A DNA stretch of 64,000 nt from Trachythela sp. YZ-2020 (Eukaryota; Cnidaria; Anthozoa; Malacalcyonacea; Clavulariidae). The stretch lies in contig JADLSH010000143.1 in the NCBI GenBank assembly GCA_016169945.1, forward strand, positions 62,001 to 126,000, in the 5' to 3' direction. The translations under genes and the position numbers were made by a program. The notes under the pieces were generated by a model. The model had not been told where the DNA came from, searched no databases, and saw only the letters and a list, made by a program, of their open reading frames with translations. Every line of letters starts with the position of its first letter. The stretch's first letter is position 1. Positions 1 through 64,000 of the stretch are shown piece after piece.

Positions 1-70
1 TCATCATATTTATACTTTGCGCAACCTATAATGCGCGTGCACTATTTTAAATATTGCATGATCATTCCAG

Positions 71-2207
71 AACAAAATTTTTAAAACATATAAAAAGTAT
101 AGACGCTCGTTTTTCACCATGCAGGAGCCTTCCGGGAACTCGCATCAATTCTCTTCCTGTTAATGGCCTCAAAGAACTCATCAACCTGAATCTAGAAGAC
201 GTCTATAACCTCTGGCAACTACACGCCTCGCAACTGCCAAATATCAGACACCTCTTGTTAACATACGAGTTTCTGTGCTGTCCTTTTGTTGATAACTTGT
301 TCGAAGATACTTGGGAGGTTGGCAGGCATGAACATGGCGTGTTGCAGGAGTGTAAGCACACTACGGGAGTAGATACTGACTTCCCTTCGCCTCGTTCCAC
401 GAAAATTCCACGAGGAACTGAAAATTCAAATGCTTCACCTTCGAGTTCGACTGGTAAAACCTCCCCCAGTTTGTCATCAAATTTCCCACCACGTTCTACG
501 ACAAATAATCCACTTCTACGACAAGGTTCGTCCTCGAGCTGGCGTACAAAACCTGGGAAAGCTTATCCCAGTTTGGCATCAAATTTTCCACCACATTCCA
601 CGATAAATCCACGTTTCACGAGAAATTCAGAAGGAACTGAAAACCCTACCAAAATGCCGATAACATCTCCAACGCGAAGCTTTTGGCGAACAACTCGTAT
701 GCGAGTCCAAAACGACTTTATTTCACTGGCCTATAATGGTTCCTTGCTAGTGTTTACCCTCGATCCTTGTGATTTGGGGCCATTGCCTACAGGACGTATT
801 GAAGTATCACAGATGAAAAAGAGGCGAGTAATTTGTCGACCAAAACCGGACGAATTTAACCCGTGCGAAGACCTGCTCGGCTCTGTCGCTCTTCGGGTGT
901 CTACATGGTTCATTTCTGTGTGCGCTACCACAGGGAACCTTATCACGTTAGTTGTAATTCTGCTAAATCGTCGTAAAGTTAGTAACCACAAGTTATTGAT
1001 GTGTACTCTTGCATTCTCGAGTCTCTCTATGGGCGTGTATTTAATCATTCTGGCCGCAGTGGATACCAGGACGAGGGGGTATTACAATAAATATGCTAAA
1101 CAATGGCAACATGGTATTGGGTGTAAAGTTGCTGGCTTCCTATCCATATTTTCCACAGAGTTATCGGTTTTTACCCTAAATATCATAACCCTTGAAAGGT
1201 ACTATACGATTTTGTTTCCTCTACGCCAAACCAAATGGATGACAGTTCGACAAACGGCAATCTCGCTAGTACTCAGTTTCCTGGCCGCGCTCGTCCTCGC
1301 CACGTTACCGCTGACCGGTATTAGCTCCTACACCAAGGTCGCAATTTGTTTACCATTTGACGTCAACAGTCCGACATCCAAAGCTTACGTTACATTTCTA
1401 CTGGCCAGCAACGGCGCATCATTTTTCGCCGTACTTTTTGCATACATCAAAATGTACTTCAATATTCAGCACACGACGAGGGAATCGTTCGCCGACTTAA
1501 ATATCGCGAAAAAAATGGCTGTGATCGTCTTGACCAATTTCGCTTGCTGGGCTCCAATAGCCTCGTTTTCGCTAATCGCCATTTATGGAGAACCTATAGT
1601 CGATGTTCCAATGTCGAAATTTCTAATGGTGTTCGTTTTTCCGATCAACGCATTAACGAATCCGTTTTTGTACTTTTTGGTCACGAAACGCTTTCAACAA
1701 GATTTGCTTACCGTGCTTGACCGCTGTCGTGTTTGCCCATGTTGCGGGGGCTCAAGTTACTCGAGACGAGCAAGGGCGGAATCATTTCGGACCAGTCTTA
1801 CACGAACCACTCAAAAATCGCGTTCTCGTAGCAGTAGTGCTAATAGTCTCATGTCAATGCTTCGCCGACCCCCCGGGAGAAGTAGCGTAGATACCCAATG
1901 TAGTACACCGCGGCATTCCGTACCTCGGGGGTCCGAGGATAGACGTGGATCAGTCCTACAAAGAACTGTGACCTTCCTATTACCGGCGCTAAACGGCAGA
2001 CGACGGAGTGAGGGAGGTGCTATGGCGCTCAGCCCAAAATCAGTACGGAGAAAAAGCTACGATGTTGCTGCGAAAAATAAAAACAATCTGCCAGAAGAGC
2101 CTAGAAATATTGATGATAATATAACGCGTTTAGTTTCAAACAATCGTGAGGGTCGACAAAGCGAGATGGAATGTCAATCTCCCGCTTTCTGCGAGTCTGT
2201 TTGTTAA
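71..2207 (+). CDS. LGR-type glycoprotein-hormone-receptor-like GPCR, terminal exon (5' partial)
   Basis: Rhodopsin-family receptor of the LRR-containing (FSHR/LHCGR/TSHR-like) group, acting at the plasma membrane. Only the last exon is present: an AG acceptor ends at base 70, the reading frame enters open with no usable ATG, and the LRR exons lie upstream of the window. Counting from base 54, the order is: end of the LRR/hinge with the family's Tyr-Asn-Leu and Cys-Cys pattern (about 50-77); a long Ser/Thr/Pro-rich hinge to about 265 containing a diverged internal duplication (about 136-147 and 171-182); FNPCED at 268-273, a hallmark just before TM1; seven membrane segments from about 278; ERY at 381-383 (vertebrate receptors have ERW); NPFLY in TM7; then a tail of about 150 residues rich in Ser/Arg. 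The family couples to G proteins; the ligand cannot be told from this sequence. The stop is followed by a CAACTTGT-rich repeat, probably in the 3' UTR. Confidence 0.9.
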
Positions 2208-2220
2208 AGTCTAGGCACGT

Positions 2221-2520
2221 AAAAATCTCACATCTTGTCAACAAGATGTGTTCACAAGTTGTAACAATGTTGTCATTTTATCAAGTTGCTGCAAGTTGTC
2301 ACCCGCAACTTGTTAACAAGTTGTTCAATTGCAGGACGATAACAAGTTCTTGGAGCAACTTGTAACAAGTCTGTTGATTCAACAACCTTGTAGCAAATTG
2401 TCAACAAGCCGATGACGACAACTTGTCAACACGCTGGAAACACATCTGATAACAAGTTGATGAAACAGCATTGGTACATGTATGTATGGCTGTTGCAGGT
2501 CTGTTACAACTTGTGCGTTT
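2221..2520. repeat. CAACTTGT/ACAAGTTG palindromic interspersed repeat
   Basis: The stretch is dense in the 8-mer CAACTTGT and its complement ACAAGTTG, separated by short spacers, so it can fold on itself in many registers. It begins right after the GPCR stop codon. The same signature recurs at 7071-7125, 7361-7560 and 39355-39500, so this is a dispersed family rather than a local satellite. Confidence 0.7.
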
Positions 2521-3445
2521 TTACGTGTGTGCTAGATAAATCAAAACGTTTAACGTGCATTGATTTGGTATAATCAAACTTTATGAATTGAAAATCAGTA
2601 TATATATCAGTATACCATTGCATAATTAGAATTTTAATCGTACATTGTAATATATTTTCAATCTTGTTAATCTCAGTAGTAATACGTACCCCCAACGTTT
2701 GTGAGTTAAGATATATGCTGTGTAAATTGCAAATTACGTTAGAAACACTACAACATTAAAACATGACATGCCAAATATATTATAGGCTAGATTACGGTAT
2801 AAAATTGTATGTAAGGTTTTTCAACGTTTTCAGTCATATGAACGTAATTTTAAGTTTTAACCGAGCCTAAAAAGTCCTGTACAAAGGTTCGGAAAGTCAT
2901 TTGAATTGCGATATAACTAATTATCAATCGTCACGTGCATATTGTATCTTCACCAAATCAACTACTGATCATTTTTAAAGGGAAACGAAATATATTATTT
3001 GATATGCAAATTAATGACGTCACAAGCGGGATAAACATTAATGGATCATCAATATAGGTTTGAATGATTTCATCAATGTTGAACAATTATGGTTTTGAAA
3101 TTAATTTACATATCAACAAAGTTGAATATCTCGTTAGAGAACGAAAAGAAAAGTTGTAAAATATATTATTTCACAGTTGTACAAGTTTTGTCTAACATCA
3201 GTTGAATTTGAATTGAATGATCAAGTCACAGTAACTAAGTCAAAACGTTGCTATTGGTTAGGTTGGGATAAATTAACATACAATGCACACGTGACGACCT
3301 GCACACAGTGTCACTGTTGCAAAAACCTGAACGAATTACCTATAGTTTCCAAACCTCTGTTCACTATGCACGAGAAAATAGAATCACTCAACTTATAAAA
3401 ACTGTTCATTTATCGTAAAACCAGATTTCCCACCCAAAACATGCC
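2521..3445. other. Intergenic, no gene seen
   Basis: AT-rich sequence between two genes that converge tail to tail (GPCR + and PTTG1IP-like -). It probably holds both 3' UTRs. Open frames of up to 73 codons show no coding character or recognisable motif. Confidence 0.6.
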
Positions 3446-5683
3446 CTACCCATCCAACTGATATTTCTTTTTAAGTTCGTCCGTACGTGACCCAGAAGGT
3501 TTCACCTTTTTGGACATCAAAGGCGTACGCCGGCGTTTTTTCTTCTTATCTTTGGTGCTAACCGGTTCATAGTCTTTATTGCGAGGCATCTTACAGAAGA
3601 AAATGTACAATACCAACAAAATTACAATCAAAAGTAGAAAGAGAGCACAGCTAAGAAGAACGTAGACTAAAACAGCCTCTTTTTCTGGCTTGTCACAATC
3701 TCCATAATACCAATCATCCTCTTTGCATTTGTTACGCTGGTTGCGCAATTCCTCTGGGAGGCAGGATTTTTGAGAAAAACACCAAGCACATTTCATGTGC
3801 TCCGAGCAGTTCTGGCAAGATGAACCATACGCGCTACAGTCCACACTTGTCACTGGCGATGCCGTTGTCGTTGACGGGTCAACTATAAGAATAAATTATG
3901 ATAAAAGTAAAATTTTATCTGAGCAATTTTCCTTCATATCTCGAACGTGGAGATCCAATGTAGCAATGTAGGTAGTGTTCAATAATTCATCTTGAATGTG
4001 TGGTTCCCTGCAATGTCGGTAGCGATAAACGATATTCTTTGAAGGACCAACTACCTGAAACGCCCTTCGTCTGGAAGTTAGTACTGCTTTACTAGTAATG
4101 ACTTCCAGACGAAGGTCCTTCGCTCGAAACGTCGAAATTCTTGTTATATTTTTCAAGTAGTTTGATTCTACAAAACCTCAAGTCTATCTTTTATCGCTAT
4201 ACCTAGACTGGAACCACGTCCACGTATTCAAGTTTTATTTTTACTCAGACTTTTCAGTAAACACTCGAACATTCCAGTATATTGTATAGCATGTGCATGA
4301 ACTCGGTTAAGTAAGGGCATTCAGGCATGACCTGATGACCGCATAAATTTAGTTGAGTGAACAGAATTAAATTGACGAATGGCATTAAAAAACTTATTGT
4401 GGTCATCAAATATCGATACATCTGCAATAATAGATATTTGACATGCAAAATGGTAGAGTTATCGAAATGATATACAGGTATAGTAATGTACAGTAAAATG
4501 CATAGTAATATAGTATCTCGCTCTGCATACCTGAAAATCAGGAATGCCCTCATTTTGAGCACTCGAGTTAAGGGTGTGTTTTTAGGACCTCAAGATAATA
4601 TTAGAATGAAATATGCAAATATAGATACGTGTTGGAGAAACAGTGGTTAATGCTTCAATTCTTGCAATCAAGCCAACATGCAAACTGCTGATTATAATTC
4701 AATTATAATTCATTATAATTCATCAATAAATCACATACAATCTGCACAATTTTTTGCTTGTGCAAAATCACACATTTTCGGTCGAACTTGCCTGCGTCCT
4801 CTCAAGTACCACACATGCATAAGCGATAAGATGAAGTCTATTTGACATTGAAGCGACAAAGATGAAGGGTGGAACAATATACGTATAGATCTGGTTTCAA
4901 TGAAGCCAAGATTTTATACCATCGCATAAGATCTCAACGAACAACTCAGTCAAGAATTACAACCTAACAGTTGATAACAGTTGAACCTGCATACCATAAC
5001 TATACATGCAGACCACAATGTACGGTTATGTAGTCCCTTTACAAAGTACACGGTATATAACCTAGACATATCAAACAAGTCAGTGTCTATCATTGTCTAT
5101 CATGGATATTTGATACTTCTATATTTGCCAATGGCCATGCCTTATATACAATTACGAAAGTACGAATGTAGATCTGGCTTAAGTGGTTAGCCTTATATCA
5201 TCTAGAAGCTTTGATTTTTAAGGTTGATACTTTGATGCAATCACCAACTTTGATGCAATCGTCACAGAGTCAGAGCGGTTTTCTATATACTGAAACTTTT
5301 AATCAAATAATACCGCAGTCGGTAAATATACCAGAAGGTAGAATCATAAAGATAGTACATTGTGAATAAAGATCATACTTCGTTCTTATAAGCCTTATTT
5401 GACCTAGCAGTTTTGACAATTAAGTTCCTTAGCAAATATACTTTAATACAATCACCAAATAATTATCACACAACGGCTTGCTGTACAGGTATACTTTCAA
5501 AGAGTCGGAATACTTACCAGTCGTTTGTGTAGACTCCGTTGTCGTTGACTTGGTCGAGGACTTGGTAGCATTTGGCTGTAAAATATTGGGCACTGCGAGG
5601 CAAAATCCAATAGATATATACACTAGAACACACACTACAACAACATCGAAATGCCGTAACGGCAACAATCCGTAGCAACTCAT
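3446..5683 (-). CDS. PTTG1IP-like single-pass membrane protein
   Basis: Two coding exons on the minus strand: 5518-5683 and 3446-3882. The junction is GT-AG and in frame, giving about 200 residues. The first ATG with a sensible signal peptide is at 5683; longer frames start at GTG. Order: a signal peptide of about 30 residues; a Thr/Ser-rich linker; a Cys-rich PSI-like module with Cys pairs and a C-A-W-C motif (about residues 72-105); one membrane helix; and a basic cytosolic tail containing a Lys/Arg run and ending in K-K-Y-Q-L-D-G. PTTG1IP (PBF) has the same order of signal, PSI, membrane helix and charged tail with a K-K-Y near its end. The resemblance is architectural plus short motifs, so the family is likely and strict orthology less so. 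The 1.6-kb intron carries a foldback element at 4049-4163. Confidence 0.7.
4049..4163. mobile_element. Hairpin-plus-tail foldback element, diverged copy (intronic)
   Basis: Terminal inverted sequence AACTACCTGAAA / TTTCAAGTAGTTT encloses a second inverted pair built on CTTCGTCTGGAAGT and its complement, plus the family core TCGAAACGTCGAA. The same modules occur at 7149-7351, 15595-15722, 25826-25925 and 50057-50221. This copy is diverged at both ends and its tail is poorly preserved. Confidence 0.7.
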
Positions 5684-7133
5684 ACTTTCAGACAGACAGA
5701 CTACCACACAAATACAGAATATATATCGTCTACACACGCGAATTCCTTTCTTTCCGTGTGCTTAACTAAGGCAGTATCAAATTTCACTACCTAAGTTTTG
5801 GTGACATTCAGGCAGAACATAAAAAAAGTCACAGACTTCGTCTTTGCAGTTTGCAATCGTTCACTGCGTTAGTATTTGTTGTTGGTTTTATGTAGATCAG
5901 TGAAGCATTAGCGCGGAGGTTATGCTTGACTGATTTTTTCTCCTTAAAATGTAAAGGGAAAAACACTTTATTTGGGTGTTCAAACATACAAATTTCGCTG
6001 ATAGGGTTTGGTTTTGGTATTTTTAAGCAAGCTTGTGGCCGAATGTTCGGTCTGGGATTGTAGTTAGACAATATAATGAACAAATAAGTGTATATTGGTA
6101 TTCGCTTTTGAATAATGCTTGATTGGTCAAGATGAAACTCGAAATATTCTGCATATTAATTTGTCTGATAAAGCGTAACAATGATTTGCATGACACTATA
6201 ACTGGAATTTCATCGTGTTCACCATGACTTTGCCAAAAATTTGAAAGGCAAGCCAAAATATTACTTTTTTACGTGTTTGAATGACCAAGCGACAACGGTC
6301 AATTTGGAACTTCTTTAACCAATTTGAGAGGGGTGGGGTGGGGATTAATAATCGGCCATGGGCTATAGCATACTGGAGTGCTTGGCCGTATGATATTGCG
6401 TAATTAATCATTGTCTTCCGTCTTCGCTTTTCAATTAGTACTCACATTTGTGCCTATAAGGCTATAAGCCTATATATTTTGTATGTTTATTCAAAACGCA
6501 CTCAAACACTGATGTCTGAAATAGCCTATAACCATGTCCAGTTTGCCTATTTTTTTGCATTTGTACAGTAATGTGTATATTTTATGTGTTGGTACCAATG
6601 ACTGGTAATACAGAAAATGTTTACTGGTATTTTCGTAAGGGTTAGAGCATGGTCACGTGTGCTTTATAGGATATAGGGTTGAGTGAATAATGAATATATA
6701 CAATGTAAATGTCAGTGTGTGTAAAATCTATGTTCTGTTGAGAAGCTGAGATATCTAACTGATGTAAATAATTTTTGCTGTTAAAATCAACTAATTATTT
6801 GGTATAGTATTGCAAGAAGTCATATAGATGTAGCATTCTTTTTTGGTTTGCGTGGTGTGGAGGAATCGTAAAAGATATGTAAATTTTAAATAGTTCTAGT
6901 GATTAAAAGTTAACACTATAAATTTTTTTGTACTGAATTTTCAGTGTTGTATGTTGAATTCATTCTATAGCACAAGCTTTAACAAGGATGCTACTTCTAG
7001 GCCCCAGTCTCCTCCATTTGCACGCTCTCTTGATTCTTGAATACAGGCGTGTATAAGTTTTAGTACTCGAGATTTGTAGCAAACTTGTGAACAAGTTGTA
7101 ACAATACTGGGGTTTTTCCTCAGTTGGCTACAA
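5684..7133. other. Intergenic, no gene seen
   Basis: The region upstream of the PTTG1IP-like gene (minus) and upstream of the A1 unit. Short frames at 5829-6411 overlap each other and have no domain or splice support. The left end (first few hundred bases) presumably contains the PTTG1IP-like promoter; no clear TATA or initiator stands out. Confidence 0.5.
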
Positions 7134-7148
7134 TTAAGTTTGTGATAA

Positions 7149-7351
7149 AGATTCGCCGGTTGACTGTTGTGTAAAGCTACCTGAAAAATACAATAGAACT
7201 TCGACGTTTCGAGCAGAGGCCCTTCGTCTGGAAGTTAGTAGAAGGGCCTTTGCTCGAAACGTCGAAGTTCTTATTGTATTTTTCAGATAGTTTTACACAA
7301 CAGTCAACCGCCGAATCTTTGCTACACTCTACCCACACTGGCACCGCACGT
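7149..7351. mobile_element. Hairpin-plus-tail foldback element with 15-bp target duplication
   Basis: Long inverted repeat starting CGCCGGTTGACTGTTGTG and closing with its complement near 7316, containing the core CTTCGACGTTTCGAGC and CTTCGTCTGGAAGT, followed by a non-palindromic tail ending CACTGGCACCGCACG. Flanks are TTAAGTTTGTGATAA (7134-7148) and TTAAGTTTGTAATAA (7352-7366), a 15-bp target duplication with one mismatch. It is inserted in a CAACTTGT-type repeat. Confidence 0.8.
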
Positions 7352-7360
7352 TTAAGTTTG

Positions 7361-7560
7361 TAATAACTTGTTTGAAAAGATCGTTGAAATCACTAAGGCA
7401 AAACGATAACAAGTTGTTGAAACAAGTTTGTAACAAGTCTATCAACCTGTTAGCGCGTTTGCGGCATGCCCGATAACAACTTGTCAACAAGTTGGAAACA
7501 ACCAGCGCGAATACAAGTCATTGTCTGTTGACAACTCTGTCGTCGACTCCTGCAACAATT
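7361..7560. repeat. CAACTTGT/ACAAGTTG repeat
   Basis: Continuation of the repeat seen at 7071-7125 and interrupted by the foldback element at 7149-7351. It contains repeated AACAAGTTG and CAACTTGTC words. Confidence 0.65.
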
Positions 7561-7624
7561 TGTTTGATTTTACGTGTATAACTGCCCCACCACTGCCTTT
7601 GAATGTTACATTCCAATACTTTCA

Positions 7625-8990
7625 CTTTGATCCACTATATTATTCAAACTAATTCAACCCCTGCTGAGGCCAAATTGTTATCTTCTAAGAATATGCTCAT
7701 AAATTACAACAATTTTGCTTTATCATTCAAGTAGTTGTTGTAGCAAAACATCAAACCTATAGTTTGGATTCGTTTTCGTTGCTGGAGAAACTCAAAGCAT
7801 AGCTTGATTTTGTAGAATGACGAGGGAACAAAGGCAAAGCCCGACCACGTCTACAATGTTAATATACCAAGACGATATGGAATTTATCAGAAAATCAGTT
7901 TTAAGCTACCAAAACATTGAGACAGGGGGAGATTTGTTCGGCTTATGGCAAACCGAAAGTGAGGTTGTTGTTCAACTTGTCACAGGGCCTGGCGAAAATT
8001 GTCGTCGTACCCCAACAGCGTTCTTCCAAGATCAAACATATCTCAGTCAAGTTGGTAAATATCTAACAACCGCGAAAGGCTTGTGCAATATCGGCGAGTG
8101 GCATTCACATCATCGCCTCAATTTACCCCAACCTAGTCATGGAGATATGTCTACAGTGTGGAGAAATATGCCGGGCTGTGGATTAAAGCGGTTTTTACTC
8201 ATAATTGCAACGATTACACCAAGAGGACAGGTTAATATAAACGGGTTCATGTTTACAGCGCCTGTAAACGGAAGTCAAAATGGTGAAATGTTCCGTGTTC
8301 AAACTCGGGTTCTCACCGGACCGAATCCGTTCCGAAATCAGTCCGACGTTTTGGCGAAGTTGCGCGCGGGTGCGGAGTCGGCACTGAGCATCCCACCGGT
8401 ACCCGTATTAGAACATTCTGAAATCGACGAAACGCCGAATATGGGAGAGCAAAAGTTAAGAAATGGCCCTTCCCGGATTGCATTTAAGCTAAATAAGTCA
8501 AAGTTCAAGAAAAGAAAAGCAAACAAGCAAAGCAAGCAAGGTAAAGGAAAGGAAAAGCATGTTCAGGCTGTTCAGCCAACTGACGGATCGAAAAAGGGCA
8601 AAAGGAAATTCGGGATATTTTGGAAAAGGAAGGGAAAGTATTATACACTACAGGCAGATAACAGTGAAACACCGGGAAAATTTTCTCAGAGTCTGGTTGC
8701 TGACGAAAGCTATCGAAATGTCAATAATGTAGAGGTCAATTATCATGGTCACGCAACACAACACGAGCAATTACCGCAGCAAAGACGTGAACATGACGAA
8801 GTTAGATCCAATCAACCACCAGCAGATCGCTCAGTGGTTCAGAAGCCACAAAACACTACCCATCAGTTGACCTCGAACGTTTGAGGGGGTGATATATTAT
8901 TACTATTGTATTTAATCTTACTTAACCAGGATACCAACATTATGCGAATGCGTTTTTCAGAAGTGTCTTCCAATTAGAAATTACATTGGT
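7625..8990 (+). repeat. Duplication unit A1
   Basis: Near-identical to 9453-10830. Similarity begins with CTTTGATCCACTATATTATT, about 190 bp upstream of the ATG, runs through the gene, and extends past the stop through shared 3' sequence ending near TTACATTGGTACCT. Flanking DNA travelled with the coding region, so this is a tandem DNA duplication and not a retrocopy. Confidence 0.85.
7817..8884 (+). CDS. JAB/JAMM-domain protein A1, putative active isopeptidase
   Basis: Single-exon frame of 355 residues with ATG at 7817; GATTTTGTAG just upstream could be the acceptor of a 5' UTR intron. The N-terminal 180 residues form a JAB (MPN+) domain: E-T-G-G at 35-38 supplies the JAMM glutamate, and G-E-W-H-S-H at 93-98 followed by S107 and D110 completes the E / HxH / SxxD zinc site. 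The spacing between HxH and SxxD is 8, one more than in Rpn11-type enzymes and more like prokaryotic-style JAB proteins. From about 220 the chain is Lys-rich and low complexity (several basic clusters, possible nuclear signal), then polar to the end. JAMM enzymes cleave isopeptide or peptide bonds next to ubiquitin-like modifiers; the substrate here is unknown. It lies 750 bp upstream of its near-copy A2, and the degenerate paralogues B1 and B2 follow on the same strand. AATAAA at 9184 is a plausible poly(A) signal. Confidence 0.85.
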   Translation: MTREQRQSPTTSTMLIYQDDMEFIRKSVLSYQNIETGGDLFGLWQTESEVVVQLVTGPGENCRRTPTAFFQDQTYLSQVGKYLTTAKGLCNIGEWHSHHRLNLPQPSHGDMSTVWRNMPGCGLKRFLLIIATITPRGQVNINGFMFTAPVNGSQNGEMFRVQTRVLTGPNPFRNQSDVLAKLRAGAESALSIPPVPVLEHSEIDETPNMGEQKLRNGPSRIAFKLNKSKFKKRKANKQSKQGKGKEKHVQAVQPTDGSKKGKRKFGIFWKRKGKYYTLQADNSETPGKFSQSLVADESYRNVNNVEVNYHGHATQHEQLPQQRREHDEVRSNQPPADRSVVQKPQNTTHQLTSNV

Positions 8991-9452
8991 ACCTTAAAGA
9001 TATATCATGCACATGTAATTACTTGCACTATTAAGTTATTAACACTATCATATCTAATCAGTACACACACCTTGTCAATTGGTTTGAAGAAATGCACTGA
9101 TATATCACTTTAAAATACATTTATATTTGAGTCTATATATATCATAAGTTGCAACTGTTGTGTAAATGTCAGCCAATAGTTATAATAAATAATGAGTGTT
9201 GTGGTTGATCATCTCCTTTTTTGCATTCAATGAAGTTAAGGCATGTTCAACCAGTTCGATTAATACGTGTTCTCCACATTGTTCAAGTTGAGCAAAAATT
9301 ATTTTCAGTGTTCTTATAAAATCTTGTCTGTTTGTAACCCAAATTAAATTGCCGATACAGAGTGCATGTGCATAGCTAATCGGCTTGTTGACTCAACTGC
9401 TGTGATAACCAGTTCGTTGCAGACGTGCGACAACTATGTATAGTATGCCTGC
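8885..9452. other. A1-A2 spacer
   Basis: The 3' flank of A1. Its segment around 9070-9200 (TCAATTGGTTTGAAGA and following, with AATAAA) recurs downstream of A2 (about 10955-11070) and again upstream of B2 (about 13715-13850). It is therefore an A-gene 3' flank that was copied repeatedly. Confidence 0.7.
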
Positions 9453-9635
9453 CTTTGATCCACTATATTATTCAAACTAATTCAACCCCTGCTGAGGCCA
9501 AATTGTTATCTTCTAAGAATATGCTCATAAATTACAACAATTTTTCTTTATCAAATATTTGTTGTAGCAAAACATCAAACCCAAAGTTTCGAATTCATTT
9601 TCATTGCTGGAGAAAGTATAGCTTGATTTTGTAGA

Positions 9636-10370
9636 ATGACGAGGGAAGCAAGGCAAAGCCCTATTACAATGTTAATATACCAAGACGATATGGAATTTAT
9701 CAGAAAATCAGCTTTAAACTACCAAAACATTGAGACGGGGGGAGATTTGTTCGGCTTATGGCAAACCGAAAGTGAGGTTGTTGTTCAACTTGTCACAGGG
9801 CCTGGCGAAAATTGTCGTCGTACCCCAACAGCGTTCTTCCAAGATGAAACATATCTCAGTCAAGTTGGTAACTATCTAACAACCGCGAAAGGCTTGTGCA
9901 ATATCGGCGAGTGGCATTCACATCATCGCCTCAATTTACCCCAACCTAGTCATGGAGATATGGCTACAGTGTGGAGAAATATGCCGGGCTGTGGATTAAA
10001 GCGGTTTTTACTCATAATTGCAACGATTACACCAAGAGGACAGGTTAATATAAACGGGTTCATGTTTACAGCGCCTGTAAACGGAAGTCAAAATGGTGAA
10101 ATGTTCCGTGTTCAAACTCGGTTTCTCACCGGACCGAATCCGTTCCGAAATCAGTCCGACGTTTTGGCGACGTTGCGCGCGGGTGCGGAGTCGGCACTGA
10201 GCATCCCACCGGTACCTGTATTAGAACATTCTGAAATCGACGAAACGCCGAATATGGGAAAGCAAAAGTTGAGAGATGGCCCTTCCCGGAGTGCATTTAA
10301 GCGAAAAATGTCAAAAAAGTTCAAGAAAAGCAAAGCAAACAAGCAAAGCAAGCAAGATAAAGGAAAATAA
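9636..10370 (+). CDS. JAB/JAMM-domain protein A2, tail truncated by nonsense codon
   Basis: Tandem paralogue of A1; 244 residues from ATG 9636 to TAA 10368-10370. The JAB domain is intact: E-T-G-G, then G-E-W-H-S-H with the downstream S and D, all shifted three to four positions by a short N-terminal deletion. The stop lies in the Lys-rich region where A1 has GAA. The same frame then stays open for 107 more codons to TGA at 10692-10694 and matches the A1 tail. A2 may thus be a functional short isoform, a recent nonsense allele or a readthrough product. Because the catalytic domain is preserved with mostly conservative changes, I treat it as a gene and not a dead pseudogene. AATAAA at 11061 is a plausible poly(A) signal. 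Confidence 0.8.
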   Translation: MTREARQSPITMLIYQDDMEFIRKSALNYQNIETGGDLFGLWQTESEVVVQLVTGPGENCRRTPTAFFQDETYLSQVGNYLTTAKGLCNIGEWHSHHRLNLPQPSHGDMATVWRNMPGCGLKRFLLIIATITPRGQVNINGFMFTAPVNGSQNGEMFRVQTRFLTGPNPFRNQSDVLATLRAGAESALSIPPVPVLEHSEIDETPNMGKQKLRDGPSRSAFKRKMSKKFKKSKANKQSKQDKGK

Positions 10371-10694
10371 AAGCTTGTTCAGCCAACTGCGGGATCGAAA
10401 AAGGGCAAAACGAAATTCCGGATATTTGGGAGAAGGAAGGGAGAGTATTGTCCACTACAGGCAGATAACGGTGCAATACCGGAAATTGTTTCTCGGAGTC
10501 TAGTTCCTGACGAAAGCTATCGAAATGTCAATAATGTAGAGGTGAATTATCCTGGTCATGGTCACACAACAGAATACGAGCAACCACAGCAAAGAAGTGA
10601 ACATGGCGAAGATAGATCCAATCAACCACCATGTTCTCCAGCACGTAGCTCATTGTCTCAGAAACCATCCCATAAAGCCAACACCTATATATGA
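10371..10694 (+). pseudogene. Detached but open C-terminal tail of A2
   Basis: In frame with A2 after its TAA. It encodes the counterpart of the polar A1 tail with no further stop until 10692-10694. Over about 107 codons of otherwise drifting sequence this argues that the nonsense change is recent or that the tail is still selected. Confidence 0.7.
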
Positions 10695-11564
10695 TGACCA
10701 CGAGAGTTTGAGGGGGTGATAGACTGTATATATTATTACTATTGGATTTAATCTTACTTAACCAGGATACCAACATTATGCGCATGCGTTTTTCAGTAGC
10801 GTCTTCCAATTATAAATTACACTGGTACCTAAAGTATATGCACATATAATGTGCATTATTAACATAATATCTCTATATCACATCGCCTTGCATCGCCTTG
10901 TACAATATATATTTACTGTGTAATACTGTACTTATAGATATACTTAATACTTACTATATATAGTCAATTGGTTTGAAGACTTTGAACTAAAGTGCACTGA
11001 TATACAAACCTTACACATTTATATTGCATGCAACTGCTGTAAATGTCAGTCAGTATTTATAATAAAAATTAAATATTGTTTGCATTCAGTGACAACACTA
11101 TAGAAATGTCTGTGACCACAATGATGTCATGGCAAACGAGACGACATCTCTTACATCTCTACATTTACAAGAAGGGTACAAAACATTGTAGGAGTCTTTC
11201 CTGTTTGTAACCCAATTTTGCCAGTACTGACATTATACAGTCTGTGCATAGCCTAGGACTAGAATTATTTCAGGTACTGAGTTATTTCAGGTATTTCATT
11301 GCCAGAATTATTTGCTACAGCCTATAGTTTGCTGTGACAGTGTAAGTAGGTATGTCTATAACCTATATACAATAATGAAACCACTTTATATAGTGAAAGT
11401 TGCTTTGCCATGATTTCTTCCGCTTGGTGTAACCACATGCTGTGCGAATTCTGCGAAAACAATATGCAGATTAGGTAGTTGCGTCATATGTCAACATTTA
11501 ACTGCGTTTTATCAATGTATTGAGTGGACAGACAACTTTCATAATACGTGCACAGCTACTGGAT

Positions 11565-13256
11565 ATGGATAAGTTGGGCAACATGGCTGGCATACCACAT
11601 ATCTACAGCCCTTTGCTGTACATTTTCGAAGGCGAGTTAATACGTATTGGCGAGTTTATTAAGCAAATTCGCTATGTGTCAGTTCTGACCGGCTATGGTA
11701 AATTATATGGCTTGTATACACACAGTCGCAGTGCTGTTGTGCATGTTACCACATTGAAAAAACTCAACCAAAATCGATTGCAGCATGCCTTGTCTAGCAG
11801 GCTCGAAGCTACGCGAAACGAATACAGTTTAAGCTTATTAGGCGAATGGTTTGCGGTCCAAAATCTAGGTTCGAACATTTCAGTCCGCGACCTTTTGAAA
11901 AAGAAAGCTTATACATTACGTGAAAATGAAACTTATGTTTGCATCGTTGTTGAAAAACTACAAACTACATTTGATTTCGAGGACATGAGTAATCACACCC
12001 AGGCATTCTTCTTAGCGAAAGGTAAAACCTACAAGATGGATATAAAAATTGTGAGACGAGAAAGCCCGTTCCGATTTGACTATGATTTTACAGAAAGGAT
12101 TTCGTCCGCCGGGTATGTTGGTAATTCAGGTGTGAAGTATAATGGTATTGAAAACGAAGGGTTACGTTTGAACGGATTTGAAAATGTTGGAACTGAATTG
12201 GAAGATATGTCTAAGAAACCGAAACCGGATGTTGCGCCATCTGATTCCGAGAATCCACTTGACCATGATGAGAAGGGACTTCCGGAATTGCAAAATGAAA
12301 GCAGAAATAAGGAAAGCAAAGATAAGTTGGAGAGGATTAAGGAAGATAGCGCTGTTGTGAAAGCTACGCCAGTTTTGCCAACGGAAGAAGTTTTGATTCA
12401 AGCCGCTTTTACAGAAGACAAGGGGAATACAATTAAGAACAAAGATGATGTTGAGACTCTAGACAAGAAAGAAATGGGTTTTGTACCTGAAGAAGATTCG
12501 ACAAGAGATGGTGAAGCTTGGGTGGAAATTAAGCAAAGCGATATTCTGAACACTAAACCAGTTTTGCCAACGGAAGAACCTCCTAATGACGCCATGTTTA
12601 CAGAAACCGAAAAGGATAAAATTGATAACAAAGAAAAAGCTGACAGTCTAGATGGTAAACAAGGAGAAACAGGTTTTGACAGTTCTGTACCTGAAATAAA
12701 TTCCACAATTGAAAATGAAGATAACATCGCTTGCGGTGGAGCTCGACAACTTAATGAAATTGTCAACAAAGAAAGTGAGGGTGTTAAGTCGGAAGATAAC
12801 GAAGTCTCGAATGAAGAAAGTTTGGCAATTGAAGAAGATTCTGCAGCAAGCACAGTTTTACCAGCGGAAGAAAGGAAGATATTGGGGAATGAAGGTAGTC
12901 TTAGAGAAGGTCAACAGGAAGTGAATTGTATACCGGCGAAAAATTCCACCAAAGAGAAAATTGAAACTGTAGACGGTCACGTGGCAGAAAGATCTCAAGA
13001 AACCGAAAATACTAGAAGCAAAGAAAATAAGTCGGATGAGTTAAAAATAGCCAATGAAAACATTTTGTCAACAGAAGAATCTTTCAACAACACTTCAGCA
13101 ACAGAAGTTACGAACAAGACAAGCGAAGATGCTACTGACAAAGGACAGGAAAATACGGCTTCTTCATCTGTTGGAAGTTCCGATAAAGATACTGAAAGTG
13201 GAAACATGAAAGAAATTGGTCATATGAACACTGACCTTGAAATCGAACTGGATTGA
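11565..13256 (+). CDS. JAB-like pseudoenzyme B1 with long acidic tail
   Basis: 563 residues. The first ATG is 11565; the frame runs upstream to a TTG only. No standard family is obvious, but the N-terminal 180 residues line up with A1: E-F-I near 30-32 (A1 22-24), a TGYG-x-L-Y-G-L-Y stretch (A1 TGG-x-L-F-G-L-W), V-V-x-x-V-T, and G-E-W at 93-95, the same numbers as in A1. The catalytic residues are gone: the Glu is Leu41, HxH is F96-A-V98, while the S106-x-x-D109 pair survives. I infer a catalytically dead JAB/MPN-type domain. Residues 200-563 are Glu/Lys/Ser-rich, probably disordered, with two diverged repeats around V-L-P-T-E-E. Pseudo-JAB subunits typically scaffold active JAB partners, and A1/A2 are the obvious candidates. 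AATAAA overlaps the stop codon. Confidence 0.75.
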   Translation: MDKLGNMAGIPHIYSPLLYIFEGELIRIGEFIKQIRYVSVLTGYGKLYGLYTHSRSAVVHVTTLKKLNQNRLQHALSSRLEATRNEYSLSLLGEWFAVQNLGSNISVRDLLKKKAYTLRENETYVCIVVEKLQTTFDFEDMSNHTQAFFLAKGKTYKMDIKIVRRESPFRFDYDFTERISSAGYVGNSGVKYNGIENEGLRLNGFENVGTELEDMSKKPKPDVAPSDSENPLDHDEKGLPELQNESRNKESKDKLERIKEDSAVVKATPVLPTEEVLIQAAFTEDKGNTIKNKDDVETLDKKEMGFVPEEDSTRDGEAWVEIKQSDILNTKPVLPTEEPPNDAMFTETEKDKIDNKEKADSLDGKQGETGFDSSVPEINSTIENEDNIACGGARQLNEIVNKESEGVKSEDNEVSNEESLAIEEDSAASTVLPAEERKILGNEGSLREGQQEVNCIPAKNSTKEKIETVDGHVAERSQETENTRSKENKSDELKIANENILSTEESFNNTSATEVTNKTSEDATDKGQENTASSSVGSSDKDTESGNMKEIGHMNTDLEIELD

Positions 13257-13523
13257 ATAAATGAAGCAGATATTAAAACTTCTAACGTATTTATATGGTA
13301 CATTATTGGTACATACTTATTGCTTGAGCACGTTTGATTTAAGACGTTTGATGTATTTCATATTTAGTATTCATGTAATAGTAAATTATATACTTTTGTA
13401 AATATAGAGGAATAATTTTGAGGAACGGCCGCTCGAAAACAGTTCGTTTATAACTGATTGGGTCACCGTTGTAACTTTTTAAAATAATAATAATAATTAC
13501 ATCATCTTCTCCTGCACTCTCTA
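13257..13523. other. B1 3' flank
   Basis: AT-rich sequence almost identical to the B2 3' flank except that it lacks the 128-bp foldback insertion. It therefore represents the empty site for that element (TATTTCATATTTA near 13353). Confidence 0.75.
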
Positions 13524-13660
13524 TTAACTTCTATTATACACCCATGTTCTATTTATACACCCATGTTCTATTTATACAGCTGTAATCTGGTTCTAAATGG
13601 TCATATGCAGCCTCCAAAACTCCGCGAATGTTGCGTGGACACCACGTGGACACCACGTCC
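13524..13660 (-). pseudogene. Fragment of LicD-like gene 3' end
   Basis: On the minus strand this repeats the terminal codons and TAA of the LicD-like gene at 15896-16010, with two short internal tandem duplications, and then stops at the junction with unit B2. It is a passenger that marks the right end of the B duplication. Confidence 0.85.
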
Positions 13661-14370
13661 ATATATTTACTGTGTAATACTGTAACCTATAGATATACTT
13701 AATATTTACTATATATAGTCAATTGGTTTGAAGACTTTGAACTAAAGTGCACTGATATACTCACCTTACACATTTATATTGCATGCAATGCGTACATCGT
13801 AAGTTGGAACTGCTGTAAATGTCAGCCAATATTTATAATAAAAATTAAATATTGTTTGCATTCAGTGACAACACTATAGAAATGTCTGTGACCACAATGG
13901 CGTCATGGCAAACGAGACGACATCTCTTACATCTCTACATTTTTCAAGATGGGTACAAAACATTGTCAGTGTTCTTAATTAACTCTTTCCTGTTTGTAAC
14001 CCAAATTTGCCAGTACTGACATTATACAGTCTGTGCATAGCCTAGGACTAGAATTACTTCAGCGAGTTATTTCAGGTACTGAGTTATTTCAGGTACTGAG
14101 TTATTTGCTACAGCCTATAGTTTGCTGCGACAGTGTAAGTAGGTATGTCTATAACCTTATACAATAATGAAACCACTTTATATAGTGAAAGTTGCTTTGC
14201 CATGATTTCTTCCACTTGGTGTAACCACATGCTGTGCGAATTCTTCGAAAACAATATGCAGATTAGGTAGTTGCGTCATATGTCAACATTTAACTGCGTT
14301 TTATCAATGTATTGAGTGGACAGCCAACTTTCATAATACGTGCCTGTTATACCAAACACAGCTACTGGAT

Positions 14371-15456
14371 ATGGATAAGTTGGGCAACATGGCTGGCATA
14401 CCACATATCTACAGCCCTTTGCTGTACATTTTCGAAGGCGAGTTAATACGTATTGGCGAGTTTATTAAGCACGTTCGCTATGTGTCGGTTCTGACCGGCT
14501 ATGGTAAATTATATGGCTTGTATTCACACAGTCGCGATGCTGTTGTGCATGTTACCACATTGAAAAAACTCAACCAATATCAATTGCAGCATGCCTTGTC
14601 TAGCAGGCTCGAAGCTACACGAAACGAATACGGTTTAAGCTTGTTAGGCGAATGGTTTGCGGTCCAAAATCTAGGTACGAACATTTCAGTCCGCGACCTT
14701 TTGAAAAAGAAAGCTTATACATTACGTGAAAATGAAACTTATGTTTGCATCGTTGTTGAAAAGCTACAAACTACATTTGATTTCGAGGACATCAGTAATC
14801 ACACCCAGGCATTCTTCTTAGCGAAAGGTAAGACCTACAAGATGGATATGAAAATTGTGAGACGAGAAAGCCCGTTCCGATTTGACTATGATTTTACAGA
14901 AAGTATTTCGTCCGCCGGGTATGTTGGTAATTCAGATGTGAAGTGTAATAGTATTGAAAACGAAGGGTTACGTTTAAACGCACTTGAAAATGTTGGAACT
15001 GAATTGAAAGATAGCGAAGTCTCGAATGAAGAAAGTTTGGCAATTGAAGAAGATTCTGCAGGAAGCACAGTGTTACCAGAGGAAGAAAGGAAGGTATTGG
15101 GGAATGAAGGTAGTCTTAGAGAAGGTCAACAGGAAGTGAATTGTTTACCGGCGAAGAATTCCACCAAAGAAGAGAAAATTGAAACTGTAGACGGTCACGT
15201 GGCAGAAAAATCTCAAGAAACCGAAAATACTAGAAGCAAAGAAAATAAGTCGGATGAGTTAAAAATAGCCAATGAAAACATTTTGTCAACAGAAGAATCT
15301 TTCAACAACACTTCAGCAATAGAAGTTACGAACAAGATAAGTGAAGATGCTACTGACAAAGGACAGGAAAATACGGCTTCTTCATCTGTTGGAAGTTCCG
15401 ATAAAGATACTGAAAGTGGAAACATGAAAGAAATTGGTCATATGAAGCAGTACTGA
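14371..15456 (+). CDS. JAB-like pseudoenzyme B2, short-tailed copy
   Basis: 361 residues from ATG 14371. The N-terminal domain is nearly identical to B1 (TGYG-x-L-Y-G-L-Y, G-E-W-F-A-V, S-V-R-D), so it is the same presumed pseudo-JAB domain. The acidic tail lacks 197 codons relative to B1. The deletion joins two GAAGATA direct repeats of B1 (near 12200 and 12791) and keeps frame. A small indel at the end replaces the B1 C-terminus (N-T-D-L-E-I-E-L-D) with K-Q-Y. The frame is otherwise intact and substitutions are sparse, which suggests a recent duplication with both copies still coding. Same orientation as A1, A2 and B1. Confidence 0.75.
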   Translation: MDKLGNMAGIPHIYSPLLYIFEGELIRIGEFIKHVRYVSVLTGYGKLYGLYSHSRDAVVHVTTLKKLNQYQLQHALSSRLEATRNEYGLSLLGEWFAVQNLGTNISVRDLLKKKAYTLRENETYVCIVVEKLQTTFDFEDISNHTQAFFLAKGKTYKMDMKIVRRESPFRFDYDFTESISSAGYVGNSDVKCNSIENEGLRLNALENVGTELKDSEVSNEESLAIEEDSAGSTVLPEEERKVLGNEGSLREGQQEVNCLPAKNSTKEEKIETVDGHVAEKSQETENTRSKENKSDELKIANENILSTEESFNNTSAIEVTNKISEDATDKGQENTASSSVGSSDKDTESGNMKEIGHMKQY

Positions 15457-15594
15457 CCTTGAAATCGAACTGGATTGAATAAATGAAGCAGATACTAAAA
15501 CATTCTAGCGTATTATGGATTTATTGTACATTATTGGTACATACTTATTGCTTGAGCACGTTTGATTTAAGACGTTTGATGTATTTCATATTTA

Positions 15595-15722
15595 CGGCGT
15601 TTGACTGTTGCCGGTAAAACTACCTGAAAATACAATCTCATTGTATTTTTCAGGTAGTTTTACACAACAGTCAACCGCCGTATTTGCTATACTCTACCCA
15701 CACTGGCACCGCACGTTCGAGA
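15595..15722. mobile_element. Hairpin-plus-tail foldback element with 13-bp target duplication
   Basis: Inserted in the B2 3' flank. TATTTCATATTTA is duplicated at 15582-15594 and 15723-15735, while the paralogous B1 flank has the site once. The element is a near-perfect hairpin (AACTACCTGAAAATACAAT and complement) plus the family tail CACTGGCACCGCACG. It is shorter than other copies, lacking the central core. Confidence 0.85.
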
Positions 15723-15895
15723 TATTTCATATTTAGTATTCATGTAATAGTAAATTATATACTTTTGTAAATATAGAGGAATAATTTTGAGGAACGGCCG
15801 CTTGAAAACAGTTCGTTTATAACTGATTGGGTCACCGTTGTAAAATATTTTTAAAATAATAATAATAATTACAGCATCTTCTCCTGCACTCTCTA

Positions 15896-16848
15896 TTAAC
15901 TTCTATTATACACCCATGTTCTATTTATACAGCTATAATCTGGTTCTAAATGGTCATATGCAGCCTCCAAAACTCCGCGAATATTGCGTGGACACCACGT
16001 TTTCACGTCCATAAACACGCATTCTTTAAAAGGAAAAAAATCTTTCATTTTGTAATTCGTTTCCATATCCAGATCTCGTACTTTCTGCTTCTCTCGATAA
16101 ACAACATAGGGAAAGATGTCTAAATGATGAAAGCCATGAATTACTCTAGCCATTGGACTGACAAATGAACAGCTATCGATTTGCTCGTGAACGACCTTGA
16201 AATTGAAAAGTTCTGATCATATTCTAGGTCGGGATTAAGACGATTAAAATCAAATCATAGGACTAGGATAGGGGATTAAGGTTTGATCAATTTTTGAACT
16301 GGATAATCCAAGCAGACCCACTCCTTCCTACTCACCTGGCCTATGCAACTCAACCGTCTTCTATCGTCTTCTTCCCTTTGCTCGAAATCTTTCTGTACAA
16401 CAAAATGAAACTTATCATCGTCTCCTTGTTTGAAATTCCGCTTTCCTCCAAACGCTTTGAGTGCCTTAAACCTTCTAATGTCGACCAAGACATCGACGTC
16501 TTCATCCCAAGGTATAATGTATCCGTCTCTATATTGACCCAGGAGAGAGCCACAGCCAATGACATAAGGAATTTTGTGAAATCTCGACATGATATGCCAT
16601 TGAGACAATAACGCTGCAAACGTTTCTCTGTTGTTGTTGGCGCGGCATCTGTTACTTGGCAATGGAAAAACTGTAATTAACCCGCTGCTGTTCGACAATG
16701 TAAACGGTTCTATTGTCCAGCTTTGGCTGAAATTTGAAATGTTTTCGATATAATCTTTCACTGCGAAACCGTATAACCGAAATACAAACAACCACAAACA
16801 GACAATTGCTGTGAAACCGATCACAAATCTTCGCCAAAGCATCGACAT
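15896..16848 (-). CDS. LicD/fukutin-family nucleotidyl- or phosphotransferase-like protein
   Basis: Two minus-strand exons, 16336-16848 and 15896-16183, joined in frame to about 266 residues. The donor is GTGAGT after a Cys-Ile-Gly-Gln; the acceptor was chosen because it is the only nearby AG that keeps frame. Order: short cytosolic N-terminus; one membrane anchor (about 8-28), so a type II Golgi-style protein; then the LicD signature G-S-L-L-G-Q-Y-R-D-G followed by I-P-W-D-E-D-V-D-V (about 117-137), the Asp-rich metal/nucleotide site shared with bacterial LicD, FKTN and FKRP; and a C-terminal block with F-x-D-x-x-x-W-C-P-R-N resembling the FKRP/fukutin end. In animals such proteins modify glycans (for example ribitol-phosphate addition to dystroglycan); the exact acceptor here is unknown. 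Its 3' end overlaps the B2 duplication. Confidence 0.8.
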
Positions 16849-17601
16849 TGGTCATTGCATTTCTAGTATATATTGCCGTTTGTGTTTGGATAATATGCAA
16901 AACATTGAATAAATTGTCCGCGTGACTGCATGTGCTGACATGCTCGTCTATGACAAATTTGATCAGCCGGCTTAATGAAAGTGAAGAGTCTTGAGTTTTG
17001 TTAGTTTAATGTCGTGAACATATTTTTGCAGCTGTTCTGCGAGCCAACTAAAAAATGGGCAAGCTTTATTATTTTATTTAGTGCCGACAGAGCTTGTGTC
17101 CAGTATTGAAATGGCCCGTTTTATCACTAAAGTTAGGTAATAGGCATCTCCTCTCTCATGTGTATAAATGTCCTAATTTATACTAGAAGGTAGAAACGGA
17201 TTTTAATCTATAGAGGGATTTCATGTGACGTCACATTTTTGGCCGCTATGTTTGTGGTCTTTGTGGTCAAATCTGACCACCACGTCGAGGTCATTCCCAA
17301 GGCATGGCGGCCAAAATTGTCAGGCCAATATTTCAAAACGCTTCAGTCAAAATGCTACAATTGTAATTTGGGACAGATTACTAATCCGTTACAAAGCCAA
17401 ACCAAAATTTTAAGAGTTCACTGGTCTAGACTTGTTTCGGCTATTATAACATGAAGTATTCCGGACCCAAAATATGCTGGTTTTAACTATGGTTTTAACC
17501 TGCGAACAGGCATGACTATTTGATTCGAACAATTTGCTTTTTGAATTCACGTGCAGAAATTGAACATTATTTTGCAAGAAAATCAACTTTAAAGACACAG
17601 A
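16849..17601. promoter_or_regulatory. Divergent promoter region, LicD-like (-) and MTHFD1 (+)
   Basis: Two start codons face away from each other across about 750 bp. A perfect CRE palindrome TGACGTCA lies at 17226-17233. No other gene-like frame is convincing. Confidence 0.5.
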
Positions 17602-20600
17602 ATGGCTCAGATTTTAAAAGGATCTGTAGTGGCAAAGTAAGTGAGAATTAAAGATGGTTCTATACTTAATTCGTGCCAGTGTTTCGTGCAATATTTAGCG
17701 TATGATTTTGATATACAGACTATACACTGCGCATATTGACCCATAAGGTCCAATTATGCGTCCTATATTGGTAGATATATTATTAAATGTGCTACAATTC
17801 TGGCATTCTACCATTGCGAGTTGAACCGTTGGCAAAATTTGAAACTATTCTGTGAAAGGCCACCAAAGTTTTTTATATGTAGTATGTAGTCTAGCAACAC
17901 TGTAGGTGGAATGAGGGGCTGTGTACCCAGCTTGAAATAGCAGGGGCGGCCAGACTCGCTCTGCCTAAATAGGAAGTTTATAAATTGTGCACCCGAGACT
18001 TCAAAAATGTAATAATAAATATATCGAAAACATCAAAACTGCACATCGCAGTAGTTGTGCAATACAAACTTTTATGCCAAGACTGTATCGCATCTCCAGG
18101 AGTACGATACTGATAATTTGCAAAATGATCAGATCATATGCATACAATATTACCATTAGCACATCTACTGCCCAACCACCAAAGTCTCTTTAATAAAGAG
18201 CGATGCAGTACAGTACATGACCTCTTAATGGTTAACAATTCCTAGCATTGTCATTAAATTTTCTTACAGAGACATTCGTGCCAAGCTGAAAGTCATTGTT
18301 GATGAAACAAGAGAACACTATCCAGAATTCAACCCATGTTTAGCCATAGTACAGGTAAAAAGACCAAACTGCTTGAAATATACATTCACCAAACTGCTTG
18401 AAATATACATTCTAAATATAATGTCATTTATGTGCATGACCAAAATATGGCATATCTTGTAAACCCAAATATGGTATACAGCCAGACTGGAAAGTTTGTA
18501 GTGTGCAAAGGATTTCTCCTTCGTGCACTTTTGAGGCTTAAGTTTCTTCATATGCACAATGTCAGGAATCTCCTTTGTGCATTTTGCAAACTTTCCAGTC
18601 TGGCTATACAGACAGTTCTGGAAAACTGAAATATGGTATAAATACATAACCTGACATTGCATGTATTTTTATCTCTTTCCGATTCATCTATGGTATTTAG
18701 CCATTGACTTTAGTGCCGGTATGTTTGCCTTCCTAGATTGGAGATCGTGCTGATTCAACATCTTACATCAGAGCAAAGTCAAAGGCTGCAAATGAGGTTA
18801 ATTAAACAACAATTATGATTTATGTACAGAGCTAGCACATGACATCAGTTAATTTCATCTCAAATATCTAAAATTATGTGTGTGGTTTAATGTTTCACAT
18901 TTCCTAGATTGGAATGGTTGCAAAACATGTCAAATTATCAAATACTACAACGGAACTAGAGGTAGGTATTAAATATATGTATGTACCAAGGTGTTTAGTA
19001 TAAGTACCCAGTGCCTCAATATTCCTTCTAAAACTAGGTATTGAAAAAAGTTGATGAACTGAACAAAGATCCAAATGTGCATGGCATTATTGTGCAACTT
19101 CCGCCGGATTCATCAGAACCTATTGATCCTTCTGCTTGCACAAATGCTGTTGCACCAGAGAAGGATGTTGATGGGTAAGGCTCTAGAACTAATCTTGCCT
19201 TGTTTAAGTGCAAAATGATTGACATTTTTTAAAGAACAATTCTGTATTGGAACAGCCAGTAAATTGTCCTTCCCTTGTGATGGTTCATACTGTAACTCAG
19301 CTCGCTGTTGTATATTTTTCTTAGTCTTCATGATGTTAATGCTGGAAGACTTGCTAGAGGTCAGCTTAATGATTGCATTGCGCCTTGTACTCCCAGAGGA
19401 TGCTTGGAATTGATACAGAGAACTGGTTAGTAGTAAATAAATGCATGCTAGCCTCATCAACAAAAGGTGATTTCCCTGAAGGATATAATGAACACCAACA
19501 ACAAAAGGACACTAATGACAAAACAACATTGTTTGCCGCTGAAAGAATAAACTGAAGTTGCAAGTTTAGTTTTTTGTGGAAGATGATTCTACAAGAGAGC
19601 TCTCCATTGCTTCATTTATTGTATCTCCACAGTATGTACTTTTAGCACATAGTATATATAGTTTACATGTAGTTTACTTATTGTTTGTAAAATTATTCCA
19701 TTTTTCTTTCACCAATAAGGAGTTGAAGTCCAAGGAAAGAAAGCAATAGTACTTGGACGAAGTAAAATTGTGGTGAGTTTAGCATGAGATGTTTGGATAA
19801 ATTTTGAGTCCATTGTTCAGACCTTTATATTATTAGCATTGTAAAAAACGTTTGGATGCTATTAATCAATGTCTTTGTAGGGTGCTCCAATGTCCAATAT
19901 TCTAACATGGAATCATGCAACTGTTACAGTCTGCCATTCAAGAACTAAAGACCTGCCAGATGTTGTATGTATAATATAGAAGAATTTTGTTTGCTTCTTT
20001 CATTCAACTTCATTTGAAATACAAATATCGCAATTTGAAGTAACTTAATGTTATTTCTGCCATTCCAGGTTCGAGAGGGAGAGATTGTTGTAGTTGCAAT
20101 TGGTAGTCCACATTTTGTAAAAGTGAGAGGTCTATTTTAGTTGTCAGAAAAGATTATCAAGTACTCAATTTTTTTGTCAGCTCCTGTCCTGAATACATAT
20201 TTAAGGAGTCATACATGTTTATGTTTAGGGTGATTGGATCAAAGAAGGTGCTGTTGTAATTGACTGTGGCATCAATGCTATCCCAGGTATTGTATTTTGT
20301 ATGTTTTAGTTTGTTACTGTACAGTACATGCACAGGAATGTTGATAAATCAGTTTTAGTTGAACATTAGTTTTTGTGTCAATGCAACCCATCGGTTTCAG
20401 ATTTACATATAAACTTTTAACGGTGTACAAAACTGTGTCATTGTTAAGATTCAAGCAAGAAAAGTGGTCATCGTTTGGTAGGTGATGTTGATTATGCTGA
20501 GGCCTCGAAAAGAGCAAGCTGGATTACACCAGTTCCTGGGGGTAAGTTTCTACGCAAACATTTGTGAACTGTAACCAATTATTGATAATTTGTTAACATT

Positions 20601-23600
20601 TAGCTATGTACTTTACCACATGCTGAAAATGAAGGCAAAAAAGGATATATTTGTTGTCAGTTTAAGTTCTTCTTTCATTTTTCATCTCTGCAACCAGGGT
20701 TTGATTCCTGCAATATCCAGTTATCTTATTACAATTATGTCTCTGTTGCATGTGAGAAGATTGTTTCCAGTTGACGTTACCAAACACTGCAGGTTTTCTC
20801 TGCAGATATACCAATGTCTTCATGAGCAACACTGGAGCATGAAGGGATATCCCTTATTGGATCTCTGGAGAGAACACGCAGTATATATTTAGCGTCTTCT
20901 GTTTAGGTGTTGGTCCAATGACTGTAGCAATGTTGATGCAAAATACAGTGGAAAGTGCAAAGAAGATGATTCTTAAACAAAAGGTCTCAACAAATCTTAA
21001 AATGGGTTATTCATTACAACCTCTTTTTAAATTACTCAGATATGCTCTCAGGAAATAGATGGAGTAAAAAATCAAACTTGAATTAAAACTATTTTTTTGA
21101 GAATATTTTTATGCTGTGTATACTGTAGTAGATAAAAAACTAGTAAACTATATTAATATGTGTATCCATGTGTAATGATTCCATGAAAATTGTACGTGAC
21201 CGTATAAATTTTTAATGATTATAAATTGTGTTAGGAGTAGTATCATGAATACAAATACATGCTCTCTTTAAATGAGTTTGAAAATGGAGCATTTTTTAAG
21301 CAAATGAACATTTAGTTGACATGTATTGTAGATGCTGTGTGATGTATGTTCCTATATCATACTATAGTGAGCGAGAGTTGACATGTATTGTAGATGCTGT
21401 GTGCTGTATGTTCCTATATCATACTATAGTGAGCGAGAGTTGACATGTATTGTAGATGTTGTGTGCTGTATGTTCCTATATCATACTATAGTGAGCGAGA
21501 GTTGACATGTATTGTAGATGCTGTGTGATGTATGTTCCTATATCATACTATAGTGAGCGAGAGTTGACATGTATTGTAGATGCTGTGTGCTGTATGTACC
21601 TATATCATACTATAGTGAGCGAGAGTTGACATGTATTGTAGATGCTGTGTGCTGTATGTACCTATATCATACTATAGTGAGCGAGAGTTGACATGTATTG
21701 TAGATGTTGTGTGCTGTATGTACCTATATCATACTATAGTGAGCGAGAGTTGACATGTATTGTAGATGTTGTGTGCTGTATGTACCTATATCATACTATA
21801 GTGAGCGAGAGTTGACATGTATTGTAGATGCTGTGTGCTGTATGTTCCTATATCATACTATAGTGAGCCCTCACCCTCTTCCAAACGTTCATTGTTCATT
21901 GTAAAGGCATATATACTAATGAAATTTTATCAAATTTTTCTTTAAAACAACAGAGCAATCTCTGCCCCCTCCTAACTCCTCTTGGCAAGGGGCAGCAGCC
22001 TTTTTAACCCCTCCCCCAGTTCCGCCTATAAGAATCTCCGGACCTTTCTGTATACGTCGTACAAAGTATCATTTGAAAAGTGTTGCAAAGTCTGGAATGC
22101 TTTAGTAATTGTGATTCGTTTTCTATTTATCCTAGGCTGGTTTATGGGAGATAAAGTTTTTACCATTGAATATTTTGAGGCCTGTCCCAAGGTAACATCA
22201 AATAATAATTGAACAATCACTATATGCAATTTGAATATTTTATGTAAATGAAGAATTGAATGTTTCGGTGAAAACGTTGATTTAATCGGAAAACGACATG
22301 TTATATTTACTAAAGCATTTGCTGACAAGTACTTCGTATATGCTTAAAGCACTTTACTGAATACCCGATTTCAAATCCAACCCAAAACCGCCCGTATTCT
22401 AAAAGCTCACTCACACTCACTGAGTATGACACAGCAGTCACGTTCCTGATGATCAATGATAGAGTCCTCCCTCTACAATACTCAAAATCAAGCTCTCAGT
22501 CGAGTGGAAATACCGTCATGGACGTGGAGGTGATTTTGATCTCTAACTCAGTGAGTGTGCGTGTGGGTGTGAGTGTGAGCTTTTAGAATACGGGCGTTAG
22601 AGTCTGTCACGACAAAATATAATGTCCTAAATATAACGTTACTACAGGTGAAAATGCGGTAGATCTCCAATTCGCCTGATTGTGTGTTTTACCATCGTAT
22701 AGGAACGGTCCTCTTTTTTCGTTTCGTATGCATGTATGTAATAGTGGTGCGAATCTGCTTTGAGGATTAGCAGTATTTAAAGACATTCAACGGGAAAGTT
22801 AGACGAACTTGTGGACGTTTAGTACCGTGGTATTAATACAACGATACAGTGGTGATTTCCTTTGTGTTTTGCTCATGAAGTGTTAATGAGTTTGAGAAGT
22901 CGCATTTGACATCCGAAAATGACAATGTTTGGAATCAAATCCATTCTGGAACCAAGATTATATCGCAAATTTTATTGATCAATATAGCAAAGTTTATTGA
23001 CAATTTCTGTAGCGATATTGAGATTTCCAAAGCACAAGACCCAAAGAATATTCAACAGTTGGCCAGTGAAATTGGTATTCAAAAACACGAGGTGTGTATA
23101 ATAGAAGACTAAACTAAACTAACTGTATTTTTGCTGGATACTGACTCTATATCTGTCCTCAACTGTTCTTCCGCGAGGTCTAGTAATGAATACCTTAGTA
23201 CCTTATTTGTACAGCGTTACTACAGGTGAAAACCTATATATTATGGATGGAATTACTAAGGGTGAGGTGAGAATCCCATTGTCTTTGCCAAGGAGGGCAG
23301 TGCCAATTTCCCACAAATGCCAATTTTGCCCGTGACTGTTTCTCCCAAACACTGTCATAGCTCCCTCAATGATGATGTACCCAGTCGGTTGATGGTCACC
23401 CCCCCCCTCCCCCACCCCCTCCAATGTTCAACCAAAAATGTAAGTTTTTTCGTTCATTAGTTGGAGTTATATGGTACGAAGAAATGTAAAGTTTCACTTT
23501 CAGTTTTGGAACGTCTCAAGAACGAATCTGTTGGAAAATATGTCGTAGTTGCTGGGTAAGGTTTTTAAAGGAAAATCTTGTCCATTTTTGCCGTACACGA

Positions 23601-26600
23601 ACAACAAATTATTCGGTTTGCTAAGTTTACCATAAAGCAATCTCTTTCGTGACTCGTTCGTTCTGTTTCGCTATTCTGGGGCAAGTAACTGGATAAAATC
23701 CCCGAAGAATTCGAAGAATTACATTCACGACCCAACGTTTTAACCCCCCATTCTAGTGTATTCACCAGGGATTTATTCACCCTCATTTCATGTTTTAGAA
23801 TCACCCCAACACCACTGGGCGAAGGCAAGAGCACAACCACGATAGGTATTTCTCAGGCAATGTCTGTTCATCTGAAGAAGAACACGTTTGCTTGTATTCG
23901 TCAGCCTTCGCAAGGACCAATTTTTGGAATAAAAGGTTAGAAGATTTTAAAGTGCTATATGTATTTGGTAACATCGTTGATACTGTACTGTTTTTCTGTC
24001 CTTGTTTTGTCAGAAATTGTCAGACACTGAGACGTTATTACTCTGTTGTACTAGTTTATTGGTTGAGGTCTAATAAGCATGAACTTTAACCGCAGCCATT
24101 TTATATATTGTTAGGTGGAGCTGCTGGTGGCGGTTATTCGCAAGTCATTCCAATGGAAGAGGTGTGTTCGAGAAATTGCAAATTACTGTAATAATATCTA
24201 AGAAGCTTTGAATGGGCACAAATTGGCTCTCACTTCAATGTTTGGTCTGAACCATGAATGACCATTATTAACAACAACTATATTCTTGTGTTTTGTAGTT
24301 TAATCTTCATTTAACTGGCGACATTCATGCGATTACTGCTGCGAACAATCTTGTAGGTAGGTTTAGGTAATGCGTGTACTTTGAGTCAGGTACGTGGAAT
24401 TAAGATTGGAAGAAATGAAATAGGAAGTTGCAAATGTTGTTGTGGATATTCCTTATAATTGTCGGCTCAAAGTGAATTTTTTAACTCTATTTTCGTTTTC
24501 AGCTGCAGCGATTGATACGAGAATTTTTCACGAGTCCACCCAAACAGATGAGGTAATTAAAACCGTAGATGGATTAGCGATCTATATAAAGCAAATCGGT
24601 CTGTCAACGACATCAACTTATAATTGACTTATAAACAACAACAGAATTTCGTATGCTTTTGGTTTTAGGCTTTATTTAACAGACTAGTTCTTGCCAAGGA
24701 TGGAAAGAGAAAATTTTCAGACATTATGTTGAGAAGATTAAAGGTTTCAACAGTTATTTTTCAATTATGTTATTTTTCTCTGTTGGTTTATTTGTACGTT
24801 TGTTTACCTGTCGTCAATTTACCTAGGTCAATTTTGCTGTCTTGAGAAAAGTTGAGACATATCTTGAACATTTTACGTTCGCGCGCAAAGACAAGTGCTC
24901 AACACCCCTTCATAGTATGTGCGTTGTATCATTGTTAGAAACTTGGCATTGATAAAACAAACCCAGATGAACTAACGCCTGAAGAAGCTGGAAAATTTGC
25001 AAGACTTGACATCGACCCTGACAGCATTACCTGGCAAAGAGGTATTTATTTTAAGGCCAAAAATAGGGGAAAATCTATAATTAATGTAAAGATGACTCGA
25101 CTTAATGTACCTTGTCTTTTCTTTCAGTGATGGATACAAACGACAGATTTCTCAGACAGATTACCATTGGTCAATCACCCACAGAGAAAGGAAGGACTCG
25201 TGTTGTAAGCACATAGGAATTTATGGTTTTCTGGGTCTATAATGTACAAGCCGTGCCATTATTTGCAGAGATAGTCAAACCAATGAAACATAATACATTT
25301 TCAATTGTTTTAGTGTCAGTTTGATATTGCAGTAGCAAGTGAGATTATGGCTATCCTAGCGCTTGCTAAGAGTCTTAAAGACATGAAGGAACGGTAATAT
25401 CTCTGCTTTGAGTATATTTAGGAGTTTCTGACAGCTTGTCTAGCGAAAAATGTACATAATTATGTCTTTATTGTAGATTTGGGAAAATGGTGGTAGCCTG
25501 TGATAAAAATGGACAAGCAGTGACAGCTGATGATCTGGTAGGATTGTATAGGATTGGATAGAATTTGTCGCTGGAGAATTTTTGCAGATTTTTCACGATT
25601 TTTTGCAGATATTTTGACTGTTACACAAAAAAATCCTGGATGATTATTATTTTGTATTACAGGGCGTCACAGGAGCGGTTGCAGTGTTAATGAAGGATAC
25701 AATTAAACCAAACTTAATGCAGACATTGGAGGTATGAGGTTTAGGTAACCCCTACTACTAGAGTTACAGTTTTACGTTATGACAAAAGTAGCGATAGTCA
25801 ATATGCTGCGGGATTCTAAGATGAAACTACCTGAAAATTAAACAAGAAATTGGCTGCTAACTTCCAGACGAAGGGCCTTCACTCGAAATGTCGAAGTTTT
25901 TGTTCATCCTATCAGGTAGTTTCATCCTACAAACCCTCTCAATGAAAGATAAATTTATCATATATCATTTATCTTTATTTCTTTGTCCGAAGGGTTCTCC
26001 CGTGTTTGTTCATGCTGGCCCCTTTGCTAACATTGCTCATGGAAATTCATCGATTATCGCAGACAGAATAGCGCTGAAACTTGTGGGAAAAGATGGCTTT
26101 GTGTGTAAGTATACCATACAATTTGGGGAGAGAATATTTCTGCAGATTTACCTGAACAACCCGCAATATATTAATTTTATATTGATGAGCTTTTTCACTT
26201 GGTTTTAGTCACCGAGGCCGGATTTGGAGCAGACATTGGAATGGAAAAGTTCTTCAATATCAAGTGTAGATATAGTGGTATGTATAAATATTGTTATAAT
26301 CTCTCCTGTAAGACAAGACTACTGAGAATAGTATTGAGTTATATGTGTATTGACTGGACTTTACACTTTACAGAGTCATGGATGATTTTTTATTGACGTT
26401 GACAAAATCTATATAGGTCTTGTTCCAAATTGTGTTGTTCTTGTGGCGACTGTTCGAGCAATTAAGATGCATGGAGGAGGTCCTAAGGTTTGTAAATATT
26501 TCAATGCAGTGTAATTCAATATTTCAATACGGTACAATGTTTGCTTCTCACCTTCTCTACAAGGTCTACCACCTCACATCTTCTGATCTCTTCATTCCAT

Positions 26601-29077
26601 AATGACTCTGACCAGCTCTCCTTCATCTCTTCTTATTACGTGTCCATACCATCTCAGTCTTGCTTCCCTCACCTTCTCTGCAATGTCTACCACCTCACAT
26701 CTTCTGATCTCTTCATTCCATAATGTCTCTGACCAGCTCTCCTTCATCTCTTCTTATTACGTGTCCATACCATCTCAGCCTTGCTTCCCTCACCTTCTCT
26801 GCAATGTCTACCACCTCACATCTTCTTCTGATCTCTTCATTCCATAATGTCTCTGACCGGCTCTCCTTCATCTCTTCTTATTACGTGTCCATACCATCTC
26901 AGCCTTGCTTCCCTCCCCTTCTCTTCAATGTCTACCATCTTCTTCTGATCTTTTCATTCCGTAATGTCTCTGACGAGCTCTCCTTCATCTCTTCTTATTA
27001 CGTGTTCACACCATCCCTCACCTTCCTTCCCTCACCTTCTCTGTAATGTCTACCACCTCACATCTTCCGATCTCTTCATTCCATAATGTCTCTGACCAGT
27101 TCTCCTTCATCTCTTCTTATTCTTATATATTCCACCCCACGTTTTTGTATTATTTCATCTCTTCATCCCTTCTATTAAGGTATGATATCTGAACCAATAT
27201 GTAAATCTTTTCAAGGTATTTACATAATTTATAATTTATCTATTTATGTTCTAGGTGGTGGCAGGCCGACCTCTTGCCGACGTTTATGTTGAAGAGGTGA
27301 TTATATTAGAATAAACTGTAATTGATAATTAACAATATTTTATTGAGTGGCTGTGTTTGTTCTTTAGAATGTAGATCTGGTGAAAAATGGATTTTCAAAC
27401 CTTGCCAAGCAAATTGAGAACGCTATGTTCTTTGGAGTTTCAGTCGTGGTGGCTGTTAACCGTTTCAAGTAAGTGGCAAACAAGGAAATAAACAAAAAAT
27501 GCAAACATTACTGACAGATAAATTGATATTTGGTTATCTCAAAAGTTGGATCCAAGTAATTCGCAGTGTTATCTAAGTCATTTTCTGTCAGTGACTGCAT
27601 CTCTTTTCTAACAGAACTGACACAGACGCTGAAGTTGAGTTACTTATCAATCTATGCAAACAAGCCAGTGCCTTTGATGCTGTCGCTTCAACTCACTGGG
27701 CTGATGGAGGTGATATATAATAACATTTTCTCTTCAGCTGTTAGGGATTGGTTTCAATTTAGTACTATGTGACTGATTGAAGGTTATCTACATCATTTTG
27801 TGATTATTTTTTAACGTCAAAATTGTTTAGGTGCTGGAGCAGTCAAGTTAGCTGAAGCAGTAATTAGAGCGATTGAACAGCCGATTGAGTTTAAATTTCT
27901 GTATGATTTACAGGTAAATTGTTTAATACAGACGAAGATGTGACCACATAAATGCTTTTTGTCGCGGATTAGCAGACCCTACATAGAAATTCATAGTTGG
28001 TGGTCGCAGGCTAAACCACTACACAAAATATTATTTATTCTTCATATAGTTGCCAATAGAGAAAAAAATAGAAACAATAGCTCAGAAAATCTATGGTGCT
28101 GACGGAGTGGAGTTTTCAGAAGAAGCACAAAAGAGGATCAATCTATTTAGGAGTCAAGGATTTAATGATCTGCCAATTTGTATGGCGAAGACACATTTAT
28201 CTTTATCACACAATGCTGATTTAAAGGGGGCTCCGAAAGGTACGCATATTCACCGAAGTGTATTTCTTCTTCTAATCGATATGTTCCCACGATGTTCAAC
28301 AATGGATCGCTGTTTTCTATTGTAGGATTTGTTCTACCAATACGCGATGTTCGCGCAAGTGTTGGAGCAGGATTTCTATTTCCTCTGGTCGGCACGGTAT
28401 GTAGAATGTTATACTTAAGCCTGGTTCCCATTTAGTCGTAACTAATTTAGTCGAACATATCAAGGTGACTGATGTAATAGAGTGCATGTGAATATATCTC
28501 TACAGTCGGGAAATACTGATTTACAGCACACAAAAGACGAGATCGATCCAGACTATTTCACATCGTCGAACATGACTTGTTCACGACAGTTAACCAAATG
28601 AAAACCAGGATTTAACATAACAATAGTGCCATCCAGTCATAATCCAGTGATCTGAATGTTTCATTGTCTTTTCATTGGTTTAAAATCCCACTGTTCTCCA
28701 TGCCATCCAGTCACGATCCAGTGATCAGAATGTTTCATTGTCTTTTCATTGGTTTAAAATCCCACTGTTCTCCATGCCATCCAGTCACGATCCAGTGATC
28801 GGAATGTTTCATTGTATTTTCATTGGTTTAAAATCCCACTGTTCTCTATTCATCCAGTCACCCATTGTCTTGACTTAGTTTTAGCATTCTGCAAAGGAGT
28901 TATAAAGCTGGAAAAAACTGGGCTCTTATTTTGTAGACATTCATGGAATACTTACGATATACTGTGTGTGTATTTCCTGTGTTTCAGATGAGCACAATGC
29001 CAGGACTTCCAACCAGACCGTGTTTCTACGATGTCGACTTAAACACAGAGACAGAAGACGTTCTGGGGTTATTCTAG
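17602..29077 (+). CDS. MTHFD1: C1-tetrahydrofolate synthase, cytoplasmic (trifunctional)
   Basis: Interconverts folate one-carbon forms: methylene-THF dehydrogenase/cyclohydrolase (N-terminal, about 297 residues) and formate-THF ligase (C-terminal). Exons: 17602-17636, 18270-18354, 18737-18796, 18908-18961, 19038-19174, 19325-19425, 19720-19772, 19881-19964, 20069-20122, 20229-20286, 20449-20541, 20907-20983, 23013-23091, 23461-23555, 23799-23935, 24117-24163, 24299-24356, 24503-24552, 24669-24743, 24939-25041, 25128-25204, 25314-25393, 25477-25537, 25663-25731, 25993-26104, 26209-26277, 26417-26487, 27255-27296, 27368-27468, 27615-27709, 27831-27913, 28050-28239, 28326-28396, 28988-29077. 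Phases agree within each half. Landmarks: S-Y-I-x-x-K (dehydrogenase site), KDVDG, G-R-S-K-I-V, PVPGGVGPMT; then T-P-L-G-E-G-K-S-T (ATP loop) and the MPGLPTRP end. There is no mitochondrial leader, so it is cytosolic. The linker exon between 20983 and 23013 was not identified; expected length is about 935 residues. Confidence 0.95.
18364..18411. repeat. Direct repeat of 24 bp, two copies
   Basis: CCAAACTGCTTGAAATATAC-type unit occurs twice back to back in MTHFD1 intron 2, just upstream of a small foldback element. Confidence 0.7.
18481..18604. mobile_element. Small MITE with TATACA target duplication
   Basis: Terminal inverted repeats GCCAGACTGGAAAGTTTG and its complement bound a 124-bp element flanked on both sides by TATACA (18475-18480 and 18605-18610). 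It lies in an MTHFD1 intron. Confidence 0.75.
21315..21868. repeat. 62-bp minisatellite, about 9 copies
   Basis: The unit begins GTTGACATGTATTGTAGATG and ends near ATAGTGAGCGAGA. Copies start at 21315 and every 62 bp. Variation is limited to a few positions (C/T at GATGCTG, T/A in GTTCC). It lies in the large MTHFD1 intron separating the two enzyme modules. Confidence 0.95.
22389..22596. mobile_element. Foldback MITE
   Basis: Terminal inverted repeats of over 30 bp, starting CGCCCGTATTCTAAAAGCTC and closing with GAGCTTTTAGAATACGGGCG. No coding content; MTHFD1 interdomain intron. Confidence 0.8.
22771..22897. repeat. Dispersed repeat, copy 1 (pair at 42728-42857)
   Basis: Shares with 42728-42857 the stretch around CAGTATTTAAAGA, GGACGTTTA, ACGATAC-GGTGGTGATTTCC and TTAATGAGTTTGAGAAG. 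Probably the terminal part of a longer interspersed element. Confidence 0.75.
25826..25925. mobile_element. Hairpin foldback element, intronic copy
   Basis: ATGAAACTACCTGAAAATTA at the left and TATCAGGTAGTTTCAT at the right, with CTTCCAGACGAAGGGCCTTC and TCGAAATGTCGAAG between. Same family as 7149-7351. MTHFD1 intron. Confidence 0.7.
26548..27125. repeat. About 121-bp tandem repeat, five copies
   Basis: Pyrimidine-rich unit starting TCACCTTCTCTGCAATGTCT; copies start near 26548, 26669, 26790, 26913 and 27032. It lies in an MTHFD1 intron. The overlapping open frames it creates are repeat artefacts. Confidence 0.9.
28628..28850. repeat. 74-bp tandem repeat, three copies
   Basis: The unit begins GCCATCCAGTCACGATCCAG and ends CCCACTGTTCTCCAT. 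Last MTHFD1 intron. Some ATTGG words occur in each unit. Confidence 0.9.
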
Positions 29078-30413
29078 ATCAAGGGAAAAGCGTCTAAAGA
29101 ACAGTTCAATTGTGAATTTACAATTGTTCATAAATGAATACAGTATTTTAATGAAATACAAAAGAATGAATACAGTATAGTTTAGAATATTAGAACATTT
29201 ATTTATGACTTGATTTTCTAAAATTTATATTGTCTAAAAAGATACCGATATTTTTTGATAAAATATGCCAAAAGCTATTTCCAGAAGTTGATTTCAATTG
29301 TTAGAGTGTTGATGGCACTGTAGTTATTGCATGCACGTGGTCATTGCATGGGATTTGAACCGGGCAGTGGAGTTGTATGATTGTAATTTCGTCGCATCGG
29401 TGAACTGAGCATAGTCGTTCCAGACTCCTAGGAACTCCGGTTTCCGCCTGTAGCAACTAACACTGGAACCAACAAACAGTTTCGAAGTAAATTAGCTGAC
29501 CAGTATAAAATAGACTATTTGTAGAGTTACTGGAACGTAGCATTATACACGCATAGCCTCGACTTCATTCTTTGATTTCTTTTGAATTTTACTCAGTCTT
29601 ACGTAATGTTTGTTTCTGTCTGTTTTCAACAGAATATAAATCGAAGTTATGCGTGTATAATGTACGCTCGAGTAAGTGCAAATGTTTTATAGATTGCGCA
29701 GTAGTTCGCACTAGTTTGTTCCTAAATATAAGTGTATTTAGTTACGCATGAACAAACACAGCTTTGTTAGCTTGTTTTTGACATCTCATTTGAATATTTT
29801 ATATTTTAACGAGCTAGTTAAGCCTCCTTGACACGCTGAACTTGTCGAAGCATGCTTTCATGATATTGTCTTAGTCTTTGGACGAGTGATAAGATACTGG
29901 ATGAGTTAATATCTTCAATTTCATGTTAAAAAGAATGGAGAGTATTGAGCAAAGTCCTGTGGCACTTTTTAACGAAACAGAGAAGCGACTCGGATGCCAA
30001 TTGTAGGTATACAGGATTATATATAGTGTTTATACGTCTAGGCTAAAGCAAGCTTGTCTAAATATGTTGAACGCATCGTAAGGGTCCATCCCCAGCCAAC
30101 CGGGAGACTCGCCTGAGTGAGATCCGCATGTCTTTATTAATGGATATAAAAATCATTGAGAGGCGAGCCCGGTTAGGTGACATCTCACCTTGCGCAAGGT
30201 GGGATCTCAGTCAAGTGGGATAAATTTTCCATAATATTATGAATGCTTCCCCCAATTTTGACCTATTATTGAGGCGGGATGTTACATGGGACTAAAGAAA
30301 TAATTTGTCCCACTATATAGGTTAGCTTCCTGGCCAACCGGGCCCATATGAACAGGGCTAAATATGTAAGCCACTGTAACTTAAGCCATTTAAGGTAAAA
30401 ATGAATAACTTAC
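29078..30413. other. Intergenic, no firm gene
   Basis: Follows the MTHFD1 stop. 29346-29360 on the minus strand reads CCCGGTTCAAATCCC, a tRNA B-box-like word, but no cloverleaf is evident. A segment at 30085-30345 repeats CCAACCGGG-type words and may be an old repeat. A possible minus-strand terminal exon around 29820-29908 (short, polar, ending in TAA) has only weak acceptor support. Confidence 0.4.
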
Positions 30414-30671
30414 ATTATAAATTTCTAAATAGCCTACGGCTACACGGCGTTGATATAAACAAGAGTGTCTCTTCTGGTATTGTGTTGTAGGTAAAAAGTA
30501 AGTAGGAATAGTCTTCGCACTGGAAGCAGTCTTGGAGTAATCTGTTTTCGCATTATTATTTTGTACGTTTAGATTAAATAAAACAAATGAAGTGACAAAT
30601 ATTAGTGCAGTAAGTAGAACTGTTATATTTATTTGAAATTTTAAAATTGAACAAGCTCTGAAGAATAGCAT
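30414..30671 (-). CDS. Putative first exon of an unidentified type II membrane protein
   Basis: Minus-strand ATG at 30671, 86 codons, ending at a good donor (AAT followed by GTAAGTT). It encodes a short basic cytosolic stretch, a hydrophobic anchor of about 20 residues near positions 15-35, then a polar stem. This is the usual start of a Golgi glycosyltransferase or sulfotransferase, but no catalytic exon was found downstream (lower coordinates), so the protein cannot be named. It could be a remnant or a chance frame. Confidence 0.3.
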
Positions 30672-32575
30672 CTTGTAGAAAGCATTGTTATTCCTAGTCC
30701 TAATCAAGGTTTATTAAATACAAACTGGTTTTCTGATTCTTTTAGGAATTTCTAGAAATGGAATATCTGGCGATAGTTCGTGAAGGTATATTTTAGTCAT
30801 TTGGAGAAAATCAACGATACGTTGACACGTTATTTCCGAACTCTTTGTATGAAATTGCATAGGAATTATCATTGATCGCGCGCGCGATGCTTTTGCACTG
30901 CCCAAAACCTTGAGTCCCCCTTCTATATCAGGGTTGTGCAAGCCTCCCAGCAATATTGTTCCTTACCAAGTGCCGTAATCAGTGATGAACATTTTTTTAC
31001 CACAGATAGAAAAAAGTCCAAACGTCATGGGACGAATGAAACGGTACATTCACCAGAAACGAAGGACCGCAGTAAATTTGTTTCTTCATCCTTCCTATAT
31101 CTATTGACACTTATCATTCAGAACAATCCATTTTCTTTTAGCTATAACTTGGTCAAACAGTCAGATTTAAACAGTCAAAATTTCTATGAATATTATTAAC
31201 TAAATAGTCAAGCAAGATACTGTCTGGAAACTCGGTAAACTTCAAAGCGTCTGTAACAAGCTACGGTTTTATTCACGAATTAACCATGCACAAATCTTGT
31301 TGAAATTTTGCTTATCAATATTTCAACAGTACGTTTGAGTGACTCGACGAATTTATGCCATTGGATGATTGCTTTATTATACCAAAAATGCATTGTCTTC
31401 ACCTCGGTCTTCACCGTATACAAGTTTACATGGACATTTACAAAAAGGCTTTGGTCGAGTTTCCAGACCATGTCTTGAGATTATGTATTTATGTGTACGC
31501 AGTTGTGTGTAATGATCTTTGCAAAAGTGTACGTAATTGACCTTTTCAACATAAACGTCGCCATCTTCAAATCACCAGGGATTGTGGTCTATCCAGGGAT
31601 GCTACCAATAACAGCTCACTGGGCTACCCCGCGTAAAGCCTGAAATGTTGTGAAAATATATATAGATATATTCCTTTTGTGCAAATATATATAGATATTC
31701 AAGTTTATTTTGAAGTATATGATAATTATTCATTATTATATATGATTATTCATTATAAGAATAATTATTCATTAATATTTAACAATTCTTCGCCGAATGC
31801 GAGGTGAATATCGGTGAATAAAAACCGAGACGAAGTCGAGGCTTTTATTCACCGTCATTCACCGAGTCTGACTTTAACGTTCATAATACTTGGATAAAGC
31901 TTTTCAAAAGTTTTTACTACGGAAACGTGCGAACGATTTGTCATGCATATAATAAATAAATAATCACTAATCACACGGGCAAGTCGTGCAATTAATGATT
32001 AAAACTACGAGTGATTGATTTAAAATAGTTATTTATTGTCATGATTTTATTTCCGCATTCTCAAGATTCAATACAAATACCAAAGGAAATCACGACCGTG
32101 AAGGAGCGGTACCTGGTACAATGCCTGATACCGGTTTCGCCGGCCGCACCATTGTATCGTTATAGTGATAATAACATAAAGTAATCAACTCATGAATTGC
32201 AGATCGCTGACTTGAGTGCTTGGCATCTCATTCAATATGTTGTCAAGTACGTAGTATTTTCAGTGTTTTACCGAATTAAATTATGTAAATAGTGTATATT
32301 TTCAGTGGTTTACCGAAACTATCAACACAAAATCGTCTCGAAAACCTGCTGTTAACGCTTTCTAACGGTTCAGGGTTTTGGAAAAGTTGATGAATTTCCT
32401 TAACAACCGCGCCCGCGGTCAGGAATTTAATTTGTGACTTCGTGTGACTTCATATTGATTTGGGAAGTCCTTTGAAGAGGGAAGACGTGAGTCTTCGCAT
32501 GACTTTGGAAATTATGGAAAAGTTGCTCGAAAAGTTGTTATATATTTAGAAAGGTCAACAACAGTTGCTACAACG
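30672..32575. other. Intergenic with small palindromes, EGLN upstream region
   Basis: Scattered frames under 90 codons without motifs. Around 31790-31870 CGGTGAATAAAA and TTTTATTCACCG form an inverted pair, likely a tiny foldback element. The 300 bp before 32576 should hold the EGLN promoter; no hypoxia-response element core (RCGTG) is unambiguous. Confidence 0.45.
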
Positions 32576-35925
<3,350 letters not shown>

Positions 35926-37221
35926 GGAGACCATGAAGAGGAGCTGTCAACACATTGTCAGAATGTTCATCCCAGTCATTGGCAAGATGCTGGATCATGC
36001 CTAGCGGTGGATCCTACCAGCAACGTAACAAACATTCTTAAAGCATTCACGCCCAAGCATAGTTTTTCATTAAGACAATGCATTTGGTATAACAAGACCA
36101 TTGTAGCTCCTGATTGTATGGATTATTAAAGACAAGGAGTGTATATAGCAATTTGCAATATTTTCCTGGCAAATGATGGTATATGAATCTATACGTACTT
36201 ATCACACAATGCATACATATCATCATTATGTACCATATTGCAAGTGTTGTTCAACCCATAATTTGCGCTATGGCTTGATATGGGCGTAACATGAAGTGCA
36301 GAGGTAGAGACATGCTCGCCCACCAAGAAGCCCTGGAGACGAGGCTTACATGGAGTAGATGTTAGATGGTATTATTATGTAGAAGAGATTAATTTGTCTG
36401 CTCCTATAAATGTCAATTATAGTCCTGTTGTAAAGTTGAGCACCATCCTAAACTGTAACCCATAACTGTAAACTATTACCCTAATGAAATGTGAAGTCAT
36501 AGATCACAAAGATGGCTGAATATTGGACGACAGTTTCAGCTGTTAATTTTTTTTAGTTTAAAATAGTCCAAATATTGGTGCATCTTGTTGTCTATGGTCT
36601 TCACATTTCCAAACAAGTAAATAGCTGTACAATATTTTGTAAATTGATAATTGCTTCAAAGTCTTCATATCGATTAATCGACCTTTAATTTGTGGAAGAT
36701 GAATTTTCCCTCTGGATGACCGTGTTATGCGGTTTTCTATAACATGTCTTTCTATGTATGAAGTATGATGGGCATATTATACATCCATATGGAAAATTCA
36801 TCCAAAGCCACTGGTTGAAATGTAAGCTCTATTGTAAAAGGAAAATCTATAATCTGTAAATGAACATTAAATGTAGTTTCTGGGCCATAGATTGTCCCAG
36901 CTACTCTTAATTACTTACAATTTGTATTATTGAGTATTAAAGTTACAATCAATAAAACATAATACTTTTAACCGAACCTTCAACACTAGTTGCCTGTTTT
37001 ACCAACCAGGTCCTTTGTCAATTTCATCCAACGTGGCGTTCGTGATGTATCGTGGCAATCGTGCACACCAAGAATACTGTCCACTGTCCAGTGGGGGTGA
37101 TTGTGGGGGTGTGGTTTGCCCCTTGTGTCATTGGAGATTTAAACCGCGAAATTTGTCGTAGATTTGCCGAAATGCTGGTTAATTTTTTCTCACACGTCAC
37201 AATTAGCGATGACAACACAAT
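35926..37221. other. EGLN 3' UTR and RAB3GAP1 upstream region
   Basis: Long AT-rich stretch with AATAAA at 36951-36956, the likely EGLN polyadenylation signal. The last 250 bp probably contain the RAB3GAP1 promoter and 5' UTR. No further gene seen. Confidence 0.5.
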
Positions 37222-40200
37222 ATGGCGGACGCAGACGAAGAAGAAAATGTGAGAAAATGAATGAATTTAGTTTTGTTTTCTGCAATATCTTTAGAGCAAT
37301 TTCATCTTGTATACCTGTATTCTACATTTCAGGAATCAACTGTATTTGAAATTACTGATTTTACGACAGCGTCGGAGTGGGAAAGGTAGAGTTCGTGTTT
37401 GGAATGGTTGTTTATAAATGAGCCAGTCTAGTACACTATTAAACATCAATACTAGCCGCATTAGAAGTAGTTATAAATTACTAATAACCATGTCTTTGGT
37501 GTGACTAGTGCAAACATACACTTACTAGTAATTTCCCCAGCTGTCTGTGTGCCAAAGGTTCTGCTCGTATCCTTTGAGTAGAGAGAACGAAATGGTTCCA
37601 CTGCTGCCACAAATGACAAAACTACCAAGCATATTTTATACGCAGTGGTTATTCGTCCGACAACGGATCCCAATTTCTGAACGCTATTTCTCTGACACAA
37701 GTATTTTTCTCATCTTAAGATGTGCTAAAATGTTACCATGTAAAATTTCAATAGTTTTCAAGCATTCCCTCGGTAGCCAAGTGGTACCGGTGCCTGCCTT
37801 GTAAGCACTCGCACACTGATCTAAAATGCCTGATCGAAAGTTAGGATGCGGGCGGGTTAGGGTGGGGGTTGGGTGTGGACAAGGGCCAGGTTACTTTATT
37901 GTTGAAAACAGGATGAATGTTGTATGTATGAATGCGTAATGTTATGTCGGACAAATAGCGGTTACCCATTGGGATCCGGTGTCGGACGAATATCCATGGT
38001 GTATTTTATATAGGTAGATAAAAAAACAATGTTAAGTGTACACAATTATCATTGTCAGGTTTGTTTCACAAATTGAGGAAATTCTCCACAAATGGAAACT
38101 TGACAACAGCAACAAGAAACCTTCTTTTCTTCAGGTAGTTATAACTTGCAGTGGTGGTGAACATGAGATATTTTGTTGACTCTTTTTAAAACTTTGTTGA
38201 CATGAGACCAGATGACGACTAGTAAGGTTTCATGCAACCCATGTGATATTGAGGGTTGAAATTGTGCAAATTTGAGGACCAGTATGGTTTCAAATACTGG
38301 TACTGGATGAACAGAGCCTGAAATGGTTTAACCCATTAACTGGCAGTACCCTACCACTGACAAGTAAAATCCCTGGTCTTAGGCAGAATAAAATACTAAA
38401 GTAGGGTGCATCTGGGCGCATTGCAAGTTAATGGGTTAACAAGAGACACTGGCAGATAGTTTTGTTAACCCATTAATTGGTAGTACCCTATCACTGACAA
38501 GTAAAATTGTCTGCCAGAATTAGTTAGACAGAATCAAACACCAAACTAGGGCACATCTGGGCTGATTGCTAGCAAATGGGTTAAATATTGTTAAGACTAG
38601 CTCTACAAATTATGTTGTTAGCGTGTCCGCAACTTTTCATCGTCATCAAATAAAGAAGGAAAGTCTGGAAACTTGAAACCAATTCCTAAGAAGATTACTT
38701 CTGAGGTGAGACTATAGTATAGGTAACTTTTACTAAGCACTACCATGCAAGACATATGCAGCAGATGGTCATCAACCATCTGTTATAGCAGTGGAAAAAA
38801 TAATGTTACTTAATAATACTCTTTTTATGTGTAGTAGCCTTGTATTTGCAGGCAATAGAGGGTGTAATTGAGAGATTTTATTAACATTTATGTTAATCTA
38901 TTCTATTCTTATACTAGTCAAGAGACTCAAACTGGACAACCTCATCAGAGACACTTCATTTCTCAGACTTTTGCTTTGATATCACTTATCACAGCACAAC
39001 TGCTAAGAATGAAGCCAGGGAGGAAAATTCTGGTTAGTAAAAACTATTTTACATTATTCTGACATCACTGAGAACTATGAAAAATATGTTGTCTTGACCA
39101 GAATTTGATGATGCATAATTATTTTACAATGTTGCCTAATATATGTTTCTGTTAAGGATTTGAAGATGGTCTTCCTCCTGCTGTGTTGGATATGTTTGAT
39201 ATGGATTATGATTTTCCACCAAGAGTTCACTGCCTTAGTAGATGGTAAGTAGATGGTGATGATTGTTTTACATGGTACAAATCTTCTAATACCATCTACA
39301 GTAGGCAATTACCTTGTGGTTACAATGGTTGCTTCAATCACAGTGATTTAGACAATAAATCACGTAAACGGTTGTTACAATGTTGTGTCAACAAGCTGAC
39401 ATCCTCACGGCTTGTTCCCAACTTGATTACAAGCTGTTACTGCCTCTAACAGACTTTCCACAAGGTTGATAACTTGACAGACTTGTTACAAGTTGTCCCA
39501 TAACATGCAGTCAATAATGTCATGGTAATTAGCATATATGGTTGTTTCATTTTCCTTCTCAAGGTATGGCTTGAAGGAGTTTTTAGTTTTATCACCGTCA
39601 GTAGAGAATGCAGCCATCACGAGTGAATCAAGATGTCATTTACTCCTCAGCTCTGTCTCAATGGCTTTAGCAAATTCCAAGTGGTGAGTTCTTAATACGT
39701 GATTTCAAGCGTGACGTGATTTGAAGCGTGACGTGATTTCAAGCGTGACGTGATTTCAAGCGTGACGTGATTTCAAGCGTGACGTGATTTCAAGCGTGAC
39801 GTGATTTCAAGCGTGACGTGATTTCAAGCGTGACGTGATTTCAAGCGTGACGTGATTTGAAGCGTGACGTGATTTCAAGCGTGACGTGATTTCAAGCGTG
39901 ACGTGATTTCAAGCGTGACGTGATTTCAAGCGTGACGTGATTTCAAGCGTGACGTGATTTCAAGCGTGACGTGATTTCAAGCGTGACGTGATTTCAAGCG
40001 TGACGTGATTTCAAGCGTGACGTGATTTCAAGCGTGACGTGATTTCAAGCGTAACGTGATTTCAAGCGTAACGTTATTTCAAGCGTGACGTGATTTCAAG
40101 CGTGACGTGATTTCAAGTGTCACGTCCGTGCTTGTCAAAACGTGCCTTGCTTAAACTCTTCATTTTCTTTATAGTTATGTTCCTTTGCTGGTTCAATTAC

Positions 40201-43200
40201 ATCACAAATGGAGACGACTGTATCGTGGGCTCTGCTTAGGCAGCGGGTTTCGTACCCTATTTGAAATGGCACATTTACGTCACACTCCAAAGCAATTCAA
40301 TCATCTCAAAGGCTTGCTCGATGTCTTTAAAGATAAATTGGTATGTCTGGATGGCTAAATACTTTCGTGAAGTGTGAAAATGTTTCAAATGAATTTTGAC
40401 ACATCATAAAACAACGAAAAATTCCTTGTCGCGAGCGAGATTCGAATGTTTTCATGTTATGTAATACAGTTAATATCGTGTTTTTCTAGTCGCTTCGTGG
40501 GGCGAGCTGTCCACCAGTTACAATAACTGTAAGGTTCACATATTTCGTGAACGAGTGGAGTGATACAGATTGGCCCCAGGCCCCACCTGATGTGGACTCG
40601 TGTTTGGGAGATGAAGTAGGATTGTCAGATATGGCTACACTTCCATTTGGTACGGGACAAGATGCCGTCAGGTGATCTTAAACATACATATGGTTTACTA
40701 AAGACAAAAAGATCCTACATATTGCACACCCTGAGTGTTAGTATATTGATGTCCAGGTTTAATAAGTCTTCTCGCTTAAAAAACCAGTTAACATTGTGTA
40801 TTCGAGCGAGATGCGTAATATATTTAGAATATTATATAATTATCTTTTTTTCGTTCTTGCAGTGCCAGAATTAGTAAGGAAAAATTAGGGCCATTTATAC
40901 GGGAGAAAATAAGTCGAGACTTGTATAAGACGCGAACACACTCATATAAATGGTCAAATTCTAGTAGGTCGCGACTTAAATAAGAACAGGGGTTCAGGCT
41001 GTTCCACAATAAGTCGCGACCTATTAGAATTTGACCATTTATACGAGTGTGTTCGCGTCTTATATAAGACGCGTCTTATGTAAGTCGCGACTTATTTTCT
41101 CTCGTATCATTTTATTTATTTCCAGCGAGCTGCATTTATCAGTGACTTGGCCATGTTTATCTGAAGATGTGATAGTAGACAACGGAATTTATTCGTAAGT
41201 AGTCCCCGCCATTGTGCGCAGCTATAGGAGATATTCTCTAATAGTCACAAAAACAACTGTACCAGATTGAGTGTGAGTTATTGCTTTGACGCATACAATG
41301 TATTGCGATTTTCAGTGATTTAGATCCTCTTCAAGCACCACAGTGGCATGTGAGAGCGAGAATGAATGACGATCCAAATTGTCTTTTAGGTACGTTTATT
41401 CATTTGTGTGTTTCTGTTTGTGTACGTTTAATTTAAAGATAAATTTCCCTTTTAATACGCTCGAGCTTGGCGCGCCAGTGATGTTGTTGAAATGTTTGAA
41501 TGTTCAGACAAAAAGGTGTGGCGCTACTCGACACAGATTACAGCCAGGCTCATGTATAAGGTTTTGCACAATATGGCACCGATTAAACTAAATGAGATTT
41601 TTAATATGTCAAATACAGTCCACCATCATAATTTACGAGGATCAGATTCTACTCTCTTCCTTCCGCGTCCGAAAAACTGAATATCTTAAAAAAAGTGTTA
41701 GTTTTAGAGGACCAAAAATATGGAATTCATTGTCTGAACAAGCTAGAAATAGCGAATCTTTGTCCATATTTAATAGCAACATCTCTAATGCCAATGCCAG
41801 CCTGATTAATCAATAATTGATAACTATACTTATAAGTAATATAATTGATTTTGTATATAGTTTGTGTGTACTTTTCTTATTCATTTGTAAATGTTTGTAG
41901 TTTTAAATCACGTCCCACTTGGAAATCAACGATTCAGTTGAAGTGGCTAACGTGTTGAAATAAAGTTTTACCTACCTACCTACCTACCTACATGTTGGTA
42001 AGGTGAAACAACTGACAAACTAACCAAAAGCGAACTTCTCAATGATTATGTTTTGTAGGTGAATATGTTGATCGTTATTTGAATCTTTGTCATCGAAAAG
42101 AAGCCACGTCAACATTGTTGAAACATGATGATTTTTATGACGACAATGAGGGTGCGTGTCCTTTTATTCACAGTTGAAGTTTCTGATATTGGGCTTTAAC
42201 CTATACCTACCTACAGTATATACCTAATTACAGTACCTCTCTACCACTTACCTAACCTATATATTCAACATTAGTATTAGTATAATTCTCCGGCAACCAT
42301 TTAACCTGACAACAGGCTCCTAACCATGTTGTTTTTCAGATACAACTATAGACTTTGCTCATGCATTTCAAAAACTGACCAAACCTGTTCTGTCCTCTAA
42401 CATACGATCTGCTGTTACCAAAGCAACCTCGAAGATTACTGGCTCTAGCAGTGATGAGTCTCCCATACCTGCGGAACTTCTTAATGCTATATTGAAGGTA
42501 ATTCCTATAATGAGCTATGTTGCGATCACCCCTGATGACGACAACAGACCGGCATAATAATCAAATATATTAATAAGAATATATCATACACAAGGAGTTT
42601 ATTATAGTGATTTGTGTTGATAGCCGAAAAGTGTGTTGAAAAACAAGGCGCTAGCCGAGTTTGAGGTGTTTTTAAATCACTATAATAAACGACTTCGAGT
42701 GTATGATATAGCTTCTCAAACAAACCAGTATTTAAAGAGAAATTCAACGCGAAAGTTGAGTTAATTTATGGACGTTTATTACCGTGATATCAAGACAACG
42801 ATACGGTGGTGATTTCCTTTGTGTTTTGCTCATGAATTATTAATGAGTTTGAGAAGAATATATCGTAATCAAGGTTTTATCTTGCCAGCACTTGTTTCCA
42901 GATGCCGAGATAGACCCAAACGACATTGATGTGAAACAAGAAGAATTATTAAAATCAAATATTTATGCAACAAAGAATATTCCTAACGTGAGTTGTTCAC
43001 CGTTGTCTCGTGTGCACGCAAGCAAATTCGTGTTGTATCCGCTCTCCAATTGTTAACCATTTTGGGGGGTTCTCTTTCAGGACAAATTTCGTGGATTGAA
43101 AAGCGCTCCAAAAGAAAGTTTAACTTATGCCTTGGCAATATGTCTTTGTATTGTTAATCACAGCTATGGAGGTAAGTCGATTTGATCTGGTTTGGAGGAG

Positions 43201-46200
43201 GGTTGTGACTGGAAGCTGGTCATGGAGCCCGGCTTCCATAGGTTATATTAAAATATTTAATCATATTTATATGAGGTTATATTATTATACAGTATCTTAT
43301 TTTAGGACTGCGCGCGGTGGCACATCTTTGGCAGGAATTTGTGTTAGAAATGAGGTATCGTTGGGACCGTGGAATTTTAATATCAAGGTAAGTACATTTC
43401 ATTCGGACTTAAATAGCGAAGATTGTTTTAGTCCCCCGTTTAACTCCAATAACTTTATGTTTCACAGACTTGAAGTAGAGGCGCCGAATCTTGATTGCTG
43501 TTTAATTCATCAGAAATTACAGGTATAATATCATTTCGAAACTTTTAGTGTATGATAATTCTGACACTGCAAAGTACAATGAAAAATTCCTCACTTGCGT
43601 CTTCGGGATTCCGTTCCGAAAGCTATTGAGACTAGGGGAATAAGATTCAAGTTTTATCCACTTAAGTGTGCGAAATATCTTCGTGATAAATTTACTCTAC
43701 GCTTAATAGTCTGGAATCCTTGAAATTGTGAGTTCAATTCCTGCTCGCGACAATGATTCTTCCGTTCTCTTCATTGTTAGAACGATGGCCTCAGTGTCTA
43801 TTATTCCGATTACCGAGGCCTCTCGTCTCCGGTTATTTCCCCCTCACTAAAAACTAACCTTAGTCCTTAGGTGTCGAGCACTTCTATCATGAATTTGGTA
43901 ATCACACTCTGTGTAAACTGAGCTTCAACTTCTTTTCTTAGATGTTAAACTGCTGTATAGCTCGAAAGTGTTTATCAAAGCGAAGTCAGACTAGCATTAA
44001 TCAAGAAATATCCGAGAAACATTTACAACCCAACAATCCAGAGCGACCAGCAAGTGCAAGATCTAGGAATTCCTGTCCTGGTGATGACAGCAGTGAGGAT
44101 GAATTTTTCGAAGCATTAGAAGATCAAGACGATTCTGATGATTCCGGTGGGGATGTAGATGGACCTTTAGAGACAATACAGAGTAATAGTAGACGAGAGG
44201 GGGCATTAAAACGATGTAGGGATCTTAGACTGTTGGTATCTGGGGAACCTTTGTATATACCAGTAACACAGGTAGGCGAATTTGTGTGTATTTATTGATA
44301 ATTTAATATTTCATTAAAATGTCTGAATGGTATTTAGAAGCGCAACTATAAGACGAAAACTTGAACATGTTTCCTTGACAAGTCCTCGTAACAGCTTGGG
44401 AAAACCAGGAAAGATTTGTCAGTAATATTTGCCTGCAGAGTAAATTACTTCTGAGTAAATTGCTCTTACAACACCACTACAGTGTCTACTCCTTTGTCCA
44501 TTCCTTTACGTTCGACAAAACGTCAAATCGGCCAGACAAATCGCAATGTGAAAATGTAGCATTGAATATTTTGCAGGAACCCGCTCCAATGACAGAAGAC
44601 ATGTTACAAGCACATGCTGATATTCTTACGCAACTTGGCACGACCGAGGAAGGTGCCAGAATCCGAGCTCAAATGCAGAGTGCTTCTTTACTTTCCGACA
44701 TGGAGGCGTTCAAGGTAATAATAGTTATAGGATAGTAGGGAGTATTGGCCCGATGTACATACTAAAGACGACATGGAGGCGTTCAAGGTAATAATAGTTA
44801 TAGGATAGTAGGGAGATATTGGCCCGATCTACATACTAAAGACGACATGGAGGCGTTCAAGGTAATAATAGTTATAGGATAGTAGGGAGATATTGGCCCG
44901 ATGTACATACTAAAGACGACATGGAGGCGTTCAAGGTAATAATAGTTATAGGATAGTAGGGAGTATTGGCCCGATGTACATACTAAAGACGACGAACTTG
45001 GCCAAAGAAGATGTAGCTCGTCTGATAATTCGTTCTGTGTATAAACGCGACAAACAAGTTTAGGCGTCAAGACGAACAAATATCTGCGTTGTACGTCTAC
45101 TCAGACGAGTATACGTGCGTAGTTTCTCTTGACGAATAATAGGGAGCTTTATCAATGACTACGAGTACGACTACGAGTACGAGATTCGTCATTTTCGCGC
45201 CAAACGCCGTGTTGTTTGTATACGTCATCTCGCAAAAGTCGTAGTCGTTGGGCTTTTGACTACGAGATTTTTGATAAATCTCGTACTCAAAAGCCCGACG
45301 ACTACGACTTTTGCGAGATGGCGTATGCAAACAACACGCGAAAATGACGAATCTCGTACTCGTAGTCACTGCTAAAGCTCCCTAATACATCCATGACTCC
45401 ATGGCATGAGTATAAACACTCTGTGATAGCAATGATAAATATTGTTTCAAAACTTGTTCAATTTTCCTTGTTAAAATGTACAATTCTAATATTTTTTCCA
45501 TATTGGTGCTTTCCTAGGCCGCCAACCCAGGTTGTTTATTGGAAGATTTCGTCCGTTGGTATTCACCAAATGACTGGCTACAAGGCGAGGAAACTGAGGA
45601 CGAGATTGAATATAGAAGAAAATTGGAAAGCGAACAAATGCAGAAAGGTACTGACGTTACTTGTGCTTGCATTGTTTCCAAATCTTGATATGATCAAGCT
45701 GTGTGGGTAGCTCCTGTGAGCTTACGCATTGTAACAGATTGTGACACCATATCGCCACCACATACCATACCATACCATACCATACCATACCATACCATAC
45801 CATACCATACCATACCATACCATACCATACCATACCACATATCATACCATACCATACCATAGCGTTGCTTTCCTATATTACTAGCAAGTTTACATATTTT
45901 AGCATACTGTAGCATAGCTTACGATACAATATTTAGGCATTCCATATCACATTATGTCATACTATACTGTTCATACTAAAGTATATACATGTCTTGCAGA
46001 GGAAGAGCAAACAGATGGAGAAACAGAGGACTGGGGTACAGATGACGAAGAAATTACGGAGGAAGAATTGAATGAAGCTTTCTGTAAAGACGATAAGCAA
46101 AGTGAAAAGTTACGTGACCGGTTACCATGTTCAAAGGTCGGTTAATGCTTTGTGGTACTCTTTTTTGTGAGAAAGTATCATTCTTACATGTCCTCTCTAT

Positions 46201-49200
46201 CATTCTTACGTGTCTTCTCTATCATTCTTACATGTCTTCTCTATCATTCTTACATGTCTTCTCTATCATTCTTACATGTCCTCTCTATCATTCTTACATG
46301 TCCTCTCTATCATTCTTACATGTCCTCTCTATCATTCTTACATGTCCTCTCTATCATTCTTACATGTCCTCTCTATCATTCTTACATGTCCTCTCTATAA
46401 TTCTTACATGTCCTCTCTATCATTCTTACATGTCCTCTCTATCATTCTTACATGTCCTCTCTATCATTCTTACATGTCTTCTCTATCATTCTTACATGTC
46501 TTCTCTATCATTCTTACATGTCCTCTCTATCATTCTTACATGTCCTCTCTATCATTCTTACATGTCCTCTCTATCATTCTTACATGTCCTCTCTATCATT
46601 CTTACATGTCCTCTCTATCATTCTTACATGTCCTCTCTATCATTCTTACATGTCCTCTCTATCATTCTTACATGTCCTCTCTATCACTCTTACATGTCCT
46701 CTCTATCATTCTTACATGTCCTCTCTATCATTCTTACATGTCTTCTCTATCATTCTTACATGTCCTCTCTATCATTCTTACGTGTCTTCTCTATCATTCT
46801 TACATGTCCTCTCTATCATTCTTACATGTCCTCTCTATCATTCTTACATGTCCTCTCTATCATTCTTACATGTCCTCTCTATCATTCTTACATGTCCTCT
46901 CTATCATTCTTACATGTCCTCTCTATCACTCTTACATGTCTTCTCTATCATTCTTACATATCTTCTCTATCATTCTTACATGTCCTCTCTATCATTCTTA
47001 CATGTCCTCTCTATCATTCTTACGTGTCTCCTCTATCATTCTTACATATCTTCTCTATCATTCTTACATGTCCTCTCTATCATTCTTACATGTCCTCTCT
47101 ATCATTCTTACATGTCCTCTCTATCATTCTTACATGTCCTCTCTATCATTCTTACATGTCCTCTCTATCATTCTTACATGTCTTCTCTATCATTCTTACA
47201 TGTCCTCTCTATCATTCTTACATGTCTTCTCTATCATTCTTACATGTCCTCTCTATCATTCTTACATGTCCTCTCTATCATTCTTACATGTCCTCTCTAT
47301 CATTCTTACATGTCCTCTCTATCATTCTTACATGTCCTCTCTAGTTCGTTTCTACCCGATGTGGGTCTTATTTGGGGGTTTTATGAACATATTGACTTGA
47401 ATGACGTAAAGTTGAATAGAGTTCAATAGATTTGCCTAGGTGTGTCTGGTGACAAGTTTGATATCAGGTTCACTTGTGTTCAGGATTGGTGTGAAGAGGG
47501 AAGACTAAGTCTGCGCATGCGTGTACCAGGCAACATGTGGGAAGAAAATTGGCACAATGCCAGAGCACGTCCTGTACGTCGCCAGAAACGATTGTTTGAT
47601 GAAACAAAAGAGGCTGAAAAGGTATTGTCAGGTTTTCTGACTTGTTTGTCTGTCGCCCCCCCTACCCTCCTCCCCTCCCTCCTCTACCCTCCTCCTCCCC
47701 TCCCTCCTCCCGTCCTACCCTACCCTCCTCTTTGCTAAGACAGGGCACTGTAAAACACGCGTCCTGATCAAGTGGCGCACCATGTAAATCCATCGCTGGA
47801 ATTCAGAAATGAATAATACTGTATCATATTTGGCTACTTTAACTATAGCCTATACTTGGAGGCTTCTTATGTAAGTTTATATACTATATAAGAGCCCCGG
47901 TGGTGATACCGAAGTGGAACTTTTGCTTGTTTTGTTGTTTTACTGTCATTATCTGTGACATGTTTTCCTATATTCCAGGTTCTTCATTATCTATCTGGGT
48001 TACGTCCAGCTAAAGTTTCTACTGGACTTCTCTCTAGTGTACTTCAAGCATCTATACAGCGCATAGAAGACGAAGGTCTGTATGAAATACGCGAGTATTA
48101 GACCAGCGACCAGTTTACATTACCCATCTATAACACAGACATCATCAGACAGATTAGAACTGAAAATATCTTGCTTTTTTGTGTTTAGACGGCAGTGACT
48201 CTGTTCGTTCAAGTGCTGTTATTGATCGTGTTATAAAAAGAGCAAGTCGAATATTTGACACGTCAGAGGAACAGCTCACGTTATATAAGGTAAGATAATT
48301 TAGCAACTTTTTGCAAGAACAATTCTATTGGACCCACAGTGCATGGTTAGAACAGATGACCAATAGTATCATTTTTCTGTAGGATTTATTCCAAGAACTT
48401 CGCAGTATTGAATTAAAGATTGCGCGGGCGCAGTCGTTAAAGTTCAAGCTTCGGATATCTGAACGCGATGATTCAAAGTCAGACATCGATACAGAGGCTT
48501 TCATTGCGTCATTATTGGAGAAACCGGAAGTCAACGTTGTCGGAGCAAGTCGTGGACCTATGGGTCATGTGATCAAGAACATGTTCTCCAAACAAGAGGT
48601 AATGCCACTGTAGAGCTACTGTACCTACTGAATTTTATGAGCCATTAGTTTGAAGCAATAATATTTATCTGTAACTCACTACAGTCACTAGCTCAGATAA
48701 CCACGGTATAGTTCAGGTAATGAGGTCTATTTTATGTTTTAGATATTGAGGGCACAAGAACAAGATTATGATAATCATGAAATTGTCAAGGTAGAAATTC
48801 CAGTAAATGAACATCTATTACCCATTTTCCAAACCATTATCTATTGCATCTTCTTTGTGGTTTGATAATGAATTATTGATGGTAGCCGAAGTTTAACCCG
48901 ATAAACGTGCTTGGTTTAATGGGCTAGTAAATTGCCTGGTAAATATTTAATAAAGACTGGTAGATGTTTACTGAATGGCTGGACACTAACCCATATGAAT
49001 CATTTTGAGATTGGTTGATTATACCAATACAATACACCACTCATAATCCATATTTTGTTCTATAGAAACCTGTTACTAACCAATCAAGACCGTTTCCCGC
49101 CCCAGCCGGTCGTGAGTTTATTCTGCGAACAATAGCGAACTATCCAGGCAAGAACTCAAGGCCATGTCCTGAGCGTATGTACTGTGTACTTGCTGGAGAG

Positions 49201-49248
49201 GAATTCCGTCTGGCTGCTGCATTCACATCCGACACTACATTCACGTGA
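37222..49248 (+). CDS. RAB3GAP1: Rab3 GTPase-activating protein catalytic subunit
   Basis: With RAB3GAP2 this protein acts as GAP for Rab3 and GEF for Rab18 at ER and vesicle membranes. 27 exons, phase-consistent, 1049 residues: 37222-37248, 37333-37385, 38059-38134, 38622-38705, 38918-39032, 39157-39244, 39564-39683, 40175-40340, 40490-40671, 41126-41194, 41316-41389, 42059-42151, 42340-42497, 42889-42987, 43081-43171, 43306-43387, 43468-43522, 43942-44271, 44577-44714, 45518-45647, 46000-46136, 47484-47621, 47979-48075, 48189-48289, 48383-48598, 48743-48790, 49066-49248. Landmarks: V-F-E-I-T-D-F-T-T-A-S-E-W-E-R at the start, H-H-K-W-R-R, D-P-x-Q-A-P-x-W, G-E-P-L-Y-I-P-V-T-Q, E-P-A-P-M-T-E-D, the catalytic-region R-R-Q-K-R-L-F-D-E-T-x-E-A-E-K, G-R-E-F-I-L-R-T, and the S-D-T-x-F end. 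For exon 22, the acceptor at 47483 was chosen because the nearer one breaks frame. Confidence 0.95.
37767..37840 (+). repeat. tRNA-derived SINE-like fragment
   Basis: CTCGGTAGCCAAGTGGTACC resembles a tRNA 5' half with A-box, and CTTGTAA resembles a Thr-type anticodon loop; the T-arm is degenerate. It is followed by GGGTTAGGGTGGGG. More likely a SINE head or tRNA pseudogene than a functional tRNA. RAB3GAP1 intron 2. Confidence 0.35.
38338..38584. mobile_element. Dimeric TTAACCCATTAACTGG repeat, copy 1
   Basis: Two tandem half-units of about 120 bp, each opening with TTAACCCATTAAYTGGYAGT, with GACAAGTAAAAT and GGGCACATCTGGG inside and a closing TGGGTTAA. Paralogous to 51711-51958. RAB3GAP1 intron 3. 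Confidence 0.8.
39355..39500. repeat. CAACTTGT/ACAAGTTG repeat
   Basis: Same word set as at 2221-2520 and 7361-7560 (ACAAGCTG, CAACTTG, ACAAGTTG). RAB3GAP1 intron 6. Confidence 0.6.
39699..40119. repeat. 17-bp minisatellite, about 25 copies
   Basis: Unit GTGACGTGATTTCAAGC repeated almost perfectly; every unit carries TGACGTGA, one base from the CRE palindrome. RAB3GAP1 intron 7. The low divergence implies recent expansion. Confidence 0.97.
40898..41106. mobile_element. Foldback MITE (TACGGGAGAAAATAAGTCGC family), full copy
   Basis: Ends TACGGGAGAAAATAAGTC and GACTTATTTTCTCTCGTA. Multiple internal GTCGCGAC palindromes and AAGACGCG repeats make almost the whole 209 bp self-complementary. RAB3GAP1 intron 9. 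A second, interrupted copy is at 49943-50056. Confidence 0.85.
41460..41992 (+). mobile_element. LINE 3' remnant
   Basis: Overlapping frames (41492-41680 and 41592-41816) together encode the end of a non-LTR reverse transcriptase: R-L-M-Y-K-V-L-H-N-M-A-P, then N-L-R, then K-x-S-V-S-F-R-G-P-K-I-W-N-S-L. A frameshift separates the two parts. The element ends with a TACC microsatellite, as many LINE tails do. Dead and 5'-truncated; RAB3GAP1 intron 11. Confidence 0.8.
42582..42710. mobile_element. Small foldback element
   Basis: GTTTATTATAGTGATTT and AAATCACTATAATAAAC are perfect inverted repeats about 60 bp apart, with weaker pairing (ATATCATACAC / GTGTATGATAT) outside them. RAB3GAP1 intron 13. 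Confidence 0.75.
42728..42857. repeat. Dispersed repeat, copy 2
   Basis: Partner of 22771-22897; ends at the same TTAATGAGTTTGAGAAG. Confidence 0.75.
43715..43920 (+). repeat. SINE-like sequence with B-box-like word
   Basis: GTGAGTTCAATTCCTGCTCG resembles a tRNA-derived B box and T-arm and is followed by TCTCCGGTTATTTCCCCC. It may be a tRNA-derived SINE fragment. RAB3GAP1 intron 17. Confidence 0.35.
44697..44994. repeat. 73/74-bp tandem repeat copying an exon end plus splice donor
   Basis: Four copies starting 44697, 44770, 44844 and 44918. The first copy begins inside RAB3GAP1 exon 19 (GACATGGAGGCGTTCAAG) and continues across its GTAATA donor into the intron; the other three repeat both parts. 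Four identical donor sites therefore stand in a row. Confidence 0.95.
45140..45384. mobile_element. Foldback MITE (TAGGGAGCTTTA family)
   Basis: TAGGGAGCTTTA and TAAAGCTCCCTA ends with almost continuous internal complementarity (CGTAGTCGT, CTCGCAAAAGTCG). About 245 bp, no coding. RAB3GAP1 intron 19. Confidence 0.85.
45761..45862. repeat. CATAC microsatellite
   Basis: About 20 units of CATAC with one interruption (CATATCATAC). RAB3GAP1 intron 20. Open frames on the minus strand here are artefacts. Confidence 0.95.
46177..47343. repeat. 22-bp minisatellite, about 53 copies
   Basis: Unit ATCATTCTTACATGTCCTCT plus CT, varying mainly at CCT/TCT and ACATG/ACGTG. It fills most of RAB3GAP1 intron 21 and starts about 40 bp after the exon 21 donor. 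Because 22 leaves remainder 1 when divided by 3 and the unit lacks stops, all three plus frames stay open for 325-405 codons. Confidence 0.98.
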
Positions 49249-49440
49249 CATGACATCACAATTTGTTCACGTGATAATTCTACTTGTTTATGTGACAATC
49301 TCATTTGTTCACATGACAATTTCGTTTTTAATTTCATTTGTTCACGTGACAATCACATTTGTTCACGTAATATTAGTTCACTTGCCCTTCAAAAGCGCAA
49401 GTATAAACGTGATGCTATGTCACGTGACACGATAATCTGA
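49240..49440. repeat. TTTGTTCACGTGACAAT degenerate repeat
   Basis: Six or so degenerate copies of a unit containing the palindromic E-box CACGTG, starting at the RAB3GAP1 stop codon (ACG TGA lies within the first). Probably a 3' UTR. Confidence 0.7.
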
Positions 49441-49942
49441 CGCTTTGTCAAATGTGGTATACCATATATAAATATATAAATAATAATCAAATAAAATTCC
49501 CTGATATTTTTGCTGCCGAGCGCGAGCTATTCCTGACGCATTGTATTTCACTCGTTTCCTCTCGTGAGCTATGTGAATTAGTCAAAGCATAGTCAAAGCA
49601 AAGTCGATTCGTCAGTCACTCGTGACTCACTCGGTTGGTCGCATTATATGACGTCACAAATGCAATAATAATAATAATTTCATGTTTATTGACACATCAT
49701 CGCATAAAATGAATTACAATGACGTCACAGATGACGTAGATGACAAATATACATGCGCAAGGAGTTACGAACGCATTACGGATTTCACTCATCTAAGAGA
49801 ATTTCTTGAAGAAAAGGCATGTTGATTGCTGCCGAGTCTCAAAGAGGCATTGTTTGTCGTTCTGATTGCTATTCTTAACACTGCTTGCGCTTGCCGAGAG
49901 TGTCCAATCTTTTGCGCGATTTATTGCTCAAAGGGCCATTTA
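49441..49942. other. Intergenic, no gene seen
   Basis: AT-rich; ATAATAATAATTTCATGTTTATTG near 49668 looks like a reversed LINE or SINE tail. Nothing coding. Confidence 0.45.
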
Positions 49943-50056
49943 TACGGGAGAAAATAAGTCGCGACTTACATAAGACGCGAACACACTTGTATAAATGGTC
50001 AAATTCTAGTAAGTCGCGACTTAAATAAGAACAGGAGTTCAGGCTGTTCCACAATA
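49943..50056. mobile_element. Foldback MITE (TACGGGAGAAAATAAGTCGC family), interrupted copy
   Basis: Matches the left half of 40898-41106 through TTCAGGCTGTTCCACAATA, where another element (50057-50221) has inserted. Confidence 0.8.
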
Positions 50057-50221
50057 ATTCGCCGGTTGACTGTTGTGTAAAACTACTTGAAAAATACAAC
50101 AATAACTTCGACGTTTCGAGCGGAGCCCAACGAAGGGCCTCCTCTCCAACCGGCGAATCTTTGTTACACTCTACCAGGGCGCCTGACTCTACCCACACTG
50201 GCACAGCACGTTGTTGTGAGA
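50057..50221. mobile_element. Hairpin-plus-tail foldback element with 12-bp target duplication (nested)
   Basis: Family start CGCCGGTTGACTGTTGTG and tail CACTGGCACAGCACG. TGTTCCACAATA is duplicated exactly at 50045-50056 and 50222-50233. The host sequence is a copy of the TACGGGAG MITE. Confidence 0.85.
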
Positions 50222-50233
50222 TGTTCCACAATA

Positions 50234-50668
50234 GAATCCACAAGGGCTAGAATATTTTTGGATGATCCAGTTCTTTAGGAACATTGAGTCCAGTTTACGG
50301 AATTTTGCGGAGGTATAATTAAGCATATTAGGAAATTTTGGCATGTGGAAGCCCTAAAAGGAAGTAACGTTTGAACATGCCTTGCTTTTTCAAGGCTATA
50401 TACTCAAACATAATTCAGAATAGTGTGTTATGGTGATTTAAATTGGTAGGCTCTTTATGTAGCCCTACATTGCCCTACACGAAATGTATAATTTAACCCC
50501 AACCCCCACCCTAACCCTATATTAAAGATTTTGAAACACCTGCTGTCCAGAAATACCGGTATTTTTACTCCTACCGGCATTTCTACCCCAGCTGAACGCT
50601 GAACTTTGACAGGTGCAGTTCTCTGATTGGTCAGTTTTGCGTTTCCTCTGCTCCACACCGATGTAAAG
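50234..50668 (+). promoter_or_regulatory. DNAJB11 upstream region
   Basis: Contains an inverted CCAAT box (ATTGG at 50626-50630, 39 bp before the ATG). A full ER-stress element (CCAAT-N9-CCACG) is not present at canonical spacing. The rest shows nothing coding. Confidence 0.5.
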
Positions 50669-53600
50669 ATGGCGGCTGAAATGAGTAGGAAATGGATGCT
50701 TATTTTACTTGTTTTAGGCTTTTGCTTACAGATTTTAGCCGGGTAAGTTGCGTGGAATATTGTCCCTTACTCTACAAGTATTAATCCTTAACTTAGGATT
50801 ATTTATTCATTTTTAGGAGGGATTTTTACGCGATATTAGGAGTGACAAAAAATGCTAGTAAAAAGGATATCAAGAAAGCATATAGAAAACTTGCCATGAA
50901 ATGGCATCCTGATAAACACCCTGATGATGAAAAAGCTCATGACATGTTTCATGATTTGAGTACAGCTTATGAGGTATGAGAATCTTAAGTATATTTCCCC
51001 AAAAGTTAGATTCCTACACGATAAAATTGGTACTATTTAAATTTTTGTAAATAATTTCAATTAAGTTGTAATTTATATAAATATGGATAAATAGATAGAT
51101 AGTGAATGAATTCAGATCATGATAAGAAGAAATTTAGGTGTATTAAATTCGTTCTTTTCCCCTGGCCTTCAGAAGAAAATATGATGGACTCAGGAGTGCC
51201 TGTCATTCATGCCTAGCAGCTGGCTACGTTTATTTGTTGTTTTACTTTTGAAGTTATTCATGCAGCAGTTATTTCTAAGCTTATTTTTGTTAAAAAAGTG
51301 TGTTATAGTAGAGATGAGCTGATCATAGACAAAACATTGGCAGAGCTGATTAACGGCTACTTTTTATCACAATCAGCCGTTTGCCGTTCACTATCGGATC
51401 GGTCATTCTCTGCATAATTTCCCACAGACCAATCAATGTTGCCATTCCGAAGAAGTGAATTTCACGATGTTAGGACTGTAGACATCTCTAAGGGGACACA
51501 TTGCATATTAAAATAGTTGCTATTAAATAACAGATATTCAATTTGATTTAAATGATATTTTCTTTGGCAGGCTTTGTCTGATGATGAGAAAAGAAAAATT
51601 TATGATGCTCATGGTGAAGATGGCTTGAAGAAAATGGCTGGGGAAAATGGACATGACCCTTTTGATTCTTTTAACAGGTACATTGTATATATATATTATA
51701 CATCTACTATTAACCATTATCTGGTAGTACCCTACTACTGACCAGTAAAATTGTCTGGTGTTAGACAGAGTAAAATACTAAAGTAGGGCACATTTGGGTG
51801 CATTGCCAGCTGATGGGTTAACAGGAGACACTGGCAGATAGTTTTGTTAACCCATTAACTGGCAGTACCCTACCACTGACAAGTATTTAAAATTGTCTGG
51901 TGTTAGACAGAGTGAAATACTAAAGTAGGGTGCATCTGGGTGCATTGCCAGTTAATGACTAATTATTATGCAGTGCTGTGGTCTTTTTTATTACTTGGTC
52001 TGACACCAGACTATTTCACTTAAGTTACCTTATCTCACTATCAGAGTGCTAGACTCCTTTATTTACTACAATATTTTTGAGATCCATTTCCTTTCATTAT
52101 TTATATTTCAAACTTAACATTTCTAGTTTTTTTGGTGGTTTTAACTTTCACTTTGGTGGTTCGGATCACTCTCATCGACGAGATACTCCCAAGGGGGCTG
52201 ATATAGTAATGGATCTTGATGTGACATTAGAAGAGTTATATAGTGGAGAATTTATTGAGGTATTTCATGCACACATTGTTTACTACACACTTGAACCATT
52301 TATGGTTAGTCCAGAAACAAACTAGTCATAGTTCCAGTTCTGGCCATGTCTTTCCCTCACTCTAAAAAATGTTCTGGCCAGAACCAAGTTCCAGTGCACT
52401 CCTATCAGGTCTAAATATTGTTTTATACATGTCATTATAATTTTAATATATTTGTCATAACTCCTAAAATATATTCACGCCTGAAATTGATTATAATTTT
52501 TAACTATTCCCTAACCTACAGTACTTGCTAATAATGTAACAAATCCAGGTGATGCGATATAAACCAGAATCTGAGACCATTTCTGGCACAAGGAAATGTA
52601 ACTGCAGACAAGAAATGAGAACGACCCAACTTGGGCCAGGTCGTTTTCAAATGGCACAAGAAGAAGTCTGTGATGAATGCCCGGCTGTGAAATATGTGAA
52701 TAAAATGAAGAAATTAGAAGTTGAAATTGAACCAGGAATGCTTGGTGGACAAGAATGTTCCAGATTTGTTGGTGAAGGTTTGTATAATTATTCCATACTG
52801 ACTGATGTATCTCACGATTGTGCATATATTTAAAAAAGTATATCATTAACTATTTGTTTCAGGTGAACCACATATCGATGGTGACCCTGGCGATTTGAAG
52901 TTTATAATAGAAGAACAGAGGTAACTCCTTGCATCACATTCAATCAAGATTTGGTCTGGAAATTTGGCCAAGCTTTTTGTGGATGTTTATGGAGACAAAT
53001 ATCTCCTCAAACATTTTCTCCTGTTTATTTATTTAATTATACAGTAGATATAGCTCACTGCCAAGGCTGAGTGACTTGCAGGTTTTTACATGAAGTGTTG
53101 TTATTATTTAAGGCATTCCAGGTTTTACAGAGATGGAATGACTTTATACACCAATGTGACTATATCTCTTGTTGATGCATTGAATGGTTTTGAAATGGGC
53201 ATACAACATTTAGATGAGCATAAGGTATGTTCCTTAAACTACTACATAGCTCAGCTCAGAGGAGCGACACTGTCTGTGCGATCAATTATTTTTCAAATGA
53301 CCAATAAGGTGACTAGTAAGGTGACTAGTAAGATCCTTAAGTCCTGCCATACTGTACATATATACACGCCTCACTATACGACTATAACACAGACAAACTT
53401 ACATCAATGCAAAATTGTACATTATTACATTTGCACATAAGAATATTAGGGTACAAAACGTGTACTTTTTAGATGAAGATATATTACCATGAAATTTTAA
53501 ACCAAACGTTTTCTGGTTTTTGAAACAAACTAAATAATTATTTCTTGTGTTTCAGGTTCATGTAACACGAGAGAAAATTACGTGGCCTGGTGCTACAATT

Positions 53601-53997
53601 AAGAAGAAAGAAGAAGGAATGCCTAGTTATGAAAATAATAATTTGTTTGGTGATTTATTTATTACATTTGATGTGGAATTTCCTAGAGGGTCTTTGACAG
53701 CAGAGGAGAAGGAAGGTATGTTTTTATCAAACTTCCAGGAATTATTGTACTCCACATGGTTACTGTAGTCCAACGCACAAGTGGGCATTGCAGAAATCAC
53801 AGTGCTACATAGGCTTCGTATGAGTTGACAGAGTAGGTGTACAGTTCAGTTAAGGCCAGGTCTGGCTGTAGTTTGGGGGAATACGTTCTTCGTATTCGTA
53901 AAATGGAATGTTGATTTTTCATCATTTTTATCTCTTACTAGCGGTGGTAAAACTTATACAGCAAAAGTCCTCGCAGACTGTATACAATGGTTTATGA
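50669..53997 (+). CDS. DNAJB11: ER-luminal Hsp40 co-chaperone ERdj3
   Basis: Delivers unfolded clients to BiP in the ER lumen. Nine exons, in phase, 361 residues (human 358): 50669-50742, 50817-50973, 51571-51677, 52127-52259, 52549-52777, 52863-52920, 53113-53224, 53556-53715, 53942-53997. Order: signal peptide (about 25); D-F-Y-A-I-L-G-V opening the J domain with the W-H-P-D-K-H motif that triggers Hsp70 ATPase; a Gly/Phe segment (S-F-F-G-G-F); the substrate-binding domain with the ERdj3-specific Cys cluster (C-N-C-R-Q-E-M then C-D-E-C, disulfide-forming in the family); W-P-G and G-D-L-F-I-T-F near the second C-terminal domain; end V-Y-N-G-L. It stops two residues earlier than the human protein. 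AATAAA at 54597-54602 is a plausible poly(A) signal. Confidence 0.95.
51711..51958. mobile_element. Dimeric TTAACCCATTAACTGG repeat, copy 2
   Basis: Same dimer as 38338-38584 (TTAACCCATTAACTGGCAGT half-units, GTAGGGCACATTTGGG core). DNAJB11 intron 3. Confidence 0.8.
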
Positions 53998-54805
53998 ACA
54001 CGAGATGTTGAAGAATTCTAGTCAACTTCTATTTATGAATGAACTTGGCAGTCTTTTGTGTTGAAATTTTCATGATGCAAACACTCAAAACATGCATGGG
54101 AATGAATGACAAGTACAAGCAAGTCATACTGAGTGCAATATTGGACAGAGAATTTAATGAAAGCATCGAAGAAAACTAAGACGTTTTGAGCAAAGGCTGT
54201 TAGTCAGGTAGTTAGGAGTTGTAAGTATGTTTTATAACAAATCATGTCAACGAAGTGGCACTTAACTAACAATTAGATCGACCAAAAACACCGTTAATAC
54301 TTCATTACAAATTCATAATCCCAAATCGTCACAAATCCCTCCTTGGCCCGGGAGCCGATTCATAAGAGCGAGGCTCCCAGGCCAAGGAAATATTCATGAC
54401 GTCATTATCGAAAGGGTATCTCAAGCTTTATACGTACATTAATGGTCAACTCGAGCACGCTGTCCAAGCTGTATGTAAAAACTCGCGAGTCAAAATCGTT
54501 GTGTTGTCTAAAACGTTGTACTCGCTACTAACATTTTTGTATAACATACGTACTAACATAGTTAGTTTTTAAAAGAATGTTAAATAATTCCTTGTCAATA
54601 AAGAAATACAATTTTTCTCATTGTCGATTTTTCCCCGTTTTTGACCAGTCCACAATGTCCAGTCATTTCTATTTACTTTAATTGTCACATTTGGATTCTA
54701 CATGTTTCAAAAATCTTGACAAGACAACATTTTACATTCTGCGTACAAAAAGATTATGTTGTCAACTTATTTCATGGAAACGAAGTCCGTTTCGATCCAT
54801 CTTTA
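53998..54805. other. DNAJB11 3' UTR and ARMC8 3' flank
   Basis: The two genes converge here. A diverged foldback relic may lie near 54165-54230 (AAGACGTTTTGAGCAAAGGC, CAGGTAGTTAGG). CCTTGGCCCGGGAGCC and GGCTCCCAGGCCAAGG near 54342-54387 form an inverted pair. No gene. Confidence 0.5.
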
Positions 54806-57800
54806 TCAAGAAAACTGCTGTAAGGCTGTCTTCACTCTGGAAAATAAATAAACGATAACAATTTAGTTATCATCATAGAGAAAGTGATCTTGAGCGCTAG
54901 TGCGTAATACCTACTCGTTACTGAGCTAGCTTCTCTTTCATCGACATGCATGTTAATGAAAAGTGTGTATAATAATACGTAGTATCTAACCTGTCAAAAA
55001 GCAATAGATCAGCAGTTGTAGATAAATCTTGCAGTAACTTGAGGATGCCCATGTCACGAAACACAGTCTGTCTTTCTAATGCTCCTTCGTCCGTACTCCA
55101 AGCTAGGTTTGATATACAATATATAGCGGCCATCTTTAGTTGGACATTGTCTTGTGTGATGTAATATTTCAATCTTTTCAAAAGTCCTTCATCTGACATC
55201 AAATAGTCCTTTGCGGTCCTGCCATTCGCGATGTTCCCAAGGATACACAATGCCTGAGAAACATGAAAAAATGTTCTTTTCTCGTAAATCTACTTTAAGT
55301 AAATGAATGTAATCCCCGAACAAATTGAATTCGCGACCTAACGTTTCAACATGACATGTTATCGTCATCGGCTAAAAGGGCGACGATATTCATGTGGAAG
55401 ATAGGCAGATAGCTAGCGTCAGCACGCTTTCTGGTAGCCGTGAACTCAAAACCTTAATGGCCATTACCTGTTCTTTAACATCACAGATTTGAGGACCACT
55501 TTCATCTATGATTGGCTGCAAAGAACACATCACATCTCTGCCATGGAGAGCCATGATATGGTCGATATTCTAGTAAAAACACAGACACTTCAGTCCATAC
55601 ACTTTGATGAACATGGGTTCCGGTGTAGGCACCTTCGTAGATATGATTCTTTCCAAGAGAAATAATCTTTCTGTACTCACATCTCTTCCTGATAGAAGAT
55701 TTCTCATCAATCCCAGTGTCTTCATAACCACTTGAGTATCGACATCTTCCAATAAACTATAACAAAATTCAAATCAGTCATAGGATTTATAAGGGGTGCA
55801 CACTCGCAGGCAAATCCAAGGTGGCAAAAACCAATTTGAAAATTCCCCAAACCAATTTGAAAATTTTCCACAATGAAACAAACTTAGTAACGGTAGACTT
55901 ACTGAAATATCTGTCGTGTTCCAAGTTTCTCTAAAATTCTGTTTTTGGTATTTTCGTCAGATTGATACGCCATATTCTACAAAATAGATTGGGTAAACAA
56001 CTCAAACCATGCTATTACCTATAGTTTATACTTAGTTCTAAGAACAAAAACACGAGTTAAACATTTTACCATTAATCCCCAAACTCCGTTTAATCGCAAT
56101 GCATTGTTGTCATGTTTTGTGAGTGCAACCAATAGCTTCACGGCACCAGCTTCAAGGATTGACTAGAAAATAACTAGATTTCATATTGCTACATGGCATT
56201 CTACATTTTTAGGAGAATGGAAGCTCATTCAGTCACAACGTCTGGGTGTGCATAAGGGCTTATTCTAATGACTAAACATGATATCGAAAGCAAATCACAT
56301 GCGTCTCTCGTAAACTACCAATAATAATACTATGCCAATGACTTGGTCATTTTTACTTCACTTTATAGATCTTTACCTCTTTACTGGGGGAAAATTCCAA
56401 GAGTAGATTACATACAGCTGACGACGCGACTTTCAGAACTTCCTCTGATGCTCCTTGTAATAACTTCATTAATGGTTTCCATACAGCATTATCTTGAAAT
56501 GTTGTTCTCAGCTGATGAACAGATCTTGATAAACTGTGGAGACATTTCACTGCAGCCAGTTGAACCGTGATCCGTGAATCTTCGATTCCCATCACTACAT
56601 GGTCCATAGTTGACTCCGTTTCAATGATCTGTAAGAAAACAACATTTCTCATCTCCGCCAAGATGTTGTGTTTTCATCTTCGTATATTATGTGCTCTGGT
56701 TGTATAATGTACTTATTTTGATGTCGAACTGAACCACAGAGAGATCGGGATATTGTAAAACACATTGTTTTGCTAGGGAAACCAGCTTATGAAACAAAAT
56801 GTAGTTATGTCTAAATCCTATGAGCAATATTATATATTACACATATTAAGATAACAAATTACTTACTCTTTTTCGTATGTCCTCATCACTTGCCCCAAGT
56901 GAAGCAAAAGCTTTTAATGCAGTCTACAAGTAAAAAAGTAATCCACTATCAGAATGGCTGAGATTTATTATAACATATCTGTAACTTTTAACACCGAAAA
57001 TTTGGCAGCCATTTCGCTCAAATAAACCATGTTTAATTTGCGCAAAGATTTTATTCAGCAAGAATGTTCCTGTTTCAATTTGGCCACGCAAACATCAAGA
57101 AATCCGGCAGACTGAGTACGTTCTTGCAACAGTAACTTATTTCATCCCACTCATATCAGTCGCAAGGCAAATATTTAATCAAATATATATAAGCAATACA
57201 TCACCTCTCTCATTCTTGCATAATCTTCGTCATTCAGATCATTTTTTCGCAGATAGTTTGCTAAGGTTGGAATGAGATGATCAGCAATAGCAGCTGTTTG
57301 TTGTAAACCAGCATCTTCCTCGATCAAATATCCTGCAAGAAATATACTTCAATGAATAATACTTGTCGATATATGATGACTTGTAAGTACAAGGAGGTCC
57401 TTGAGCTAAAATCATCATGGAAATAAAGTGATTACCACACTCAGATATTCTTAAGAAAGTATAAAACTGAGAACGAATGACAAACTTACCCAGAACCTCA
57501 GCAGCTTCAGCGCGAATGGAAATTCCTTTTTCCTTTTTACAAAGTTTTACCAAACATGGCAGCACCTAAAATATTAAGAAGTTCTTATTTTCCACGCCAG
57601 AGAGCTACCACATTCAGTTACATTTTTGTGTACGGACCCGTCAACGCCCAACGGCGCCTTAACTACACTCACAGCATGCCTTTTCTCACGCCAAAACTTT
57701 CGTTCAAACATTTCGACAAAGGTAATAATAATAATAGACTTTATTTAAAGAAGGTGTAAATACAAGCAGTTTAGCAAAGCTAATCTTACACTGGGCCTTC

Positions 57801-60160
57801 AAGGTATAATGTCATTAAGCCAAACTGGACAGCGCAGTAATGTAAAAGAATTTCGTGAAATCCGTACCTTGAGACGAACCAATGGATCTGTTGTTGGAAA
57901 CGCTCCAGCACGACAAAGATTTGTTAGGCTATAGTTTGAGATAGATAAGAACTCGTTTTTTTCTCTACAGCCCTTTAATATTATATTTAAAAACTCCATT
58001 GTGTTTGAAAAGCATACCATTTTGCGGCAGACAGGCGGATAGCGTCAGGTTTATCCCCGGGTAATAATCTCTTCAATACTTCAATAAGACTTTCTTTTTT
58101 AAATGTCGCTGGAATAAAAACACATTTTATATGGTTAGATTTGAGGTATTTCAGATTTTCTTTTCTAAGATGGCCAAACATTTACCTGTTTTCATCATAT
58201 CAGCAATGACTTCATTTTCTAATGATAAAGCGGCGTAACATTGTAGAGCAGGTAGCTGTAGTCTGGGATTACTACTGCCAACCAGTGGGACTAAAGCTTC
58301 TATTAAGCCACTTCGGGCCAGTAATGTCTGGTGACTTGAGTTCTATATGAAATACGAAAGATTACAAACACATTGAAGCACAAATGAGAACGCAGGGCTC
58401 AAAATAACGGCCGATAGGTCTTCGGTCAAAATGACCGGTCAGCTGGATTTTAGTTCGGTCAAAATCTGTTTTTGACCGGTCACTAATACGCATATACTAA
58501 CAGTGAAACAAATCATAAGAATTTGTTCAGAGACATCGCTTTTATTGTTTCGCGGTGACGTTCTAAACGCTCAAGACGTTAGTAATCACCGTGTATTTAG
58601 GTGAATAGGCAACGTTATCAGTGTTACTGTAGTGCTTTCAGGGAAATCTTTATCATAAGGATTTAAAATTCTAGCGGAAGGCATGAAAATGTGGCCGGTC
58701 AAAATGACCGCCGAGGTTTAAAAGTGACCAGTCAACATGCATTTTTGGCCGGTCATTGACCGTTGACCGGCCGTTATTTTGAGCCCTGTGAACGGTAATT
58801 TATACGTCACTGGTGGATAATAAGGTTATAATGAGAATTTTATAGTTTCTTTCAAATGAAACAAACTTTGCCATAAAGTGTATATAATGTTACCTGACAA
58901 CATCTTGCCAGTATGTGAGCTGCACATTCAGACTCAACATGTGTACCACATAGTAATTGTATCAGACAACTGATGTTTGAAGTGTCCTAAGAAAAGGAAC
59001 AAGTGATGGCATTTAGTAAGCAGTACTACTCCAAAGAAATGGAAAATTGGATGAATATTTACCTCATAAATGGGACCAACTGGTGTTTGGTGTGAAATAT
59101 AAAATGTTCTCAAAGAGCGGATACATGCTTCAGCCAATCTTCTATTAGAATTTTTTAACCCTGCATGGGAAACAAAAGACAGTAAAATAACCCAATACCA
59201 ATAGAGATGCCTGCAAAGGAGGCTGGTTGGTACATTTGTTTGTGCATACTGTGGTTTGCCTGGTGGAAGGAAAACTTCTTTTGCAGCCACAAAATAGTCG
59301 CCATCTTATTCACAATTTCTATTTATTTATCATCTTGTTTTTCTATTTGACTGTTTGTTTTTACTTGGTTTTTGTTGTTTGTCATTTGTATGTTGATATT
59401 TGTTTACCAGTCCATCTTTTACTCCTTTTTCTTACTTTGCCAAACTAATTTTTAAAGACTACTACTACGTAATTTCTAATCATAATTATTTATTCTGAGG
59501 ACAAACCTTGCAGAAATAATGGAATGATTGAGTGTGCCAAAAGGATTGTCACAGTTTCATCATCAGCTGAAAATGGTGGAGAAAATTTGCTTATCATTCT
59601 CTCTCAATTACACATATTGTGTTTTATACTTCTTTAAATGCTTAATTAGTTACCTCTGGCAAGACTCCCAAGGATTACAACTGCCTCTACAGCAAGATCG
59701 ATACTGGTTTGTTCTCTTTGCAACAATTCAACAAGACTAGGAATTCAAAAGCAGTTAAATATGTTTCATTTATTGGACATTAGCAACGATGTAGCAGGGC
59801 TGATCATATAGAGGGCCATTCATTGGCCCATGGTGTCAATGCACCTATATCATACTGTTCTTATAGGGGTATGTGGGCATACCAGTGAGCTCCAAACAAT
59901 GACTGACCTTGATGCAATATCAAGTTGAATAAATGCCTTTTTATTTGCCTTGCTCCCAATTACCACATTCTTTATATTTCTGTTAAACAAAAGATTAAAT
60001 ATCATATACTTTTATATGCATCTGTCACACATCCTGCATGGTAATTGTTATCAGGGTTGTATATAAAGAAAAAAAACAGACAATACCTAGCAGCTTCAAG
60101 ACTTATCTCTGCATCTGAAGATAGAAGTTGCTCAACTAAGCCCATTCCATCACCTGGATC
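54806..60160 (-). CDS. ARMC8: Armadillo repeat-containing protein 8 (CTLH/GID E3 ligase subunit)
   Basis: Scaffold of the CTLH (GID) ubiquitin ligase, corresponding to yeast Gid5. Nineteen minus-strand exons recognised, phases consistent, about 646 residues: 60087-60160, 59908-59979, 59654-59736, 59507-59566, 59063-59160, 58894-58986, 58186-58342, 58018-58108, 57868-57928, 57490-57565, 57205-57332, 56867-56923, 56377-56628, 56070-56162, 55903-55976, 55681-55756, 55468-55569, 54991-55253, 54806-54836. Armadillo repeats run throughout. Diagnostic stretches: [27 protein letters not shown], and A-L-Q-Q-F at the end, matching vertebrate ARMC8. The extreme N-terminus (about 15-25 residues) must lie in an exon upstream of 60160 that I could not identify. 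Confidence 0.93.
57722..57790 (-). mobile_element. LINE 3' tail remnant
   Basis: AATAATAATAATAGACTTTA reads on the minus strand as a 3' end with a short repeated tail, typical of truncated non-LTR elements. ARMC8 intron. Confidence 0.4.
58393..58788. mobile_element. hAT-like MITE, CAGGGCTCAAAATAACGG ends
   Basis: Terminal inverted repeats CAGGGCTCAAAATAACGGCC and GGCCGTTATTTTGAGCCCTG, with repeated GACCGGTCA words inside. The flanks share only an imperfect 8-bp duplication (6 of 8). The end sequence is typical of hAT MITEs. ARMC8 intron. Confidence 0.8.
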
Positions 60161-60308
60161 CTGATAAACATATTATGATGTATGATTTATAATGTTTTAT
60201 CCTGTGACAGTGTTGCAATAAATGTTATGTGCAATATTTATGATAAAGATATGGAATTTTGTTAGGATTAGGGGTTAAGGCCAACCTTGACCCCATAGCC
60301 ATTTGCAC

Positions 60309-60630
60309 TAGTATGTAACAGGTGTGTAACACCGTGTAACATTGTGTAATATTGGGTGACACTATGTAACATTGGGTAACACTAGTATGTAACAGGTGTG
60401 TAACAACATGTAGCATTGGGTAACACTATGTAACACTGGGTAACAGCATGTAACACTATGTAACATTGGGTAACACTATGTAACACTGTGTAACACTAGG
60501 TAACAGCATGTAACACTAGTATGTAACAGACCTGTGTGTAACACTATTTAACATTGTGTGACACTATATAACAGTGTGTAACACAATGTAACATTGGGTA
60601 ACACTAGTATGTAACAGGTGTGTAACAATG
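60309..60630. repeat. TGTAACACTATG-type degenerate tandem repeat
   Basis: About 25-30 degenerate copies of a unit near 11 bp (GTAACACTATG, GTAACATTGGG), with longer blocks such as GGTAACACTAGTATGTAACA repeated. Confidence 0.9.
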
Positions 60631-60828
60631 CCAACCCGAATGTTTATATGGATTGAAAATTGTGTGACGTAAACACTTCTAGGGTGAACAGTAGAAGGTG
60701 TTTGTGGATGGAATATATGAACGGAAACTTATTTACATTTTTTAGACCTAGCCAGGAGCAGTTGCGAAAAAATGCAACTTTAGGCCCTCTGGCAGGAATT
60801 TTGCATAAACTTTCAGCATTTCTCAATA

Positions 60829-60899
60829 GTCTAGCGGTACAGCTACCGACTACAACACATCTGTGTGACGCATGTACTCCTGAGTTCAATTCCTGGTGA
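60829..60899 (+). repeat. tRNA-like fragment (SINE head or pseudo-tRNA)
   Basis: GTCTAGCGGTACAGC resembles an A box and GAGTTCAATTCCTGG a B box, about 40 bp apart. The acceptor stem does not pair convincingly, so a functional tRNA is not claimed. Confidence 0.35.
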
Positions 60900-61462
60900 A
60901 GTCATTTTTTTCATAATTTTTTTCTTCCTTTGTAATAAGTCCTGAACTTTTCTTAAAAAAATACTCTATTTGTAACAAAATACTCAAACTTTTTAAACAG
61001 GTTAGGGATTATTGGGTCAGGCTATGCAGGCAAACGTGGATTTCTCGATTTATCTGATAGTATAAAAAGAAAAGCATATTAACACTACTATTCAAATTAA
61101 CTACAACTTGCGAAATATTACCATAAAAACCAAGTTTTCAACGTCTCTTTTCATAACTCTTTGCTTCCAAATCCAAAATTTTCACAACTTTAACTTTCCC
61201 CGGGGCTAATTAGCCGTACGGGTACTTGTTGCTAATATTTCATGGTAAAAAATCAGATAATTATTGCTAGTAAAATCTATATTTGTTAGATTTTAAGCTT
61301 TATTGCATTATATTATTGTGATTAACATTGTTTAGACTAACATAGAAACACTTTTATTACTTTTTTGTTCAGTTTTGAAAAGAACATAGAATTGAAACAG
61401 GTTCTTTTTCCGTAGAAGCCCAAAGTGATCAAGGAATGCGGTAACTGCCATGGGAAACTGTC

Positions 61463-63012
61463 ATGGCGGCTTGGAGATCACTTCGTCTTCAATGTTTTTA
61501 TAAATTTAAGCCCGGCATAACTCATCGTTCTTTTATTTTCCGACCATATCACGCCGTTATATTGAAGACTAACACATATTGTCACAGAGGAACATTTTTG
61601 AAGAGTCGTGAAGGAACAAATCTTTCAGGAAAACACTGTTTTTCGGAGAAGCCTGACGAACCACGCACCGTGTCTGTGGTAGTGTCCCGAGGACCTTTCC
61701 AGTGGATTTCAAATAAAATGAAACTTTTTATGGTGAATTCTTACTTTGATGCAGAATTTGATGAGGAAACGTTTCTTGAAGGCGCTAAACAGGTTGTTAT
61801 TCTGTTTAGTGTTTACCCTGCAAGCAGAGTGATCTCGAGAAAATGGAGGCTCTGCGGAACTAGTGTTGTTTTCATATTTTCCTAGAGTTGCCTGGGGGAA
61901 CCAATCTACTGTGCTATTCACTAAAACTTTGCACATCATTTCTTTCTTGTCCATAAATAAACCTCTTTTCTATGCTAGACATGTCTGACACAGGCCCTGT
62001 AGTTTCCATAACACCACCACTTCTGTTAGAAGTTTTGAATGAATAGTTTTGTGTCACAGGAGGCATGACAGCAAGGCAAGACACTATTTTTGTTAAGGCT
62101 ATTTATGAATTTTGTCTGAAGAATAAGCCATTTGTGATTTCCTATCAAACATGGACAAAATGTGCTACAGTTTTTGTATGAGTAAGACAGGTATCTAAAG
62201 TACCAGTGCTCAGTGGTTTCATTTCTACATGATGGCCTTTGCTTGAAATGTCAAGGTATTTTCTATAATTATCTGGAAGTTGATCTTTCAACCAAGCAGC
62301 ATGTAAATATCAGTTTTTCAAGTCTTGTACGTTTTCCAGGCTGTAATCACAGTGTCAGCTTTGGTGTCAGAAAGAAAATTCAATCAACTGCAGGGATTGT
62401 TGACTGATGAGGTATTGGATTATGTTATTACCATGCATGCTCGTCAATATAATAAAAGTGTACAATATCTATGACAATATATATAATTGCTACTTTTCAG
62501 GCAATTGAAAATTTGAAAGATGAAGTGAGTTTGTTGAATAACATTGAGTCGTATCGTATTACAATGGATGATATTCTTCAAACAAATATTCATGACATTG
62601 GTTTTCAATATGATAAAGCAGGTAACAACTGTGCCCAAGCTTTGTACATTTTTACATATCTGCAAGACTTATTTTTAAAACATATAATTGTAATATTTTC
62701 TGATGATTTTTGTAGAAAAAGGTAAAAAGTGGCTTCATGTCATGGTGTCGTACATATGTCAAGGTGAGAGAGTTGAGCAGAAAGAACTGGCCAATATAAC
62801 GTTTGTTAGAATTCCTTTACCACGCATCACAAGATACAGGTAATATGCAGGGATATTGTATGTTATGAAAACTTTTTAGTCTTTGCATTTTGTTCTTTAC
62901 CATATTAACATGATTATCTCCTTTTAGTTTTCGTAAAGAGTGCACATCAGGAGTGGAAGATGATTGGATAATTACCAAAGTAATAAACTTTAAACAAAAT
63001 ACAGCTAGATGA
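61463..63012 (+). CDS. MAIP1: m-AAA protease-interacting protein 1, mitochondrial
   Basis: Matrix protein that in mammals assists sorting and assembly of the mitochondrial calcium uniporter regulator EMRE with the m-AAA protease. Five exons, in phase, 243 residues: 61463-61792, 62340-62411, 62501-62621, 62716-62839, 62928-63012. The first exon starts with a basic, Arg/Ser-rich, acid-poor leader (a mitochondrial targeting peptide) and then an F-x-W segment before a membrane-associated helix. Family landmarks: Y-F-D-x-E-F-x-x-x-x-F-x-E-G-A-K-Q at the end of exon 1, the D-I...Y-D-x-x-x-K-G-x-K-W region, and a final block F-R-K-E-C-T-S-G-V-E-D-D-W-I-I that matches the vertebrate C-terminus (F-x-R-E-F-T-x-G-V-x-x-D-W). 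The start ATG fits the leader and sits in an ATGGCGGC context. Confidence 0.88.
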
Positions 63013-63589
63013 TGGAAAGAAGATTCACTGAACGTCATTTGAACTGTCAATTTTAGTATCATACAAACGGTGCGAAGATGGTGATTCCAGATTATCTGTG
63101 GCGAACATACAATGCTGATTGCATTGTTAATATCTGTCAATGGAAAGTTGAAACTCATCTATGTAACACTATAAAACTAGAGTCCAGTGGCATACCGAAC
63201 GTTTCCACTGAGGGGTACCCATTCTAAAATTTACCGATGATGCAGGGCAAAAAAGAGCAAAAATAGAAATGCAATGTTAGTTGCTAAGCTTCAGCCAGCG
63301 TGCAACATTACTAGTCAGTCACACATTTTGGTTGTTTGAAATTTTATAATTTACCGACCAAGTTACTTTCAAATTATATGTTTTAACCAATGAAGGTCAA
63401 TTTACCAACAGTTTTCTGAAATCAAAACCTTTCTTTTAAGTACTGCAAGAGTTTTATGTATTTATTTACAATCTTTGTCAAATAAGACAGGTTAGTCCCA
63501 CAGAGCTTGTTGCTCCATTACGGGCAACCATAACTAACAAGTACAAAACATTGTTTACAAATTAGTGACAACACATTTTTACAGAAAGA
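63013..63589. other. MAIP1 3' flank
   Basis: Presumed 3' UTR followed by the 3' untranslated part of a minus-strand LINE remnant (from about 63450). No gene. Confidence 0.5.
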
Positions 63590-63834
63590 CTAGACAAGGG
63601 ACGACACGAATGACATTTGAACGTCAATGTCATAAATTTGTTCTGCAATGTTCTGGTAATAACTGAACAGATGCGATTTGAATTGTCCAATAGATATATA
63701 AGGTTGACGTAGATGAGATGGTTGGCAGTTAAAAGTTCTTGGAGATATGCAATAAAAACTGTTTTGAAAAGTTAGCGTGTTGATATTTGGAACGTCTAAA
63801 GTTATTTGACTAGTTCCATTGTTTTGTCTGGTTA
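63590..63834 (-). mobile_element. LINE reverse transcriptase C-terminal remnant
   Basis: Minus-strand open frame of about 80 codons ending with TAG, containing N-x-L-T-F-Q-N-S-F, then S-I-G-Q-F-K-S-H-L-F-S-Y-Y and Y-D-I-D-V, the usual style of the end of a CR1/L2-like ORF2. 5'-truncated; the start is not visible. Confidence 0.5.
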
Positions 63835-64000
63835 ATAAACCAAATTAGCCTTCTCAGCGATCGGCGACAATCGACCTTACGCGATTTATAGTCATTAGAT
63901 TATTTTATTAAAACATTTCTAACAACTTGCTTTTGTAGAAGAACTGCAAAGTATACAGTCTGATACAAAAGCCTTTTAAAAAATGACAATTTTCACGCAA
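63835..64000. other. Window edge, nothing seen
   Basis: AT-rich sequence with no supportable feature. Confidence 0.4.

Follow-up and report, generated by a model that had tools for sequence, protein, structure and literature searches.

A tandem cluster of predicted bacterial-type JAMM isopeptidase genes and JAB-like pseudoenzyme genes in an octocoral

The window analysed here, meaning the whole stretch of DNA examined, comprises 64,000 nucleotides of the octocoral Trachythela sp. YZ-2020 (contig JADLSH010000143.1, positions 62,001 to 126,000, forward strand). Between positions 7817 and 15456 it carries four uninterrupted open reading frames (ORFs), read from the sequence and all on the plus strand, in the order A1-A2-B1-B2 (Table 1). 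A first-pass annotation of the window had described two genes with a full JAMM site followed on the same strand by two relatives without the metal ligands, an arrangement borne out by the ORFs, the motifs and profile alignment.

Table 1 Genes and duplication units of the A-A-B-B cluster (window positions)
Feature	Coordinates	Strand	Description
A1	7817-8884	+	355 aa; bacterial-type JAMM/JAB domain with all catalytic residues (residues ~10-190), followed by lysine-rich tail
A2	9636-10370	+	244 aa; recent A1 copy, 93% identical; intact JAMM domain; tail shortened by in-frame stop
B1	11565 (ATG)-13256	+	JAB/MPN-like putative pseudoenzyme domain, about residues 10-190, no ligand left; long acidic tail
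B2	14371-15456	+	361 aa; recent B1 copy, 92% identical; tail shorter than that of B1
A duplication unit, copy 1	7625-9048	+	88.8% identical to 9453-10876
A duplication unit, copy 2	9453-10876	+	repeat of 7625-9048
B duplication unit, copy 1	10907-13647	+	right end, 13553-13647, is a repeat of 15906-16000
B duplication unit, copy 2	13661-16000	+	three blocks, 90-95% identity

The A-A-B-B order is the outcome of two separate tandem duplications, one of A units and one of B units, and a duplicated 5' flank is present for each A copy. An assembly duplicate of one haplotype was rejected, since an A-B unit copied whole would yield A-B-A-B, whereas here the A units and the B units each have ends of their own. 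The repeated segment that closes the first B unit on the right is probably the 3' part of a minus-strand LicD-family gene that lies after the cluster; the LicD match in Pfam sits on the minus-strand neighbour of the cluster, the ORF at 16276-16848, and a Pfam scan of the ORF at 15896-16153 gave no match. A2 and B2 look like C-terminally shortened copies. Beyond the in-frame stop of A2 the frame remains open up to -ANTYI, and B2 has lost, via a small indel immediately before its stop, the C-terminal -EIELD that B1 has in common with the database proteins P0127 and P0128. The dN/dS values between the recent copies (0.70 to 1.22) rest on too few changes to be informative.

The active site of both A1 and A2 is complete, with the glutamate (in IETGGDLFG), HSH and SxxD (HSHHRLNLPQPSHGD). 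A database search for A relatives returned 270 matches, the best 120 of which are covered by the family counts given here, and the catalytic E, HxH, S and D are all present in 120 of these 120. The canonical JAMM motif is given as EXnHS/THX7SXXD (PMC300881), a spacing that A1 and A2 do not have exactly: 8 residues separate their HxH from the serine. The same x8 spacing was found in all 120 listed homologues and in 48 of 49 bacterial JAB ORFs, and reads as a subfamily signature. Both proteins belong to the JAB/MPN fold, and A superposes on signalosome and Rpn8-Rpn11 structure entries. Pfam Prok-JAB matched A1 and A2 just under its cut-off (E 7e-5 and 4e-5, respectively) and was the sole JAB model to do so at E ≤5, the eukaryotic JAB model of Pfam giving no match; the PADLOC JAB model matched A2 at E 1.5e-17. 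Neither A1 nor A2 reached the curated cut-off of the CBASS Cap3 profile (21.9 and 23 bits; cut-off 200) or of the 6A-MBL cap2_3 profile (33.3 and 34.7 bits; cut-off 320), the latter match being confined to the profile end (544-647 of 665). When A2 was searched against PDB sequences, no AMSH appeared at E ≤1. A weak match of A2 to Pfam ACTMAP-like_C (E 0.21) was also observed. A1 and A2 are predicted to be zinc-dependent JAMM isopeptidases. The comparison with eukaryotic JAMM enzymes drawn in the first-pass annotation needs correction on family membership: judged by Prok-JAB, the 6A/Cap3-like profiles and the bacterial relatives of A, A appears to be a bacterial-type JAB and does not look like the Rpn11, CSN5 or BRCC36 type.

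A scan of bacterial and archaeal genomes identified 96 relatives of A, of which 80 loci were kept, with up to 45% identity and from Bacteroidota, Cyanobacteria, Fibrobacterota and others. Neighbouring genes were analysed at 51 of the 80 loci, and a JAB ORF was obtained at 49. Within four ORFs on either side of it, an E1/ThiF cluster was represented at 44 of the 49 and an E2 cluster at 34, these cluster names being based on scans of two loci. By sequence similarity, bacterial JABs beside E1/E2 genes are the closest identified relatives of A outside octocorals. In a quick-search tree of 85 rows, a single branch (99, starred) split 67 of the 122 A rows, from the database and the window, from 18 bacterial rows. 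Horizontal transfer from bacteria would be the simplest reading of the origin of A.

BilC and Cap3 are the JABs of bacterial ISG15-like and CBASS systems. When the A family was tested against a Bil-type operon, the bacterial relatives mostly had E1 and E2 neighbours, and no ubiquitin-like gene was recognised at the two loci scanned or noticed beside the coral genes. An immune or anti-parasite module, in which a captured bacterial defence-type JAB would remove ubiquitin-like tags during infection with B as regulator or decoy, would accord with this bacterial gene context, with the fit of A2 to a JAB model of a phage-defence library (PADLOC) and with its weak fit to the 6A and Cap3 profiles. Several A relatives also lie on contigs of the same size, three Dendronephthya proteins among them, so the family has multiplied locally. 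Against such a module, the 6A and Cap3 scores fall far below the curated cut-offs, and inspection of the 14 window ORFs of at least 130 aa, with a Pfam scan of six non-A/B ORFs, turned up no gene for an E1, an E2 or a ubiquitin-like protein, an approach that can miss genes with introns. An immune role of A and B is possible, the only hints being the bacterial E1-E2 context and the defence-library JAB match; as an account of the locus it is quite unlikely.

The relationship of B to JAB domains was examined by HMM-HMM comparison, one of the checks proposed in the first-pass annotation, and homology was upheld. A B profile of six sequences aligned with A over 156 columns (probability 82.6, E 9.6e-6), and one of 16 domains, without P0133, whose match was too short, aligned collinearly over 173 columns (probability 93.8, E 2.8e-8 for one comparison). 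The match to an A profile without bacterial rows was weaker (probability 22, E 1.9e-4). With a JAB HMM, all six B sequences (E 1.7e-5 to 0.047) outranked 2000 shuffles (best 0.53); with the bacterial rows removed from the HMM they scored E 6.5e-4 to 1.2, and the best shuffle 1.9. The loss of metal ligands that had been claimed for the N-terminal domains of B was seen in 16 of 16 aligned domains, in which the E, both H, the S and the D are replaced, the S and D columns lying in a gapped stretch. A low-confidence model of B, built without A sequences, found JAB/MPN entries as its best structure matches. It superposed less well than A, on entries containing MPN subunits, and the matched chains are presumably those subunits.

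Chance likeness to A, with B not of the JAB fold at all, would fit the low confidence of this model, the weak match to the animal-only profile and the results of general searches: B1 and B2 had no match in Pfam or NCBIfam except Tropomyosin on B2 at chance level (E 3.8), and B2 had none in PADLOC or among PDB sequences. It would have to account for the collinear 173-column alignment, for six of six sequences ranking above every shuffle and for JAB/MPN entries heading the matches of a model made without A, while a comparison with an unrelated control domain came out negative (0.82 for A, 0.13 for B), and we regard it as highly improbable. Derivation of B from the N-terminal domain of bacterial E1 was likewise rejected, with no match at these same values. 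Decaying pseudogenes were rejected too, as complete domains are present in 14 proteins and B identity averages 54% over 7 pairs. On the profile evidence, B1 and B2 are divergent JAB-like pseudoenzymes related to A.

The nearest named A relatives among the matches listed come from Paramuricea clavata (P0003), Dendronephthya gigantea (P0010 and others) and Xenia (P0022). For B, 13 relatives were found among 5.8 billion proteins, with D. gigantea (P0125) and P. clavata (P0128) named. No named match lay outside octocorals, for B or, among the 120 of 270 matches listed, for A, in agreement with the earlier claim of lineage specificity. On viral contigs, no relative of B and one of A (L081) was found. 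For 8 of the 13 B relatives, the longest contig is exactly equal in bases to a contig of an A-family protein, against a chance expectation of 0.047 (maximum 2; sizes jittered by 20%, 20000 draws). These contigs include one of 11944 bases in Paramuricea, one of 12438 bases and one of 1195357 bases in Dendronephthya, where the locus numbers are close (LOC114531539 and LOC114531541). Seven of the eight A partners belong to the clade of A1. The eighth match, P0121/P0092, may be due to chance, since its contig is short (2380 bases) and its A partner falls in another A clade. None of the 13 B relatives lies on a contig of the size of the Xenia A contig. Equal contig size is strong, though indirect, evidence that two genes share a contig. 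The linkage of A and B thus seems to be kept in other octocorals, and this probable conservation strengthens the main inference of the first-pass annotation, a linked enzyme/pseudoenzyme pair. Across A1/B1 and six matched pairs, two of the pairs being near-duplicates, A and B identities correlate (r 0.916; as high in 4 of 5040 relabellings), which is what shared descent predicts.

Further features lie in the C-terminal tails. A1 ends in -TSNV, which resembles a class I PDZ ligand, and the class I pattern ends 23 of the 25 top A relatives (shuffle mean 0.64, maximum 5), both pattern and top-25 set having been picked after the ends had been seen. A strict CaaX end occurs in 19 of the 120 listed A relatives (shuffle mean 0.55, maximum 5), a count that includes P0052, where the motif lies inside a hydrophobic segment. 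A strongly hydrophobic tail segment is present in 14 of the 120, and 61 show none of four tail patterns. In the tree, the B-linked A clade (28 rows, support 86) adjoins a four-row clade (97, starred) with strict CaaX ends in three of its rows. These motifs suggest prenylation and PDZ binding within the A family. The tails also differ in charge, being basic in 27 of 27 A proteins of the B-linked clade and acidic in 12 of 12 B proteins (excluding P0121, P0122, P0133 and A rows with tails shorter than 30 residues). Outside the B-linked clade 56 of 74 A tails are basic, more weakly so (median 0.044 versus 0.088 per residue).

The best explanation of the locus, to which we give a probability of about 0.55, is that octocorals acquired bacterial-type JAMM isopeptidases A, which pair with the linked pseudoenzyme B as MPN+ with MPN- and are placed by PDZ binding. 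The catalytic site and fold of A, the homology of B, its ligand loss, the tail motifs, the tail charges and, indirectly through contig size, the linkage are backed by computation; horizontal origin, catalysis, heterodimer, localisation and substrate are inferred. An octocoral ancestor would have taken up a bacterial-type JAB and expanded the A family, with the JAB-like pseudoenzymes B1 and B2 retained next to A genes. A and B would then most likely form an MPN+/MPN- pair in which the B domain supports, positions or restrains the active site of A, and assembly may be aided by the tails, acidic in B and basic in A. The PDZ ligand at the C-terminus of A could recruit both proteins to PDZ scaffolds located at membranes or in the cell cortex; there the pair might strip ubiquitin or a ubiquitin-like tag off local substrates, for instance a receptor. 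Support or restraint of A by B is the most likely arrangement by analogy with BRISC, for which the MPN- partner is described as turning BRCC36 to its active conformation, with the MPN domains paired around helix alpha-1 (PMC4579573). Conservation in B is highest at residues 45-60, which disfavours a simple copy of the BRISC geometry; the first strand-helix is also well conserved, and the first helix as sole conserved patch was rejected for the same reason.

The main rival holds that linkage reflects ancestry alone: B arose beside A, lost catalysis and took on a separate scaffold or ubiquitin-binding role with no complex. EMC8/9 and Prp8, whose MPN domains took on such roles, are precedents. 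When B was placed in the A tree its stem was 8.67 changes per column long, and a grouping of B with the linked A clade was not rejected (p-AU 0.444), both in favour of this rival; adding the B rows lowered the support for the split between bacterial and other rows from 99 to 78/85. Over the same 7 pairs, P0121/P0092 and P0133/P0005 excluded, mean identity was lower for B than for A (54% versus 72%), so B evolves faster, and its acidic, partly repetitive tails resemble those of scaffolds. Linkage of B with one specific A clade in several octocorals goes beyond what local origin predicts, as do the opposite tail charges, though other A tails are often basic; ancestry alone is judged fairly unlikely.

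The heterodimer reading can be carried further: octocorals may have captured a bacterial JAB and built from it, anew, a deubiquitinase heterodimer of the MPN+/MPN- kind, as a PDZ-anchored isopeptidase with a dedicated, allosteric, linked pseudoenzyme, within a wider JAMM family with many members fixed to membranes by prenylation or transmembrane segments. In this full form the proposal is tentative, its odds somewhat short of even. The neighbouring A and B genes seemingly kept in other soft corals suggest that a separate pairing of enzyme and helper evolved within octocorals. The MPN+/MPN- pairs already known, those of the proteasome, the signalosome and BRISC, are ancient, so that the gain of an inactive partner by an active JAMM enzyme is difficult to study. 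If the proposal is true, a younger, lineage-limited and gene-linked pair would make partner gain testable, and a bacterial ubiquitin-system protease would have passed into an animal and there gained targeting signals of eukaryotic type. As A is bacterial-type, any A-B pairing would be of independent origin from the ancient eukaryotic pairs and could reveal how such pairs arise. A literature search by title, with most subscription papers outside its coverage, found no work on these coral genes. The tail patterns of the A family (CaaX, hydrophobic, and class I PDZ in the B-linked clade) and the opposite charges of the A and B tails are new here.

Like BRCC36-Abraxas/KIAA0157, Rpn11-Rpn8 and CSN5-CSN6, the A and B families combine an apparently active JAMM protein with a fold-related, ligand-less candidate partner. 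The coral A proteins differ from these in being bacterial-type (Prok-JAB, HxHx8SxxD) and in their PDZ-ligand-like end, and the coral B proteins in their acidic tail; the coral genes are adjacent and have named matches, among those listed, in octocorals only. With the JABs of bacterial E1/E2 operons, as described by Iyer et al. 2006 (PMC1779556), A shares its x8 motif and up to 45% identity. The bacterial genes mostly adjoin E1/E2 genes and their proteins extend into another C-terminal part, whereas coral A has a pseudoenzyme neighbour and tails that are basic, PDZ-ligand-like or of membrane type. AMSH and AMSH-LP are animal JAMM enzymes that are brought to membranes (PMC9313428), as is proposed for coral A; AMSH is recruited through MIT and SH3-binding regions, whereas the coral A family carries lipid motifs, hydrophobic segments or PDZ-ligand patterns.

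The A family consists of A1, A2 and their JAMM protease relatives. Among its paralogues P0027-P0120, numbered within the 120 listed of 270 matches, the protein often closes with a CaaX pattern (CCSLM, CPFCVIV and CPICIML are examples), with a hydrophobic segment or with a cluster of cysteines. Judged from sequence, these ends suggest that the paralogues may form a family of membrane-anchored deubiquitinases. A relative of A with 40% identity was also encoded on one contig of a viral collection (L081, 5001-5282).

In two bacterial loci encoding relatives of A together with E1 and E2, a small ORF of 65-69 aa was observed, with the common ending QLVFDPxTGxxVV...QDGF/EDGF. A Pfam scan of these two small ORFs gave no match. 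The small ORF might be a modifier or cofactor of that E1-E2-JAB system.

Features located in the window and in the bacterial loci
Feature	Location	Position relative to genes	Remarks
Small ORF	L003 6371-6568	between E2 and E1	at the locus of a bacterial relative of A
Small ORF	L005 6405-6614	between E2 and E1	at the locus of a bacterial relative of A
Rhodopsin-family 7-transmembrane receptor ORF	window 54-2207	upstream of cluster	PF00001, E 5e-24
Inverted-repeat element	window 7147-7320	upstream of A1	
Inverted-repeat element	window 15594-15713	3' flank of B2	
ORF with zinc-finger-like start	window 32576-33079		
Long repeat array	window 46127-47429		~20-codon units, SFLHVLSIILTCPLYHSYMS

The arms of the two inverted-repeat elements bordering the cluster are related to each other, and the B1 flank corresponding to the 3' flank of B2 lacks the element. 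It looks like a small mobile element that was inserted later than the B duplication. Elsewhere in the window, several reading frames are open across the long repeat array, where GC and AT skew are strong. The ORF with the zinc-finger-like start, which resembles the N-terminal part of a HIF prolyl hydroxylase, had no match in Pfam.

The most conserved stretch of the B family, the JAB-like pseudoenzymes B1 and B2 with their relatives, comprises residues 45-60 (numbered as, for example, in B2, window 14371-15456). Within it lies a hairpin with histidines, which reads LYTHSHGAVVH in a number of the proteins, whereas the corresponding place in A is devoid of histidines.
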